From assembly GCA_016763645.1 (NCBI GenBank), contig JAESTK010000005.1, positions 1-37,810 of the forward strand: a stretch of 37,810 nucleotides of DNA, given 5' to 3'. Under the pieces are notes generated by a model. The model saw only the letters and a list, made by a program, of their open reading frames with translations. It was not told where the DNA came from and did no database searches. Positions within the stretch are counted from its first letter, which is position 1. Each line of letters opens with the position of its first letter. Source of the DNA: Flavobacteriales bacterium (GTDB taxonomy: Bacteria; Bacteroidota; Bacteroidia; Flavobacteriales_G; NORP312). Shown one piece after another: positions 1 to 37,810 of this stretch. The translations under genes and the position numbers were made by a program.

Positions 1-129
1 GCGATGAATCAAAAACAAAACCTTGTTTCTGAAGAAACTGATGTGTGCTTGTCGCCATTTGAAAGATTTTGGGATGCTTACGGGAAAAAAGAAAAACGCA
101 AAGCTTGCGAGAAAAAATGGAAATCAAAA
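1..129. repeat. Direct terminal repeat (left copy), genome closure
   Basis: The first 129 bases are identical to 37682-37810. The reading frame of the replication-initiator gene passes through the joint without interruption, so the two ends join into a 37,681-bp circle. A repeat this short looks like the overlap left when a circular or permuted genome is assembled. A true short terminal repeat of the packaged DNA is possible, but the cut inside a coding gene makes it less likely. Confidence 0.95.
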
Positions 130-417
130 AAACTTGATTCAATGATTGATCGCATTCTTGCCGACATTGCAAACAGAGATGAAAATCACTGGAAATGGCG
201 AATTGAAAACGGATTGAGAAAATATAAACCAGGACCAGAGCCGTATCTCAATGGCGAGCTATGGAATGATGATATCGAGCATTACGATAAAACCCAAAAT
301 TTTATGTTTACAAATCGTGAAAAAAACTTACAAGATGGTTTTGATGATCTAAGAAATCATTACGCCAAAAAAGAAAATCCAATCGAAGGAGAAATCGATG
401 ACCCTGGTGAACGCTAA
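1..417 (+). CDS. Replication initiator, C-terminal part (continues from 37175)
   Basis: This is the C-terminal part of a 307-residue protein whose first codon is at 37175, on the other side of the circular joint. The ATG at 4 is internal (residue 171). The segment is rich in Lys, Glu and aromatic residues (FERFWDAYGKKEKRKACEKKW), a pattern common in the C-terminal region of phage replisome-organiser proteins, where the partner helicase loader binds. It overlaps the next gene, a helicase-loader candidate, by 20 bases, as O and P are arranged in lambda. The role is inferred from gene order, the iteron-like repeats inside the gene and the general domain layout. No catalytic motif is expected in this family. 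Confidence 0.75.
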   Translation, partial: AMNQKQNLVSEETDVCLSPFERFWDAYGKKEKRKACEKKWKSKKLDSMIDRILADIANRDENHWKWRIENGLRKYKPGPEPYLNGELWNDDIEHYDKTQNFMFTNREKNLQDGFDDLRNHYAKKENPIEGEIDDPGER

Positions 418-1360
418 AGATTTAATTGATTTACTTGAGCCAGATTACAAAGCACATAACCAAGTGTTAACCAAAGAGGTTCTAGACGGCTATTGGCTCC
501 CCGCACTGAGCGGCCACAGCATGGAGGACATTGGGCCAGCCGTACAGCTAGCGTACAAGGAAACGGCTTTTAGGCTTACCCCTGCGGATATTTGCAAACA
601 CTTACCAGATCTATTGGGCCACCCCCACCCAGAGCAAGCATGGGCAATGTTCCCGAAAGACGAAACCAGGGGCAGTTGGGTATCAGGTCAAATCATGTCA
701 GCCGGTGCCATGGTCGAAGAGTTAATTTTTAAAAAGGATTTGATCGCTGCCAGGAAATCTTTTTTGGCGACTTACGAAGATCTAGTAAAAAAATCAAGGT
801 TTGACGGTGAAGCAGCAAACTTTTTTTGGACAGGCGAGAGAGATAAGATTTTTATTTCTGAAACGATCAACGCCGTTAACCTTGGACTAATTACAAACCA
901 GCGAGGACGAAAGGCCATCAAGACCGCATGCAGGGCAATGGCCATCAGCAAAGAGGAAACTGACCGGTTCTACCAGAAGCTTCCGCAGTACCATGACGAA
1001 GAGATAGAACCGACTCTGTGGATAGAAAACGATGAACCTATACCTTCGCAAGGGGTAGACTCTGAAAAGGCCCACAACGATGCTTATCAAAGCCGTGAGC
1101 CATCAAACACGTATGACTTAGCGAGGAAGATGCACGAGAACATGACGAGAGATAAAATCTGGCATCATTGGCCATCTTTGGAGTCTTGGACACTCGTACT
1201 AAATAAACTGATTCGCGCTGATGGTTATGAGCTGGAAAAGGTTAATGAAGTTTGGGCTTGGTTGTGTGATCAAAAATTTGAAGTTAGGAACGAAATTCCA
1301 AACGCTTTTTACTTTGAGAAAAGGTTTAGTGAATTATTGGAGAGCATGAAAGGTGGTTAA
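398..1360 (+). CDS. Putative helicase loader / replication protein (lambda P-like position)
   Basis: The protein has 320 residues and directly follows the initiator, overlapping it by 20 bases. A segment around residues 75-95 (PEQAWAMFPKDETRGSWVSG) resembles a motif seen in many phage replication-module proteins next to O-type initiators. The C-terminal part (residues 235-320) is a helical region rich in Trp and charged residues. I see no Walker A or B motif, so it is not a DnaC-type ATPase or a helicase; a P-like loader without ATPase activity fits better. Expression is probably coupled to the initiator. The function rests mainly on position, so 'replication-associated' is safer than a precise name. 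Confidence 0.55.
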   Translation: MTLVNAKDLIDLLEPDYKAHNQVLTKEVLDGYWLPALSGHSMEDIGPAVQLAYKETAFRLTPADICKHLPDLLGHPHPEQAWAMFPKDETRGSWVSGQIMSAGAMVEELIFKKDLIAARKSFLATYEDLVKKSRFDGEAANFFWTGERDKIFISETINAVNLGLITNQRGRKAIKTACRAMAISKEETDRFYQKLPQYHDEEIEPTLWIENDEPIPSQGVDSEKAHNDAYQSREPSNTYDLARKMHENMTRDKIWHHWPSLESWTLVLNKLIRADGYELEKVNEVWAWLCDQKFEVRNEIPNAFYFEKRFSELLESMKGG

Positions 1361-1363
1361 TTT

Positions 1364-1549
1364 ATGCAATGCACAAAAATAACATTCAATTCAAAAAAAG
1401 AAGCACAGGCATATCTTTTGTCTAAAAGATGCGGAAAGGGAAAGGATATAATAAAAAAACTAAGAGTGTATGAATGCCCTCATTGCGGACGGTATCACTT
1501 CAGCTCAAAAAAAAGGCTGAAATTCTTTAATAGAAAAAAATGGGGTTAA
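1364..1549 (+). CDS. Small zinc-finger-like protein
   Basis: A 61-residue basic protein with one CPHC pair followed by GRYHF, the usual look of a half zinc ribbon in small phage proteins. The Shine-Dalgarno AAGGTGG overlaps the end of the preceding gene and sits just ahead of the ATG, so the two are translated together. The rest is Lys-rich. Nucleic-acid binding is plausible but not shown. The early-operon setting suggests an accessory role in replication or host interaction. Confidence 0.6.
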   Translation: MQCTKITFNSKKEAQAYLLSKRCGKGKDIIKKLRVYECPHCGRYHFSSKKRLKFFNRKKWG

Positions 1550-1567
1550 CCCGCAAATGAGAGCGAT

Positions 1568-1810
1568 ATGAATATAGTGAATATAGAGCTGAGCAAAGCC
1601 AGAAGAAGACAACAGTTAATAAATGGCTATTTACTTTTAGTAAAGAGTGATAGAATAGAATTCAACGACATGTATTTTAACGGCAATGAAGTACCAAGTA
1701 TTGAACATGGGTTTTATCGTCTAACTTCGGACTGTATGATTCATGCAGCATCGACAATGACAAAGATGCTGGTAAAAAGAATACTCCCTGAAAACTTAAT
1801 TTTGAAATAA
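1568..1810 (+). CDS. Hypothetical early protein
   Basis: An 80-residue protein that I do not recognise. It starts MNIVNIELSKARRRQQL and has no membrane segment or clear motif. It stands between the zinc-finger-like gene and the Cys-repeat gene in the same direction, with GAGAGCGAT as a weak ribosome site. Its coding sequence carries a near-perfect copy of the phage operator (1630-1645) at codons TAT TTA CTT TTA GTA AAG. That copy might be a real roadblock or silencer, or a coincidence of AT-rich codons. Confidence 0.6.
   Translation: MNIVNIELSKARRRQQLINGYLLLVKSDRIEFNDMYFNGNEVPSIEHGFYRLTSDCMIHAASTMTKMLVKRILPENLILK
1630..1645 (+). promoter_or_regulatory. Intragenic copy of the phage operator (15/16 match)
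   Basis: TTTACTTTTAGTAAAG differs at one base from the operator at 35915-35930 (TTTACTATTAGTAAAG). It lies inside the 1568-1810 gene with no good promoter around it. A single-mismatch match to a 16-mer is not expected by chance in a genome this size, although the AT-rich composition raises the odds. Confidence 0.4.
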
Positions 1811-1834
1811 CGACAACATTAAAAGGATAATAAA

Positions 1835-2362
1835 ATGAGCAAAACAGATATATTTGAAAACTATCAAGAATTTTTAAAACGCGAAGATAAGGATGTTAAC
1901 GGTGTTAGTTCTGAATTTGTAAAGACTAACCCAGATTACGAGAAGGACAATAGAACAAATGAAGGGTGTTGGAATTGCCGCGATTGCCGCTATTGCAGCT
2001 CTTGCCGCTATTGCAGCGATTGCCGCGATTGCCGCTATTGCAGCGAGCAAAAAGTTAACAAAAAAGAGAGTATAAAAATTCCTAAAATTGAAAACATCCA
2101 CCAAAAAGTATACGCATCAGTTAGCGTAAAAGGTGCGCTTAGTATGGGTAAATGGCACACTTGCGAAACTACGCATTGTAGGGCTGGTTGGATAACTCAC
2201 TTGGCTGGCGAGGAAGGTAAGAAGGTCGAGGAATTTTATGGGCCTTGCTTAGGGGCTCAACTTATCTATCGTGAAAGCGGGTATCAGATTAACCCTTCAC
2301 GATTCTTTGATGATAATGAATCCGCTATGAGTGACATGAAGCGATTGGCTAACGCTGAATAA
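1835..2362 (+). CDS. Cysteine-tripeptide-repeat protein
   Basis: A 175-residue protein in three parts. It has a polar N-terminus (1-43), then a stretch with Cys at every third residue (about residues 45-71: CWN CRD CRY CSS CRY CSD CRD CRY CSE), then a conserved-looking C-terminal domain with KWHTCETTHCRAGW. Similar combinations occur in phage and bacterial hypothetical proteins, but I know no assigned function. Nine regularly spaced cysteines could bind several metal ions or stack as a short repeat coil. The ribosome site AAAAGGA is well placed. The opposite-strand ORF (AIAAIAA repeats) is a shadow of this repeat. Confidence 0.75.
   Translation: MSKTDIFENYQEFLKREDKDVNGVSSEFVKTNPDYEKDNRTNEGCWNCRDCRYCSSCRYCSDCRDCRYCSEQKVNKKESIKIPKIENIHQKVYASVSVKGALSMGKWHTCETTHCRAGWITHLAGEEGKKVEEFYGPCLGAQLIYRESGYQINPSRFFDDNESAMSDMKRLANAE
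1976..2047 (+). repeat. In-frame 9-bp tandem repeat, 8 units
   Basis: Eight consecutive 9-base units of the form TGC-(CGC/AGC)-NNN encode the Cys-Arg/Ser-X tripeptides of the 1835-2362 protein. Units differ mainly in the third codon (GAT, TAT, TCT, GAG). The preceding TGT TGG AAT forms a degenerate ninth unit. Unit number could vary between relatives by slippage without breaking the frame. Confidence 0.9.
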
Positions 2363-2405
2363 AATGTAAAACTTAATTTTTAAGTAACACTAAGAGGCAA
2401 TACCT

Positions 2406-2624
2406 ATGATTGAATCAAGAGAGCTACAAGCAAGAAGAACATTAAGTAACGGTCTAGAAATTCTAAGCAAAGATCGTCTAGATACATTTCAAAAATGCTA
2501 CTGTTTGACAGAGACAAAGGGATTTAAAACTGTAGTTGACAGAGTGCCAACCGAAAGGCTAATCATGGCAGTTCGAAACGTTACAAATTCTATCTTAAAC
2601 GATTTAGATCATAAAAGTGGATAA
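2406..2624 (+). CDS. Hypothetical early protein
   Basis: A 72-residue protein, not recognised. It begins MIESRELQARRTLSNGLEIL, is rich in charged residues and has no membrane segment. A good ribosome site (AAGAGGC) precedes the ATG. The last codons overlap the GTG start of the next small gene by 8 bases, which supports both. The short gap upstream holds a perfect 6-3-6 dyad (ACTTAATTTTTAAGT) of unknown use. Confidence 0.6.
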   Translation: MIESRELQARRTLSNGLEILSKDRLDTFQKCYCLTETKGFKTVVDRVPTERLIMAVRNVTNSILNDLDHKSG

Positions 2625-2781
2625 ACTCGAAGCCCTCAGAAAACTATGTCAATCATTTAAAGGAAATGAAGATAACCTTACTTTCTTCAAAGTAGAAGTT
2701 TTCTTTGATTCCTTAGCTTATGGCGATACTCCAGCCATGGCACTGGCTTTGTCTAAGAATTTTGAGCTTGATGAATTATGA
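2617..2781 (+). CDS. Small hypothetical protein (GTG start)
   Basis: A 54-residue reading frame below the length cut-off of the ORF track. It begins at GTG 2617, overlaps the preceding stop, and ends in TGA sharing an ATGA with the next gene at 2778. The tail reads FFDSLAYGDTPAMALALSKN, which looks like a normal folded segment. Overlaps at both ends fit the operon's tight packing and are the main support. No function can be given. Confidence 0.6.
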   Translation: MDKLEALRKLCQSFKGNEDNLTFFKVEVFFDSLAYGDTPAMALALSKNFELDEL

Positions 2782-3182
2782 ATGAATCAAAATCATTAGG
2801 CTTTGCTGCTCTCGACAATGCAATATCAATGCTATCAGAGAAAAAACTAAGCCGTTCAGAAAAAGCAAAGGCTAATTTTGAAAGATCGAAAGGCCAACGT
2901 GTAGCTGATCGTGATTGGTTCGAGAAAAATAAACCTAGAGTAGAAATGTCAATTGGTGAATGCATTCGACTTGATAAGCGTCAACTTGTGGGCGCTGGCA
3001 TTGAGATACAAAAACAAGATACACAATTTGAACAAGTACCATTAGAAAGTTATCAACCACCTGTAGAGGATGAGGAATATGTACCAAAAGCCCAGAGAAC
3101 AGAAAATGAAACCGTACGCGCCGTGGAAAAAGTACAGGAACAGAGAACAGAAGACTTCGAATGCCCTTTCTCTTGCGATTGA
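2778..3182 (+). CDS. Hypothetical early protein with charged C-terminus
   Basis: A 134-residue protein, not recognised. Residues 1-60 are helical and Lys/Ser-rich; residues 80-134 are acidic and probably disordered. The start is fixed by an ATGA overlap with the 54-residue gene upstream. The last 35 codons lie in a different frame over the start of the next gene (3079), so this DNA is read twice if both are real. A single-base assembly error joining them into one gene is the main alternative. Confidence 0.6.
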   Translation: MNESKSLGFAALDNAISMLSEKKLSRSEKAKANFERSKGQRVADRDWFEKNKPRVEMSIGECIRLDKRQLVGAGIEIQKQDTQFEQVPLESYQPPVEDEEYVPKAQRTENETVRAVEKVQEQRTEDFECPFSCD

Positions 3183-3471
3183 TTTAGTAGCATATTCAAA
3201 TGTTAAAAAGATTATAAATACGTACGGCGGACAAAGAAAAGACGCTGGTAAAAATACTACCTCTGGTGAGTGGGTAAAAATAAAAGAAGAACTTCCCCCT
3301 GAAGACGGATTTTATAAAACCAGATCAAATTATTATGATACTGGCTATAAAATGAAATTCAATAAGGATATTGGGCCAACAGCTAGCAGCAATATTGATA
3401 GATATAATATTTGGCACGCTAGCCACTTATTACCAATAAAAAGTGTTACTCATTGGTGGAGGGAGTTATGA
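3079..3471 (+). CDS. DUF551-like early protein
   Basis: I place the start at ATG 3079, 8 bases after AGAGGA, giving about 130 residues; ATG 3106 is possible. The N-terminal part (WKKYRNREQKTSNALSLAIDLVAYS) is helical. The C-terminal half has the spaced pattern 'WVKIKEELPPEDGFYKT ... W ... ITHWW' typical of DUF551, a small domain common in phage early regions with no established function. The overlap with the 2778 gene is over 100 bases in another frame. The stop shares an ATGA with the following gene. Confidence 0.6.
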   Translation: MYQKPREQKMKPYAPWKKYRNREQKTSNALSLAIDLVAYSNVKKIINTYGGQRKDAGKNTTSGEWVKIKEELPPEDGFYKTRSNYYDTGYKMKFNKDIGPTASSNIDRYNIWHASHLLPIKSVTHWWREL

Positions 3472-3734
3472 TTTTTATGGGAAATTGCAAAGACTGCAAG
3501 CACTGGAAAAAGGATGAAAGCGAATGCTCACCAAGAGATCCTCACGTTGGAAAATGTAATCGAGCAAAGCAGCTTTCCGAATGCATAGAATGGTCTGAAG
3601 ATGATGATTGTGATTTCATGGTATGGAAGGAAGGCCACGAAAAAGATTTGGCTTTCGCGTGCGATGCAGAGAGTTATTACGCGGAACTATCGACCAAAGA
3701 AGCGTTTGGATGCGTTCAATTTGAATCTAAATAA
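3468..3734 (+). CDS. Cysteine-rich small protein
   Basis: An 88-residue acidic protein starting at ATG 3468, which forms an ATGA overlap with the preceding stop and follows GGAGGGAG. Cysteines occur as CKDC near the start and in several later single positions (CSPRD, KCNRA, ECIEW, DDCDF, FACDA, GCVQF). This layout suggests zinc or disulfide binding. The KDCKHW start followed by a run of Cys/Trp is often seen in small phage zinc-binding proteins. Function unknown. Confidence 0.6.
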   Translation: MIFMGNCKDCKHWKKDESECSPRDPHVGKCNRAKQLSECIEWSEDDDCDFMVWKEGHEKDLAFACDAESYYAELSTKEAFGCVQFESK

Positions 3735-3743
3735 AGGGGTTTT

Positions 3744-3893
3744 ATGTTCGACAACATCATATATTCAGAAAAATATAACACTTGCGTGATGATTAATAAT
3801 ATAATTTTCTTCCATGCCTCTTGGGATGAAAATAAAGTTTTACTATGCGGGACACACATTAGCTCAAGACCAGTGGAGAGAAACATTGTCTAA
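3744..3893 (+). CDS. Small hypothetical protein
   Basis: A 49-residue frame missed by the ORF track. It has a strong ribosome site (AAAGGGG, about 5 bases before ATG 3744). The product (MFDNIIYSEKYNTC...) has no membrane segment or motif that I recognise. Its end overlaps the start of the nuclease-like gene. The good ribosome site in an otherwise empty slot is the main support. Confidence 0.5.
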   Translation: MFDNIIYSEKYNTCVMINNIIFFHASWDENKVLLCGTHISSRPVERNIV

Positions 3894-4290
3894 GAATAGG
3901 TATGACGCACAGAATGACGCTAACCAGCCAGGGATAATAAAGGAGCTGCTTAAAATTCCCGGTATGACTGTGCAGACAGGGCATGATGACATTTTGGTTG
4001 GCTACAAAGGAGAAACCTATTGGTATGAAATAAAAGCGTCACAATGTTCACCAATAAAGCCTAGCCAGTACGAAATAATAAAAACGTACACTGGTCATTA
4101 TCGGTTTGCGTTTAACTATACTGATATATTGGTCGATATAGGGATAGTTAATAAGCCCGTGCGGTCTACTTATCTCGATGCTTGGCACAAAGCCGCGCAA
4201 GATGGTGAAACGCCACACGCGGCAAACAAGGCAGGCAATGAGGCTGTTGAATGGTATATAAAAGTATCAGAAGAGGATGATGAAAAATGA
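3826..4290 (+). CDS. VRR-NUC / PD-(D/E)XK-like nuclease
   Basis: About 154 residues from ATG 3826 (ATG 3814 would add four). The core 'GHDDILVGYKGETYWYEIKAS' followed by 'PSQYEIIKTYTG' matches the phage VRR-NUC layout: an acidic residue ahead of an LVGYKG strand, then the E-x-K strand, then a conserved Gln helix. Proteins of this type are structure-specific or general endonucleases, often near replication genes, where they may process branched DNA. The Asp and the Glu-x-Lys are present, so it looks intact. The ribosome site is weak, so translation may be coupled to the overlapping 3744 gene. Confidence 0.6.
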   Translation: MKIKFYYAGHTLAQDQWRETLSKNRYDAQNDANQPGIIKELLKIPGMTVQTGHDDILVGYKGETYWYEIKASQCSPIKPSQYEIIKTYTGHYRFAFNYTDILVDIGIVNKPVRSTYLDAWHKAAQDGETPHAANKAGNEAVEWYIKVSEEDDEK

Positions 4291-4466
4291 AAGATAAATT
4301 AAATGATTTCGTACCACTGCAAAAAGTGGATATAAATATGAAGATTCCCGTTTCGGTAAAAGAGAAAGAAGCGCTGTGGGAAGATTCAGACAAACACTAT
4401 TGTCACCAAATCAATACAGGTGGTCGATGCTGCGGTAAAACTTTTGTCCAGTTAGGTGAGACATGA
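4287..4466 (+). CDS. Small hypothetical protein
   Basis: A 59-residue frame just below the ORF-track limit, bounded by ATGA overlaps at both ends (4287-4290 and 4463-4466). The N-terminal half is Lys/Asp-rich and the C-terminal half has CHQINTGGRCCGKTF. I do not recognise it. The stop/start overlaps on both sides are good evidence that it is translated. Confidence 0.6.
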   Translation: MKDKLNDFVPLQKVDINMKIPVSVKEKEALWEDSDKHYCHQINTGGRCCGKTFVQLGET

Positions 4467-4690
4467 CTATTTCATTGATTATTAACATCGCTTTTATGAT
4501 ACTTTTTATCATGTCGTTCATATTTGCTTTAATCGTATATTTGAAATGCCTTGAATATAAGAAAAAATATGAAGACTATCGTGATACACATAATAATTTA
4601 ATCGATAATCTGATAGTAACGGCTAAAGCGGCTGGTGTTAAATATTACGAAAAAGATGGCGTTATTTACGCTCAATTTGGAGATGATTAA
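4463..4690 (+). CDS. Small membrane protein with cytoplasmic tail
   Basis: A 75-residue protein with one strong membrane helix (residues 3-28, SLIINIAFMILFIMSFIFALIVY) followed by a charged, partly coiled tail ending in a Tyr/Asp-rich segment. It is the first of three small membrane proteins made from adjacent genes. Possible roles are superinfection exclusion, host-envelope modification or an accessory lysis function, but the sequence does not choose between them. Confidence 0.65.
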   Translation: MTISLIINIAFMILFIMSFIFALIVYLKCLEYKKKYEDYRDTHNNLIDNLIVTAKAAGVKYYEKDGVIYAQFGDD

Positions 4691-4691
4691 T

Positions 4692-4886
4692 ATGGAACCA
4701 ATTATATTTGTATACGTATTTTTATGGTGGTTATCTGGATTCATGGCCGCTGGATGGTCTTTTGAATGGTATATTTGGGATGATATAAAAATTATAACAA
4801 TGTGTTGCGTTATTGGGATTGCTGGCCCTTTATGTTTCGTGGAAGCTTACAAGATAAGACATTTAGATGAGAGTGATGAACCATGA
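4692..4886 (+). CDS. Small membrane protein, two helices
   Basis: A 64-residue protein with two hydrophobic stretches (about residues 4-22 and 32-52) and a short charged C-terminus. I prefer ATG 4692, spaced about 9 bases from TTTGGAG; ATG 4683 would sit right on the ribosome site, and the TTG start in the ORF track is not needed. The stop overlaps the next gene as ATGA. Unknown function. Confidence 0.6.
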   Translation: MEPIIFVYVFLWWLSGFMAAGWSFEWYIWDDIKIITMCCVIGIAGPLCFVEAYKIRHLDESDEP

Positions 4887-5035
4887 GTACACAAGAGTTC
4901 ATAAAAAAGGTGATAAAAGAAAATCTGGTCATCAAAGGTAGTTATGATTCAGGAAAAAAAGAGATGACAGTTGCTCTACACTTTAAAGGTGAAGATAAAC
5001 CGTTTTCAAAATACGTTATTTTTATACCAGGGTGA
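4883..5035 (+). CDS. Small hypothetical protein
   Basis: A 50-residue soluble protein (MSTQEFIKKVIKENLVIKG...) missed by the ORF track. The start shares ATGA with the preceding stop. It alternates charged and hydrophobic residues like a small alpha/beta fold. No recognised family. Confidence 0.6.
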   Translation: MSTQEFIKKVIKENLVIKGSYDSGKKEMTVALHFKGEDKPFSKYVIFIPG

Positions 5036-5041
5036 ATGATT

Positions 5042-5209
5042 ATGTTTGAATTATTTATAGCTCTTATTGTTGTTTATATTATTGTAATAATTCGCAATTG
5101 GGCAATATCCACTTATAAGATTTCATATTACGAACAGAGATTAGAGAATAACGATATAGATGTAAGTAGCGTTAAGAATATGGGCTTTCTAGATATTTGG
5201 AGATTGTGA
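5042..5209 (+). CDS. Small single-pass membrane protein
   Basis: A 55-residue protein (57 if started at ATG 5036) below the ORF-track limit. Residues 2-18 (FELFIALIVVYIIVIIR) form a strong membrane anchor, followed by a polar tail. AGGGTGA upstream serves either ATG. It completes a cluster of three small membrane proteins (4463, 4692, 5042). The function is unknown. Confidence 0.6.
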   Translation: MFELFIALIVVYIIVIIRNWAISTYKISYYEQRLENNDIDVSSVKNMGFLDIWRL

Positions 5210-5210
5210 C

Positions 5211-5699
5211 ATGAGCGATAACTTTGCATTCTTTCTTATATTGTTCTGTATGATCTTGTGTGGCTTAGTATTCGCAGAAACAACACCAAAGAGCGGATAC
5301 TACACAATATCAATGGGTGATGTAAAAGTTGTTGAGAAATACTCTCAGCTATACAAAGCACTGAATGAAGGTATAAAGTTATCTGAAGAGTGCAAGTGTA
5401 AGGTGACCATCCACAGGCCGGATATATCAATAAGATGGTCGAAGTCTCTCACATCAAAAGTAATGAGCTGGAGAAGACCCACGCAAAGAGAGAATGGTGA
5501 TTATCTTAAGCATGTTGATTACTACATTATTTCTTACTGGGTGAGTGGCGGCAAAGAATTGTTTATTGTGGTAATGGGCGAAAAGGAAGATAGAACTATA
5601 AATGACTTAACGCCTGGTAGCTGGGTGTTTAGAATCAAGGCCGTTGATACTGATGGATTAGAATCAGGATGGTCACAACTGGTTATGGTGAGCATATGA
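5211..5699 (+). CDS. Secreted fibronectin type III-like protein
   Basis: A 162-residue protein with a signal peptide (residues 1-22, hydrophobic FAFFLILFCMILCGLVFA then E) and a C-terminal fibronectin-III-like domain (about residues 84-162). The domain is shown by 'WRRPTQRENGDYLKHVDYYIISYW' and the closing strands 'LTPGSWVFRIKAVDTDGLESGWS'. Most phage Ig-like and FN3 domains are parts of virion proteins; here one is carried alone, exported, and encoded in the early operon. An envelope or periplasmic role such as superinfection exclusion is an inference. The end overlaps the next gene by ATGA. Confidence 0.7.
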   Translation: MSDNFAFFLILFCMILCGLVFAETTPKSGYYTISMGDVKVVEKYSQLYKALNEGIKLSEECKCKVTIHRPDISIRWSKSLTSKVMSWRRPTQRENGDYLKHVDYYIISYWVSGGKELFIVVMGEKEDRTINDLTPGSWVFRIKAVDTDGLESGWSQLVMVSI

Positions 5700-6100
5700 A
5701 GGATGAATTGGAACGACAATACACAACTTACACTGGGGGTGATGGTACAGAACTGCCTGAAGATCTAGCTGAACTAAAAGGAAGGCATGTTAAATTTAAT
5801 GAGCTTAAAGGCATGCTTCAATCAGCTTATGTACTAAAGGTAGGTCAGCATTATAAAATAGAGAAGGTCGTCAAAATTAACAAGGATGAAGCCTACGTAT
5901 TAATCCTTGATGGTGATGGTGACGACGTAGCTTTAGTTATAAGAGAAAAGTTGTGCGTTGATTTTTCTTTAGTGTCAATATCTTCAGATGAATCTAAAAC
6001 GAGAAGGGTAGCGCACCATCATATAGTGGTCTATCCTACGGGTAAGAAATTGAAACCAGGAGACAGGCCAAGATGTCCACTATCGAAGGCAATATTATAG
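5696..6100 (+). CDS. Hypothetical early protein
   Basis: About 134 residues from ATG 5696, which overlaps the preceding TGA. The ORF-track start at 5669 would run back into the FN3 gene and is unlikely. The middle (YKIEKVVKINKDEAYVLILDGDGDD) looks like a small beta-barrel domain. The C-terminus has RVAHHHIVVYP, a His-rich strand. I do not recognise a family. It overlaps the next gene by 28 bases. Confidence 0.6.
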   Translation: MKDELERQYTTYTGGDGTELPEDLAELKGRHVKFNELKGMLQSAYVLKVGQHYKIEKVVKINKDEAYVLILDGDGDDVALVIREKLCVDFSLVSISSDESKTRRVAHHHIVVYPTGKKLKPGDRPRCPLSKAIL

Positions 6101-6297
6101 ATAAGACTTTAGTATTAGGTTATACGGGTAGCGGTGGTGGGTTTATTGCGTGGCTCGGTGATCCAAGTGATATATTGATGTGGATGTCGATATTGGGTGT
6201 AACAGCGACATTTGTTTATACTTGTTTAGGTATAGCCACCAAAGGAAGGGTATTGTTTTTGAAGTTTATGGAGTGGCGTAAGAAGAATAAAAAATGA
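6073..6297 (+). CDS. Small holin-like membrane protein
   Basis: A 74-residue protein: a Gly-rich weakly hydrophobic segment (residues 17-28), a clear membrane helix (about 33-54, ILMWMSILGVTATFVYTCLGIA) and a strongly basic tail (RKKNKK). Size, topology and basic tail resemble small phage holins. However, the likely main holin is at 6615 on the other strand beside the peptidase, and this gene lies in the early operon. It may be an anti-holin, a second holin or an unrelated membrane protein. AGGAG lies 10 bases before the ATG. Confidence 0.55.
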   Translation: MSTIEGNIIDKTLVLGYTGSGGGFIAWLGDPSDILMWMSILGVTATFVYTCLGIATKGRVLFLKFMEWRKKNKK

Positions 6298-6494
6298 ATA
6301 ACAGCGACAAACAAATACAATCATGGAAAAATGTTTTAACGGCTATGAAAGTTTCTTGCGAAATGCAAGGATGCAATGGTTGTGAGTTAAAGCATGGTGA
6401 TGGTACATGTCCAGCCTATTGGATTTCAGCAAAGATCAGTAGGAATGAAAATAAAAGTGATGATGATAGTTTTGGTATAGTGAGAATGTATTGA
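6294..6494 (+). CDS. Cysteine-rich small protein, end of early operon
   Basis: A 66-residue protein with a C-x4-C-x2-C-x8-C cluster (CEMQGCNGCELKHGDGTC), likely a zinc site. It starts within an ATGA overlap and is the last gene of the rightward operon. Its position, last before the convergent late operon, is where a late regulator might be expected, but nothing in the sequence demonstrates that. Confidence 0.55.
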   Translation: MNNSDKQIQSWKNVLTAMKVSCEMQGCNGCELKHGDGTCPAYWISAKISRNENKSDDDSFGIVRMY

Positions 6495-6532
6495 TGAGAG
6501 TAAAACCTTGTATTAAGGCATCACCGCTAAGG

Positions 6533-6600
6533 AGATAGCCGGGATACGGGGCGCTGGCTAGGGTTGTCCCTATATAATCAATAGCTATGGGCCAGCACTT
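6533..6600. promoter_or_regulatory. Structured intergenic RNA element between convergent operons
   Basis: The 120-bp gap between the rightward operon and the lysis genes holds nested dyads. GCTGGC (6553-6558) pairs with GCCAGC (6591-6596), and inside it TAGGG-TTGT-CCCTA (6559-6572) forms a tight hairpin. ATAGCTAT (6581-6588) is self-complementary. TAGCC (6536-6540) could instead pair with GGCTA (6556-6560), excluding the outer stem. No T-run follows on either strand, so a plain intrinsic terminator is not obvious. It may be a bidirectional stop that needs a factor, or a small structured RNA. Confidence 0.45.
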
Positions 6601-6614
6601 TCTTCAATGCATTT

Positions 6615-7061
6615 TTAATCTTTCTTATCTAAATTCTTAGTAAACCTACCAGTAACAGCCTTAGCAATATCACCCATATGTGGTGCTGCAAAATAAAATG
6701 CAAGGATCAGCATAACAGCCGGACCCATATCACCAGCCCCACTTTTCATAACCTCCGAAACTTTCTGTAGATCTCCAGGTTTATCCATGAAAATAGATAT
6801 TACACTTACAATCTGGGATATCACATATTGAAGCAGCCAAACGCCTGTAATGCTGAGAGCTATCAATCGTCTAGCGAGGTTCTGCCCCTGCGTTGCTGCC
6901 ATCCATTGAATTACCATTTTTCGTGCTTCGCTGCGATCCTGTGAGGCATCGTCAGCCTTTTCTTGGTCGGTATAGACTAGAGCATCCAATCCATTTTTAA
7001 CACCATCAACTATGGATGTTAAAGCCTTGTCTGTGCCGAATATTTTACCCCAAAAACTCAT
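6615..7061 (-). CDS. Holin, three-helix (GTA/3TM holin type)
   Basis: A 148-residue protein of the 3TM holin type: a charged N-terminal region (residues 1-60, with WGKIFGTDKALTSIVDGVKNGLDALVYTDQEKA), a hydrophobic pair around residues 64-90 (RRLIALSITGVWLLQYVISQIVSVISIF) and another at 111-128 (GPAVMLILAFYFAAPHMG). Holins of this kind make membrane lesions that let the peptidoglycan enzyme out. It overlaps the upstream M23 peptidase by 17 bases, forming a two-gene lysis cassette at the end of the late operon. No spanin gene was found next to it. Confidence 0.8.
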   Translation of the reverse strand: MSFWGKIFGTDKALTSIVDGVKNGLDALVYTDQEKADDASQDRSEARKMVIQWMAATQGQNLARRLIALSITGVWLLQYVISQIVSVISIFMDKPGDLQKVSEVMKSGAGDMGPAVMLILAFYFAAPHMGDIAKAVTGRFTKNLDKKD

Positions 7062-7473
7062 GACCCAACCCCTTAAGAATTACCACCGGATTTCTATAAC
7101 GCCGCTTTGCTGTAGGCTTCATTATTTCAAAGTGATAGTGTTCTGTTATTCCCTGGTAAATATCTTGAAGACCTTGCGCCCAAGCGATTGTATCACCTCG
7201 ACTAACAACATGATCGACAAGATAAATGCCATCCGTATAAAAATAACGATGACGATCACCATTAGCCACAGTGATTTCAGTGTAACGTAGATGAGCCTTT
7301 TTAGTATCTTCCGGGTTGTAAGGTAGGCCAATCTTAGTGACCGTACCGCTTTCAAAAGCGTCAATAGATTCATTTTTATGACACACTATATCTATACCAT
7401 TGTGCAGGCGCTTGCCTCGTGATGCCCCATAGCGTCCTGATCCGTAAATATCTGTGCTTCTGATTCTTATCAT
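7045..7473 (-). CDS. M23-family peptidoglycan endopeptidase (endolysin)
   Basis: A 142-residue single-domain protein with the M23 zinc ligands: H24-x3-D28 in RLHNGIDI and H112-x-H114 in EHYHFE. The linking strands include ESGTVTKIG and a VDHVVSRGDTIAWAQG turn typical of the fold. These enzymes cut peptide cross-links in peptidoglycan. There is no signal peptide, which agrees with release through the neighbouring holin. An alternative is a virion-associated hydrolase, but pairing with a holin favours lysis. The ribosome site AAAGGGC precedes the ATG, and a perfect -10 hexamer (TATAAT) lies about 25 bases upstream. Confidence 0.85.
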   Translation of the reverse strand: MIRIRSTDIYGSGRYGASRGKRLHNGIDIVCHKNESIDAFESGTVTKIGLPYNPEDTKKAHLRYTEITVANGDRHRYFYTDGIYLVDHVVSRGDTIAWAQGLQDIYQGITEHYHFEIMKPTAKRRYRNPVVILKGLGHEFLG

Positions 7474-7476
7474 TCT

Positions 7477-7505
7477 TTGCCCTTTTATTGACTCAATTAT
7501 ATACT
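7477..7505 (+). promoter_or_regulatory. Candidate promoter for the lone + strand gene, facing a lysis -10
   Basis: TTGCCC (7477-7482), a 17-base spacer and TATACT (7500-7505) form a sigma-70-like promoter reading toward the 7559 gene. On the opposite strand a perfect TATAAT (7501-7496) faces the M23 gene with only a weak -35 (TTTAAT at 17 bases). The two elements overlap, so use of one may hinder the other. Confidence 0.4.
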
Positions 7506-7558
7506 AACCACCACATTCATTAAATAACGGTTAAATTATAAGCCTAAGAGGGTTTGGA

Positions 7559-7912
7559 ATGCTAAACACGTTAGCTAAAAAATACGAAATCAATCAATCT
7601 GAAGTAGACTGGGAAATTAAACTTTTTAACAAACTTTGCTTAATTATGGATGCTGAAGAGCAAGTAGAAAAAGAGCAAAAGTATTGTGAAGAGAAAATAG
7701 AAGAGAAGAATAACCAGCTACATGAAAAACTTATTATTGAATCGTTTTTGTTGAAATTAATAACCAACAAAGCTAATTCATCTATCTTTAGAGAAAGAAT
7801 TAAAAGAATCATGAGAAAAGAAGGGCTATTGCTAGATATGCGAGCAAATAACCCTTCTATAGATGTTAAGCACCACCCGAGTTATCAGCCGATACGTCGA
7901 CGTAACCCGTAA
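7559..7912 (+). CDS. Lone + strand gene in the late block; coiled-coil protein
   Basis: A 117-residue protein, Glu/Lys-rich and predicted by eye as a long helix or coiled coil (residues 20-60, EEQVEKEQKYCEEKIEEKNNQLHEKL), then a basic tail (RRRNP). AAGAGGG precedes the ATG at good spacing, and a candidate promoter lies at 7477-7505. Both neighbours are transcribed the other way, and its last 47 bases run under the 3' end of the tailspike gene. This is the pattern of a separately expressed moron or regulator. The antisense frame at 7594-7812 is judged a shadow. Function unknown. Confidence 0.65.
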   Translation: MLNTLAKKYEINQSEVDWEIKLFNKLCLIMDAEEQVEKEQKYCEEKIEEKNNQLHEKLIIESFLLKLITNKANSSIFRERIKRIMRKEGLLLDMRANNPSIDVKHHPSYQPIRRRNP

Positions 7913-9848
7913 GAATCCATGAAGTTCCATCATCTGATTCCCATGTGGTTATATCACCAGCCGCTGTAACGATATCGGCAGAGCTACCCTTAAGATCTCC
8001 CGTAAATTTATACGTTATAGCAGCTTTAGATACTACTCGTATTGGCTGACCTGCTACGCCACCATCGAAATCAATGATATTCAATGCATTAGTGAAAGTA
8101 TTGAAACGATTGCCACCAGACACATTTGGGGTTTGATCAAGATCTGCAAATGTCTTTACATCATCCCAGTGTCTATCTAAGAACTTAACATCAAAGGCTA
8201 GCTCTTTACGTGCATCTGTACTTCCTAACCATTTGGCGTTTACTGGATCCCATGCAAACGAATGAACACCGTTTAATACATATGGAGTAGCAGGTGAACC
8301 AGTGAAGAAGTTGACGCCAAAATCAAACCATCTAGAGGTTGATTGCTGAGTGACTGAGCCAGTACCACCAGCAAAGTGGTTACCACGCCCACCACCGTAA
8401 TAACAATCTTCCAACCAAACACTGTAAGTAGTTTCAACAGTGTTAGACACAACATTATTACCATTTATTTCTGTCGCTAGTAGGTATGTTCCATCTATTA
8501 AACCATCACAATGGATGCCGTATGCGATTGAACCGACAGCGGCATCATAATTTTCTATGTAATTATTTCGAACGTCTGTTGCCGAACCACGCCTAAGAGT
8601 TATTGCAAAGCCATCACCTAAACCACCACCAGCGTTTTTGTTTTTGTTTACATTCTGTATTAAGTTGCTCCAGATTCGGCAATTGTCCGCCGTTATTCCT
8701 GACTGTGCGGCGGCTGTCCAGTCATAACCAAGTGATATACCAAATTTCTCCACATCGAGAATGGTATTATCAAACACCAAGGTATCAGAGCTAACACCAC
8801 GCAACTCTATGCCGCCCCAACAATAACGAATATAGTTGTGCGCAATAGTTAATGAAAACCCCAGGGTTACACCGTCAACCGTTTTAACTGCTGAAGCGAA
8901 TAAAGACGCCTTATTAAAATATGAAAATGTACAATGGTGAACGTTAGCATCTACGTGTTTTAGTCTTATTGCACAGATACCAGTACCAGTACCAGCATTA
9001 TCACCGACCAAATGATTAGCGGTTGATGGGTCAAGTGAGGTGACGTGTAGGTGGTCCATCTCAAAAGCCACATTATTAGAAGTTAATGCATCAACGATTC
9101 CTGTATACCAGATAATAGATCTACGCCAGCAATGCCCGCGCAATCTAATTCCGTTCTGGCTTAACTGTAAATCAGACGATACTTTAAATATACTCTGAGG
9201 AAATACAATTTCCCCGCCTTGATTGGTGATTATCGAAGCAATCGCGGCAACAACAGCGGCATCATCTGAAGCAGTACCATTTTTTACGGCTCCCCACTGC
9301 ATCACATTAACTTCGGTTGCAATCAACTTAAGTTGAAATGAACCGGAAGGGTTTGAATTAATGAAGTTTCCGCCATCCTCTGTAGCTGTGCCTGCAGCCA
9401 CAACTTCATACAATCCAGCCCCGCCATCACCGGCATCATCATATCCAAGGGTTTGAACTGTTGCGCCGATAGCTAAGGCGGAAGCTATTGCTGTAACTTT
9501 TGTTAGAAAAGTATTACCAGTTCGATCAGATCCTAAAACCAGATTAACATTATCAAATGGCCCCATGTAAAAAGGCGAGTTTGCTAGTGCATCGGTGGCG
9601 TCTGCGAATATCCCCCACTTGTGCTTGCGGTCAATATAAGGAAGTATTTCATTACCTGATACTTCCCACTTACCCTCGGAATTCGCCGTAATTGATGTCT
9701 GTGGGCTTGTTCCAGAAGAATCAATTGCAATGCTCGTGCTAGTGGTTGTTCCTGGCAAGTAGGCTTTTAGAACGGCACCAGAAAATGGATCACCTTTGCC
9801 GTCTATCAATGGGTTAGGTACATCTGACATTACAGACCAGCTAGCCAT
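7866..9848 (-). CDS. Tailspike: P22-like head-binding domain plus beta-helix
   Basis: A 660-residue protein. Residues 1-105 match the layout of the P22 tailspike head-binding domain: short strands with 'GDPFSGAVLKAYLPGTTTS', an NSEGKWEVSG turn and 'HKWGIFADATD'. A linker follows, then a pectate-lyase-3 type right-handed beta-helix starting near residue 180 (VMQWGAVKNGTASDDAAVVAAI, GGEIVFPQSIFKV), with repeated Asn-ladder turns (DNCRIWSNLIQNV, RNNYIENYD). A small C-terminal beta domain ends the chain. The spike recognises and probably cleaves host surface polysaccharide. The helix and tail are the part that sets host range; no catalytic residues can be named from sequence alone. Confidence 0.85.
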   Translation of the reverse strand: MASWSVMSDVPNPLIDGKGDPFSGAVLKAYLPGTTTSTSIAIDSSGTSPQTSITANSEGKWEVSGNEILPYIDRKHKWGIFADATDALANSPFYMGPFDNVNLVLGSDRTGNTFLTKVTAIASALAIGATVQTLGYDDAGDGGAGLYEVVAAGTATEDGGNFINSNPSGSFQLKLIATEVNVMQWGAVKNGTASDDAAVVAAIASIITNQGGEIVFPQSIFKVSSDLQLSQNGIRLRGHCWRRSIIWYTGIVDALTSNNVAFEMDHLHVTSLDPSTANHLVGDNAGTGTGICAIRLKHVDANVHHCTFSYFNKASLFASAVKTVDGVTLGFSLTIAHNYIRYCWGGIELRGVSSDTLVFDNTILDVEKFGISLGYDWTAAAQSGITADNCRIWSNLIQNVNKNKNAGGGLGDGFAITLRRGSATDVRNNYIENYDAAVGSIAYGIHCDGLIDGTYLLATEINGNNVVSNTVETTYSVWLEDCYYGGGRGNHFAGGTGSVTQQSTSRWFDFGVNFFTGSPATPYVLNGVHSFAWDPVNAKWLGSTDARKELAFDVKFLDRHWDDVKTFADLDQTPNVSGGNRFNTFTNALNIIDFDGGVAGQPIRVVSKAAITYKFTGDLKGSSADIVTAAGDITTWESDDGTSWILTGYVDVSADNSGGA

Positions 9849-9850
9849 GA

Positions 9851-11944
9851 TTATTCCTCGTCCGTTCTAATGGTTTGTGCTGCTTGAGTTGGTGTTCTTC
9901 TTGGTTGCCCTGGTCTTGCTTGTGGTCGCCTTGCAGGTAAACTTAACAGCAATCTGTTTTGTTTGAATTGACTCAAGCTCTCAAAAAGTGGCCCGACAAT
10001 AGGAAATCTATTTTTAATCTGGCTTACTGCAACCTCTGTTGGCCCGCCTCCTTGGAACCTTCCTGGTGGTGGCTCTCTCAATGCTGATATCTCTCTCATT
10101 CTAGATAAAAATGCTCGTTCTTCAGCATCGAAAAGTACGATAAGTTTTCTATCTAACTTATCTAAAGTTTTTTCAAGCGCTGCACGGCTTAGTGATTGCG
10201 TAACGCCATCCTCCCTAACTGGCCCGGTGAAAGATAACTCTCTTATCCTGTCAACCGTTTGTGCCTTGATATCATTCCACGCTTGCTTGCCTTTTTCAGT
10301 TTGATTTAGATAAGAACGTAGCTGGTTCAAATCATCTCTACGCCATTTTTTAGCAAATACAACATCATCTATAAACGTGTCAGGGCTGACTTTATTATCA
10401 AGCATGTCCCGCACAAGGTTAGATTTTCTTTTGTCGAATTTACTTATCTGAGCGCGTGATAATCCTTGTTCAAATTCTCTCTTTGCTGATCTTGCAACAT
10501 TGAATACGTCACCGCCAGATTGTTTCAAAACATCATCATCAAGGTTGTTTTTTAATTGTCTTGATAACTGCCTACCTCTATCGGTAACAGAATCAAAAAG
10601 AGCGTTTATATCAATCCTGATTGCTTCGGCGGTTTCCACAGAAATTCTACCTGCAACACGACCATCTTTGTCAATTATACCTCTTGATTTGAGGTTATTC
10701 TTGACTGAGGATATCAACCCACCGCTCACATTTTCTTCACCGGCAAATTTTCTTAAACTTGAGGCAAGGCTGTTTAGCTTGATATTTCTCTCTGTTGGGG
10801 CTGCTTCTCGTGCCTGACGATATAAATCACTTATCTTTTCATCCAGCACAATAGAACGATTCAACACCTCATCAATTGGCGTTGATGTCGATGTAACAAC
10901 ATTGCCTTCAGTATCCAATGCTCTTTGTTCAAAAGCACCCTGCAACCTGGCTTCCTGTTGTTCCAATCTGGCGGCTATTGGTCCATCTGGATCAGTCTTA
11001 GCGATAGACTGTTGTTCCTGAAATTCTTTGGCGTTCCTGGTCACTTGAGCTCGCGTTGGTATCAAACCCTCAGCTTCTAAAGCGGTACGTCTTGCTGCTT
11101 GCTCTGCGGTTTCTTCGGTACCCCTAACGGCATTCCTAATTGATCTACCCAAGGCTTCTGCGGCAGGCTGAACAACTTCGGCAGCCGCACCCAAGCCAGC
11201 GGCAAGACCAACCTGCTGAGCGTCAAAGGTACCACCAGCGGCTTCCTGTGTTGCTTGTATGGCTGTTTCAGTGACACCGGCCCCAGCACCACCAGCCAAA
11301 GCCCTAACACCTGTTGGTGATGCCACTTGTCGCCCTATCAATTGAGATACTGCGGCTGGTGCAGCTTTGGCGGCCATTGATGTGGGGGTGAATGCACCCA
11401 CGACACCAAGACCTTGTAAGATATCAATAGGTGATATATTTGGTTTATTTAGGCTTGCGAACTCGCCAGTTCTTCTATTTTGGGCAATCGTTTCACCCTC
11501 TGGAGTGGTAACAACACCTATGAAAGGAAATTGGCTGGTTAACTGTTGGCCAAACTCCGCAGGGTCAAATGTGGTTAACCCAACCAATGAAGTAATAAAA
11601 GCATCTTGCCTGGAAACATCACCCCCAAGGAATGACTGTACACCGCCGGATGTTATCTCAGGAACAGCTTCAATTCTCGCCAACCTTACACGCTCGGTTT
11701 GTTCGGGGGTTAAGTCTGCAGAAGTTATTTCACCAGCTTCAAAACGTGTTAATAAATCCTGTGTTCCTTGTCCTTCCTGCCTAATTGCTTGCGCTCTGGC
11801 TGGTCTGCCTATTTGACGTGGCTGTGTTGTTTGTACTGGCTGGTCAATCTGTACAGGATCGGCACTCGCAGGCTGAGCGGTAGATAAATCGAATCCACCA
11901 CTCTGAGATGCTACTGGTTGAGCCGTAGACAGATCAAACGCCAT
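9851..11944 (-). CDS. Large ejection / internal virion protein (P22 gp16 position)
   Basis: A 697-residue protein. The N-terminus has two near-identical motifs (AFDLSTAQPVASQSG, GFDLSTAQPASAD), then Gln/Arg-rich sequence. Residues 130-270 are Ala/Gly-rich with weakly hydrophobic helices (ILQGLGVVGAFTPTSMAAKAAP, GLAAGLGAAAEVVQ), and a long charged coiled-coil region fills 290-640. Size, composition and position directly before the tailspike match the third ejection protein of P22-like phages, which enters the host envelope during DNA delivery. It abuts the next gene upstream with a one-base stop/start overlap. Sequence identity to gp16 cannot be claimed from reading alone. Confidence 0.65.
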   Translation of the reverse strand: MAFDLSTAQPVASQSGGFDLSTAQPASADPVQIDQPVQTTQPRQIGRPARAQAIRQEGQGTQDLLTRFEAGEITSADLTPEQTERVRLARIEAVPEITSGGVQSFLGGDVSRQDAFITSLVGLTTFDPAEFGQQLTSQFPFIGVVTTPEGETIAQNRRTGEFASLNKPNISPIDILQGLGVVGAFTPTSMAAKAAPAAVSQLIGRQVASPTGVRALAGGAGAGVTETAIQATQEAAGGTFDAQQVGLAAGLGAAAEVVQPAAEALGRSIRNAVRGTEETAEQAARRTALEAEGLIPTRAQVTRNAKEFQEQQSIAKTDPDGPIAARLEQQEARLQGAFEQRALDTEGNVVTSTSTPIDEVLNRSIVLDEKISDLYRQAREAAPTERNIKLNSLASSLRKFAGEENVSGGLISSVKNNLKSRGIIDKDGRVAGRISVETAEAIRIDINALFDSVTDRGRQLSRQLKNNLDDDVLKQSGGDVFNVARSAKREFEQGLSRAQISKFDKRKSNLVRDMLDNKVSPDTFIDDVVFAKKWRRDDLNQLRSYLNQTEKGKQAWNDIKAQTVDRIRELSFTGPVREDGVTQSLSRAALEKTLDKLDRKLIVLFDAEERAFLSRMREISALREPPPGRFQGGGPTEVAVSQIKNRFPIVGPLFESLSQFKQNRLLLSLPARRPQARPGQPRRTPTQAAQTIRTDEE

Positions 11945-13050
11945 TACTGAACCTCTTCAAACGTGCCATCAGGAAAAACCATGGCTCTATTGCCTTGAGC
12001 ATCAATCATCAATTGACCACCTTGGCGTGCCTGACCACCCCCAGAACCTTGATCTATCCCCAATTTAGCCCTTACGATGGCATCGATATTTTGTATCTTG
12101 GCTATCCTTGCGGCTTTGGTGTCTTTTCGTGTGGGGATCATTTCATTTAATAACTTTTGATCTTGATCAGTAAAGGTACCTTCACCGGCACCCCTAAATA
12201 ATTGCTTTAAAACTGGAGACATAGCAGCAACGGCACCTTCTGCTATTTGTGAGTTAGTCGTAAGAGCAGGAAGCCAGCCTGCAACTGGACCGGTTACAGT
12301 GCCACCGAGCGCCGTAACTAAGCCGCTCATTGCTGTGTCATAGACTTTTAGAGTGGTGCTATTGGATTTCTGATCAGCAATGGCATCGATTTCAGCTTTA
12401 GCACCAGCCACAGCGGTAACCACTGCTGACTCAATTTCTGGTTTTAGCTTTAACTGTTTGATTAATTTAGCTTCTTCCTTGGCTCCTGCAATGGTTGCTT
12501 CTGTTATTGCCACGTCTGCTGCAGTGCCTTTATCGGTTATTGTTTGTACTGCTGAACCGACGGCTCTTGGTTTTATTCCGGCATCGATTAGCCTTTTTTG
12601 TTTAATCTGTTCAGGTGTCAAGCCTTTGGTTTCAACAGCAAATTTTTGCTCTGCAGCGGTTAACTTTGCTGGATCAGTAATAAATCCCTCTGTGGTGGTC
12701 GAAACAGCCTGTAGATTTTCCCTGGTCATTTCTGCTGGAATCAATTGGGGAATACCGAATTCTTTCAAACCAGGATTCAATAACGCAGCAGCCCTTGGCC
12801 ATTCACTTTCTGGTAATTTCAGCAAGGCATTAGCTGTCTGGTTCATTATCCTAAACTTACCAATAGCCTCTTTTTGGCCTGATGCTGCGGCTCCTCTGCG
12901 AGCCTCCCCAAGCTCCAGCGTCGCCAATTCATTTCTAACAGGTGCAGCTCTGGATTCCCTGTCGATAGCTTGTTCTTTTGAGCGTATTCCTAGTGCATTT
13001 GTTCTTGCACGCTGGAAATCTTCAACAGGTTTAAAAGACTTAAAAGGCAT
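11944..13050 (-). CDS. Ejection / internal virion protein (P22 gp20 position)
   Basis: A 368-residue protein, mostly helical and rich in Ala, Lys, Glu and Gln, with coiled-coil stretches (about 25-65 and 165-215) and a loose Gly/Gln-rich C-terminus. Position between a small hydrophobic virion protein and the large ejection protein, together with composition, matches the second of three P22-type injection proteins. AGGTGA lies upstream of the ATG. The family cannot be fixed by motif. The long + strand ORF over this gene is an antisense shadow. Confidence 0.6.
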   Translation of the reverse strand: MPFKSFKPVEDFQRARTNALGIRSKEQAIDRESRAAPVRNELATLELGEARRGAAASGQKEAIGKFRIMNQTANALLKLPESEWPRAAALLNPGLKEFGIPQLIPAEMTRENLQAVSTTTEGFITDPAKLTAAEQKFAVETKGLTPEQIKQKRLIDAGIKPRAVGSAVQTITDKGTAADVAITEATIAGAKEEAKLIKQLKLKPEIESAVVTAVAGAKAEIDAIADQKSNSTTLKVYDTAMSGLVTALGGTVTGPVAGWLPALTTNSQIAEGAVAAMSPVLKQLFRGAGEGTFTDQDQKLLNEMIPTRKDTKAARIAKIQNIDAIVRAKLGIDQGSGGGQARQGGQLMIDAQGNRAMVFPDGTFEEVQ

Positions 13051-13058
13051 GTTGTCAC

Positions 13059-13730
13059 CTACAAATCAAATACGTTCTGACCGGCTTGGAAAGCTGCTGG
13101 GTCAGATGGTTGCGTGGTTGTGGTGCTTGGCTGGTTAAAGGCCCCAAATGCTGCTGCGGCGTTGCTTATGCCGCCAGTGATGGCATTTGATTGATTGAAC
13201 GACTCTTGAGCCCTTATATTTCCAACATTGCCCAATAGATTGCCAACGGTTTCACTTGATTGCAATAAACCCGTACCAGTTCTAGCTGCTGCGCTTTCAC
13301 CAACCGTTAATAAGTTAAACAACTGATTGAATCGTTGATTCTGTAATTGCGGAACAACGGTAGATGCCAGCTCTGTATTGAATTGCGTTAAGTCCTGCAA
13401 AGTGCCACCGGCACCAAGCCTACCACCAGCCGCCGCGCTTTCCTGTATGGCTTCAAAACCCTGATCTCGAAGGAAGGAAACTACCGGGTTGATTCGTTCT
13501 AAATCTTGCGTAGGATCAGCAAGCAGGTTCTGTATTTGTTCCCCAGCATCCACGCCGATATTGACAAAAGGATCAAGTATTTCAACAAGTTGGTTTCGTG
13601 CGTCTTCTGCTTCTTGAACTTGCAAAAAGCTAGCATCTACTTGTGCATCTGCTGCATCTGATGCCGCATTACTTTGCACAACACCGCCAACTATGGCGGC
13701 ACCTGCTATTGCTGCTGCTCCCCAAGGCAT
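13059..13730 (-). CDS. Small ejection protein (P22 gp7-like)
   Basis: A 223-residue protein starting with an Ala/Gly-rich hydrophobic helix (residues 4-18, GAAAIAGAAIVGGVV). The rest is helical with repeated Gln/Asn and Ala (QSNAASDAADAQVDAS, NQLVEILDPFVNIG, FNQLFNLLTVGESAAARTGTG). This combination is typical of the first phage DNA-injection protein, and many phage relatives carry the same GGRLGAGGTLQDLTQFN turn. It overlaps the dioxygenase gene upstream by 25 bases in another frame. Confidence 0.65.
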   Translation of the reverse strand: MPWGAAAIAGAAIVGGVVQSNAASDAADAQVDASFLQVQEAEDARNQLVEILDPFVNIGVDAGEQIQNLLADPTQDLERINPVVSFLRDQGFEAIQESAAAGGRLGAGGTLQDLTQFNTELASTVVPQLQNQRFNQLFNLLTVGESAAARTGTGLLQSSETVGNLLGNVGNIRAQESFNQSNAITGGISNAAAAFGAFNQPSTTTTQPSDPAAFQAGQNVFDL

Positions 13731-14293
13731 AACGCGCCCCCCTTACTAAATTTACTTTGGTGTATACAAACTATCATTGCAATTCTGTCTTCATCAGAAT
13801 CATTCTCTACCCAATGTAGCACATCATTCCTAAAGCCAAAAACTTGACCCTCTTCTGGCTCAATGTAACCATCTTCAAAGCAGAACTTTGAACCGGGTTT
13901 ATTCCTTATAGGAACCATGTATTTATCATAAAAAGTGGCATGCCATCCACTATCAATATGTGGTGTTATCTTTCCGCCTGGTGGCAATTTGGTGATAAGC
14001 ACGCCGCCCAATCGATCACCGCATGTAACCTCCATCAATTTTTCACAAATCCCTTTCACTTCTGGTATATCCTTCAACCAAATTGATTCGTGTTCATCTA
14101 AAAATACAGACCAATCACCAGTATCTAAAGAGTATTGTGGATCTTTGAACCTTGCCCAAATATCAACCATTTGACTGTGTGGTGAACCTTCGCTACCACG
14201 TTGAGGGTATTCGCCCCAATAGTCACAAGAGATGAGAAAGTCCCCTAACTCCTCCACATCAAACCTGACACCGATGTCGTTAAACGGTTTCAT
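13706..14293 (-). CDS. Aspartyl/asparaginyl beta-hydroxylase-like dioxygenase
   Basis: A 195-residue protein with the iron-binding facial triad of 2-oxoglutarate dioxygenases: H112-x-D114 (KITPHIDSGWHATF) and H160 (VLHWVEND), plus a later Arg (R170, DEDRIAMI) positioned for 2-oxoglutarate. This arrangement matches the Asp/Asn beta-hydroxylase family, which hydroxylates protein side chains. The substrate here is unknown; a phage virion protein or a host protein are both possible. It overlaps the cupin gene by 14 bases and the small ejection gene by 25, so it is made with the virion proteins. Confidence 0.8.
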   Translation of the reverse strand: MKPFNDIGVRFDVEELGDFLISCDYWGEYPQRGSEGSPHSQMVDIWARFKDPQYSLDTGDWSVFLDEHESIWLKDIPEVKGICEKLMEVTCGDRLGGVLITKLPPGGKITPHIDSGWHATFYDKYMVPIRNKPGSKFCFEDGYIEPEEGQVFGFRNDVLHWVENDSDEDRIAMIVCIHQSKFSKGGALCLGEQQQ

Positions 14294-14627
14294 CTTTGAT
14301 CACAACTCTGTCAACTTGATCCGGGTCTTTTTCATCGGTGGCATGTATGCAAAACCATGTAACGTCCTCTAAAGCAAGGATTTGATGCTCTACCCCTGCT
14401 TTGATTTCAATGCATTCGGGGGCCTCATATGTATCGATGCCCAGATCTGTCTCAACAACACACTTGCCACAAGATAGAATGCTTAAATGCGAAAATTCGT
14501 GTTTGTGTGATACCGCTACATGACCTTTTGGAAGGTGCATTTGCTTGGCATAAACACCATCTGAGAAATGATGAACTATACCTAAATCTGTTTGTTTGCT
14601 ATCTTCTATCAATTTTTTATCGTACAA
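14280..14627 (-). CDS. Cupin-domain protein
   Basis: A 115-residue single-domain cupin. Motif 1 is visible at residues 35-54 (G-H-VAVS-H41-K-H43-EFSHLSILSCG) and motif 2 at about 73-85 (IEIKAGVEHQILA, H81), giving three or four His ligands for a metal. The start is TTG 14627, supported by AGAGG 7-8 bases upstream and no better in-frame ATG. The enzymatic role is unknown. Its overlap with a non-haem iron dioxygenase suggests a shared pathway or a fold reused for virion work. Confidence 0.75.
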   Translation of the reverse strand: MYDKKLIEDSKQTDLGIVHHFSDGVYAKQMHLPKGHVAVSHKHEFSHLSILSCGKCVVETDLGIDTYEAPECIEIKAGVEHQILALEDVTWFCIHATDEKDPDQVDRVVIKDETV

Positions 14628-14642
14628 AATTAAACCTCTAGA

Positions 14643-14984
14643 CTAAGTTACGTTAGCGCCTGAAACGTTAGCGTTCACATCTGTTCCAGTATCTTGTTTG
14701 GCTTGCACCGTCATTCCTGTGGTCAAAACTTCACCTTGTATTTCGATGACATTCCAAGTTTTCTCTGGTGGGATTGACTTCACCACCAATGTGTTGCCGG
14801 TGTCTGCTGTACCGCTTGTTTCAACGACATACACAGTCACAATTCTGTTGGTAGTAGTGTTGGAATTGTAGAACGACAACTTTCTAACAATAGCCTTCGT
14901 ATTAGCGGCCACAGCGGCAACCAAAGCGGCGGCTGATGTGCTGAGCTGTGTATTATGTTTGAAGTTTTCTGGTGTTCTGGCCAT
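14643..14984 (-). CDS. Small beta-rich virion protein
   Basis: A 113-residue protein with Thr/Val-rich strands (IVRKLSFYNSNTTTNRIVTVYVVETSG, TLVVKSIPPEKTWNVIEIQGEVLTTG). The style is that of small tail or head accessory proteins: one beta-sandwich with a conserved Trp-x-Val-Ile-Glu turn. It shares one base with the preceding gene's stop. Likely a structural component, exact site unknown. Confidence 0.55.
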   Translation of the reverse strand: MARTPENFKHNTQLSTSAAALVAAVAANTKAIVRKLSFYNSNTTTNRIVTVYVVETSGTADTGNTLVVKSIPPEKTWNVIEIQGEVLTTGMTVQAKQDTGTDVNANVSGANVT

Positions 14985-15424
14985 TATTCAAAATCCCCTA
15001 CTGTAATTATTGATACAGTTGCGGTAGCATCAACCTTTATCCCTATAGCGTCATTTTCACCAAGAATCAAAGAACCATCAAAGTTATAAAACTCCCTGTT
15101 GTCAGCATCAACATCTATATCAATTATATCACCATCAGCAGAAAGACCAGTAACACCAGAATTTTTTGCTATAACATCTGCAGTTTCAGAGGTTTTCTTA
15201 TTCCAATTAACACCAGTTATCGTCGAACCTGTCGCGGTTCCTGTAACAAACTTAACGGAAAAATCACATTTAACGCTAGAAAAAACAAATATTTCCCTAA
15301 TATTCAGGTCTTTATTAGAATTTGTATTCTTTAAATAAAACGCATAGTCGTTAGCTGTGGCATTGTACCGGCTTGTCCAACTATATGTGTCTTCATCGCT
15401 AAGGCGAGATTTGCCAGTACTCAT
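14984..15424 (-). CDS. Small beta-rich virion protein
   Basis: A 146-residue protein rich in Asp, Thr and Val with several predicted strands (YAFYLKNTNSNKDLNIREIFVFSS, VKFVTGTATGSTITG, IDIDVDADNREFYNFDG). It resembles the gene downstream in style, and both may form the same part of the virion. The start at 15424 overlaps the stop of the 57-residue gene as ATGA. Confidence 0.55.
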   Translation of the reverse strand: MSTGKSRLSDEDTYSWTSRYNATANDYAFYLKNTNSNKDLNIREIFVFSSVKCDFSVKFVTGTATGSTITGVNWNKKTSETADVIAKNSGVTGLSADGDIIDIDVDADNREFYNFDGSLILGENDAIGIKVDATATVSIITVGDFE

Positions 15425-15594
15425 ACTTTCACCACTTCCGTTTTATAGGAAAGCGCCTTCTTAATGCCGCTAGCATCAATACACCAATGAATAAAACCAG
15501 TACGATGATGGTTAAGGTATCCCTCATATTCATATTGAACTTGTGTGCTAACAACCTTGAAATCATCACCAGGGGTGAGATCTTTAATTATCAT
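15421..15594 (-). CDS. Small virion-block protein (missed by ORF track)
   Basis: A 57-residue frame from ATG 15594 to TGA 15421. It fills the only slot in this part of the late block and ends in an ATGA overlap with the following gene. The protein (MIIKDLTPGDDFKVV...) looks like a compact beta domain ending in a basic segment. Without it there would be an unexplained 170-base gap between packed genes. No family recognised. Confidence 0.65.
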   Translation of the reverse strand: MIIKDLTPGDDFKVVSTQVQYEYEGYLNHHRTGFIHWCIDASGIKKALSYKTEVVKV

Positions 15595-15597
15595 AAA

Positions 15598-15933
15598 TCA
15601 CCACGAAGTTACGTATACGTCTCTGGAACCGCCACTATTCATAATACCAGACCATTCGCCACGGTAGTTTTTGCCAAATTCAAGGATATTTTCCTTTTCA
15701 CCCGAGAATATTGGAATTCCTTTTTTATCATTGTCAACACCAAAGGCTTGTGGTTTAACCCATAATGTTCTATTACCATCGTTGTAAATCCATATAGACA
15801 ACCACTGAGGATCATCGGCGGACTGTGCTGCTAAAATGGTTACACTCGCTGAAGAACCAATACTTATAGCGCTGGATATGTCAGCAGAGCTTGTTTCGTT
15901 CTCATTGTCGCCAATATTTCCAGATGCTGTCAT
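15598..15933 (-). CDS. Small beta-rich virion protein
   Basis: A 111-residue protein with the pattern 'AISIGSSASVTILAAQSADDPQWLSIWIYNDGNRTLWVKPQA', a layout often found in phage tail proteins that add small beta domains. Ends with GVDNDKKG...YRGEWSGIMNSGGSRDVYVTSW. No catalytic motif. Position between the gp10-like protein and the ejection proteins suggests a tail or adhesin-joining part. Confidence 0.55.
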   Translation of the reverse strand: MTASGNIGDNENETSSADISSAISIGSSASVTILAAQSADDPQWLSIWIYNDGNRTLWVKPQAFGVDNDKKGIPIFSGEKENILEFGKNYRGEWSGIMNSGGSRDVYVTSW

Positions 15934-15947
15934 TGATCAATACCTTT

Positions 15948-16676
15948 TTAAGTTTCTAAATACAACATTTCAAATATCCAAGTAGTTTGGAAAGTTGATG
16001 TACCTTCAGCTTTAATTGCTACGTCTGATTCAGGGACCAACGTTAGCTTTGCCAGCACCTCAAAGTTAACCAAACTCTGATAAATAAATACATCAGCAGA
16101 ACTTAACCATGTTGGGTTAGCGTTAGAGCCATCACGAATATCAGTATGCCCAATCATCTCGCTATTTTTTGGAACAAGAAGAAACAGATTTAAAAACTGC
16201 CCCTTCTCATTGGATGGTATTGTAAAATGACCATCGTGAGATACGCCTTTGCCTGCTTTTATAACATTCCATGTCGCACCGGCTACCGATATTCTTAATG
16301 TTATATCACCATCATTTCTTCCAATTGACCCAGAATCAACTCCTACTAGTAAATGCTTTCTTAAGTGAGTTCCTGACAATATTACTGGAGTCGTTCCGTT
16401 TAAAGTTACTCTTGTAATTTGTAGCAACTTGTTAGCATCTAGGCTGACAAAATCCACCGTCCTCATGCCAGTACCACCAGCAGCATCATTTGCTGAAGAG
16501 GACAGAATCTCTAATGTTTGCGCTGTAGTTGGGAATGCATAATCGCCAGTTCCGCCCCAGATATCACCCCTTGTACCGTCAATTTCCCCCTGCATTTGGA
16601 AACCTTCGATTCTGGCACCATCGATATTCCCGTCTGCTACTTCTATGAGATAATCAGTGGTTCCTATACGGCTCAT
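15948..16676 (-). CDS. Virion protein, probable tail/fibre component
   Basis: About 242 residues. I place the start at ATG 16676, which overlaps the preceding stop (ATGA) and lies 8 bases after GGGGAG; the GTG at 16685 in the ORF track adds three residues. The chain is beta-rich with Gly/Thr turns (RISVAGATWNVIKAGKGVSHDGHFTIP, LVPESDVAIKAEGTSTFQTTWIFEMLYLE) and reads like a jelly-roll or fibre domain. The exact role is unknown. Confidence 0.55.
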   Translation of the reverse strand: MSRIGTTDYLIEVADGNIDGARIEGFQMQGEIDGTRGDIWGGTGDYAFPTTAQTLEILSSSANDAAGGTGMRTVDFVSLDANKLLQITRVTLNGTTPVILSGTHLRKHLLVGVDSGSIGRNDGDITLRISVAGATWNVIKAGKGVSHDGHFTIPSNEKGQFLNLFLLVPKNSEMIGHTDIRDGSNANPTWLSSADVFIYQSLVNFEVLAKLTLVPESDVAIKAEGTSTFQTTWIFEMLYLET

Positions 16677-17188
16677 GCGGACCACTCCCCACCGGCAATT
16701 GTATGATAAACATCAAGGATATCATTTTTCGACGGTATCGCCGTTGGGGTCGAACCGTTTAGCGTGCCTACTAGGGAAATTTTAGCATCTCGCCTAATGA
16801 CGGTTATCTTCTCCCCGTCATCAGGGTTCAAGTTCAGGGTTATTGTTAGCTCTGCGGTATTGTTACAGATGATAATTTGATTGCCAGTTGTTGTGAACGC
16901 TGTCACTCCAGCGGCAATGGTGATTAGCTCAACTGGAGCAATGACAGGATTGAACGCCATCTCTTGAGCAATTTCTAATTCTTCGGCTATCTCATCGACA
17001 TTGGATGTCTGAATTCCAGGTTCGTATAACTCGCCTATCTGTGTTTCAGCAATGGCATCATCACCACCACCGGACCTTATCCATAGGTCATGCAAGAACC
17101 TATTCAAATAGATAATAACTGGCGCTATCTGTGGATCTTCAGTCCACACTTCAGGCCATTCAATGACAAAGGGATCAACACTAGCCAA
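16673..17188 (-). CDS. Virion protein downstream of gp10-like gene
   Basis: A 171-residue protein. The N-terminal third (FVIEWPEVWTEDPQIAPVIIYLNRFLHDLWIRSGG) is helical and aromatic; residues 60-85 are an acidic helix; the C-terminal half is a beta domain ending with a Gly-Gly-Glu-Trp motif (YHTIAGGEWSA) common at the end of phage fibre domains. It follows the gp10-like gene with an 8-base overlap, the place of the tail-needle gene in P22. I do not see the long trimeric coiled coil expected of a needle, so the needle role is doubtful. Confidence 0.55.
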   Translation of the reverse strand: MASVDPFVIEWPEVWTEDPQIAPVIIYLNRFLHDLWIRSGGGDDAIAETQIGELYEPGIQTSNVDEIAEELEIAQEMAFNPVIAPVELITIAAGVTAFTTTGNQIIICNNTAELTITLNLNPDDGEKITVIRRDAKISLVGTLNGSTPTAIPSKNDILDVYHTIAGGEWSA

Positions 17189-18581
17189 TTTCTAACTCCA
17201 CGTCTGCGTGTGCAGAGATAAGGGTCCAATTAATGCTGTCACTCATCGTAAACCTGAACATCCGGTCATAGAATGAACCTAAACCAAACCACTGTATTTT
17301 ATGTAGAAACTCACCTTGTAAGCCTACCGGAGCCCACATCTCAGAACTCCACGACTCACCGTTATCATCAGAAAATTCCATAATCATGAAAGATTCAGCG
17401 GTCACTAAACTTGTGCCGGGCTGTATCTCTATTTCAAGGCGTTCCATGAAGACCATAAAACCAGGCTTACCAAAGACTCCAGCGTCTACCGAAACGGTTT
17501 TTCTTACATGCTGGATGATGTCGCCATTGTCGGTGTAAGTCTCAAAATCAAGTTCGTAGATGTTGCCGTTTCTGCGGTCAGAGACGAGGTGTTTGCCGTA
17601 GATGAACCGATAATCACTGATTAGGTGCTGGTCGCCATTGGTGCCAAAAGCTAAGTTTGTCCAAGTAACCGATCTTTCATTGAACAACCATGTTTCGTTG
17701 CCAGATGGGAATGATAACAGGTAGAAATTCTGGTCATCAAGGGTAAAACAAACACCAAAAGCATCGTCAACCCTTGAATACTTGCTGATGGCTTGGCCTA
17801 TAGATGGGTCACTAATGGGGCGACTGGCAAGTCCTGTCAATTGATATACTTTTTTATTACTGCCTAAATAGTAAGCAAAATTTTCATTCTTGGATATTGA
17901 GTGTATTGCTATTAAACCATTCTCTTGAGTGGCATTTAGAACAAAATCATAGGGCGGGTTGCCGGTACCGCTGTTATAAAGTGGCTGAATGCTCTTTTCA
18001 CCGAACACGTACACCTGCTGTTTGTAAGCAAAAACAGCCAAGGTATTATCTGGCTTTGCCTCTGCAATGATAACGTTGGCACTGTTAACCGATAACGGAT
18101 CATCAAGGTCAGAGAATGCCACGTCGCCACCAATGCCATCATAAACAACTCGACGGTTGATATAGGTAACAGTTGCCGCGCTTGGTAAGTCCGCATCAGT
18201 GCCTTTGGTTAATGTTGTACCATCGTATGCATAAGGTGTGGTCTGATTATTGGTTATAACAAGGTTCCCGGCTTCATCTTCATCCAGAACGCATCTTAAT
18301 TCACCTTCTATGGTACCTATGAGCGTTTGGACTCCAATATCTGACACTTTGAACAGCTTTGTATTAGAAACCTTGTAGAGGGTGTTATTAAGCTCACCTA
18401 GACCCCTGTCAAATCCATCGCCAGTAGAAAAAGGCTTTAAACCGGGGAAAGGTTTCTGTGAAACGGGTTCTTTCCCGCCTGGATCAGTTTCAACGTAAAA
18501 ATTCAGCGCCAATTGATTTGACACTGGAACAGATCTATTTACATGAGTGGCCCCAACTAGTGGGAAAGGTAAGGTAGCCAT
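17181..18581 (-). CDS. Head-completion / DNA-stabilisation protein, P22 gp10-like
   Basis: A 466-residue protein, close to the length of P22 gp10 (472). The first residues (LVGATHVNRSVPVSNQLALNFYVE) and the repeated blades (VYVFGEKSIQPLYNSG, AYYLGSNKKVYQLTG, FYLLSFPSGNETWLF) fit the beta-propeller-like family called packaged DNA stabilisation protein. The end (GLGSFYDRMFRFTMSDSINWTLISAHADVELE) is typical. It binds below the gp4-like ring and plugs the portal after packaging, offering the site for the tailspikes. It abuts the gp4-like gene as in P22. Confidence 0.85.
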   Translation of the reverse strand: MATLPFPLVGATHVNRSVPVSNQLALNFYVETDPGGKEPVSQKPFPGLKPFSTGDGFDRGLGELNNTLYKVSNTKLFKVSDIGVQTLIGTIEGELRCVLDEDEAGNLVITNNQTTPYAYDGTTLTKGTDADLPSAATVTYINRRVVYDGIGGDVAFSDLDDPLSVNSANVIIAEAKPDNTLAVFAYKQQVYVFGEKSIQPLYNSGTGNPPYDFVLNATQENGLIAIHSISKNENFAYYLGSNKKVYQLTGLASRPISDPSIGQAISKYSRVDDAFGVCFTLDDQNFYLLSFPSGNETWLFNERSVTWTNLAFGTNGDQHLISDYRFIYGKHLVSDRRNGNIYELDFETYTDNGDIIQHVRKTVSVDAGVFGKPGFMVFMERLEIEIQPGTSLVTAESFMIMEFSDDNGESWSSEMWAPVGLQGEFLHKIQWFGLGSFYDRMFRFTMSDSINWTLISAHADVELEIG

Positions 18582-18583
18582 AA

Positions 18584-18988
18584 CTAATCATCAAGGTTAT
18601 CTAGGGCGTGTTTATGTGGCAAATGCTGGCGTGTTAATGCTTTATCAAACGTCATTTCAGGTATTGTAAAGTATTTGGCTTGTAGTTCTGATATGGCGGA
18701 ACCCGCCGCAGCCGATAACCCTGGTTGAATTGGGCGCTTGTACGCAACCATCAATCTCAGAGTTAGTTGTAATTCGAGAGCTTCTTCGTCAGCGTCATCA
18801 ATAAACAGTGTATCTGTGGCAACAAGTGTTGATAAACCCAAATCTACGCCATTATTTTGCAACCGTGCAATCATCCTGTTAAGACGCTTTAAAGCATCTT
18901 TACTGACTACACTTTGCAGAACTTGGCCGTTGGCTAAAATACCAGCCTGTTTTGCAGAACTGTTGATCAACTCTCGTGCCGTGGTCAT
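18584..18988 (-). CDS. Head-completion / tail accessory factor, P22 gp4-like
   Basis: A 134-residue helical protein, a little shorter than P22 gp4. The sequence 'ARELINSSAKQAGIL', then 'DALKRLNRMIARLQNNGVDLG' and 'ELQLTLRLMVAYKRPI' follows the family pattern of four helices with a small hairpin. It forms the ring that attaches below the portal once DNA is in. Placement between the coat region and the gp10-like gene supports this. Confidence 0.8.
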   Translation of the reverse strand: MTTARELINSSAKQAGILANGQVLQSVVSKDALKRLNRMIARLQNNGVDLGLSTLVATDTLFIDDADEEALELQLTLRLMVAYKRPIQPGLSAAAGSAISELQAKYFTIPEMTFDKALTRQHLPHKHALDNLDD

Positions 18989-18991
18989 CTT

Positions 18992-19411
18992 CTATTTCGC
19001 CTTAGCTTTCGAAGTCTTTTTTTCAACTTCCGCCTGGGGGTGTTTATCTGCCATGACAACCGTTTTTAGGGCATCTTCGCGAAGCTTTAACGCTACTTCA
19101 CGTTCATCAAGGATGGTATCTCTGGCTTCTTGTTCCGCTTCCTTTTTATCAAGTGCGGCTGAAATGACATCTAAACCAGTCTCTCTATCATTCAGAGATT
19201 GATGAATTTCCTTTAACTTGGCTTCATCGATCTTGTTTTCTCTTATGTTAATAGCATCCTCTTCCTTTTGCATTTCTGAGGCATTCCAATCAGCACCGCC
19301 TTCTTCTGCGGCATCTGGGGAGTCATGCCAACCATCAGGAATTTGGCTCTCGTCAAACATTTGCGTAACCAATGAACCGTTAATGACTTGATACATGCAC
19401 CATCGTGACAT
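18992..19411 (-). CDS. Coiled-coil protein between coat and head-completion genes
   Basis: About 139 residues from ATG 19411, spaced 8 bases from GAGG; the TTG at 19426 in the ORF track is unnecessary. The first 40 residues (RWCMYQVINGSLVTQMFDESQIPDGW...) form a small domain often seen at this site, with a conserved 'IPDGWHDSP' turn. The remainder is a long Glu/Lys/Asp coiled coil with a basic tail (EKKTSKAKAK). Probably a head or connector accessory protein; function not known. Confidence 0.6.
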   Translation of the reverse strand: MSRWCMYQVINGSLVTQMFDESQIPDGWHDSPDAAEEGGADWNASEMQKEEDAINIRENKIDEAKLKEIHQSLNDRETGLDVISAALDKKEAEQEARDTILDEREVALKLREDALKTVVMADKHPQAEVEKKTSKAKAK

Positions 19412-19428
19412 ATGAATAATCCTCAAAT

Positions 19429-19446
19429 AGCCCCCTTTCGAGGGCT
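19429..19446 (-). terminator. GNRA-capped hairpin after coat/decoration genes
   Basis: On the - strand AGCCCTC-GAAA-GGGGGCT forms a seven-base-pair stem with one G-U pair and a GAAA tetraloop, followed by TATTTGA. It lies in the 43-base gap after the decoration-like gene and before the coiled-coil gene's start. The T-tract is weak, so it probably lowers rather than stops transcription beyond the highly expressed coat genes, or protects the upstream 3' end. Confidence 0.55.
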
Positions 19447-19454
19447 AATATTGT

Positions 19455-19937
19455 TTATGCGAACGGAGTAGCCAGCGTTCCAACACCGTGCGTAACTCCC
19501 GATATTACCCATTCTGTGGAGCTTATACACACAATGGAAAGTGCGGTACCTACCAGACGACCTGTCACATCACTGTCCAAATCGCATGAGACAGTAGATG
19601 CAATGGTGGCAGGGAAACTATCCCCACCTTCTGCCACTGTCGTTGATACAGCAGCAACACCACCACCGATAAAGGTAGTGGCAGCATCAGTATCAATCGA
19701 GTACGAGTTGCTTGTACCTGCGACGGATACCAGAAAGTCGAACTGGAGCCCAATCACTGGTGCTGGCAAGGTGTAAATCTGACCGGCTGCACTGTCAAAC
19801 ATGCACAAAGAGCCCGATTCTGATGCAAGCAACGCACGAGCTGTAGTACCTCCAGCTAAGCCAGAGATAACTTGTCGTTGTAACCCGTTAGCGATACAAC
19901 CTTCGGTATTTTTTCTACTTAAATTTTGAACAGTCAT
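19455..19937 (-). CDS. Head decoration-like protein
   Basis: A 160-residue, Ala/Ser/Thr/Gly-rich beta protein (GLAGGTTARALLASESGSLCMFDSAAGQIYTLPAP, NSYSIDTDAATTFIGGG) located 12 bases after the coat gene. This is where small capsid-binding or decoration proteins are often encoded, and the composition fits. No close family name is justified. Confidence 0.6.
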   Translation of the reverse strand: MTVQNLSRKNTEGCIANGLQRQVISGLAGGTTARALLASESGSLCMFDSAAGQIYTLPAPVIGLQFDFLVSVAGTSNSYSIDTDAATTFIGGGVAAVSTTVAEGGDSFPATIASTVSCDLDSDVTGRLVGTALSIVCISSTEWVISGVTHGVGTLATPFA

Positions 19938-19949
19938 GATAAATACCTC

Positions 19950-21137
19950 TTAGTTGTTAGCGAAACGAACGGCGGTCTGTGCACGGAGAGTCTTAAATCC
20001 GTAGAGAACGTCAATACGTGTTGGGAATATATCATTAGTGATGTCGTAGTCAGTAATGATACGCATTGATATGCCGTCCATAACTTCACGAGCTGCGAAA
20101 TCCAAACCACGAGGTAAACGTAAATCAGCAGTCACAAACGTAAATGCATCCTTAGAATAACCAAGTGAAATATCATGCGTTGCTGAAGCACCCCCAACCT
20201 TTGTAAGGATGGCGTTGTTAGCAATACCAGCGGTAACGTTTTGATAAGCACCATCGACAATTATCTCTGGCTCAAAATTCACCAATACAGCAGAGACCGC
20301 GGTATCAGCCGTTACAACAAATTGTTGCAATTGACCAGTATCGACCTTGGTTTCTGGGTGAACGCGGTTAACGCTTCCCCAAGTGAACACGTCGCCTTTG
20401 AGTAAGGTTCCTGCTCCCGTGTCGATAATAGCGCTTGTGCCGGTCTGAACCGTGGCACTGTTAGCCAAATAATCACCAGAACCATCATCAGTACCAGTTA
20501 CGTGACGTGGCATTAAAGTGTTCTCGAAGAACTCAAAACCAGCCGTTCGGCCAAGCATACCTTCTAAGTACTGCTTTGATACGCTTGCAGAATCTTGGAA
20601 AAGACCCTTCAACACATCAACCATATCGACGTTAGTTTGGGTATCAAGGTTGCATTTGAGGTTGGTTGAACCAGCCAAGTTATCAACTAACTTCTTACGA
20701 CCATTCAAGATACCAACGAATGTGGCTGAAGAGCCAACGTTGTTCTCTTGGTTGTAAACATCCTTGAACATGCTCAAAGCATCGCTTTCAATGTTGGCCG
20801 CAAGAACGGTCATCATTGGCTCAAGTATGCGGGTGCCGAAATCATCCAAGCTCAACGTTAAATCAACGCTTGAAAATTCTACATCAACACCTTTTTGGGT
20901 AGCGATTGTTAACAAGACATTCTTTTCATCAGTGTCTTGCACATCAATTGCCGCGCCGGTTCTAACCGTGTACTGGTTAGGCAAGCGAATAGTCAACGTA
21001 GAACCAATTTTCGCGCCTGCTACTGCAAATTGGCTATCATATTGACGGTTGATATTGCCGATAAAGTTTAATTTTTGGTGAAGGATGCGCAAGGCTTCCC
21101 GTGTCACCGCCGTTGGTGTTAGTAAGGCATTAGCCAT
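19950..21137 (-). CDS. Major coat protein, P22 gp5-like (HK97 fold)
   Basis: A 395-residue protein. The N-terminus (LTPTAVTREALRILHQKLNFIGNINRQYD) and the following 'GAKIGSTLTIRLPNQYTVRTGA' and 'VEFSSVDLTLSLDDF' are the recognisable start of the P22 coat-protein family. The central region (about 220-310) carries the extra beta-barrel typical of this family (FTWGSVNRVHPETKVDTGQLQQFVVT). It assembles with the scaffold from the adjacent gene into the procapsid. Ribosome site AGGTACTTATC is only moderate. Confidence 0.9.
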   Translation of the reverse strand: MANALLTPTAVTREALRILHQKLNFIGNINRQYDSQFAVAGAKIGSTLTIRLPNQYTVRTGAAIDVQDTDEKNVLLTIATQKGVDVEFSSVDLTLSLDDFGTRILEPMMTVLAANIESDALSMFKDVYNQENNVGSSATFVGILNGRKKLVDNLAGSTNLKCNLDTQTNVDMVDVLKGLFQDSASVSKQYLEGMLGRTAGFEFFENTLMPRHVTGTDDGSGDYLANSATVQTGTSAIIDTGAGTLLKGDVFTWGSVNRVHPETKVDTGQLQQFVVTADTAVSAVLVNFEPEIIVDGAYQNVTAGIANNAILTKVGGASATHDISLGYSKDAFTFVTADLRLPRGLDFAAREVMDGISMRIITDYDITNDIFPTRIDVLYGFKTLRAQTAVRFANN

Positions 21138-21146
21138 GATAAGTAC

Positions 21147-22001
21147 CTACTTTGCTGCTCTAGTGCGAATATCGTTGTTCCTCCAATCACGCCATTCGTC
21201 AGCCGACATCTTGTCTGGATCTTTCTCAACCGTTTCGGAATTACCTAACGGTGTAATAGGATCTGGTGCATCACTGACAAGCTTCGGTTTAAGCGTTTCA
21301 AGGCTGAACTCCAGTTTGGTCAATTCACGCGCTCTTTGCACGGGGGACAACGCAATCATATCTTTGGCAATATCAAGATTAGATCCCAAGTGGTACGCTA
21401 TTTCCGGTCCTTTTTCCATATCTAGAATCTGCTCTACCAGATCCGTATCCATGAAATCATGACCATAGGCAACCTCTTCAAAGTTTTCAAAGCCATCCCT
21501 TTTGCTCTCAACTGCGGCATCAAAGACTTTCTTTTTGGCTTTTAAAGAAGTTTTCCTTTCATTTTTCAGCGTAGTATCAGTTTCTTCCTGCTTTTCCTTA
21601 GATATCCGTTCATATGCCATGTCAGATGCGGTTTTGGCTATGTGTTCAGCCTTAGCCGCTTCGAATTCCCCAAGAGTATCAAAATCATCCTCTTTGGGGG
21701 CTGGCGATACTTCCGGTGTTTTGGCTGGGGATTTCTGAGTTTTTAGCTCTTCATTCTCAGCCAATAAGCGTGCATTCTCCTGGTCTCGCTCGTGCCCTTT
21801 ACGGGTTAATTGATTAATACGCTCCTGTGCCGTTTTGCCCTTTGGAGGGGTTGACGGTTTTTCGGCGGCGCTAGCATCAGCTTCACTTTTGGGTACTAAT
21901 TCGCCTTCTAGTGGGGCTTTGGCTTCCGGTGCAGTTGATGGGGCTGCATTATCATCTTTCGCTGGCGTGTTTTTGATCTCGCCTGGTAGATCATCTGGCA
22001 T
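21147..22001 (-). CDS. Scaffolding protein, P22 gp8-like
   Basis: A 284-residue, highly charged protein: an Ala/Pro/Glu-rich first third (to residue 60), a long helical middle (RINQLTRKGHERDQENARLLAENEEL; EKQEETDTTLKNERKTSLKAKKK), and a short C-terminal helix-turn (SADEWRDWRNNDIRTRAAK) with Trp-x-x-Trp-Arg and basic residues that suits coat binding. It shares one base with the portal stop and precedes the coat gene, as in P22. It would leave the capsid when DNA enters. Confidence 0.8.
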   Translation of the reverse strand: MPDDLPGEIKNTPAKDDNAAPSTAPEAKAPLEGELVPKSEADASAAEKPSTPPKGKTAQERINQLTRKGHERDQENARLLAENEELKTQKSPAKTPEVSPAPKEDDFDTLGEFEAAKAEHIAKTASDMAYERISKEKQEETDTTLKNERKTSLKAKKKVFDAAVESKRDGFENFEEVAYGHDFMDTDLVEQILDMEKGPEIAYHLGSNLDIAKDMIALSPVQRARELTKLEFSLETLKPKLVSDAPDPITPLGNSETVEKDPDKMSADEWRDWRNNDIRTRAAK

Positions 22002-24082
22002 TATAAGATACCTGGGGGTTGTGGTTGAGCTGGTGGTGCAAGTTGTTGGGGTTGGGGTTTACTTGTGCTTTGAACTAGTTTAACCACTTCGATTAAAGCA
22101 GCTCTAAGTATTTCTGGACTACCCTGTGCGGCGGCAAGTTCTGCCATTTGCACAGCGTTTTCAACATCGTTTTGTTCTATCTCGCTGAAATTCTTAACGG
22201 CTGTTGATTGCTTAACCGCCGAATCAGATTGAATGTTCTCTATGTTAGCCTGTTTTTCCATCATTTCCAATTTAACGGCAAGCTGTTGAATTTGCTGTTG
22301 TTGTTGCTGTTGCTGTTGCTTGGCTTGCAATTCCTCTGGGTTCAAATCTTCGTCATCATCAGCAATACCAGGGGGCAATAACTTCTTAAGACGTTCGGCC
22401 ATTTCATCAGCACCGGGCCAATCAAGGTTTTTGGCAACCAAATCACCGGCAACTTGCAACACTTGCGGGAACACTCGCGCCAATTCGACCATTGATGCAG
22501 CCGCTTCTGATCTTCGTGTTCTAAAGCTTGGACCCACACCAACACGCACGTCATATTTGCCACGGCCTAAATCATGCTGAATCTTCATCCCATCAGGTGT
22601 AAGTATAGGTTTATTGATCTCGACGAACCTTGTACCGGAATCTTCACCACGAAGCCTGATGATTCGCTGTGTGTCGTAGTATTTGGGGATCAATTCTAAT
22701 AATACTTTGCCAGTGTATTCAATGGCTCCAGCAAGATTGTCCATAAACAAGGATTGACCTAAATCGGCCTCTTGCTGCAAGGCGATAACTGCACGCCCTG
22801 ATCTCTGTTGTGGTAGATCACCAGTAGACGCTTCAAAGACGCCTGTTGCTTGCTGGATATCAGAAGCACTAACTGATGCTTGCTGTAGTATCCCGTTTTG
22901 CATCAATGGTGGTTGTTGACGCATTGGTGGCGGCTCGCCCTTAACAGTCTCATAAGGCAAATATGGAAGGTTTGACGTGTTTGCCACATCCCAGAATTTT
23001 TTGGTGTTCTTAATTTGATCAAGGTGGAGAAGATAAGGTGCTTTAGGCTGCAAGGCTATCATTTCAGCGGCTGCACTATTCCAATAGTTGTACATGCGCT
23101 GCGGATCTTTGGCGGCTCTTACAATGCCACGGATAAAGGTCTCGCCTTCAATATTGTCTTCTTCGCCATAAACAGGAACGATAGGGAATAATTTACCGGG
23201 CCATTGAACGTGTTCAAGTATTTCAAAGGCTGTGAGCTTGTACCAATTGATAACATCAACCTCAACTTCTCGCTCTCTTACTGGTGTGATGTTTTGGGCT
23301 TGGTATAAGGCAATGTCTTCCTCTGTTATCTCATCGGAATTAACCACTACGCCGTTAGATAACTGTGTGATTTTCTTCTTCTTTTTATCCTTCTTGAAGT
23401 ATTCAGCAATCCTTATTGAATTACTATCGAACCATCTTGAATTTGTTTCCCCAAGGCCCTTGTGTGGCACTGAAAGCGGTATTTCGACACCAGGAAATTG
23501 AGCCTCAAAATTCTTTGTTGACATCGTTTCGGATAGCACCCAAAAGCGCCCATCTTGCTTCTGGGGCATTATTGCGTCTGGGTCTGCATAGGCTGTAAAC
23601 GGGTTCTTAATGGGGAGGATGACAATATCTTGCTCAAAGATATCATCGTTATTCATAACGGTATTAACTCTCCAAACTCCATAACCCATCTTGACTTGGA
23701 ATTTGGCCGCGTTGATATAGGCGTTTCTGGCGTTGGATGATTGCTCTATCTGCCTGGTAAGATCTTCAAGTACGTCCGCTGTTTCCTTGTCAGCCCCATC
23801 ATCTACCGGGTCAACCTTGATAGAGGGCATGTTTTGGCGAATGTTGCCCATAACCTTGCGTATGGATTGGCCGATATGATCCAGCGTCAGCATTGGCCTA
23901 TTCTTTCGCTCTACCTGAATATCACGGGGCCATTGATCAAGGGCTGCAAATCGTAAATCATCAACCATATCAATACGGTTGCGACTCTCAGCGGTAAAAG
24001 CCAAGTCGAAATCTTCCGTAAAACTCTGGAGAATTTTATCCTTTTCTTTTTGGCTAAACTTCTTCTTCGATAACTTAGGCAC
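22001..24082 (-). CDS. Portal protein, P22 gp1-like
   Basis: A 693-residue protein, near the P22 portal length (725). The head of the chain (FDLAFTAESRNRIDMVDDLRFAALDQWP) and later 'NRPMLTLDHIGQSIRKVMGNIRQNMPSIKVDPVDD' are typical of P22-family portals. A polyglutamine run (ten consecutive Gln) at about residue 610 leads into a long C-terminal helix, the probable barrel region. The start is GTG 24082, overlapping the terminase stop by 8 bases. It forms the twelve-subunit DNA channel and docks the terminase. Confidence 0.9.
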   Translation of the reverse strand: MPKLSKKKFSQKEKDKILQSFTEDFDLAFTAESRNRIDMVDDLRFAALDQWPRDIQVERKNRPMLTLDHIGQSIRKVMGNIRQNMPSIKVDPVDDGADKETADVLEDLTRQIEQSSNARNAYINAAKFQVKMGYGVWRVNTVMNNDDIFEQDIVILPIKNPFTAYADPDAIMPQKQDGRFWVLSETMSTKNFEAQFPGVEIPLSVPHKGLGETNSRWFDSNSIRIAEYFKKDKKKKKITQLSNGVVVNSDEITEEDIALYQAQNITPVREREVEVDVINWYKLTAFEILEHVQWPGKLFPIVPVYGEEDNIEGETFIRGIVRAAKDPQRMYNYWNSAAAEMIALQPKAPYLLHLDQIKNTKKFWDVANTSNLPYLPYETVKGEPPPMRQQPPLMQNGILQQASVSASDIQQATGVFEASTGDLPQQRSGRAVIALQQEADLGQSLFMDNLAGAIEYTGKVLLELIPKYYDTQRIIRLRGEDSGTRFVEINKPILTPDGMKIQHDLGRGKYDVRVGVGPSFRTRRSEAAASMVELARVFPQVLQVAGDLVAKNLDWPGADEMAERLKKLLPPGIADDDEDLNPEELQAKQQQQQQQQQIQQLAVKLEMMEKQANIENIQSDSAVKQSTAVKNFSEIEQNDVENAVQMAELAAAQGSPEILRAALIEVVKLVQSTSKPQPQQLAPPAQPQPPGIL

Positions 24083-25628
24083 CCATCCAGCCCCCGCTAG
24101 TTTCTGGTATTTCTAGTGTAGCATGTTTGCGCACAGGCTCTGCAAATGTCAAGGCCAACGCATCTCCCTCATCTGGGGAGAACTTGAATTCCTTTTTTAT
24201 CTTCTCTTTTTTCCATAGCACAATTCTATCATGACTATCACGATTGTATGGGGATGCGCACAAATCTGCCTGTAATTCATCGCTATCAGGTATATCAACG
24301 TCAAGGTTTTCGTCCTTAAGCCACAGATTCATAGTCCCCCACATTTCCCCGCGCTTGTTAATATACTTGTCTTCATCCAATGGGCTTGCACCAAAATAGA
24401 TTGCTTTTACTCTGTCCTCAAAACCCAATTCGTGAAGTCTATCGGCTAAATCAGCACCACCCCCAGCATCAATAAACATCATATCAGGCACTTTGCCAGC
24501 AATGGGGCATACCGTATCTAATACCTTCTTACACTTGGCTACAGCCTTTCCTAGCTTGTCCACCTGATCCCCCACGTAACTCTCAATGTCATAGGCCTTT
24601 CGTCCCTGACGCTTGATTATAGAGAACCTATCACCACCTCTTGATGGATCCACGCCAACAATCAGCGGACCATTGCCGTTAACCTTGGATTTTCTGGCCT
24701 TAACAACTGAGGATGGTGTTATTAATCCATCTTCACCGGATAGCTGAAAGGCTTCGGCTGCATTCATGGGATATTCTTGTTTGAAAGACTTATCACCATT
24801 TGTGCCATCGGCGGACAATTCAACGATCTTTAGTCGTCGCCAATACATTTGCTCTGGAGTCAGGTTGTATTGATTAGCGAGCTTTGCCTCCTCGTCAGTT
24901 TCAACGAACCCTTCAGGTGTTTCTTTGCTGTATTCCTCTTGCCAAAACCATGGAACGAATATGGCGATAAACTCGCCTTCGCCACGTTCTGCCATCTTCC
25001 ATTGTTGGTGGTAGAAGTTACCAACACCGTTTGCTGTTGACTCGTAAAGAACCTCTGTTTCATCGGCATCAGGAACAGTCTGCAAAATACCTTTGGCATG
25101 TTCTGAGGCATTAGGCCAAAACGCCACCTCGGAGCCGTGAAAGAATTGGTTAGTCTGTGACCGTCCAACCGTTTTGTTTCCCGCGGTACCAACTTGATAA
25201 CCTGAATCAAGCCTATCAAAAATCAGCTCTTTGGAGTTTGTTGTACTTGTCGATGGCTTAACGAATGGCGGCAAGTTCTCATAATAGCGCTTGGCCATGT
25301 TGAACAGGTTTTTTGTGGCATCCTCCTCGTGGGTCAAGATATAAGCTTTAACACCTTTGGCATGTGTGGTGCGCCACATAAAGCGCCCTTCGATATACGT
25401 AGAAAGGCCTTGTTGTCTGCCTTTTAGGATAATAGCCCTAACTTTACCGGTTCTCTGTCGCTGTTCTTCAAGCTTCTCGTGAACGTAGAGTTGTGCTTTG
25501 TTGAGGATGAAAGGCTTTAACCCTGAACCATTGATACCCTTTACACGTATCTTTAGGCATTTTTTGGAATAGAAGGGGAAATCATTTTTAAGGCGTTTAC
25601 GTTTTTCATTTTCTGCATTATTCGTCAT
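24075..25628 (-). CDS. Terminase large subunit
   Basis: A 517-residue packaging motor. The ATPase half has a variant Walker A (KGRQQGLST, residues 69-77) and a Walker B with the catalytic Glu (FFHGSEVAF, about 162-170). The RuvC-like nuclease half has acidic metal ligands in GVDPSRGGD (325-333), FIDAGGGAD (385-393) and GDALALT (488-494). It is intact. The type is close to P22 gp2-like headful enzymes by neighbour genes, which would agree with a permuted genome and a circular assembly. Overlaps both the small subunit (11 bases) and the portal. Confidence 0.9.
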   Translation of the reverse strand: MTNNAENEKRKRLKNDFPFYSKKCLKIRVKGINGSGLKPFILNKAQLYVHEKLEEQRQRTGKVRAIILKGRQQGLSTYIEGRFMWRTTHAKGVKAYILTHEEDATKNLFNMAKRYYENLPPFVKPSTSTTNSKELIFDRLDSGYQVGTAGNKTVGRSQTNQFFHGSEVAFWPNASEHAKGILQTVPDADETEVLYESTANGVGNFYHQQWKMAERGEGEFIAIFVPWFWQEEYSKETPEGFVETDEEAKLANQYNLTPEQMYWRRLKIVELSADGTNGDKSFKQEYPMNAAEAFQLSGEDGLITPSSVVKARKSKVNGNGPLIVGVDPSRGGDRFSIIKRQGRKAYDIESYVGDQVDKLGKAVAKCKKVLDTVCPIAGKVPDMMFIDAGGGADLADRLHELGFEDRVKAIYFGASPLDEDKYINKRGEMWGTMNLWLKDENLDVDIPDSDELQADLCASPYNRDSHDRIVLWKKEKIKKEFKFSPDEGDALALTFAEPVRKHATLEIPETSGGWMGA

Positions 25629-25989
25629 CTAAGGTGCTTAGCCATTCCTCATGAGACATATCGACATTGGTTTGCATTGTATCTTGCTTGTCGTGGTACC
25701 CATGTTTGCCCAAAAGTAGTTTTGCAATAGTTGCATTATATTCACCTTTTAGGCTCTTATTGAACACAATTAGCTCCTGATTCTCCTTAATTGCCTCTAA
25801 TATGTCCGAAAACTCCTTTTCTTCATCTTTTGCCCAATCGTAAATAGTGGACTTTCCACGGTCTAAATATTTGCATAAACCAACCACACTTGGTACGGCA
25901 TGACCAACTTCTTTAGACTCCCATTCGCCTTTGACATAATCCCAAGCTTTGTTTTGGAGCTTTTTTGTCCACTTAGTTGGCCTTGCCAT
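25618..25989 (-). CDS. Terminase small subunit (gp3-like)
   Basis: A 123-residue protein. Residues 5-60 form a helix-turn-helix region (NKAWDYVKGEWESKEVGHAVPSVVGLCKYLDRGKSTIYDWAKDE). Then comes a helical oligomer domain ending with 'TIAKLLLGKHGYHDKQ', a phrase typical of the gp3 packaging family. It recognises the pac site and hands DNA to the large subunit. GTGGGG precedes the ATG. The pac site itself may lie within this gene, but I could not identify it. Confidence 0.85.
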   Translation of the reverse strand: MARPTKWTKKLQNKAWDYVKGEWESKEVGHAVPSVVGLCKYLDRGKSTIYDWAKDEEKEFSDILEAIKENQELIVFNKSLKGEYNATIAKLLLGKHGYHDKQDTMQTNVDMSHEEWLSTLDDE

Positions 25990-25991
25990 AA

Positions 25992-26177
25992 TTACCCCAC
26001 AAACAATTTAATAGCCGAAGGAATATGTTTTGTAGTACAAAAATCTTCGTGATGTTCTTGATTATGTTGATATTGTTCTTGAGTACTAATTTCAAGATTT
26101 GGGTTTGGCATCCATTCCCTGTAAAAATCAAGTCCATTTGGTCGCATAATATATCCACCAAAAAATACTGTTGTCAT
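25992..26177 (-). CDS. Small protein before terminase
   Basis: A 61-residue protein (MTTVFFGGYIMRPNGLDFYREW...) filling the slot between the fibre-type genes and the small terminase. Its ATG at 26177 overlaps the preceding stop as ATGA, and it ends just 2 bases before the terminase ATG. A rival frame (25973-26161) lacks such support. The protein is Gln/His-rich (EQYQHNQEHHEDF). Function unknown. Confidence 0.6.
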   Translation of the reverse strand: MTTVFFGGYIMRPNGLDFYREWMPNPNLEISTQEQYQHNQEHHEDFCTTKHIPSAIKLFVG

Positions 26178-26458
26178 TTATTCTCTACTCGTATTTTAAA
26201 AGAACGCTCAAAGGTTCTTGGTGTTGCGTTGGTTGTAACTATTTTTACCGTTACCAGTGCAGTCTTTCCATTAGTTCCGGCACTCACAAAAAAAGTAACG
26301 ATGTTGCCAGATATTGACGATGAATCGATTGTAACGAAATCAGCGGTAACGGTGGCCGTACTGATTGTATCAGATTGCAATAACTGTTTGAAATCCAAAG
26401 AATAATCAACCACATCAGAGGGGTCTTTGCAAACACTTAGATTCTTGTGCCATCTCAT
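26174..26458 (-). CDS. Small beta-sandwich virion protein
   Basis: A 94-residue protein of the kind 'DYSLDFKQLL...DTISTATVTAD...ISGNIVTFFVSAGTNGKTALVTVKIVT', an Ig-like single domain often found among phage structural genes. It has ATGA overlaps at both ends. Likely part of the same head- or fibre-associated unit as the next two genes upstream. Confidence 0.6.
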   Translation of the reverse strand: MRWHKNLSVCKDPSDVVDYSLDFKQLLQSDTISTATVTADFVTIDSSSISGNIVTFFVSAGTNGKTALVTVKIVTTNATPRTFERSFKIRVENK

Positions 26459-26727
26459 ATTTTAAAGCCCCTTGAATTTGGTGGAATTATTATGTCTCTG
26501 TCTTCATGAGCAAATTCTATTGTTCTGTCATCAGGTGGGAATTTTATATTAAAACGGGCGCTTATGGAAAACACTGATACTGGCTCTGTTAGCGCTATAC
26601 CTGAATACAGATCTAAGAATGTAGATCTTTGTCCAGCGGTAATTGTACCACTTGGTATTACGTGTTTTAGAGCTGGATTAAACAGCCCTAGTATCGAAAA
26701 TCTTTTAGTTACTGTATCTATGGCCAT
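26455..26727 (-). CDS. Conserved small virion-region protein
   Basis: A 90-residue protein. The start (IDTVTKRFSILGLFNPALKHVIPSGTITAGQRSTFLDLYSGIAL) is a familiar phage phrase: a short helix that recalls 'KRFSMMGLG', then a Pro/Gly turn and an LYSGI motif. This type of gene usually lies beside the repetitive fibre gene, as here. Function not established. Confidence 0.6.
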   Translation of the reverse strand: MAIDTVTKRFSILGLFNPALKHVIPSGTITAGQRSTFLDLYSGIALTEPVSVFSISARFNIKFPPDDRTIEFAHEDRDIIIPPNSRGFKI

Positions 26728-28440
26728 TTACGACCACTCGCCCTTTGTTGCCGTGGTTGCATCATCACTAACAGTAGATGTACCGACGCTTGTGGATGTA
26801 TCGTCAGCAAATAGAGTGGCTGTGGTTGCCGTTTGTGTCATTTTGTTGCGAATATTCATGTAAATATAGTTAATCTTATCCGCCAATGGTGCATTTGCTG
26901 CCGGAATAGCCGAAAGTTCCGCGTGAGTATCAGTAAACAATACGTCTACAACTTCGGTGTTTACGTTGGCCGCTGATATATCCTGTAATGCGGCAACCGT
27001 TGCTTCTGCTGCTCGTGCATCAAGAATCAAGTCTAACCTGCCACCGTTGGCCCAATCAGTCTGCAATTCATTGGTATCAACAAGAGTTGCTGCTGTATCA
27101 ACCTTAACGGCAGCGATATCCGCACTGATATCTGCGGCTGGAGAACCAATCTTAGGCTGCATATCGGCAGTATCTACCAATATCGCGTCGACGTTTGAGT
27201 CAACAGTTGCCAATGCCGCTGATGTTGCCCCTCCAGTAACGGTTGAGGCGGTATCAACAAGCTGTATGTCAGTACCAGAAAGGTCTAGCGCTGTAGTTGG
27301 ATTTTCTACGTTCGCCCAATCTATTCCGGAGCCACCTGTGGCAGTAACATCTAATTGACGATTAGCCACTGTGGATTTTAGGGAGTTTTCAGCAAGAATA
27401 TATATTTTATCAGTAGTGGCTATTGTGAAGGCTAAAGCCTCTTTCAGAGTTACCGTTTTGGTTGATCCAACGTAATCTATAACCATACCGACGGCTTTTT
27501 GCGTGCTTGTACTTACATCCTCGACAACGATTGATAGGTTATTATATGCATCGTTATCCGTGGACCCCGCGGTTAGCGTAAAGCTGGTCTGACTTGCAAG
27601 GGTTGCGATAGTTGTGTCAACCATTAGCAATCTATCGTTACCTCCAGCACCTGTTGTCCATGCGGCATCACCTCTGTCTCTAATCGCTTCAAGAGAATCA
27701 GTTGTTGCCCAAGTTGCCCCTTTTATTTCCGTGAATGCTGCCACCATTTCGGTATCTGTTGGTGGGTCATAATCGGTCAAAGCTGTATCGGCTTCGGTAT
27801 TAACTTCCGCCTTCATACCCGTTGACATACCCCCAAGATCAGTCAAGCCAGCGCCTGCTGTTCCGATTTCAGCGGTATCCAATAAAATAGCATCAACATT
27901 TGAATCTACAGTTGCTAGTGCTGAAGAAGTTGCACCACCCGTGACTGTTGAGGCGGTATCAACTAATTGAATATCCGTGCCACTCAAATCATTGGCCGTA
28001 GTTTTGTTCTCAACATTGCCCCAGTCTATACCAGCCGCACCCCCAGCCGTAACATCCAGCGTTCTACCTGCCGTAGTTGGTCGTAACGCCCCAGCGCTGT
28101 GTCGGTTTTCAATGCTAAATGATCCAACCCATGCGTTAATTGTTGCACCATCAACCGTGGTTCCTTCGATTCTTACAAGGTAATCTGATCCTGTTGAGTA
28201 ATCGGCGTGCGCACTGGTATCAACTGTGATCAGGTGATTTCCGGTTATGCTATCAAAATCAATCGCAATCGTGGCACCATCGGTCACAATTTGAGTGGCA
28301 GAACCGTCTTTATGAACCTTTATATCTGCGTCAGCTAGGTTTGTAATCGTTACTGATGCACTGGGATCATTAGAATCAAACGTATTAAACGGAATATATA
28401 ACGTCTGATCTTCTGAAAAATCACCAAAATATTGACTCAT
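26728..28440 (-). CDS. Repetitive fibre-like structural protein
   Basis: A 570-residue protein. The N-terminal domain (residues 1-110) is a beta domain with 'DQTLYIPFNTFDSNDPSASVTITN' and 'YLVRIEGTTVDGATINAWVGSFSIENR'. The remainder is Ala/Thr/Asp-rich, with two copies of a roughly 70-residue unit (about 124-195 and 360-430, containing LSGTDIQLVDTASTVTGGATS) separated by a beta region. The C-terminus carries a helical segment (NAPLADKINYIYMNIRNKMTQT) that often caps such fibres, then a Thr/Ser tail. It lies before the terminase genes, away from the tailspike. Probably a head fibre or second adhesin. Confidence 0.65.
   Translation of the reverse strand: MSQYFGDFSEDQTLYIPFNTFDSNDPSASVTITNLADADIKVHKDGSATQIVTDGATIAIDFDSITGNHLITVDTSAHADYSTGSDYLVRIEGTTVDGATINAWVGSFSIENRHSAGALRPTTAGRTLDVTAGGAAGIDWGNVENKTTANDLSGTDIQLVDTASTVTGGATSSALATVDSNVDAILLDTAEIGTAGAGLTDLGGMSTGMKAEVNTEADTALTDYDPPTDTEMVAAFTEIKGATWATTDSLEAIRDRGDAAWTTGAGGNDRLLMVDTTIATLASQTSFTLTAGSTDNDAYNNLSIVVEDVSTSTQKAVGMVIDYVGSTKTVTLKEALAFTIATTDKIYILAENSLKSTVANRQLDVTATGGSGIDWANVENPTTALDLSGTDIQLVDTASTVTGGATSAALATVDSNVDAILVDTADMQPKIGSPAADISADIAAVKVDTAATLVDTNELQTDWANGGRLDLILDARAAEATVAALQDISAANVNTEVVDVLFTDTHAELSAIPAANAPLADKINYIYMNIRNKMTQTATTATLFADDTSTSVGTSTVSDDATTATKGEWS
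27165..28075 (-). repeat. Two diverged internal repeats in the fibre gene
   Basis: The segments near 27165-27365 and 27868-28075 encode almost the same 70 residues (DVTA..G.GIDW.NVEN.TTA.DLSGTDIQLVDTAS) but differ at many silent positions. The protein sequence is kept by selection while the DNA has drifted, pointing to an old duplication rather than a recent slip. Confidence 0.75.
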
Positions 28441-29093
28441 GATATTGGTCCTCTAAATGGCCCAAATAATGGATGTGTGAATGGTCCTTTTGGGTTTGTT
28501 GCTGGAGCCCCACCTAAGTCGCCACCTTCCCAGTTATCTCCCTCTAGTACGGAACCATTAGGATTTACGATATATAACCCTGTTTGACCCGCCGCATTAC
28601 CACTTGATGCATCCCATGTATTCTCGGTGACAAAGCCCGCGCCATAGTCAATTTTTAGCGTTAGGGTATCAGTAGCGTCATCTATCTCTATACGTAGTGG
28701 ATCACCAGAAACAACGGTATCTGAGGGTGTAAAAGGGTTGCCAGATAAAGCGTTTCGTGTGCCTCCAGAGTCCCAGACATACGCCTCACAATCACCGTTA
28801 CCTTTGTAACGCATGAGAGTTGCCACGTTTGTTGATGTGGATGCTCTAACGATTAACCCTAGACGCGTTCCACTTGTTGTCACTACACCAGCAGTATCTA
28901 TCTGGCAATATTGACCATCAGCGAATGTATCAGCGTTCCAGTATGCACCCTTATCGTTAGTATTTACTTCATCTTGATAGGTACCAGCTTCTGCTTTTCC
29001 AGAGTCAGCAAGAACTGGAAGTTCTGTCCATTCAGTCAAGTCAGAAAGTGGGTCTGATGCTGAGGAAAAATCCTCTGTGGCTGGAAGTGCCAT
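28437..29093 (-). CDS. LamG/concanavalin-like virion protein
   Basis: A 218-residue beta protein. The pattern 'TRLGLIVRAS...TLMRYKGNGDCEAYVWDSGGT' and 'LRIEIDDATDTLTLKIDYGAGFV' with 'NAAGQTGLYIVNPNGSVLEGDNWEGGDL' is a jelly-roll of the LamG/concanavalin type that binds sugars in many phage adhesins. The end (PFTHPLFGPFRG) is Pro-rich. It overlaps the fibre gene by ATGA. A carbohydrate-binding capsid or fibre part is likely. Confidence 0.65.
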   Translation of the reverse strand: MALPATEDFSSASDPLSDLTEWTELPVLADSGKAEAGTYQDEVNTNDKGAYWNADTFADGQYCQIDTAGVVTTSGTRLGLIVRASTSTNVATLMRYKGNGDCEAYVWDSGGTRNALSGNPFTPSDTVVSGDPLRIEIDDATDTLTLKIDYGAGFVTENTWDASSGNAAGQTGLYIVNPNGSVLEGDNWEGGDLGGAPATNPKGPFTHPLFGPFRGPIS

Positions 29094-29539
29094 CAGTCAA
29101 TAACCGCTATAATTTCATCGATTTTTGCTATTAGTGGTGCTAGTTGGGGTCCTGTAAATGTACGCCACACCGGCACATTATCTGCATTCATGGTCATTAG
29201 TAGCATGTAGCCACCACCGTTAACCGGTATTAGACCAACTATTTCAGTGATAGTAGAGTTAACTTTCTTGATAAGCTCTGTTAGATCCGTAGACACAGCA
29301 TACGTATTATCTGAATATTTCAGTTTCGCCGCATCATTCGCACCCGCTGTATCTATCGCGAGTTGTAGCGGGCCAGTGATGCTTTTTAGAAATGACACTA
29401 ATGAAAGTACGTCCCTCCCAGTACCACCATTCGCAAAGTCAGCACTTCTAGTAACCATATTCGTTTTTAGCGCTTTATACTGACGTTCTGCGTTGCTCAG
29501 TATGCCATCTGCTGTGGTAGGTGATTTTAAGTTAGCCAT
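29093..29539 (-). CDS. First gene of the late block; small virion protein
   Basis: About 148 residues from ATG 29539; the TTG at 29542 is the ORF-track start. Mixed helical and beta sequence (NAERQYKALKTNMVTRSADFANGGTGRDVLSLVSFLKSITGPLQLAI), ending in a helical LIAKIDEIIAVID. A weak GGGA ribosome site lies 7 bases upstream. Possibly an accessory of the fibre genes that follow. Not recognised. Confidence 0.55.
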   Translation of the reverse strand: MANLKSPTTADGILSNAERQYKALKTNMVTRSADFANGGTGRDVLSLVSFLKSITGPLQLAIDTAGANDAAKLKYSDNTYAVSTDLTELIKKVNSTITEIVGLIPVNGGGYMLLMTMNADNVPVWRTFTGPQLAPLIAKIDEIIAVID

Positions 29540-29563
29540 CAATTATTCCCGGTTGTTTTTAGA

Positions 29564-29572
29564 ATAATAGCA
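29564..29572 (-). promoter_or_regulatory. Candidate extended -10 late promoter
   Basis: On the - strand TGCTATTAT fits an extended -10 element (TGnTATAAT) and lies between the early terminator and the first late gene (ATG 29539). There is no good -35 box at 17 bases. It is the only promoter-like signal I can see in the gap and could be the start of the late transcript, perhaps with an activator. Confidence 0.35.
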
Positions 29573-29583
29573 AAATTACAGGC

Positions 29584-29615
29584 AAAAAAAACCCGCTTAT
29601 AGACTGGTAGCGGGT
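29584..29615 (-). terminator. Intrinsic terminator at end of leftward early operon
   Basis: On the - strand ACCCGCT pairs perfectly with AGCGGGT (11-base loop) and is followed by eight T. This is a strong rho-independent terminator. It lies after the zinc-binding gene at 29669 and before the late block, so it separates leftward early from late transcription. Late genes would need their own promoter beyond it or antitermination through it. Confidence 0.9.
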
Positions 29616-29668
29616 AAAGGTGCAAATTTGTGTACCTACAATACCGTTAAACAATAGCACTAAACCCA

Positions 29669-29983
29669 TTAGAAATCATCACATTCATTATCGTACAATG
29701 GAATAGGACAATGCTTTGATCTGGGTTTCATGTTCCTTTCTATAAGGTAATCCCAATGTTGCTTGCATTCCTTGGTTGTTACCAGATGAGGAAAAGGCAT
29801 GCAGTCCATATAACAAACCTTTGCATGATCAAATTCACCCTTCCTTAATCGATATTTGTCTACGCGCATCTCACCAATTCCACACATATGACACTTTGGC
29901 CAATTCTTATACATGACCGGCATCTTAGAAAGGTTTCTTCTGGCCTGACAACAACGCCTGCTACATCGTGCTGGTATCTTCAA
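29669..29983 (-). CDS. Zinc-binding early protein (TTG start)
   Basis: A 104-residue basic protein with many cysteines: an N-terminal RCSRRCCQARR, a CHMC pair and later single Cys and His residues. The N-terminal phrase is common in a group of small phage proteins of unknown function. The start is TTG 29983, backed by AAGGA 7 bases upstream and a TTGA overlap with the HNH gene's stop. Last gene of the leftward early operon. Confidence 0.6.
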   Translation of the reverse strand: MKIPARCSRRCCQARRNLSKMPVMYKNWPKCHMCGIGEMRVDKYRLRKGEFDHAKVCYMDCMPFPHLVTTKECKQHWDYLIERNMKPRSKHCPIPLYDNECDDF

Positions 29984-30369
29984 AATAAAATCCTTGTTTG
30001 GTATGGCTTAAATGCATCAAACATATCTTCATTTTCAAAAGGATGGTCAGGCCACCATGTATTAGATTTTGTTAAATTTTCTTTCTCTGGGATTATTTGG
30101 AGATTCCAAGGCACATGCAGCCCACAAACGATATGTGAGCATATTGGTACTATATGATCAACATGGACATTATCACCGTTATTCCTACGCCGTTTCGCCT
30201 CCATGTAAATTCTTTTATATCCAGAGTGTTCGGAACACCATGTAGGCCATGCCAAATAAAGCTTATTGTAATAGCGTATAGATCTTTTGTAATGAGGGTT
30301 CAACAAGGGATTGTTTTCATCTTGCCTTGATAACCATATTGGATTTGTTTTTTTATATGGTGCGCTCAT
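29980..30369 (-). CDS. HNH endonuclease
   Basis: About 129 residues from ATG 30369 (TTG 30381 in the ORF track is unnecessary). The HNH core is clear: VDHIVPI (residues 70-76), then GLHVPWNLQIIP (83-94) and ENLTKSN (98-104), giving H-N-N/H metal and catalytic residues. HNH proteins in phages may aid packaging with the terminase or act as homing or free nucleases. This one is not next to the terminase, lying about 4 kb upstream at the end of the early operon. Confidence 0.8.
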   Translation of the reverse strand: MSAPYKKTNPIWLSRQDENNPLLNPHYKRSIRYYNKLYLAWPTWCSEHSGYKRIYMEAKRRRNNGDNVHVDHIVPICSHIVCGLHVPWNLQIIPEKENLTKSNTWWPDHPFENEDMFDAFKPYQTRILF

Positions 30370-30568
30370 CTTTATTTCCAAAGTGTTTTTTATCGATCAA
30401 GCATAAAAGCTCAATACCGTTGACGTGTAGCGGTTCATCATCCTTGGACATCATGCAATCGTTTATAAGGTCCGATAGTGCCTGAACCACACTAACACCA
30501 TGCTTTTCTGATACCAGCAAGAGAACGCCTTTCAATGTTTCAGATGTATCAATCTTTGTTAACATCTT
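30353..30568 (-). CDS. Small hypothetical protein
   Basis: About 71 residues from ATG 30568 (GTG 30577 is an alternative). Reads MLTKIDTSETLKGVLLLVSEKHGVSVVQALSDLIND, a compact helical protein with an acidic end. It overlaps both neighbours. No family recognised. Confidence 0.5.
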   Translation of the reverse strand, partial: KMLTKIDTSETLKGVLLLVSEKHGVSVVQALSDLINDCMMSKDDEPLHVNGIELLCLIDKKHFGNKDERTI

Positions 30569-30725
30569 CTTCACCACTCTGGACTTTATCTATGTGTAGT
30601 TTAAAACAATCCATGTCTTCACAGTCGCACTTGTTGCGCTCTGGTATGGAATCCTCTATTGCCCATTTATGAACAAAATTCAGGAACTTATGCATTAGAA
30701 TTATCAATTTTTTTATAATAATCAC
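30549..30725 (-). CDS. Small protein behind an operator-controlled promoter
   Basis: About 58 residues. GTG 30725 sits 8 bases after AGAGG and is preferred over GTG 30734, which overlaps the ribosome site; ATG 30695 would shorten it. A short hydrophobic N-terminus (IIIKKLIILMHKFL) is followed by a Cys/Asp-rich tail (KCDCEDMDCFKLH). It is the first gene after the operator at 30738-30752, so it is the direct target of that promoter. Confidence 0.5.
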   Translation of the reverse strand: MIIIKKLIILMHKFLNFVHKWAIEDSIPERNKCDCEDMDCFKLHIDKVQSGEEDVNKD

Positions 30726-30737
30726 AATAAACACCTC

Positions 30738-30773
30738 TTTACTAATAGTAAAGAATACAGTCTAACTTGTAAA
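30738..30773 (-). promoter_or_regulatory. Operator and promoter (site B)
   Basis: On the - strand TTTACA (30773-30768), a 17-base spacer and TACTAT (30750-30745) make a promoter. The palindrome TTTACTATTAGTAAA (30752-30738) covers the -10. The 15-mer is the same as that at the divergent early region, and its right arm runs into the ribosome site AAAGAGG. A repressor bound here would block polymerase directly. Confidence 0.75.
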
Positions 30774-30823
30774 GCTTATTGTTGTTATTTTTAAACGCCT
30801 TTCCGACAGAACTACGATTTCAT

Positions 30824-31231
30824 TTATATTTTAACCAGTAGGCTTTCACACAGACAGAAGGTTGCTGGGTGATTTGCAGGCTTTTCAACACCGTTAAAAA
30901 TGAACGTCTGGTTATCCATACATACATCGGCGCGGAAATTGTCGTCGTAATAATCAACACCCGAGACCACTCCTCTACACCCTTTTTTCAAGAAGTGCTC
31001 TGATGATCTCCAACCGGAATTTGGGCCAATCTTAGGGTCTTCTGTTAAGACAACGGTGTCCCCCACCTTGAAGGGCGCATACTTGTCAAATAGTGCAGAA
31101 ACATACCCTCGCATCTTCTCTAAATGATAGCTTCGCGGCCCTTTAGATAGGAGTTTATTGGCTTCATCAAACTTTTGAAAACCTTCTTCATAGCACTCAA
31201 ATGCTGCAAGTAGTGGTAATTTATTCTCCAT
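30824..31231 (-). CDS. Hypothetical protein with SH3-like region
   Basis: A 135-residue protein. The first 50 residues are helical. The second half has 'YAPFKVGDTVVLTEDPKIGPNSGW' and 'KKGCRGVVSGVDYYDDNFRADVCMDNQ', a small SH3-like barrel pattern often seen in phage early proteins. A strong ribosome site (TTGGAGGAA) precedes the ATG. No function can be given. Confidence 0.6.
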   Translation of the reverse strand: MENKLPLLAAFECYEEGFQKFDEANKLLSKGPRSYHLEKMRGYVSALFDKYAPFKVGDTVVLTEDPKIGPNSGWRSSEHFLKKGCRGVVSGVDYYDDNFRADVCMDNQTFIFNGVEKPANHPATFCLCESLLVKI

Positions 31232-31256
31232 CTTATTCCTCCAATTATTAAAACTG

Positions 31257-31275
31257 CGCTAACGACATATTAGCG
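31257..31275. promoter_or_regulatory. Inverted repeat upstream of the 31231 gene
   Basis: CGCTAA-7 bases-TTAGCG is a perfect dyad lying 26 bases before the ATG of the 30824-31231 gene, close to a - strand TATAAA. It differs from the TTTACTA operator and may be a binding site for another regulator. Confidence 0.35.
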
Positions 31276-31288
31276 TTTTATACCCAGA

Positions 31289-31324
31289 AACCCCGATATC
31301 GTGATTCCGATGTCGAGGTTTTTT
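31289..31324 (+). terminator. Terminator-like hairpin in the + orientation
   Basis: AACCCCGATATCG pairs with CGATGTCGAGGTT (one mismatch, one G-U), followed on the + strand by six T. In this direction it is a good intrinsic terminator, yet all genes around it lie on the - strand, where only three T follow. It may stop antisense transcription, or act weakly after the 31359 gene. Confidence 0.55.
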
Positions 31325-31358
31325 GTTTCTGCTTCTATATTATCTTAGGCTGCATGGT

Positions 31359-31646
31359 TTACGTGCTTTGCCTGCCAGGGTCTTCAATGCGAAAGGCCAC
31401 GGCAGTTCCTGTATAGTCATTAACCTCTAGGCCATTACCATAGCCAGTGATGCCGCTGGCAATTTCGACACGAGATAGATCTACCTCCAATTCGCTTACC
31501 GCGCAAACTTCCTGTGATATATCGGTATGCGATGTATCATTGGTGTCCATAGATACAATTGGCGGCGAATAGCCATAGGACAGCGTTGTTGCTGACCCGA
31601 AAATGGGAAACATTAATAGCATTATTGCCAAATAAATGTGACGCAT
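31359..31646 (-). CDS. Small secreted protein
   Basis: A 95-residue protein with a clean signal peptide (residues 1-19, MRHIYLAIMLLMFPIFGSA, then TTLSYG). The mature part is acidic and beta-rich with a single Cys. GAGGAGG lies 9 bases upstream of the ATG, among the best ribosome sites in the genome. An exported early phage protein could act in superinfection exclusion, but nothing proves it. Confidence 0.65.
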   Translation of the reverse strand: MRHIYLAIMLLMFPIFGSATTLSYGYSPPIVSMDTNDTSHTDISQEVCAVSELEVDLSRVEIASGITGYGNGLEVNDYTGTAVAFRIEDPGRQST

Positions 31647-31700
31647 TTTATTACCTCCTCATAGTTGAGTTTTTAAAAGAGCTTATGCCCTCACTGACTT

Positions 31701-31718
31701 AGCCCCAATTAAGGGGCT
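31701..31718. terminator. Short hairpin between leftward genes
   Basis: AGCCCC-AATTAA-GGGGCT is a perfect six-base-pair stem between the 31738 and 31359 genes. No T-run follows on the - strand, while the + strand has only TTGTTG. It could slow transcription or mark an RNA processing point; a full terminator is doubtful. Confidence 0.4.
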
Positions 31719-31737
31719 TGTTGTGACCTGGTTTCGA

Positions 31738-32943
31738 CTAACTACCAACAACACCGTCACTACTAAGATAGCGCGTTATTTTATTCAGATTATCAAGAGC
31801 GCTATCAACGGCTTTCTGATGCGATTCAATCAAATCAGTTGGTGTTATCTTTATAGCTTCATCGATATGGCTAACCCATCCAGCTAAAAGGCCAGCGCTT
31901 CTACCTTGAAGATAATGGTCTGATAGATGAGAATCGTTAGCGTCTCCACAATCTTGATTTGATGCGCCTCTAGTTGATTCAGGATCAGATTCTATTGCTG
32001 CGCTTCGTCCTGTGAAGGATGAGCTACCACCGCCACTACGGCCACGGCCTGTTTCAACGTCAGCAGCTTCATCATCATCACAAGGAAGTTTATTATCAAA
32101 CTCTTCTTCATCAACCTGATCAACTTCATCCACCGGTTTAGCTGCGGCAATTTGATCTTCTAAATCTTTTATTCTTTTAGCAGTTGCGGCATCCTTGTCT
32201 TCTTGCTCCTTGTTTGCTGCCTTCTCAACCTCGACACGATCAGATTCTTTTTTATCATCTTCAATCTTTTTAAGTCTAAGCTCTTCACGTTCCTTTTTAA
32301 CTTTCTCTTGTTCTGCCAACAAATTAATCTGGCTTGTTGTGAAGTTCACAGCAGAAGCAACGGCAGACCTAGCTTGTTCGTGTAGATCACCAAAGTCCAA
32401 GGCTTCAAAGTCGTACTCATTATAAAAGGTTAATAAAACATTTAGCTCTTCAGGCGTTTTATCTTGAAGATTCTGACAAGCAAAAGGGATTGTATTTAAG
32501 TTGTCCTGCCATAATTTACGTTGAGCATTCTTTTTCTTTAGCTTTATATCATCAACGCGCTTCAGCTCTGCCTTAAGCTCTGTCTCAAAGGTTGATATCT
32601 CCAATCGAACGCTATCACCTTCTTTTTTCATCACCTTCAGGTAATCATTTAAAGGTGCTTTGGCGGTATCTTCTTCTTTTTTATTAGTGGTCCTGAGCTT
32701 TAGGAATATCTGTATAGCGACCTTCAATTCCTTATATTGGATCTTAAACTTTTCTTCATCTTCAGTATTGATGCGCTTTAGGTGTGAATACTTCTTTATT
32801 TCAGCCAACACCGTTTTGACAGTTGATGTGAATGAAATGGTTGATGGAAATTGTGTGGTCACTGGAGTGGTATTAGATACTATTTCAAGATCTTTACCTT
32901 TGGCTTCCACCTTCGTTGTCATTTCTTTTTTTGCACTTGTCAT
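31738..32943 (-). CDS. Coiled-coil protein of the recombination block (DUF1351-like)
   Basis: A 401-residue protein. Residues 40-285 are highly charged coiled coil (KLRTTNKKEEDTAKAPLNDYLK, EKVKKEREELRLKKIEDDKK), with a middle domain (NTIPFACQNLQDKTPEELNVLL). A Gly/Ser-rich low-complexity link (GRGRSGGGSSSFTGRSA) then leads to a helical C-terminus. In many phages a DUF1351-type coiled-coil protein sits beside RecT and the exonuclease, which fits the order here. The identification is by layout, not by a diagnostic motif. AGGAAT precedes the ATG. Confidence 0.55.
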   Translation of the reverse strand: MTSAKKEMTTKVEAKGKDLEIVSNTTPVTTQFPSTISFTSTVKTVLAEIKKYSHLKRINTEDEEKFKIQYKELKVAIQIFLKLRTTNKKEEDTAKAPLNDYLKVMKKEGDSVRLEISTFETELKAELKRVDDIKLKKKNAQRKLWQDNLNTIPFACQNLQDKTPEELNVLLTFYNEYDFEALDFGDLHEQARSAVASAVNFTTSQINLLAEQEKVKKEREELRLKKIEDDKKESDRVEVEKAANKEQEDKDAATAKRIKDLEDQIAAAKPVDEVDQVDEEEFDNKLPCDDDEAADVETGRGRSGGGSSSFTGRSAAIESDPESTRGASNQDCGDANDSHLSDHYLQGRSAGLLAGWVSHIDEAIKITPTDLIESHQKAVDSALDNLNKITRYLSSDGVVGS

Positions 32944-32974
32944 TTTTTATTCCTAAGAACTATTTGGTTATAGT

Positions 32975-33556
32975 TTATATTTCTGGGTGCTGCTCTCTGA
33001 TGGCGAAATATACTTCCATACACGCTAATGTATCAGCCATTGCAGAATGCGCGTTTTCTAATTCTTTGCCGGTGAAATGCTTATAAGCATCGATAAGTTT
33101 TGGGTTCTTTCCGCCCATTGCTTTACGCGCCATTTGCATTGCACATTTATGATCATCTTTTTCAGCCCAAGAATCAATCAATTCTTCTTTACAATAACGC
33201 TTGTAAGCAATGCGTATAATGCGCTGATCAAACGTTTTGTTGTAAGCCACACGTAAGGCATCACCGCGCATCAATTCGAGCATACCAACAACGTACGGCT
33301 CTGGTATTCCATGTTCAAGCGCAAACTCTTCGGTAATGCCATGTGTTTCAAGCGCCTCCTTGCTCGACTCCCAACCTTCTGGCTTGATAATTAAATCAAT
33401 GCTTTGAATGATTTCTTTTGTATCGGCATCGCACAAGATAGCCGCAAGTTGCACCAAGTGCGGTTGTGTAACGTCATCGGAAGGGATTTTCCAGTTAGGC
33501 ATGTCAGTTGTTTCAGTATCGTAAAAAAGTATTGTGTTATTCGTCATTTTCGTCAT
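32975..33556 (-). CDS. DEDDh-family 3'-5' exonuclease
   Basis: A 193-residue DnaQ-fold exonuclease with all four acidic residues and the His visible: D13 and E15 (FYDTETT), D109 (YNKTFDQRII), H169 and D174 (NAHSAMADTLA). It resembles exodeoxyribonuclease X/RNase T types that trim 3' ends. It starts inside the stop of recT (ATGA), so the two are co-translated, suggesting a part in annealing-type recombination or end processing. Confidence 0.85.
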   Translation of the reverse strand: MTKMTNNTILFYDTETTDMPNWKIPSDDVTQPHLVQLAAILCDADTKEIIQSIDLIIKPEGWESSKEALETHGITEEFALEHGIPEPYVVGMLELMRGDALRVAYNKTFDQRIIRIAYKRYCKEELIDSWAEKDDHKCAMQMARKAMGGKNPKLIDAYKHFTGKELENAHSAMADTLACMEVYFAIREQHPEI

Positions 33557-34515
33557 CCTGAGTTGGTTGGTTGGTTGTCTATCTCTGCTTGTATTGCCAT
33601 TTCTTCTTCTATTATTTTTACGCCTTCCCTCCAGTGTTTTTCTAAAGCTTGTAATTCATCTTTTCTAAAGGATTTTTTATGTTCGTTAACTACTTCGCCG
33701 ATTGCTCTTATTCTTGCTAATGTATCGCAATTGTCCATCAAATGCTTTAGATCAGCAACGGTTGGGGGTGCGCATAGAGGTTCTTCTTCTGGTTCCTCCT
33801 TAGAGTCAGCCACCACTTCAAAAGTCTTCTCTTCAACTTCAGGTTTCTTTATAGAAGAGCTGACTACTTTTTCTGGCGTTATGTCTCTCTCTAATTCAAT
33901 ATCAAATTCCCTGATTTCATCTGGCGTATAAACCCCAAGCATTATCTCGGGGCAATGTAACCTTTCCCATTTCTTAGCGGCCAGGTATGCAAGTTGCTGT
34001 TTTGGATCTGATGCCCATAGAGTAGAGTTTCTTACCTGTGCTTGAGTCAGCAAGAGTCTAGTTTCTGTTGTCTCCTCATCACCTACAAATGTGGCGTAAG
34101 CTATAACACCTAACCCAACCTCATCATCTGCATTCCATGCCGGGGCCATGTATTTCTTTTCACCTCTACCTGTTTTTAATTCAAACTTACCAAGAACGTT
34201 CTCCCATTCACCGAACCATTTAAACTTTAATCGTCCAGTAATTGGCGCTTTGGTATTTATGACGGCTATACACAATTGAGCTTCATAGCCGATAATACCG
34301 TTAACATCATGTGTCTTTTGTGCCACTGACCAGGGCAACATTTCCCATTGACTGGCCTGCATTATAACCGCTAAACAATCAGCAGGGTTGCCGCGTAAAT
34401 GTTTAGGCGTCATCATCTGCCCTTTGGACATGAAATCAGCCAAATTGGACAAAGTTTCCATCTTTTCTGACGAAAGCATTATTTGATTTACTGTTGGGGC
34501 TATTTCTTTACTCAC
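33553..34515 (-). CDS. recT: RecT-family single-strand annealing protein
   Basis: A 320-residue protein of the RecT family: 'NPADCLAVIMQASQWEMLPWSVAQKT', 'GYEAQLCIAVINTKAPITGRLKFKWFGEW' and 'AYLAAKKWERLHCPEIMLGVYTPDEI' follow the family pattern closely. It anneals complementary single strands made by the RecE-like exonuclease. The C-terminal 90 residues are an acidic linker and a basic helix. The start is GTG, spaced 6 bases from GAGGAG. It has its own operator-covered promoter (34542-34569), so it can be expressed apart from the exonuclease upstream. Confidence 0.85.
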   Translation of the reverse strand: MSKEIAPTVNQIMLSSEKMETLSNLADFMSKGQMMTPKHLRGNPADCLAVIMQASQWEMLPWSVAQKTHDVNGIIGYEAQLCIAVINTKAPITGRLKFKWFGEWENVLGKFELKTGRGEKKYMAPAWNADDEVGLGVIAYATFVGDEETTETRLLLTQAQVRNSTLWASDPKQQLAYLAAKKWERLHCPEIMLGVYTPDEIREFDIELERDITPEKVVSSSIKKPEVEEKTFEVVADSKEEPEEEPLCAPPTVADLKHLMDNCDTLARIRAIGEVVNEHKKSFRKDELQALEKHWREGVKIIEEEMAIQAEIDNQPTNSG

Positions 34516-34536
34516 ATTAATCTCCTCGTTGATGTT

Positions 34537-34743
34537 TTATAATTGTATACTATTGGTAAAGAATGTAAATGTTAATAATCTTCGTGGTGAGCAGTACTCA
34601 AAGTGTGAGTAATATTCTACTTGCTTTGAAAATCTATAGCTGTTACGCACCTTAAACCAAAAAATCCATCTGTACCTATAACCTTCTTTCGCGTTGTCTA
34701 TCCAATAGCCGTAACTAGCTATCATCACATTCCCTGATATCAT
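34537..34743 (-). CDS. Small hypothetical protein over the recT promoter
   Basis: A 68-residue aromatic-rich protein (MISGNVMIASYGYWIDNAKEGYRYRWIFWFK...). The start at ATG 34743 overlaps the preceding stop. Its last codons run through the recT promoter and operator. Aromatic, Arg-rich composition and lack of a family make it less certain than its neighbours, but the slot would otherwise be empty. Confidence 0.45.
   Translation of the reverse strand: MISGNVMIASYGYWIDNAKEGYRYRWIFWFKVRNSYRFSKQVEYYSHFEYCSPRRLLTFTFFTNSIQL
34542..34569 (-). promoter_or_regulatory. Operator and promoter of recT (site C)
   Basis: On the - strand TTTACA (34569-34564), a 16-base spacer and TACAAT (34547-34542) form a promoter ending about 27 bases before the recT GTG. 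The operator copy at 34546-34561 (TATACTATTGGTAAAG on the + strand, 14/16 match) fills the spacer and touches the -10. Confidence 0.7.
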
Positions 34744-34994
34744 CACTTACCACCTTCGTTAGGCTTAAAGATTTCAAAACTATTTCCAAAATCCGTTTCT
34801 GTGATTGAGACGCCCCAGTTAGATTTGGCCATTTTGACAAAATCTTCTACATCTTCTCTCCTTGCTGGACCCATGCGATCTATCATTGACAAGTTGTCTT
34901 GTGAAGCATCCCTTACTAATGAGCCAGGAACAATTATTGCGTGTCCCTTTGGTAGTCCCAACGCTATCTTAAATATTTTCATTTGTGCACTCAT
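34743..34994 (-). CDS. Small hypothetical protein
   Basis: An 83-residue protein with GLPKGHAIIVPGSLVRDAS and a basic helix (ARREDVEDFVKMAKSNWGVSITE). AGGTGG precedes the ATG. It follows the exonuclease gene by 15 bases. No family recognised; probably soluble. Confidence 0.55.
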   Translation of the reverse strand: MSAQMKIFKIALGLPKGHAIIVPGSLVRDASQDNLSMIDRMGPARREDVEDFVKMAKSNWGVSITETDFGNSFEIFKPNEGGK

Positions 34995-35009
34995 TACGCC
35001 ACCTCTTTA

Positions 35010-35858
35010 TCAGTCATAATAACCCCAGTTAGGTATTCCAATAGATTGAGATCCACCACCATTCATCAAAGGCCAGACACCCTTTTCAGTGCAATCATTT
35101 ATTCTTGCTAGGTATCGTTCTCTTAATTCATAACCCCTTTGTAGTGAACATTCATCTAACGTGTAAACAGCCACAGAGAATGGATATTTAGACGATACGA
35201 CGATGAATATAAATTGTTCATGGTTCAAGCCAAACAATTGCCTTTCGCCCTCCAGGTAATGCGCTGCACTTATGTGGTAACCAAATTTCTGTATCGTCCT
35301 TGAAAATCCTGATGGGCTAACATCAACCGTAGTTTTCAAATCTGCCAGCATCCAGCTAGATTTAACATCTGGTCGATACTTGCAAGAGAGCCCGGTTCCT
35401 TGATCAACGTAAAACCCTGAACTCTCGAATTCATTTGAATTTGATAGCAAACCCATTTCAATGACTTCAGGATGAGATCTGACGGACTCGCACATCAATC
35501 GTGATATCTCTGCTTGATCTTTGGTTATGATGGTTTTGCCTTGATTAACGTCTGCAAATTCTTGTAGGATGATTTTATTGGCCTTTGACCAAGGAAGGTC
35601 TGGCTTAATGGCGATATCTTCGTTGAATGTTTCAGGCTCAAGCACTCGTTTATGTACCGTTGTACCAAGCCTGATAGCATCAGTTACATTGAATGGTAGA
35701 TTGCCATCAATGCTTAGCTTATAAAGGTGCATAGATTCACCGGCTATCTTTAAAGACGTACTACCAATGGCGCTAGACGCATGATAATCAGAGTTACTAA
35801 CTCCATCATAGAGCCCTGGCTTAAACTCTTTACTAGGGTTAAACGCCTCTAATTCCAT
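35010..35858 (-). CDS. RecE-like PD-(D/E)XK exonuclease (DUF3799 type)
   Basis: A 282-residue nuclease. The N-terminus (GLYDGVSNSDYHASSAIGSTSLK) and 'RLGTTVHKRVLEPETF' (H69) are typical of exonuclease VIII C-terminal/DUF3799 proteins. The active site shows D164 (KYRPD) and D173-x-K175 (LADLKTT), followed by a Gln/Tyr helix (FGYHISAAHYLEG). It would chew 5' ends of duplex DNA to feed RecT. First gene of the leftward operon, with AAGGA ahead of the ATG and the divergent operator upstream. Confidence 0.8.
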   Translation of the reverse strand: MELEAFNPSKEFKPGLYDGVSNSDYHASSAIGSTSLKIAGESMHLYKLSIDGNLPFNVTDAIRLGTTVHKRVLEPETFNEDIAIKPDLPWSKANKIILQEFADVNQGKTIITKDQAEISRLMCESVRSHPEVIEMGLLSNSNEFESSGFYVDQGTGLSCKYRPDVKSSWMLADLKTTVDVSPSGFSRTIQKFGYHISAAHYLEGERQLFGLNHEQFIFIVVSSKYPFSVAVYTLDECSLQRGYELRERYLARINDCTEKGVWPLMNGGGSQSIGIPNWGYYD

Positions 35859-35900
35859 ACGTGCAAATCCTTAGATACATTCAGATAATCGAGAAATAAC

Positions 35901-35936
35901 AATTTACTTGATTGTTTACTATTAGTAAAGTATTAT
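35901..35936. promoter_or_regulatory. Divergent early promoters sharing one operator (site A)
   Basis: Rightward: TTGATT (35908-35913), 17 bases, TATTAT (35931-35936). The spacer is filled by the palindrome TTTACTATTAGTAAAG (35915-35930), with arms TTTACTA/TAGTAAA around one base. Leftward: TTTACT (35929-35924), 17 bases, TAAATT (35906-35901), so the same palindrome covers that -35. One bound repressor would shut both early operons. A single operator shared by both directions is simpler than lambda's three-site pairs. Confidence 0.75.
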
Positions 35937-35968
35937 TTTATCCACTGAGCAACAAATGGGGAAGTTTA

Positions 35969-36241
35969 ATGGTTACCAAAAGAGTCAGACGCAAGAAACT
36001 TAGTATTGAGGATTTCTGTAAAAAAACGGGAATTATGAAGGTAGATTTGGCGCACATCTTTGATGTATCAAAACAAAGGATCAATAGCTTTTTAATATCA
36101 ACGAACCCTAATATCTTTGTTATGTTTAACGAAGATGAAGGTGTTGTTGAACTGGAGCGAGATGGTGAAACTATACTATCTGGCAAAATACCAATGTCTG
36201 TATCTGTGAAAGCGAGCAGATCTAAAAAACGAAAGGTTTAA
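35969..36241 (+). CDS. Small HTH regulator, first rightward gene (candidate repressor/Cro)
   Basis: A 90-residue basic protein from ATG 35969 (GGGGAAG upstream; the ORF-track start at 35912 would run through the promoter). Residues 12-42 (IEDFCKKTGIMKVDLAHIFDVSKQRINSFLI) read as a helix-turn-helix. A short beta segment (VVELERDGETILSGKI) and an Arg/Lys tail follow. Being first behind the shared operator, it is the best candidate for the protein that binds the TTTACTA sites, but this is inference from position. Confidence 0.6.
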   Translation: MVTKRVRRKKLSIEDFCKKTGIMKVDLAHIFDVSKQRINSFLISTNPNIFVMFNEDEGVVELERDGETILSGKIPMSVSVKASRSKKRKV

Positions 36242-36243
36242 AT

Positions 36244-36486
36244 ATGAAACAACCAAATACACAAGGCGAGGTTAAGTTTAACCTTTTAGTAACCTTATCT
36301 AACTATTCTACTCGCGACGTTGAAACATTTAAAACACATATGATATCCGATTTTTGCGCCTGCGGTATCCCTGTTATAGGCAAGAGAATGATGTTATTAA
36401 CAGCCGCACACCATGAGGCTCGCATGAGGATAGGCCGAGATCTAACAGTCACAGAGATATCAGACATAGATGGATGGGCTGTATAA
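36244..36486 (+). CDS. Small hypothetical protein between regulators
   Basis: An 80-residue protein, two bases after the HTH gene. It reads as a small alpha/beta fold with 'KFNLLVTLSNYSTRDVETFKTHMISDFCACGIPVIG'. Not recognised. It could be a partner of the neighbouring regulators, as position alone suggests. Confidence 0.55.
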   Translation: MKQPNTQGEVKFNLLVTLSNYSTRDVETFKTHMISDFCACGIPVIGKRMMLLTAAHHEARMRIGRDLTVTEISDIDGWAV

Positions 36487-36488
36487 CT

Positions 36489-36902
36489 ATGAACATTATA
36501 CAAATAACAAGTCTTGCCAATAAGATGGTGATGAGGAATATAAAATTAAGACTTCGCCACTTTGGTTGTAATCATAACCTTAGCACTGTGCAGGTTATGA
36601 TCCTCGTTAATATTAATGAGGGTGTTAATGGTGTAAATATTATATCAAAAGAATTGCTATTAACTAGGCAAGCAGTTCACCAAGTAGTTCACAAGATGAT
36701 TGAGATCGGATACCTCAGACTTGTTCGCAGTGACAGAGATAAGCGTTTCAAGGCCATAGAATTTACCGATAAGGGTTGTTACTACGCATATATAACCGAA
36801 CTGATAATAGATGACACTGAAGACTTCATGAGCTTGATGCTAGGTGATGAGAAAATGTGTCTTTTAAAGGATGTTCTCAACACCATAATCGTTCCTAAGT
36901 AA
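36489..36902 (+). CDS. MarR-like winged-helix regulator
   Basis: About 137 residues from ATG 36489; ATG 36474 is the ORF-track start. The centre has the MarR pattern: 'STVQVMILVNINEG' helix, 'ISKELLLTRQAVHQVVHKMIEIGYL' recognition helix, and the wing 'LVRSDRDKRFKAIEFTDKG'. MarR proteins are usually dimers controlling operons through palindromes. Free MarR genes are unusual in phage switch regions; this may regulate phage promoters or host genes. It ends 68 bases before the XRE gene. Confidence 0.7.
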   Translation: MNIIQITSLANKMVMRNIKLRLRHFGCNHNLSTVQVMILVNINEGVNGVNIISKELLLTRQAVHQVVHKMIEIGYLRLVRSDRDKRFKAIEFTDKGCYYAYITELIIDDTEDFMSLMLGDEKMCLLKDVLNTIIVPK

Positions 36903-36915
36903 TAGTATAATTTTA

Positions 36916-36955
36916 TTGCTATGTTCTGTATTCCGTTATATTGTACGGAATACAG
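36916..36955 (+). promoter_or_regulatory. Perfect 11-bp dyad over a promoter, ahead of the XRE gene
   Basis: CTGTATTCCGT (36926-36936) and ACGGAATACAG (36945-36955) are perfect inverted arms around eight bases. They overlap a possible promoter (TTGCTA 36916, 17 bases, TATTGT 36939-36944), ending 14 bases before the ATG at 36970. This looks like an operator for the XRE protein or the MarR-like protein, giving the replication genes a second, separate switch. It could also fold as a hairpin, but no T-run follows. Confidence 0.6.
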
Positions 36956-36969
36956 AAAAGGAAAAAGCA

Positions 36970-37188
36970 ATGAAAAATAATGTCAAAAAGTTAAGAAAGG
37001 AATGCAATCTAACCCTTCAGGATATAGCCGATATAACTGGCTTATCCAAATCATACTTATGCGAGTTGGAAAAGGGGAAATACTGCCCAAGCCTAAGATA
37101 TGCACGCGTAATATCAAATGCATTGAATAACACAATGGACAAAGTGTTCCCTGATGAATGGATGGGGTCTGATCATGGCCAGAGCTAG
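36970..37188 (+). CDS. XRE-family HTH regulator
   Basis: A 72-residue protein from ATG 36970 after AAAAGGA; the TTG start at 36916 in the ORF track would run through the dyad and is rejected. Residues 5-57 are a classic XRE/Cro helix-turn-helix (KKLRKECNLTLQDIADITGLSKSYLCELEKGKYCPS). There is no dimerisation domain beyond it, as in Cro-sized proteins. It overlaps the initiator by 14 bases, so regulator and replication gene are co-expressed. Confidence 0.8.
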   Translation: MKNNVKKLRKECNLTLQDIADITGLSKSYLCELEKGKYCPSLRYARVISNALNNTMDKVFPDEWMGSDHGQS

Positions 37189-37810
37189 AAACATAAAGCC
37201 CGGGTTTTTCATCAATGATGATCTTGGGGATATAGAGCCTTTGGGGCGATTGCTATTCGTTGGAATGTGGACAATTGCCGACTACAAAGGTGATTTTGAG
37301 TGGCGAGAAAAACGAGTTAAAGCCCAGCTTTTACCATACGATAATTGCGACATTACAAAACTCGCGATTAATCTGGATCAATCTGGATTTATTCGGTTCT
37401 ACTCTGTGCAAGATAAATTGTACTGTCGAGTGGTTAATTTTTGTACACATCAGAACCCGCACAAGAACGAGAGGGATAAAGGGTCTGAAATTCCAGCGTT
37501 CAATGAAAAGACTCGGCAAGCTATTGATTTTAATACACTCACGATTAATCTCGATCAATCCAGATTAAAACGGAACGACTCTGCTAGTGATCCTGCTGAT
37601 TCCCTTAACCTGATTCCTGATTCCTTTACCCCGAAACCTGAAACCGGAAACCTGATTCCTGACACCCTCGACGCGTACGACGCGATGAATCAAAAACAAA
37701 ACCTTGTTTCTGAAGAAACTGATGTGTGCTTGTCGCCATTTGAAAGATTTTGGGATGCTTACGGGAAAAAAGAAAAACGCAAAGCTTGCGAGAAAAAATG
37801 GAAATCAAAA
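37175..37810 (+). CDS. Replication initiator, N-terminal part (lambda O-like; continues at 1-417)
   Basis: This frame is absent from the ORF track because it runs off the window. It opens at ATG 37175, runs through the terminal repeat and ends at 417 on the other side (307 residues in all). The N-terminal 100 residues (IKPGFFINDDLGDIEPLGRLLFVGMWTIAD, QLLPYDNCDITKLAINL, SGFIRFYSVQDKLYCRVVNF) have the winged-helix look of phage replisome organisers. Residues 130-170 are a Pro/Asp/Ser linker whose DNA holds iteron-like repeats. The C-terminal part probably binds the loader made by the next gene. The overlap with the XRE gene and the position match an O/P replication block. Confidence 0.75.
   Translation, partial: MARARNIKPGFFINDDLGDIEPLGRLLFVGMWTIADYKGDFEWREKRVKAQLLPYDNCDITKLAINLDQSGFIRFYSVQDKLYCRVVNFCTHQNPHKNERDKGSEIPAFNEKTRQAIDFNTLTINLDQSRLKRNDSASDPADSLNLIPDSFTPKPETGNLIPDTLDAYDAMNQKQNLVSEETDVCLSPFERFWDAYGKKEKRKACEKKWKSK
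37366..37566 (+). repeat. Paired 24-bp repeats inside the initiator gene
   Basis: Two 24-base units (37366-37389 and 37543-37566) agree at 21 positions, each starting GATTAATCT and carrying GATCAATC and GATT. They lie 177 bases apart in the same frame and encode INLDQSG/INLDQSR. Each has internal dyad symmetry. They may be initiator-binding sites or a trace of protein duplication. Confidence 0.55.
37596..37662 (+). repeat. Iteron-like CTGATTCC cluster, candidate replication origin
   Basis: CTGATTCC occurs four times within 64 bases (37596, 37610, 37617, 37652), and a 14-base unit AACCTGATTCCTGA occurs twice exactly (37607 and 37649). An A-rich stretch follows across the joint (positions 8-140). 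Iterons plus an AT-rich tract inside the initiator gene, over its linker, are the layout of the lambda origin. The product of this gene would bind the iterons. Confidence 0.6.
37682..37810. repeat. Direct terminal repeat (right copy)
   Basis: Identical to bases 1-129. Dropping one copy gives the circular unit and joins the initiator gene in frame. Confidence 0.95.

Follow-up and report, generated by a model that had tools for sequence, protein, structure and literature searches.

A phage oxygenase/cupin cassette is linked to the N-terminal proline of the first ejection protein

In a contig assigned to a Flavobacteriales bacterium (JAESTK010000005.1), a small cupin and an AspH-family oxygenase are encoded in the midst of phage virion genes. 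What do these enzymes act on, and why are they encoded at this place? We analysed the whole stretch of 37,810 nucleotides, hereafter the window, and compared its enzyme pair with those of other phages. A preliminary description of the window had proposed that the pair, inserted among virion genes, may hydroxylate a capsid, tail or ejected protein, with Asp, Asn and Pro named as residues to check.

Results

The enzyme pair directly precedes the ejection genes

The cupin and AspH ORFs share 14 bp, and the AspH ORF shares 25 bp with the following gene, EJ1 (Table 1). Upstream of the pair lie small proteins, preceded by a head-closure Hc3 gene; downstream, EJ1 is followed by two larger proteins at ejection-protein positions. 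Thus, the preliminary description had the coordinates and the mutual overlap of the pair exactly right. It had also correctly placed the pair between small tail proteins (the small ORFs after Hc3) and the ejection proteins (EJ1 to EJ3), and had called the metal ligands intact; the AspH iron site and the four His of the cupin are both complete. The two enzyme genes resemble their neighbours in GC and third-position GC.

Table 1. Features of the enzyme cassette and the ejection cluster in the window
Feature	Position	Strand	Remarks
Small four-His cupin (115 aa, TTG start)	14280..14627	minus	ligands H41, H43, H47, H81
AspH-family 2OG-Fe(II) oxygenase (195 aa)	13706..14293	minus	PF05118; H112, D114, H160, R170
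EJ1 (223 aa), proposed substrate	13059..13730	minus	phrog_598 'DNA ejection'; slot of T7 gp14 / P22 gp7
EJ1 codon 2 (CCT, Pro2), proposed modification site	13725..13727	minus	
EJ2 (368 aa), second in ejection cluster	11944..13050	minus	by position; no family match
EJ3 (697 aa), third in ejection cluster	9851..11944	minus	by position; no family match

EJ1 matched the PHROGs 'DNA ejection' family with E=1.5e-27. As expected of a T7 gp14-like protein, it comes first in the ejection cluster and has an Ala/Gly-rich hydrophobic N-terminus. By analogy with T7 (PMC8954989, PMC11784390), EJ1 would be present in the virion and take part in a pore.

The T7 gp13-gp14-gp15-gp16 and P22 gp14-gp7-gp20-gp16 clusters also have a small gene directly before the smallest ejection protein, and T7 gp14 itself starts with MCWAAA. 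In comparison, the small genes, T7 gp13 (PF11090) and P22 gp14 (PF11039), are neither AspH nor cupin. As a separate observation, the T7 core proteins gp6.7 (MCFSPK; L274, 365-631) and gp14 (L179, 1729-2319) have a common Met-Cys-aromatic start.

Both enzymes retain their metal sites

AspH matched the Asp_Arg_Hydrox profile at E=8e-9 (36 bits against a Pfam cut-off of 22.6), and its fold was predicted with a pLDDT of 94. All three Fe ligands are kept in 91/91 distinct homologues, and the 2OG-type Arg170 in 84 of these 91. LpxO, which acts on lipid A, belongs to the same Pfam family. Among solved structures, L-proline cis-4-hydroxylase is the top relative of phage AspH in the Foldseek comparison (1e-8) as well as in the profile search (2e-5). 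Its lead over human AspH (5apa) and nucleoside(-antibiotic) hydroxylases is narrow, their fold matches being only a little weaker. Phage AspH has the fold, the HxD...H motif and the 2OG-type Arg in common with L-proline cis-4-hydroxylase (4p7w/4p7x) and proline 3-hydroxylase type II (1e5r). These known enzymes are metabolic, act on free proline, measure about 280-290 aa and have an extra C-terminal region, whereas phage AspH has about 190 aa, 15% identity to them and a link to a virion protein. Human AspH has the same Pfam family and catalytic core, but its targets are Asp/Asn of EGF-like domains, and EJ1 lacks a conserved Asp/Asn. The collagen prolyl hydroxylase of PBCV-1 (5c5t), also a fold match, is likewise a virus-encoded 2OG prolyl hydroxylase; it belongs to another subfamily and modifies internal prolines, in contrast to the N-terminal proline proposed for the phages.

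The 115-aa protein matched Cupin_2 weakly (E=0.005, below the cut-off), while its cupin fold was predicted confidently (pLDDT 86), and the model matches small cupins with a double-stranded beta-helix and a His-rich site. All four His are present in 103/106 homologues and are invariant within the intact cupin clade. TM1459-type cupins are similar in size, fold and four-His metal site; their identity to the phage cupin is about 16-19%, and the phage branch is fixed beside EJ1. The same cupin family carries the labels 'short tail fiber' or 'tail fiber adhesin' in PHROGs (phrog_24280, phrog_12032) and RefSeq, as does BPP-1 bbp23. The match of the window cupin to phrog_24280 is genuine, yet we reject a fiber or adhesin identity, as the model is a lone globular cupin domain with no fiber or adhesin structure.

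The cassette is followed by a Met-Pro ejection protein

Loci were collected by scans of viral contigs and bacterial genomes and from annotated phages. Where AspH and cupin both occur they adjoin, in either order. Among 140 non-redundant AspH/cupin cassettes without a GNAT and with a readable EJ1, the next gene was an EJ1 starting Met-Pro in 138. The two exceptions are L107, with Ala, and L273, whose AspH is in the GNAT-type clade. The genes ahead of the cassette differ by locus (Hc3/tail, terminase, endolysin or holin), while EJ1 is constant. BPP-1, DC33, R8W and ctEw122 carry the cassette next to a small gene resembling EJ1, both ahead of a portal-type gene, and EJ1 gene synteny is shared with BA3 and VPMS1. 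A tblastn search with EJ1 against annotated phages gave no match, EJ1 being too divergent. The pair had been called an insertion, and whether it occurs together in other podophages had been put forward as a check; in other phages it does recur, as a widespread cassette, so a chance insertion does not describe it. We found no report of the cassette or of virion hydroxylation in the open-access literature. We conclude that this cassette and its tie to the start of the first ejection protein are real and widespread and, within the open literature covered, undescribed.

No other EJ1 residue is as conserved as Pro2, which occurs in 132/134 distinct sequences. Its entropy across these N-termini is 0.13 bit, against 1.04 bit at the next-best position, and the EJ1 proteins of these cassettes are barely alignable past their start. 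The remaining ORFs at these loci show Pro2 in 11% of cases. Pro2 of EJ1 is encoded by each of the four Pro codons, and the EJ1 start is mostly clear of the upstream cassette gene. This indicates that selection acts on the amino acid and excludes gene overlap as the origin of Pro2. In 89 EJ1 sequences from AspH cassettes, no column held a conserved Asp or Asn at 60% or more, and we therefore rejected Asp/Asn hydroxylation of EJ1.

Position 3 is aromatic in 28/29 AspH-only cassettes, the exception being L273, in 57/67 AspH+cupin cassettes and in 14/38 cupin-only ones; this bias is partly due to shared ancestry. Pro2 occurs in all three cassette types. On the cupin tree, AspH presence flips about nine times with Pro2 unchanged, so that Pro2 is independent of AspH where an intact cupin exists. 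Among the ten genes near cupin-only cassettes, we found no extra 2OG enzyme. Where the cupin is intact, it may be enough by itself or may take over the task of AspH.

The N-terminus predicts the enzymes

We also searched in reverse, using a DNA pattern for M-P-W-G-[A/V]-A-A-A starts that made no reference to the enzymes. One additional match, internal to a longer frame, was left out. AspH and/or cupin lay within 1.5 kb upstream of 84 of the 85 usable ORFs (66 with both, 12 with AspH, 6 with cupin). The lone exception, L312 (around 2689), has an MPWGAAAA start and no cassette. We read this ORF, from its sequence and neighbouring genes, as a probable gokushovirus DNA pilot protein, from another virus type with a similar task. 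Pilot-like proteins of the microviruses L312 and L377 begin with MPWGAAAA or MSWGAAAA, resembling EJ1 of tailed phages; this likeness is possibly a convergence of DNA-delivery proteins. Genuine MSW starts in tailed phages numbered two, and there the fourth His of the cupin is replaced by Lys-Arg and AspH is absent.

Starts with MVAAA were found with AspH+GNAT in 55 cases and with GNAT in 3; three more matches were long proteins of another kind. Five related phages (L402, L435, L469, L482 and L505) have a MVAAAVGAAAVVGGVASSA EJ1 with an MVAAA start and no recognised cassette enzyme, apparently through loss or because their enzyme is unrecognised. In L482, an HNH endonuclease-like ORF (723-1370) lies directly before the MVAAA EJ1 gene. 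Together, L312 and these five phages indicate that such N-termini can function unmodified.

Other proteins occupy the same slot with other second residues

GNAT cassettes precede proteins with Val, Ala or Gly at position 2; in phages with a GNAT alone, the residue there is Ala, Gly or Ser. N-terminal Ala, Ser, Thr, Gly and Val are usually acetylated once Met is removed, and Pro is not. The presence of these residues in GNAT phages thus agrees with a theme of N-terminal modification. Single-sequence hhalign comparisons of the phage GNATs with T7 gp13, P22 gp14 and T7 gp7 gave no support for homology. The T7-like Pseudomonas phage G11 has a GNAT directly ahead of its gp14 homologue (PMC10142737).

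GNAT-type AspHs are paired with Val2, not Pro. In the AspH tree, the GNAT-linked enzymes, together with that of L273, form one group nested inside the Pro-linked ones. They retain the iron site, R48, N164 and R170, and replace R32, H39, D44, W46, W72, G97, T101, G116, W117 and C176. The change at R32, H39, D44, W46, W72 and W117 accompanies the shift of EJ1 from MPW to MVAAA, and some of the switched residues probably touch the substrate.

Wherever the order was read, a cupin with lost metal ligands is followed by a Ser/Thr2 protein; in L171, the gene after the cupin starts MSAMITAAVA. On the cupin tree, Pro2 and Ser/Thr2 are separated by essentially one split. The covariation of residue 2 with the metal ligands is thus about one event and the GNAT switch another, and the covariation of cassette with N-terminal residue rests on few evolutionary events.

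Four loci (L171, L172, L173 and L176) encode a metal-less cupin that carries a SET-like (methyltransferase) domain at its C-terminus, Pfam SET having been checked for one, before an EJ1-like gene with an MSG or MSA start. In BPP-1 (L181, bbp24-bbp22), the portal-type gene is preceded by a GNAT, a metal-less cupin and a small protein that starts MSGAVTAV; bbp12, which begins in much the same way (MSGATSAV), lies within the ejection region of this phage.

Discussion

We tentatively propose, with the chances judged nearly even, that AspH and cupin form a dedicated maturation cassette for EJ1 that modifies its N-terminal Pro. Judging from the sequences, hydroxylation of Pro2 is the most likely modification. 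EJ1 would be made as Met-Pro-Trp-Gly-Ala..., and the host Met aminopeptidase would uncover Pro as its N-terminus. AspH, as kin of free-proline hydroxylases, would then hydroxylate this residue in the cytoplasm. For the four-His cupin we envisage binding to the same N-terminus, where it would serve as an adaptor/chaperone or carry out a metal-dependent step that follows or replaces that of AspH. EJ1 would then be packaged, ejected first and form an envelope pore like T7 gp14. In sister phages, the slot would be taken by a GNAT acetyltransferase acting on a Val/Ala/Gly/Ser N-terminus or by a metal-less cupin with Ser/Thr. Several observations weigh against the proposal: the few events behind the covariation, Pro2 persisting where AspH is absent, GNAT-type AspHs paired with Val2, the MPWGAAAA and MVAAA starts that lack a recognised enzyme, and a fold match to human AspH and nucleoside hydroxylases nearly as good as that to proline hydroxylase.

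The preliminary idea of a virion or ejected target, as opposed to a metabolite, is well supported: the link to EJ1 persists although the gene orders are unrelated, and the reverse search agrees. From the options then listed, the evidence favours the ejection protein EJ1 over capsid and tail. Likewise, it favours Pro, which is conserved at position 2 and matches the proline hydroxylase kinship, over Asp and Asn, which are nowhere conserved in EJ1.

Could the cassette proteins instead be EJ1 chaperones or adaptors that hold the insoluble N-terminal helix until packaging, with catalysis secondary or absent? Metal-less cupins persist in the slot (BA3, VPMS1, BPP-1 and others), so a structural role exists there, and for these cupins at minimum a chaperone role is plausible. 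In T7, Pfam describes the occupant of this slot, gp13, as a probable scaffold protein, and gp14 is insoluble on its own (PMC8954989); both points count for this explanation. A pure chaperone, however, would not need Fe ligands conserved without exception in AspH and invariant His in the intact cupin clade; as a general account we consider it unlikely.

Somewhat more doubtful is that Pro2 is kept for a reason of its own (Met removal, stability or membrane entry), with the enzymes inherited alongside EJ1 in a single module and targeting another virion protein, for instance a tail protein or a further ejection protein. The few independent transitions on the AspH and cupin trees, and the MPW/MSW starts of microvirus pilot proteins that have no cassette, are in line with it. 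Against it, upstream and tail genes are swapped or moved off while EJ1 remains, and Pro2 is found with AspH-only, cupin-only and combined cassettes although EJ1 is otherwise scarcely alignable. A role in auxiliary metabolism, with a lipid or small molecule of the host as the hydroxylated substrate (lipid A, as for LpxO, or free proline), is very improbable: the closest solved relatives of the enzymes are free-proline hydroxylases and the DC33 AspH has been treated as a metabolic gene (PMC12195039), but a metabolic gene has no reason to precede one structural gene in more than 100 diverse cassettes, nor any need for the first eight residues of EJ1 to predict it.

Returning to maturation of EJ1, a broader version appears possible, if rather less probable than not: podophages may have an interchangeable N-terminal maturation cassette, in which AspH and/or cupin hydroxylate Pro or oxidise it in another way, GNATs acetylate Val/Ala/Gly/Ser/Thr and sometimes a SET domain takes part, cassette and residue co-evolving. 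The chemistry at the tip of the pore would then be a regulated feature of phage entry.

The pairing of the cassette with Met-Pro points to a phage that applies a chemical finish to the tip of its ejection apparatus. The labels 'auxiliary metabolic gene' and 'short tail fiber' are probably wrong for the cassette enzymes, and common genes presumed to be auxiliary metabolic or 'tail fiber' genes would be re-labelled as virion maturation enzymes. One peptide, PWGAAA, makes the idea testable. If true, virion assembly would gain a new post-translational step, whose target would be the protein that is proposed to be the first to break through the outer membrane; O2 and 2-oxoglutarate would be required in the host.

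Follow-up and report, generated by a model that had tools for sequence, protein, structure and literature searches.

Several phages control early genes through short repeated operators. In phage lambda, the annotated operators are 17 bp in length and lie over PR, just before cro. The use of operators dispersed over a genome under the command of one repressor is a principle that is established in other phages. The C1 repressor of phage P1 acts at 22 operators of 17 bp that are scattered over the genome (PMC8546580). L5-type mycobacteriophages employ one repressor that recognizes dispersed sites, termed stoperators, some of which are located away from promoters (PMC9283540). In SPbeta a single phage protein, MrpR, reads repeated intergenic elements (SPBRE) at promoters; these elements were predicted from sequence long before MrpR was found (PMC10516654).

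The phage described here comes from a contig binned with a Flavobacteriales bacterium. The window, namely the whole stretch of 37,810 bp that was analysed, is the complete contig. As bases 1–129 are identical to bases 37682–37810, forming an exact terminal repeat of 129 bp, the contig is most likely a phage genome of 37,681 bp (∼37.68 kb) in circular or circularly permuted form. The head genes are P22-like and specify portal (phrog_156), scaffold (phrog_8865) and coat (phrog_283) proteins. One gene among the structural genes, 13706–14293, encodes an aspartyl/asparaginyl beta-hydroxylase-like domain (PF05118), and gene 1835..2362 contains a tract of short near-repeats (TGCCGC/TATTGCAGC) at 1960–2050. 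The early genes diverge from a gap at 35859–35968. The leftward block comprises recE, recT and an exonuclease gene; the rightward block consists of four small genes followed by a replication initiator (phrog_12556), whose gene spans the contig joint from 37154 to 417. No cI gene is interposed between the two blocks, which share one common control region. The features discussed below are collected in Table 1.

Table 1. Coordinates of the predicted operators and promoters and of the genes around them
Feature	Coordinates	Strand	Remarks
O1, GTTTACTATTAGTAAAG	35914..35930		In 110-bp gap between recE (-) and gene 35969 (+)
O2, GTATACTATTGGTAAAG	34545..34561		In 227-bp gap upstream of recT
O3, CTTTACTAATAGTAAAG	30737..30753		Palindrome with no mismatch; immediately precedes the ribosome-binding site of the 30725 gene
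O4, ATTTACTTTTAGTAAAG	1629..1645		Operator-like; inside ORF 1568..1810
Predicted rightward early promoter	35908..35936	+	TTGATT-17-TATTAT; consensus match only
Predicted recT promoter	34542..34569	-	TTTACA-16-TACAAT; overlapped by O2
Predicted promoter of the 30725 gene block	30745..30773	-	TTTACA-17-TACTAT; -10 inside O3
Inverted repeat, TTCTGTATTCCGT-N8-ACGGAATACAGAA	36924..36957		Perfect, 13-bp arms; just upstream of XRE gene 36970
RecE/exonuclease VIII-like gene (recE)	35010..35858	-	phrog_412, E 3e-64
recT	33553..34515	-	phrog_561, E 4e-86; Pfam RecT
30725 gene	30549..30725	-	Small gene behind O3
HNH/endonuclease VII-like gene	29980..30381		Among the genes after the 30725 gene; phrog_1035, phrog_26577
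Gene 35969	35969..36241	+	First gene of rightward operon, 90 aa, helix-turn-helix
Gene 36244	36244..36486	+	Second gene of rightward operon, 80 aa
Gene 36474	36474..36902	+	Third gene; MarR-type winged-helix, Pfam MarR_2 (PF12802), 31.2 bits, cut-off 27
Gene 36970	36970..37188	+	XRE regulator, 72 aa; Pfam HTH_3, 46.3 bits

An earlier reading of the letters alone, the sequence-only reading, had proposed that one 16-bp operator recurs at 35915, 30738 and 34546. These three matches are present as claimed, together with a fourth copy at 1629 that had been missed. The 16-mer, TTTACTATTAGTAAAG, is exact at 35915–35930 (+) and at 30737–30752 (-), and shows one mismatch at 1630–1645 and two at 34546–34561. 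At up to three mismatches it gives eight strand-hits where 0.40 are expected, a number reached by none of 100 shuffles. The element is best described as an odd palindrome of 17 bp centred on one base, CTTTACTAWTAGTAAAG, from which O3 (30737) departs at no position, O1 (35914) at one, O4 (1629) at two and O2 (34545), the weakest operator, at three; the phage genome harbours no further 17-mer at three or fewer mismatches. When all palindromes in the window are scanned with no preset motif, the CTTTACTAWTAGTAAAG family ranks first. Half-sites occur at chance level (10 found, 9.5 expected), and the enrichment therefore concerns the whole palindrome rather than its half.

A matrix scan of the whole genome, the check that had been suggested for the three original sites, places the four copies on top with a clear gap. 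In leave-one-out scans each omitted site still falls within the top four, at 16.2–23.1 bits, and the best non-site attains at most 12.9 bits, the gap exceeding 3 bits in every case. A matrix built from the sites at 30737 and 35914 alone places those at 1629 and 34545 third and fourth; scores of that height are expected 0 and 0.075 times, respectively, per Markov genome. Many equally good matches away from promoters would have spoken against an operator: just one extra site, the intragenic copy at 1629, was found. The four sites look like genuine, phage-specific operators.

Their placement, too, departs from random. On a gene list hand-picked from the open reading frames, intergenic DNA makes up 3.6% of the genome; three of the four sites are fully intergenic, compared with 2.7% of 17-mers (P about 8e-5). 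All three intergenic sites overlap promoter-like sequence aimed at the right gene, whereas among intergenic 17-mers in general 13% overlap such sequence, both strands being considered; the comparison is not fully independent, as some letters of the hexamers lie within the operator. The proposal that each copy named at the outset covers promoter-like sequence is thus borne out for 35914, 34545 and 30737 in the right orientation, at the level of predicted promoters. O1 coincides exactly with the 17-bp spacer of the predicted promoter that precedes gene 35969. In the leftward direction it lies over the -35 of a putative weaker recE promoter, TTTACT-17-TAAATT (8/12), which was proposed by eye and lies below the scan threshold. 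O3 is directly followed by AGAGGTG, the ribosome-binding site of the 30725 gene. O4 sits in a run of Leu-Leu-Leu codons and has no promoter-like match in the promoter scan. Consensus promoters are no commoner across the region than in shuffles (25 found, 24.7 expected), and the promoters are for this reason regarded as plausible and predicted. Activation of the MerR type was set aside: MerR promoters have a spacer of 19–20 bp, and the spacer here is 17 bp.

Could the matches be the product of chance or of codon usage, devoid of any regulatory role? The codon run around O4 and the frequency of promoter-like matches in AT-rich DNA speak for such a view, but the shuffles, the leave-one-out scans and the intergenic enrichment make it very improbable. 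Only slightly less remote is the idea that the sites are read by a host regulator, perhaps an activator, through a control circuit that the phage has borrowed from its host. Operators of host type can occur in phages, and promoter scans that detect consensus matches only say nothing on activation. However, the 15-base core at one mismatch or fewer is found nowhere in the 3.3-Mb host assembly beyond this contig, and at three mismatches or fewer the pattern is rarer than a reversed control (427 against 486). As no host site exists at the former threshold and no enrichment at the latter, a host regulon is unlikely, and the search of the assembly argues for a reader encoded by the phage. This argument is subject to the caveat that the contig may be mis-binned, which renders the true host uncertain.

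Among the phage proteins, the most likely reader of the 17-bp operators is the product of gene 35969, the first gene behind the main operator O1. A weak similarity to lambda Cro extends over residues 9–59, which correspond to the helix-turn-helix and the first beta strands. The pairwise score of 37.5 is reached by 1% of shuffles. Against a profile of 13 lambda-Cro sequences the protein scores 9.2 bits (E 0.052 over 1004 sequences) and beats all 1000 of its own shuffles in a co-linear match of residues 9–59 to profile positions 2–49; the products of 36244, 36474 and 36970 do not beat their shuffles against the same profile. The resemblance was noticed by eye before it was tested, and the profile match is taken as moderate evidence. 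No family match emerges for 35969 in Pfam, PHROGs or NCBIfam at the usual thresholds. The protein has no Pfam match, lies below the curated cut-off of the lambda Cro family (PF09048) and is devoid of the C-terminal E-x-x-x-F-P motif and tail; most of the 13 Cro proteins in the alignment have the motif. Because 35969 fails both the model cut-off and the C-terminal motif, the claim, made with moderate confidence, is that it may have the function of a Cro, and not that it belongs to the family. An AlphaFold model from the single sequence (pLDDT 51) is too poor to use. A search for 35969 in 395 genomes of the class returns only the protein itself, and a survey of the Pfam Cro family in 395 genomes yields one sub-threshold match.

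Two further regulators of the rightward block have to be weighed against it. The product of 36474 possesses a MarR winged-helix domain above the family cut-off, which makes it a much surer regulator than 35969, and its gene is part of the operon that O1 precedes. Palindromes of roughly this length are typical targets of MarR dimers, and 36474 might repress its own operon as well as the recombination genes, perhaps in response to a small molecule or to redox state. Such a role is possible but doubtful: the gene is third in the operon and not first, the searches gave no relative whose operator is known, and nothing ties CTTTACTAWTAGTAAAG to MarR proteins specifically. Gene 35969 is moderately favoured over 36474. 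The XRE protein 36970, which the sequence-only reading had also listed as a candidate, has the best-supported helix-turn-helix domain of the three regulators and belongs to a typical phage repressor family. Directly upstream of its gene, however, is a different perfect inverted repeat with 13-bp arms, which bears no evident half-site likeness to the 17-mer and has no further good copies in the genome. This single-copy repeat is probably a separate, putative operator read by 36970 itself; that the protein should read both its own repeat and the 17-bp operators is unlikely.

With 35969 as the preferred reader, the following scheme can be proposed. A dimeric DNA-binding protein encoded by the phage would occupy four copies of the 17-bp odd palindrome: three in early promoter regions, those of the divergent recE/rightward genes, of recT and of the 30725 block, and one inside a gene. 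The bound protein, for which the lambda-Cro-like product of gene 35969 is the likeliest candidate, would block RNA polymerase at these early promoters; recE would be controlled leftward from O1 and recT from O2. By limiting its own operon the protein would exert negative feedback, and the recombination genes would be turned down as infection proceeds, amounting to a shut-off of early genes that dispenses with a CI-type lysogeny partner. We consider the chances to be evenly balanced that the sites constitute such a small dispersed regulon, read by a Cro-like 35969 and serving feedback and early shut-off with no CI partner.

The genetic make-up of the phage bears on this role. No integrase or CI-like repressor was detected among the larger proteins scanned, many of the smallest genes lying outside that scan. 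Since neither was found and no cI gene separates the early blocks, feedback limitation or shut-off of early genes is the simplest role for the sites. The control region had been viewed as the main switch of the phage; in the sense of a lysogeny switch this finds no support among the genes scanned, and the arrangement reads instead as a feedback turn-down. A plasmid-like prophage state may nevertheless exist. More tentative is a stricter version, in which a Cro-type repressor operates with no CI in a non-integrating phage, purely by feedback and through single operators dispersed among several early operons, and in which the intragenic copy would serve as a roadblock to transcription.

The searches turned up no relative that shares these regulators or operators, and the operator model consequently receives no evolutionary support. 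Searches of IMG/VR disclose no relatives of the MarR-like, RecT or 35969 proteins; RecE has none in the GTDB genomes searched, and RecT in 60 host relatives is represented only by the copy in the window. The coat-protein relatives (24 contigs) contain no operator and no RecT match. The 80 loci of replication-gene relatives contain neither the regulators nor the operator at two or fewer mismatches. Surveys with PHROG_11961 and PHROG_35 were discarded, as generic MarR/HTH proteins matched everywhere and gave no discrimination.

The exact palindrome does occur in other viral contigs, mostly as single matches among the matches listed, which are probably due to chance. Multiple copies are present in L024/L108 and in Vibrio phage MAR10, two unrelated phage groups. 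Neither harbours a convincing homologue of the regulators in the window, and these palindromes therefore do not identify the reader; the shared sequence may be a coincidence after a very large search. In the AT-rich group of L024 (5573–6994) and L108 (2209–3630), TTTACTAATAGTAAA palindromes lie directly upstream of -10-like sequences. Across the whole 78.7-kb genome of MAR10 (L371–L374), TTTAGTAAA/TTTACTAAA appears 60 times, with copies in both orientations, as against ∼1 expected from base composition, and in Vibrio phage SD2 (L379) it appears 31 times in 45 kb. This excess is extreme in Mardecavirus genomes, and both MAR10 and SD2 encode a ParB-like protein.

In common with lambda Cro, the operators are odd palindromes of 17 bp and overlie the early promoter of the candidate reader's own gene, the first behind the rightward promoter; to this is added the weak similarity in the helix-turn-helix and first strands. 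The arrangement differs from lambda in that each of at least three promoter regions has a single site, and in a divergent gene that is recE and not cI, no CI having been found. Near-identical sites at several separate predicted promoters, the divergent recE/rightward region, recT and the 30725 gene, are the trait of a dispersed-operator regulon, as had been suggested. The accompanying contrast with lambda and P22 is justified as regards the layout, but phage regulons with dispersed operators were already known from P1, L5 and SPbeta. Although P1 C1 also relies on dispersed 17-bp operators, these lack symmetry, occur in larger number and serve to maintain lysogeny. Sites located away from promoters in L5-type phages could serve as a model for the copy at 1629; however, L5-type sites are asymmetric 13-mers, number more than twenty and are read by a monomeric protein in a temperate phage. 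MrpR of SPbeta is a recombinase-fold protein devoted to lysogeny control. Replication-gene relatives have repeated palindromes of their own, in several cases arranged in two clusters, in 31 of 68 loci as against 9 of 68 shuffles, a figure that overstates the independent cases, many loci being near-duplicates of one another. Loci L280, L291–L295, L303–L309 and L317 each display a repeated palindrome family near the replication gene, but their sites are clustered like lambda OL/OR and have other sequences, none with the operator of the window.

If the proposed scheme is true, this phage would possess a compact and easily testable regulon with one operator per promoter, in which the recombination genes are tied to the early control region in the absence of visible lysogeny genes. 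The finding would then bear on whether Cro-like proteins keep their role once CI is absent.
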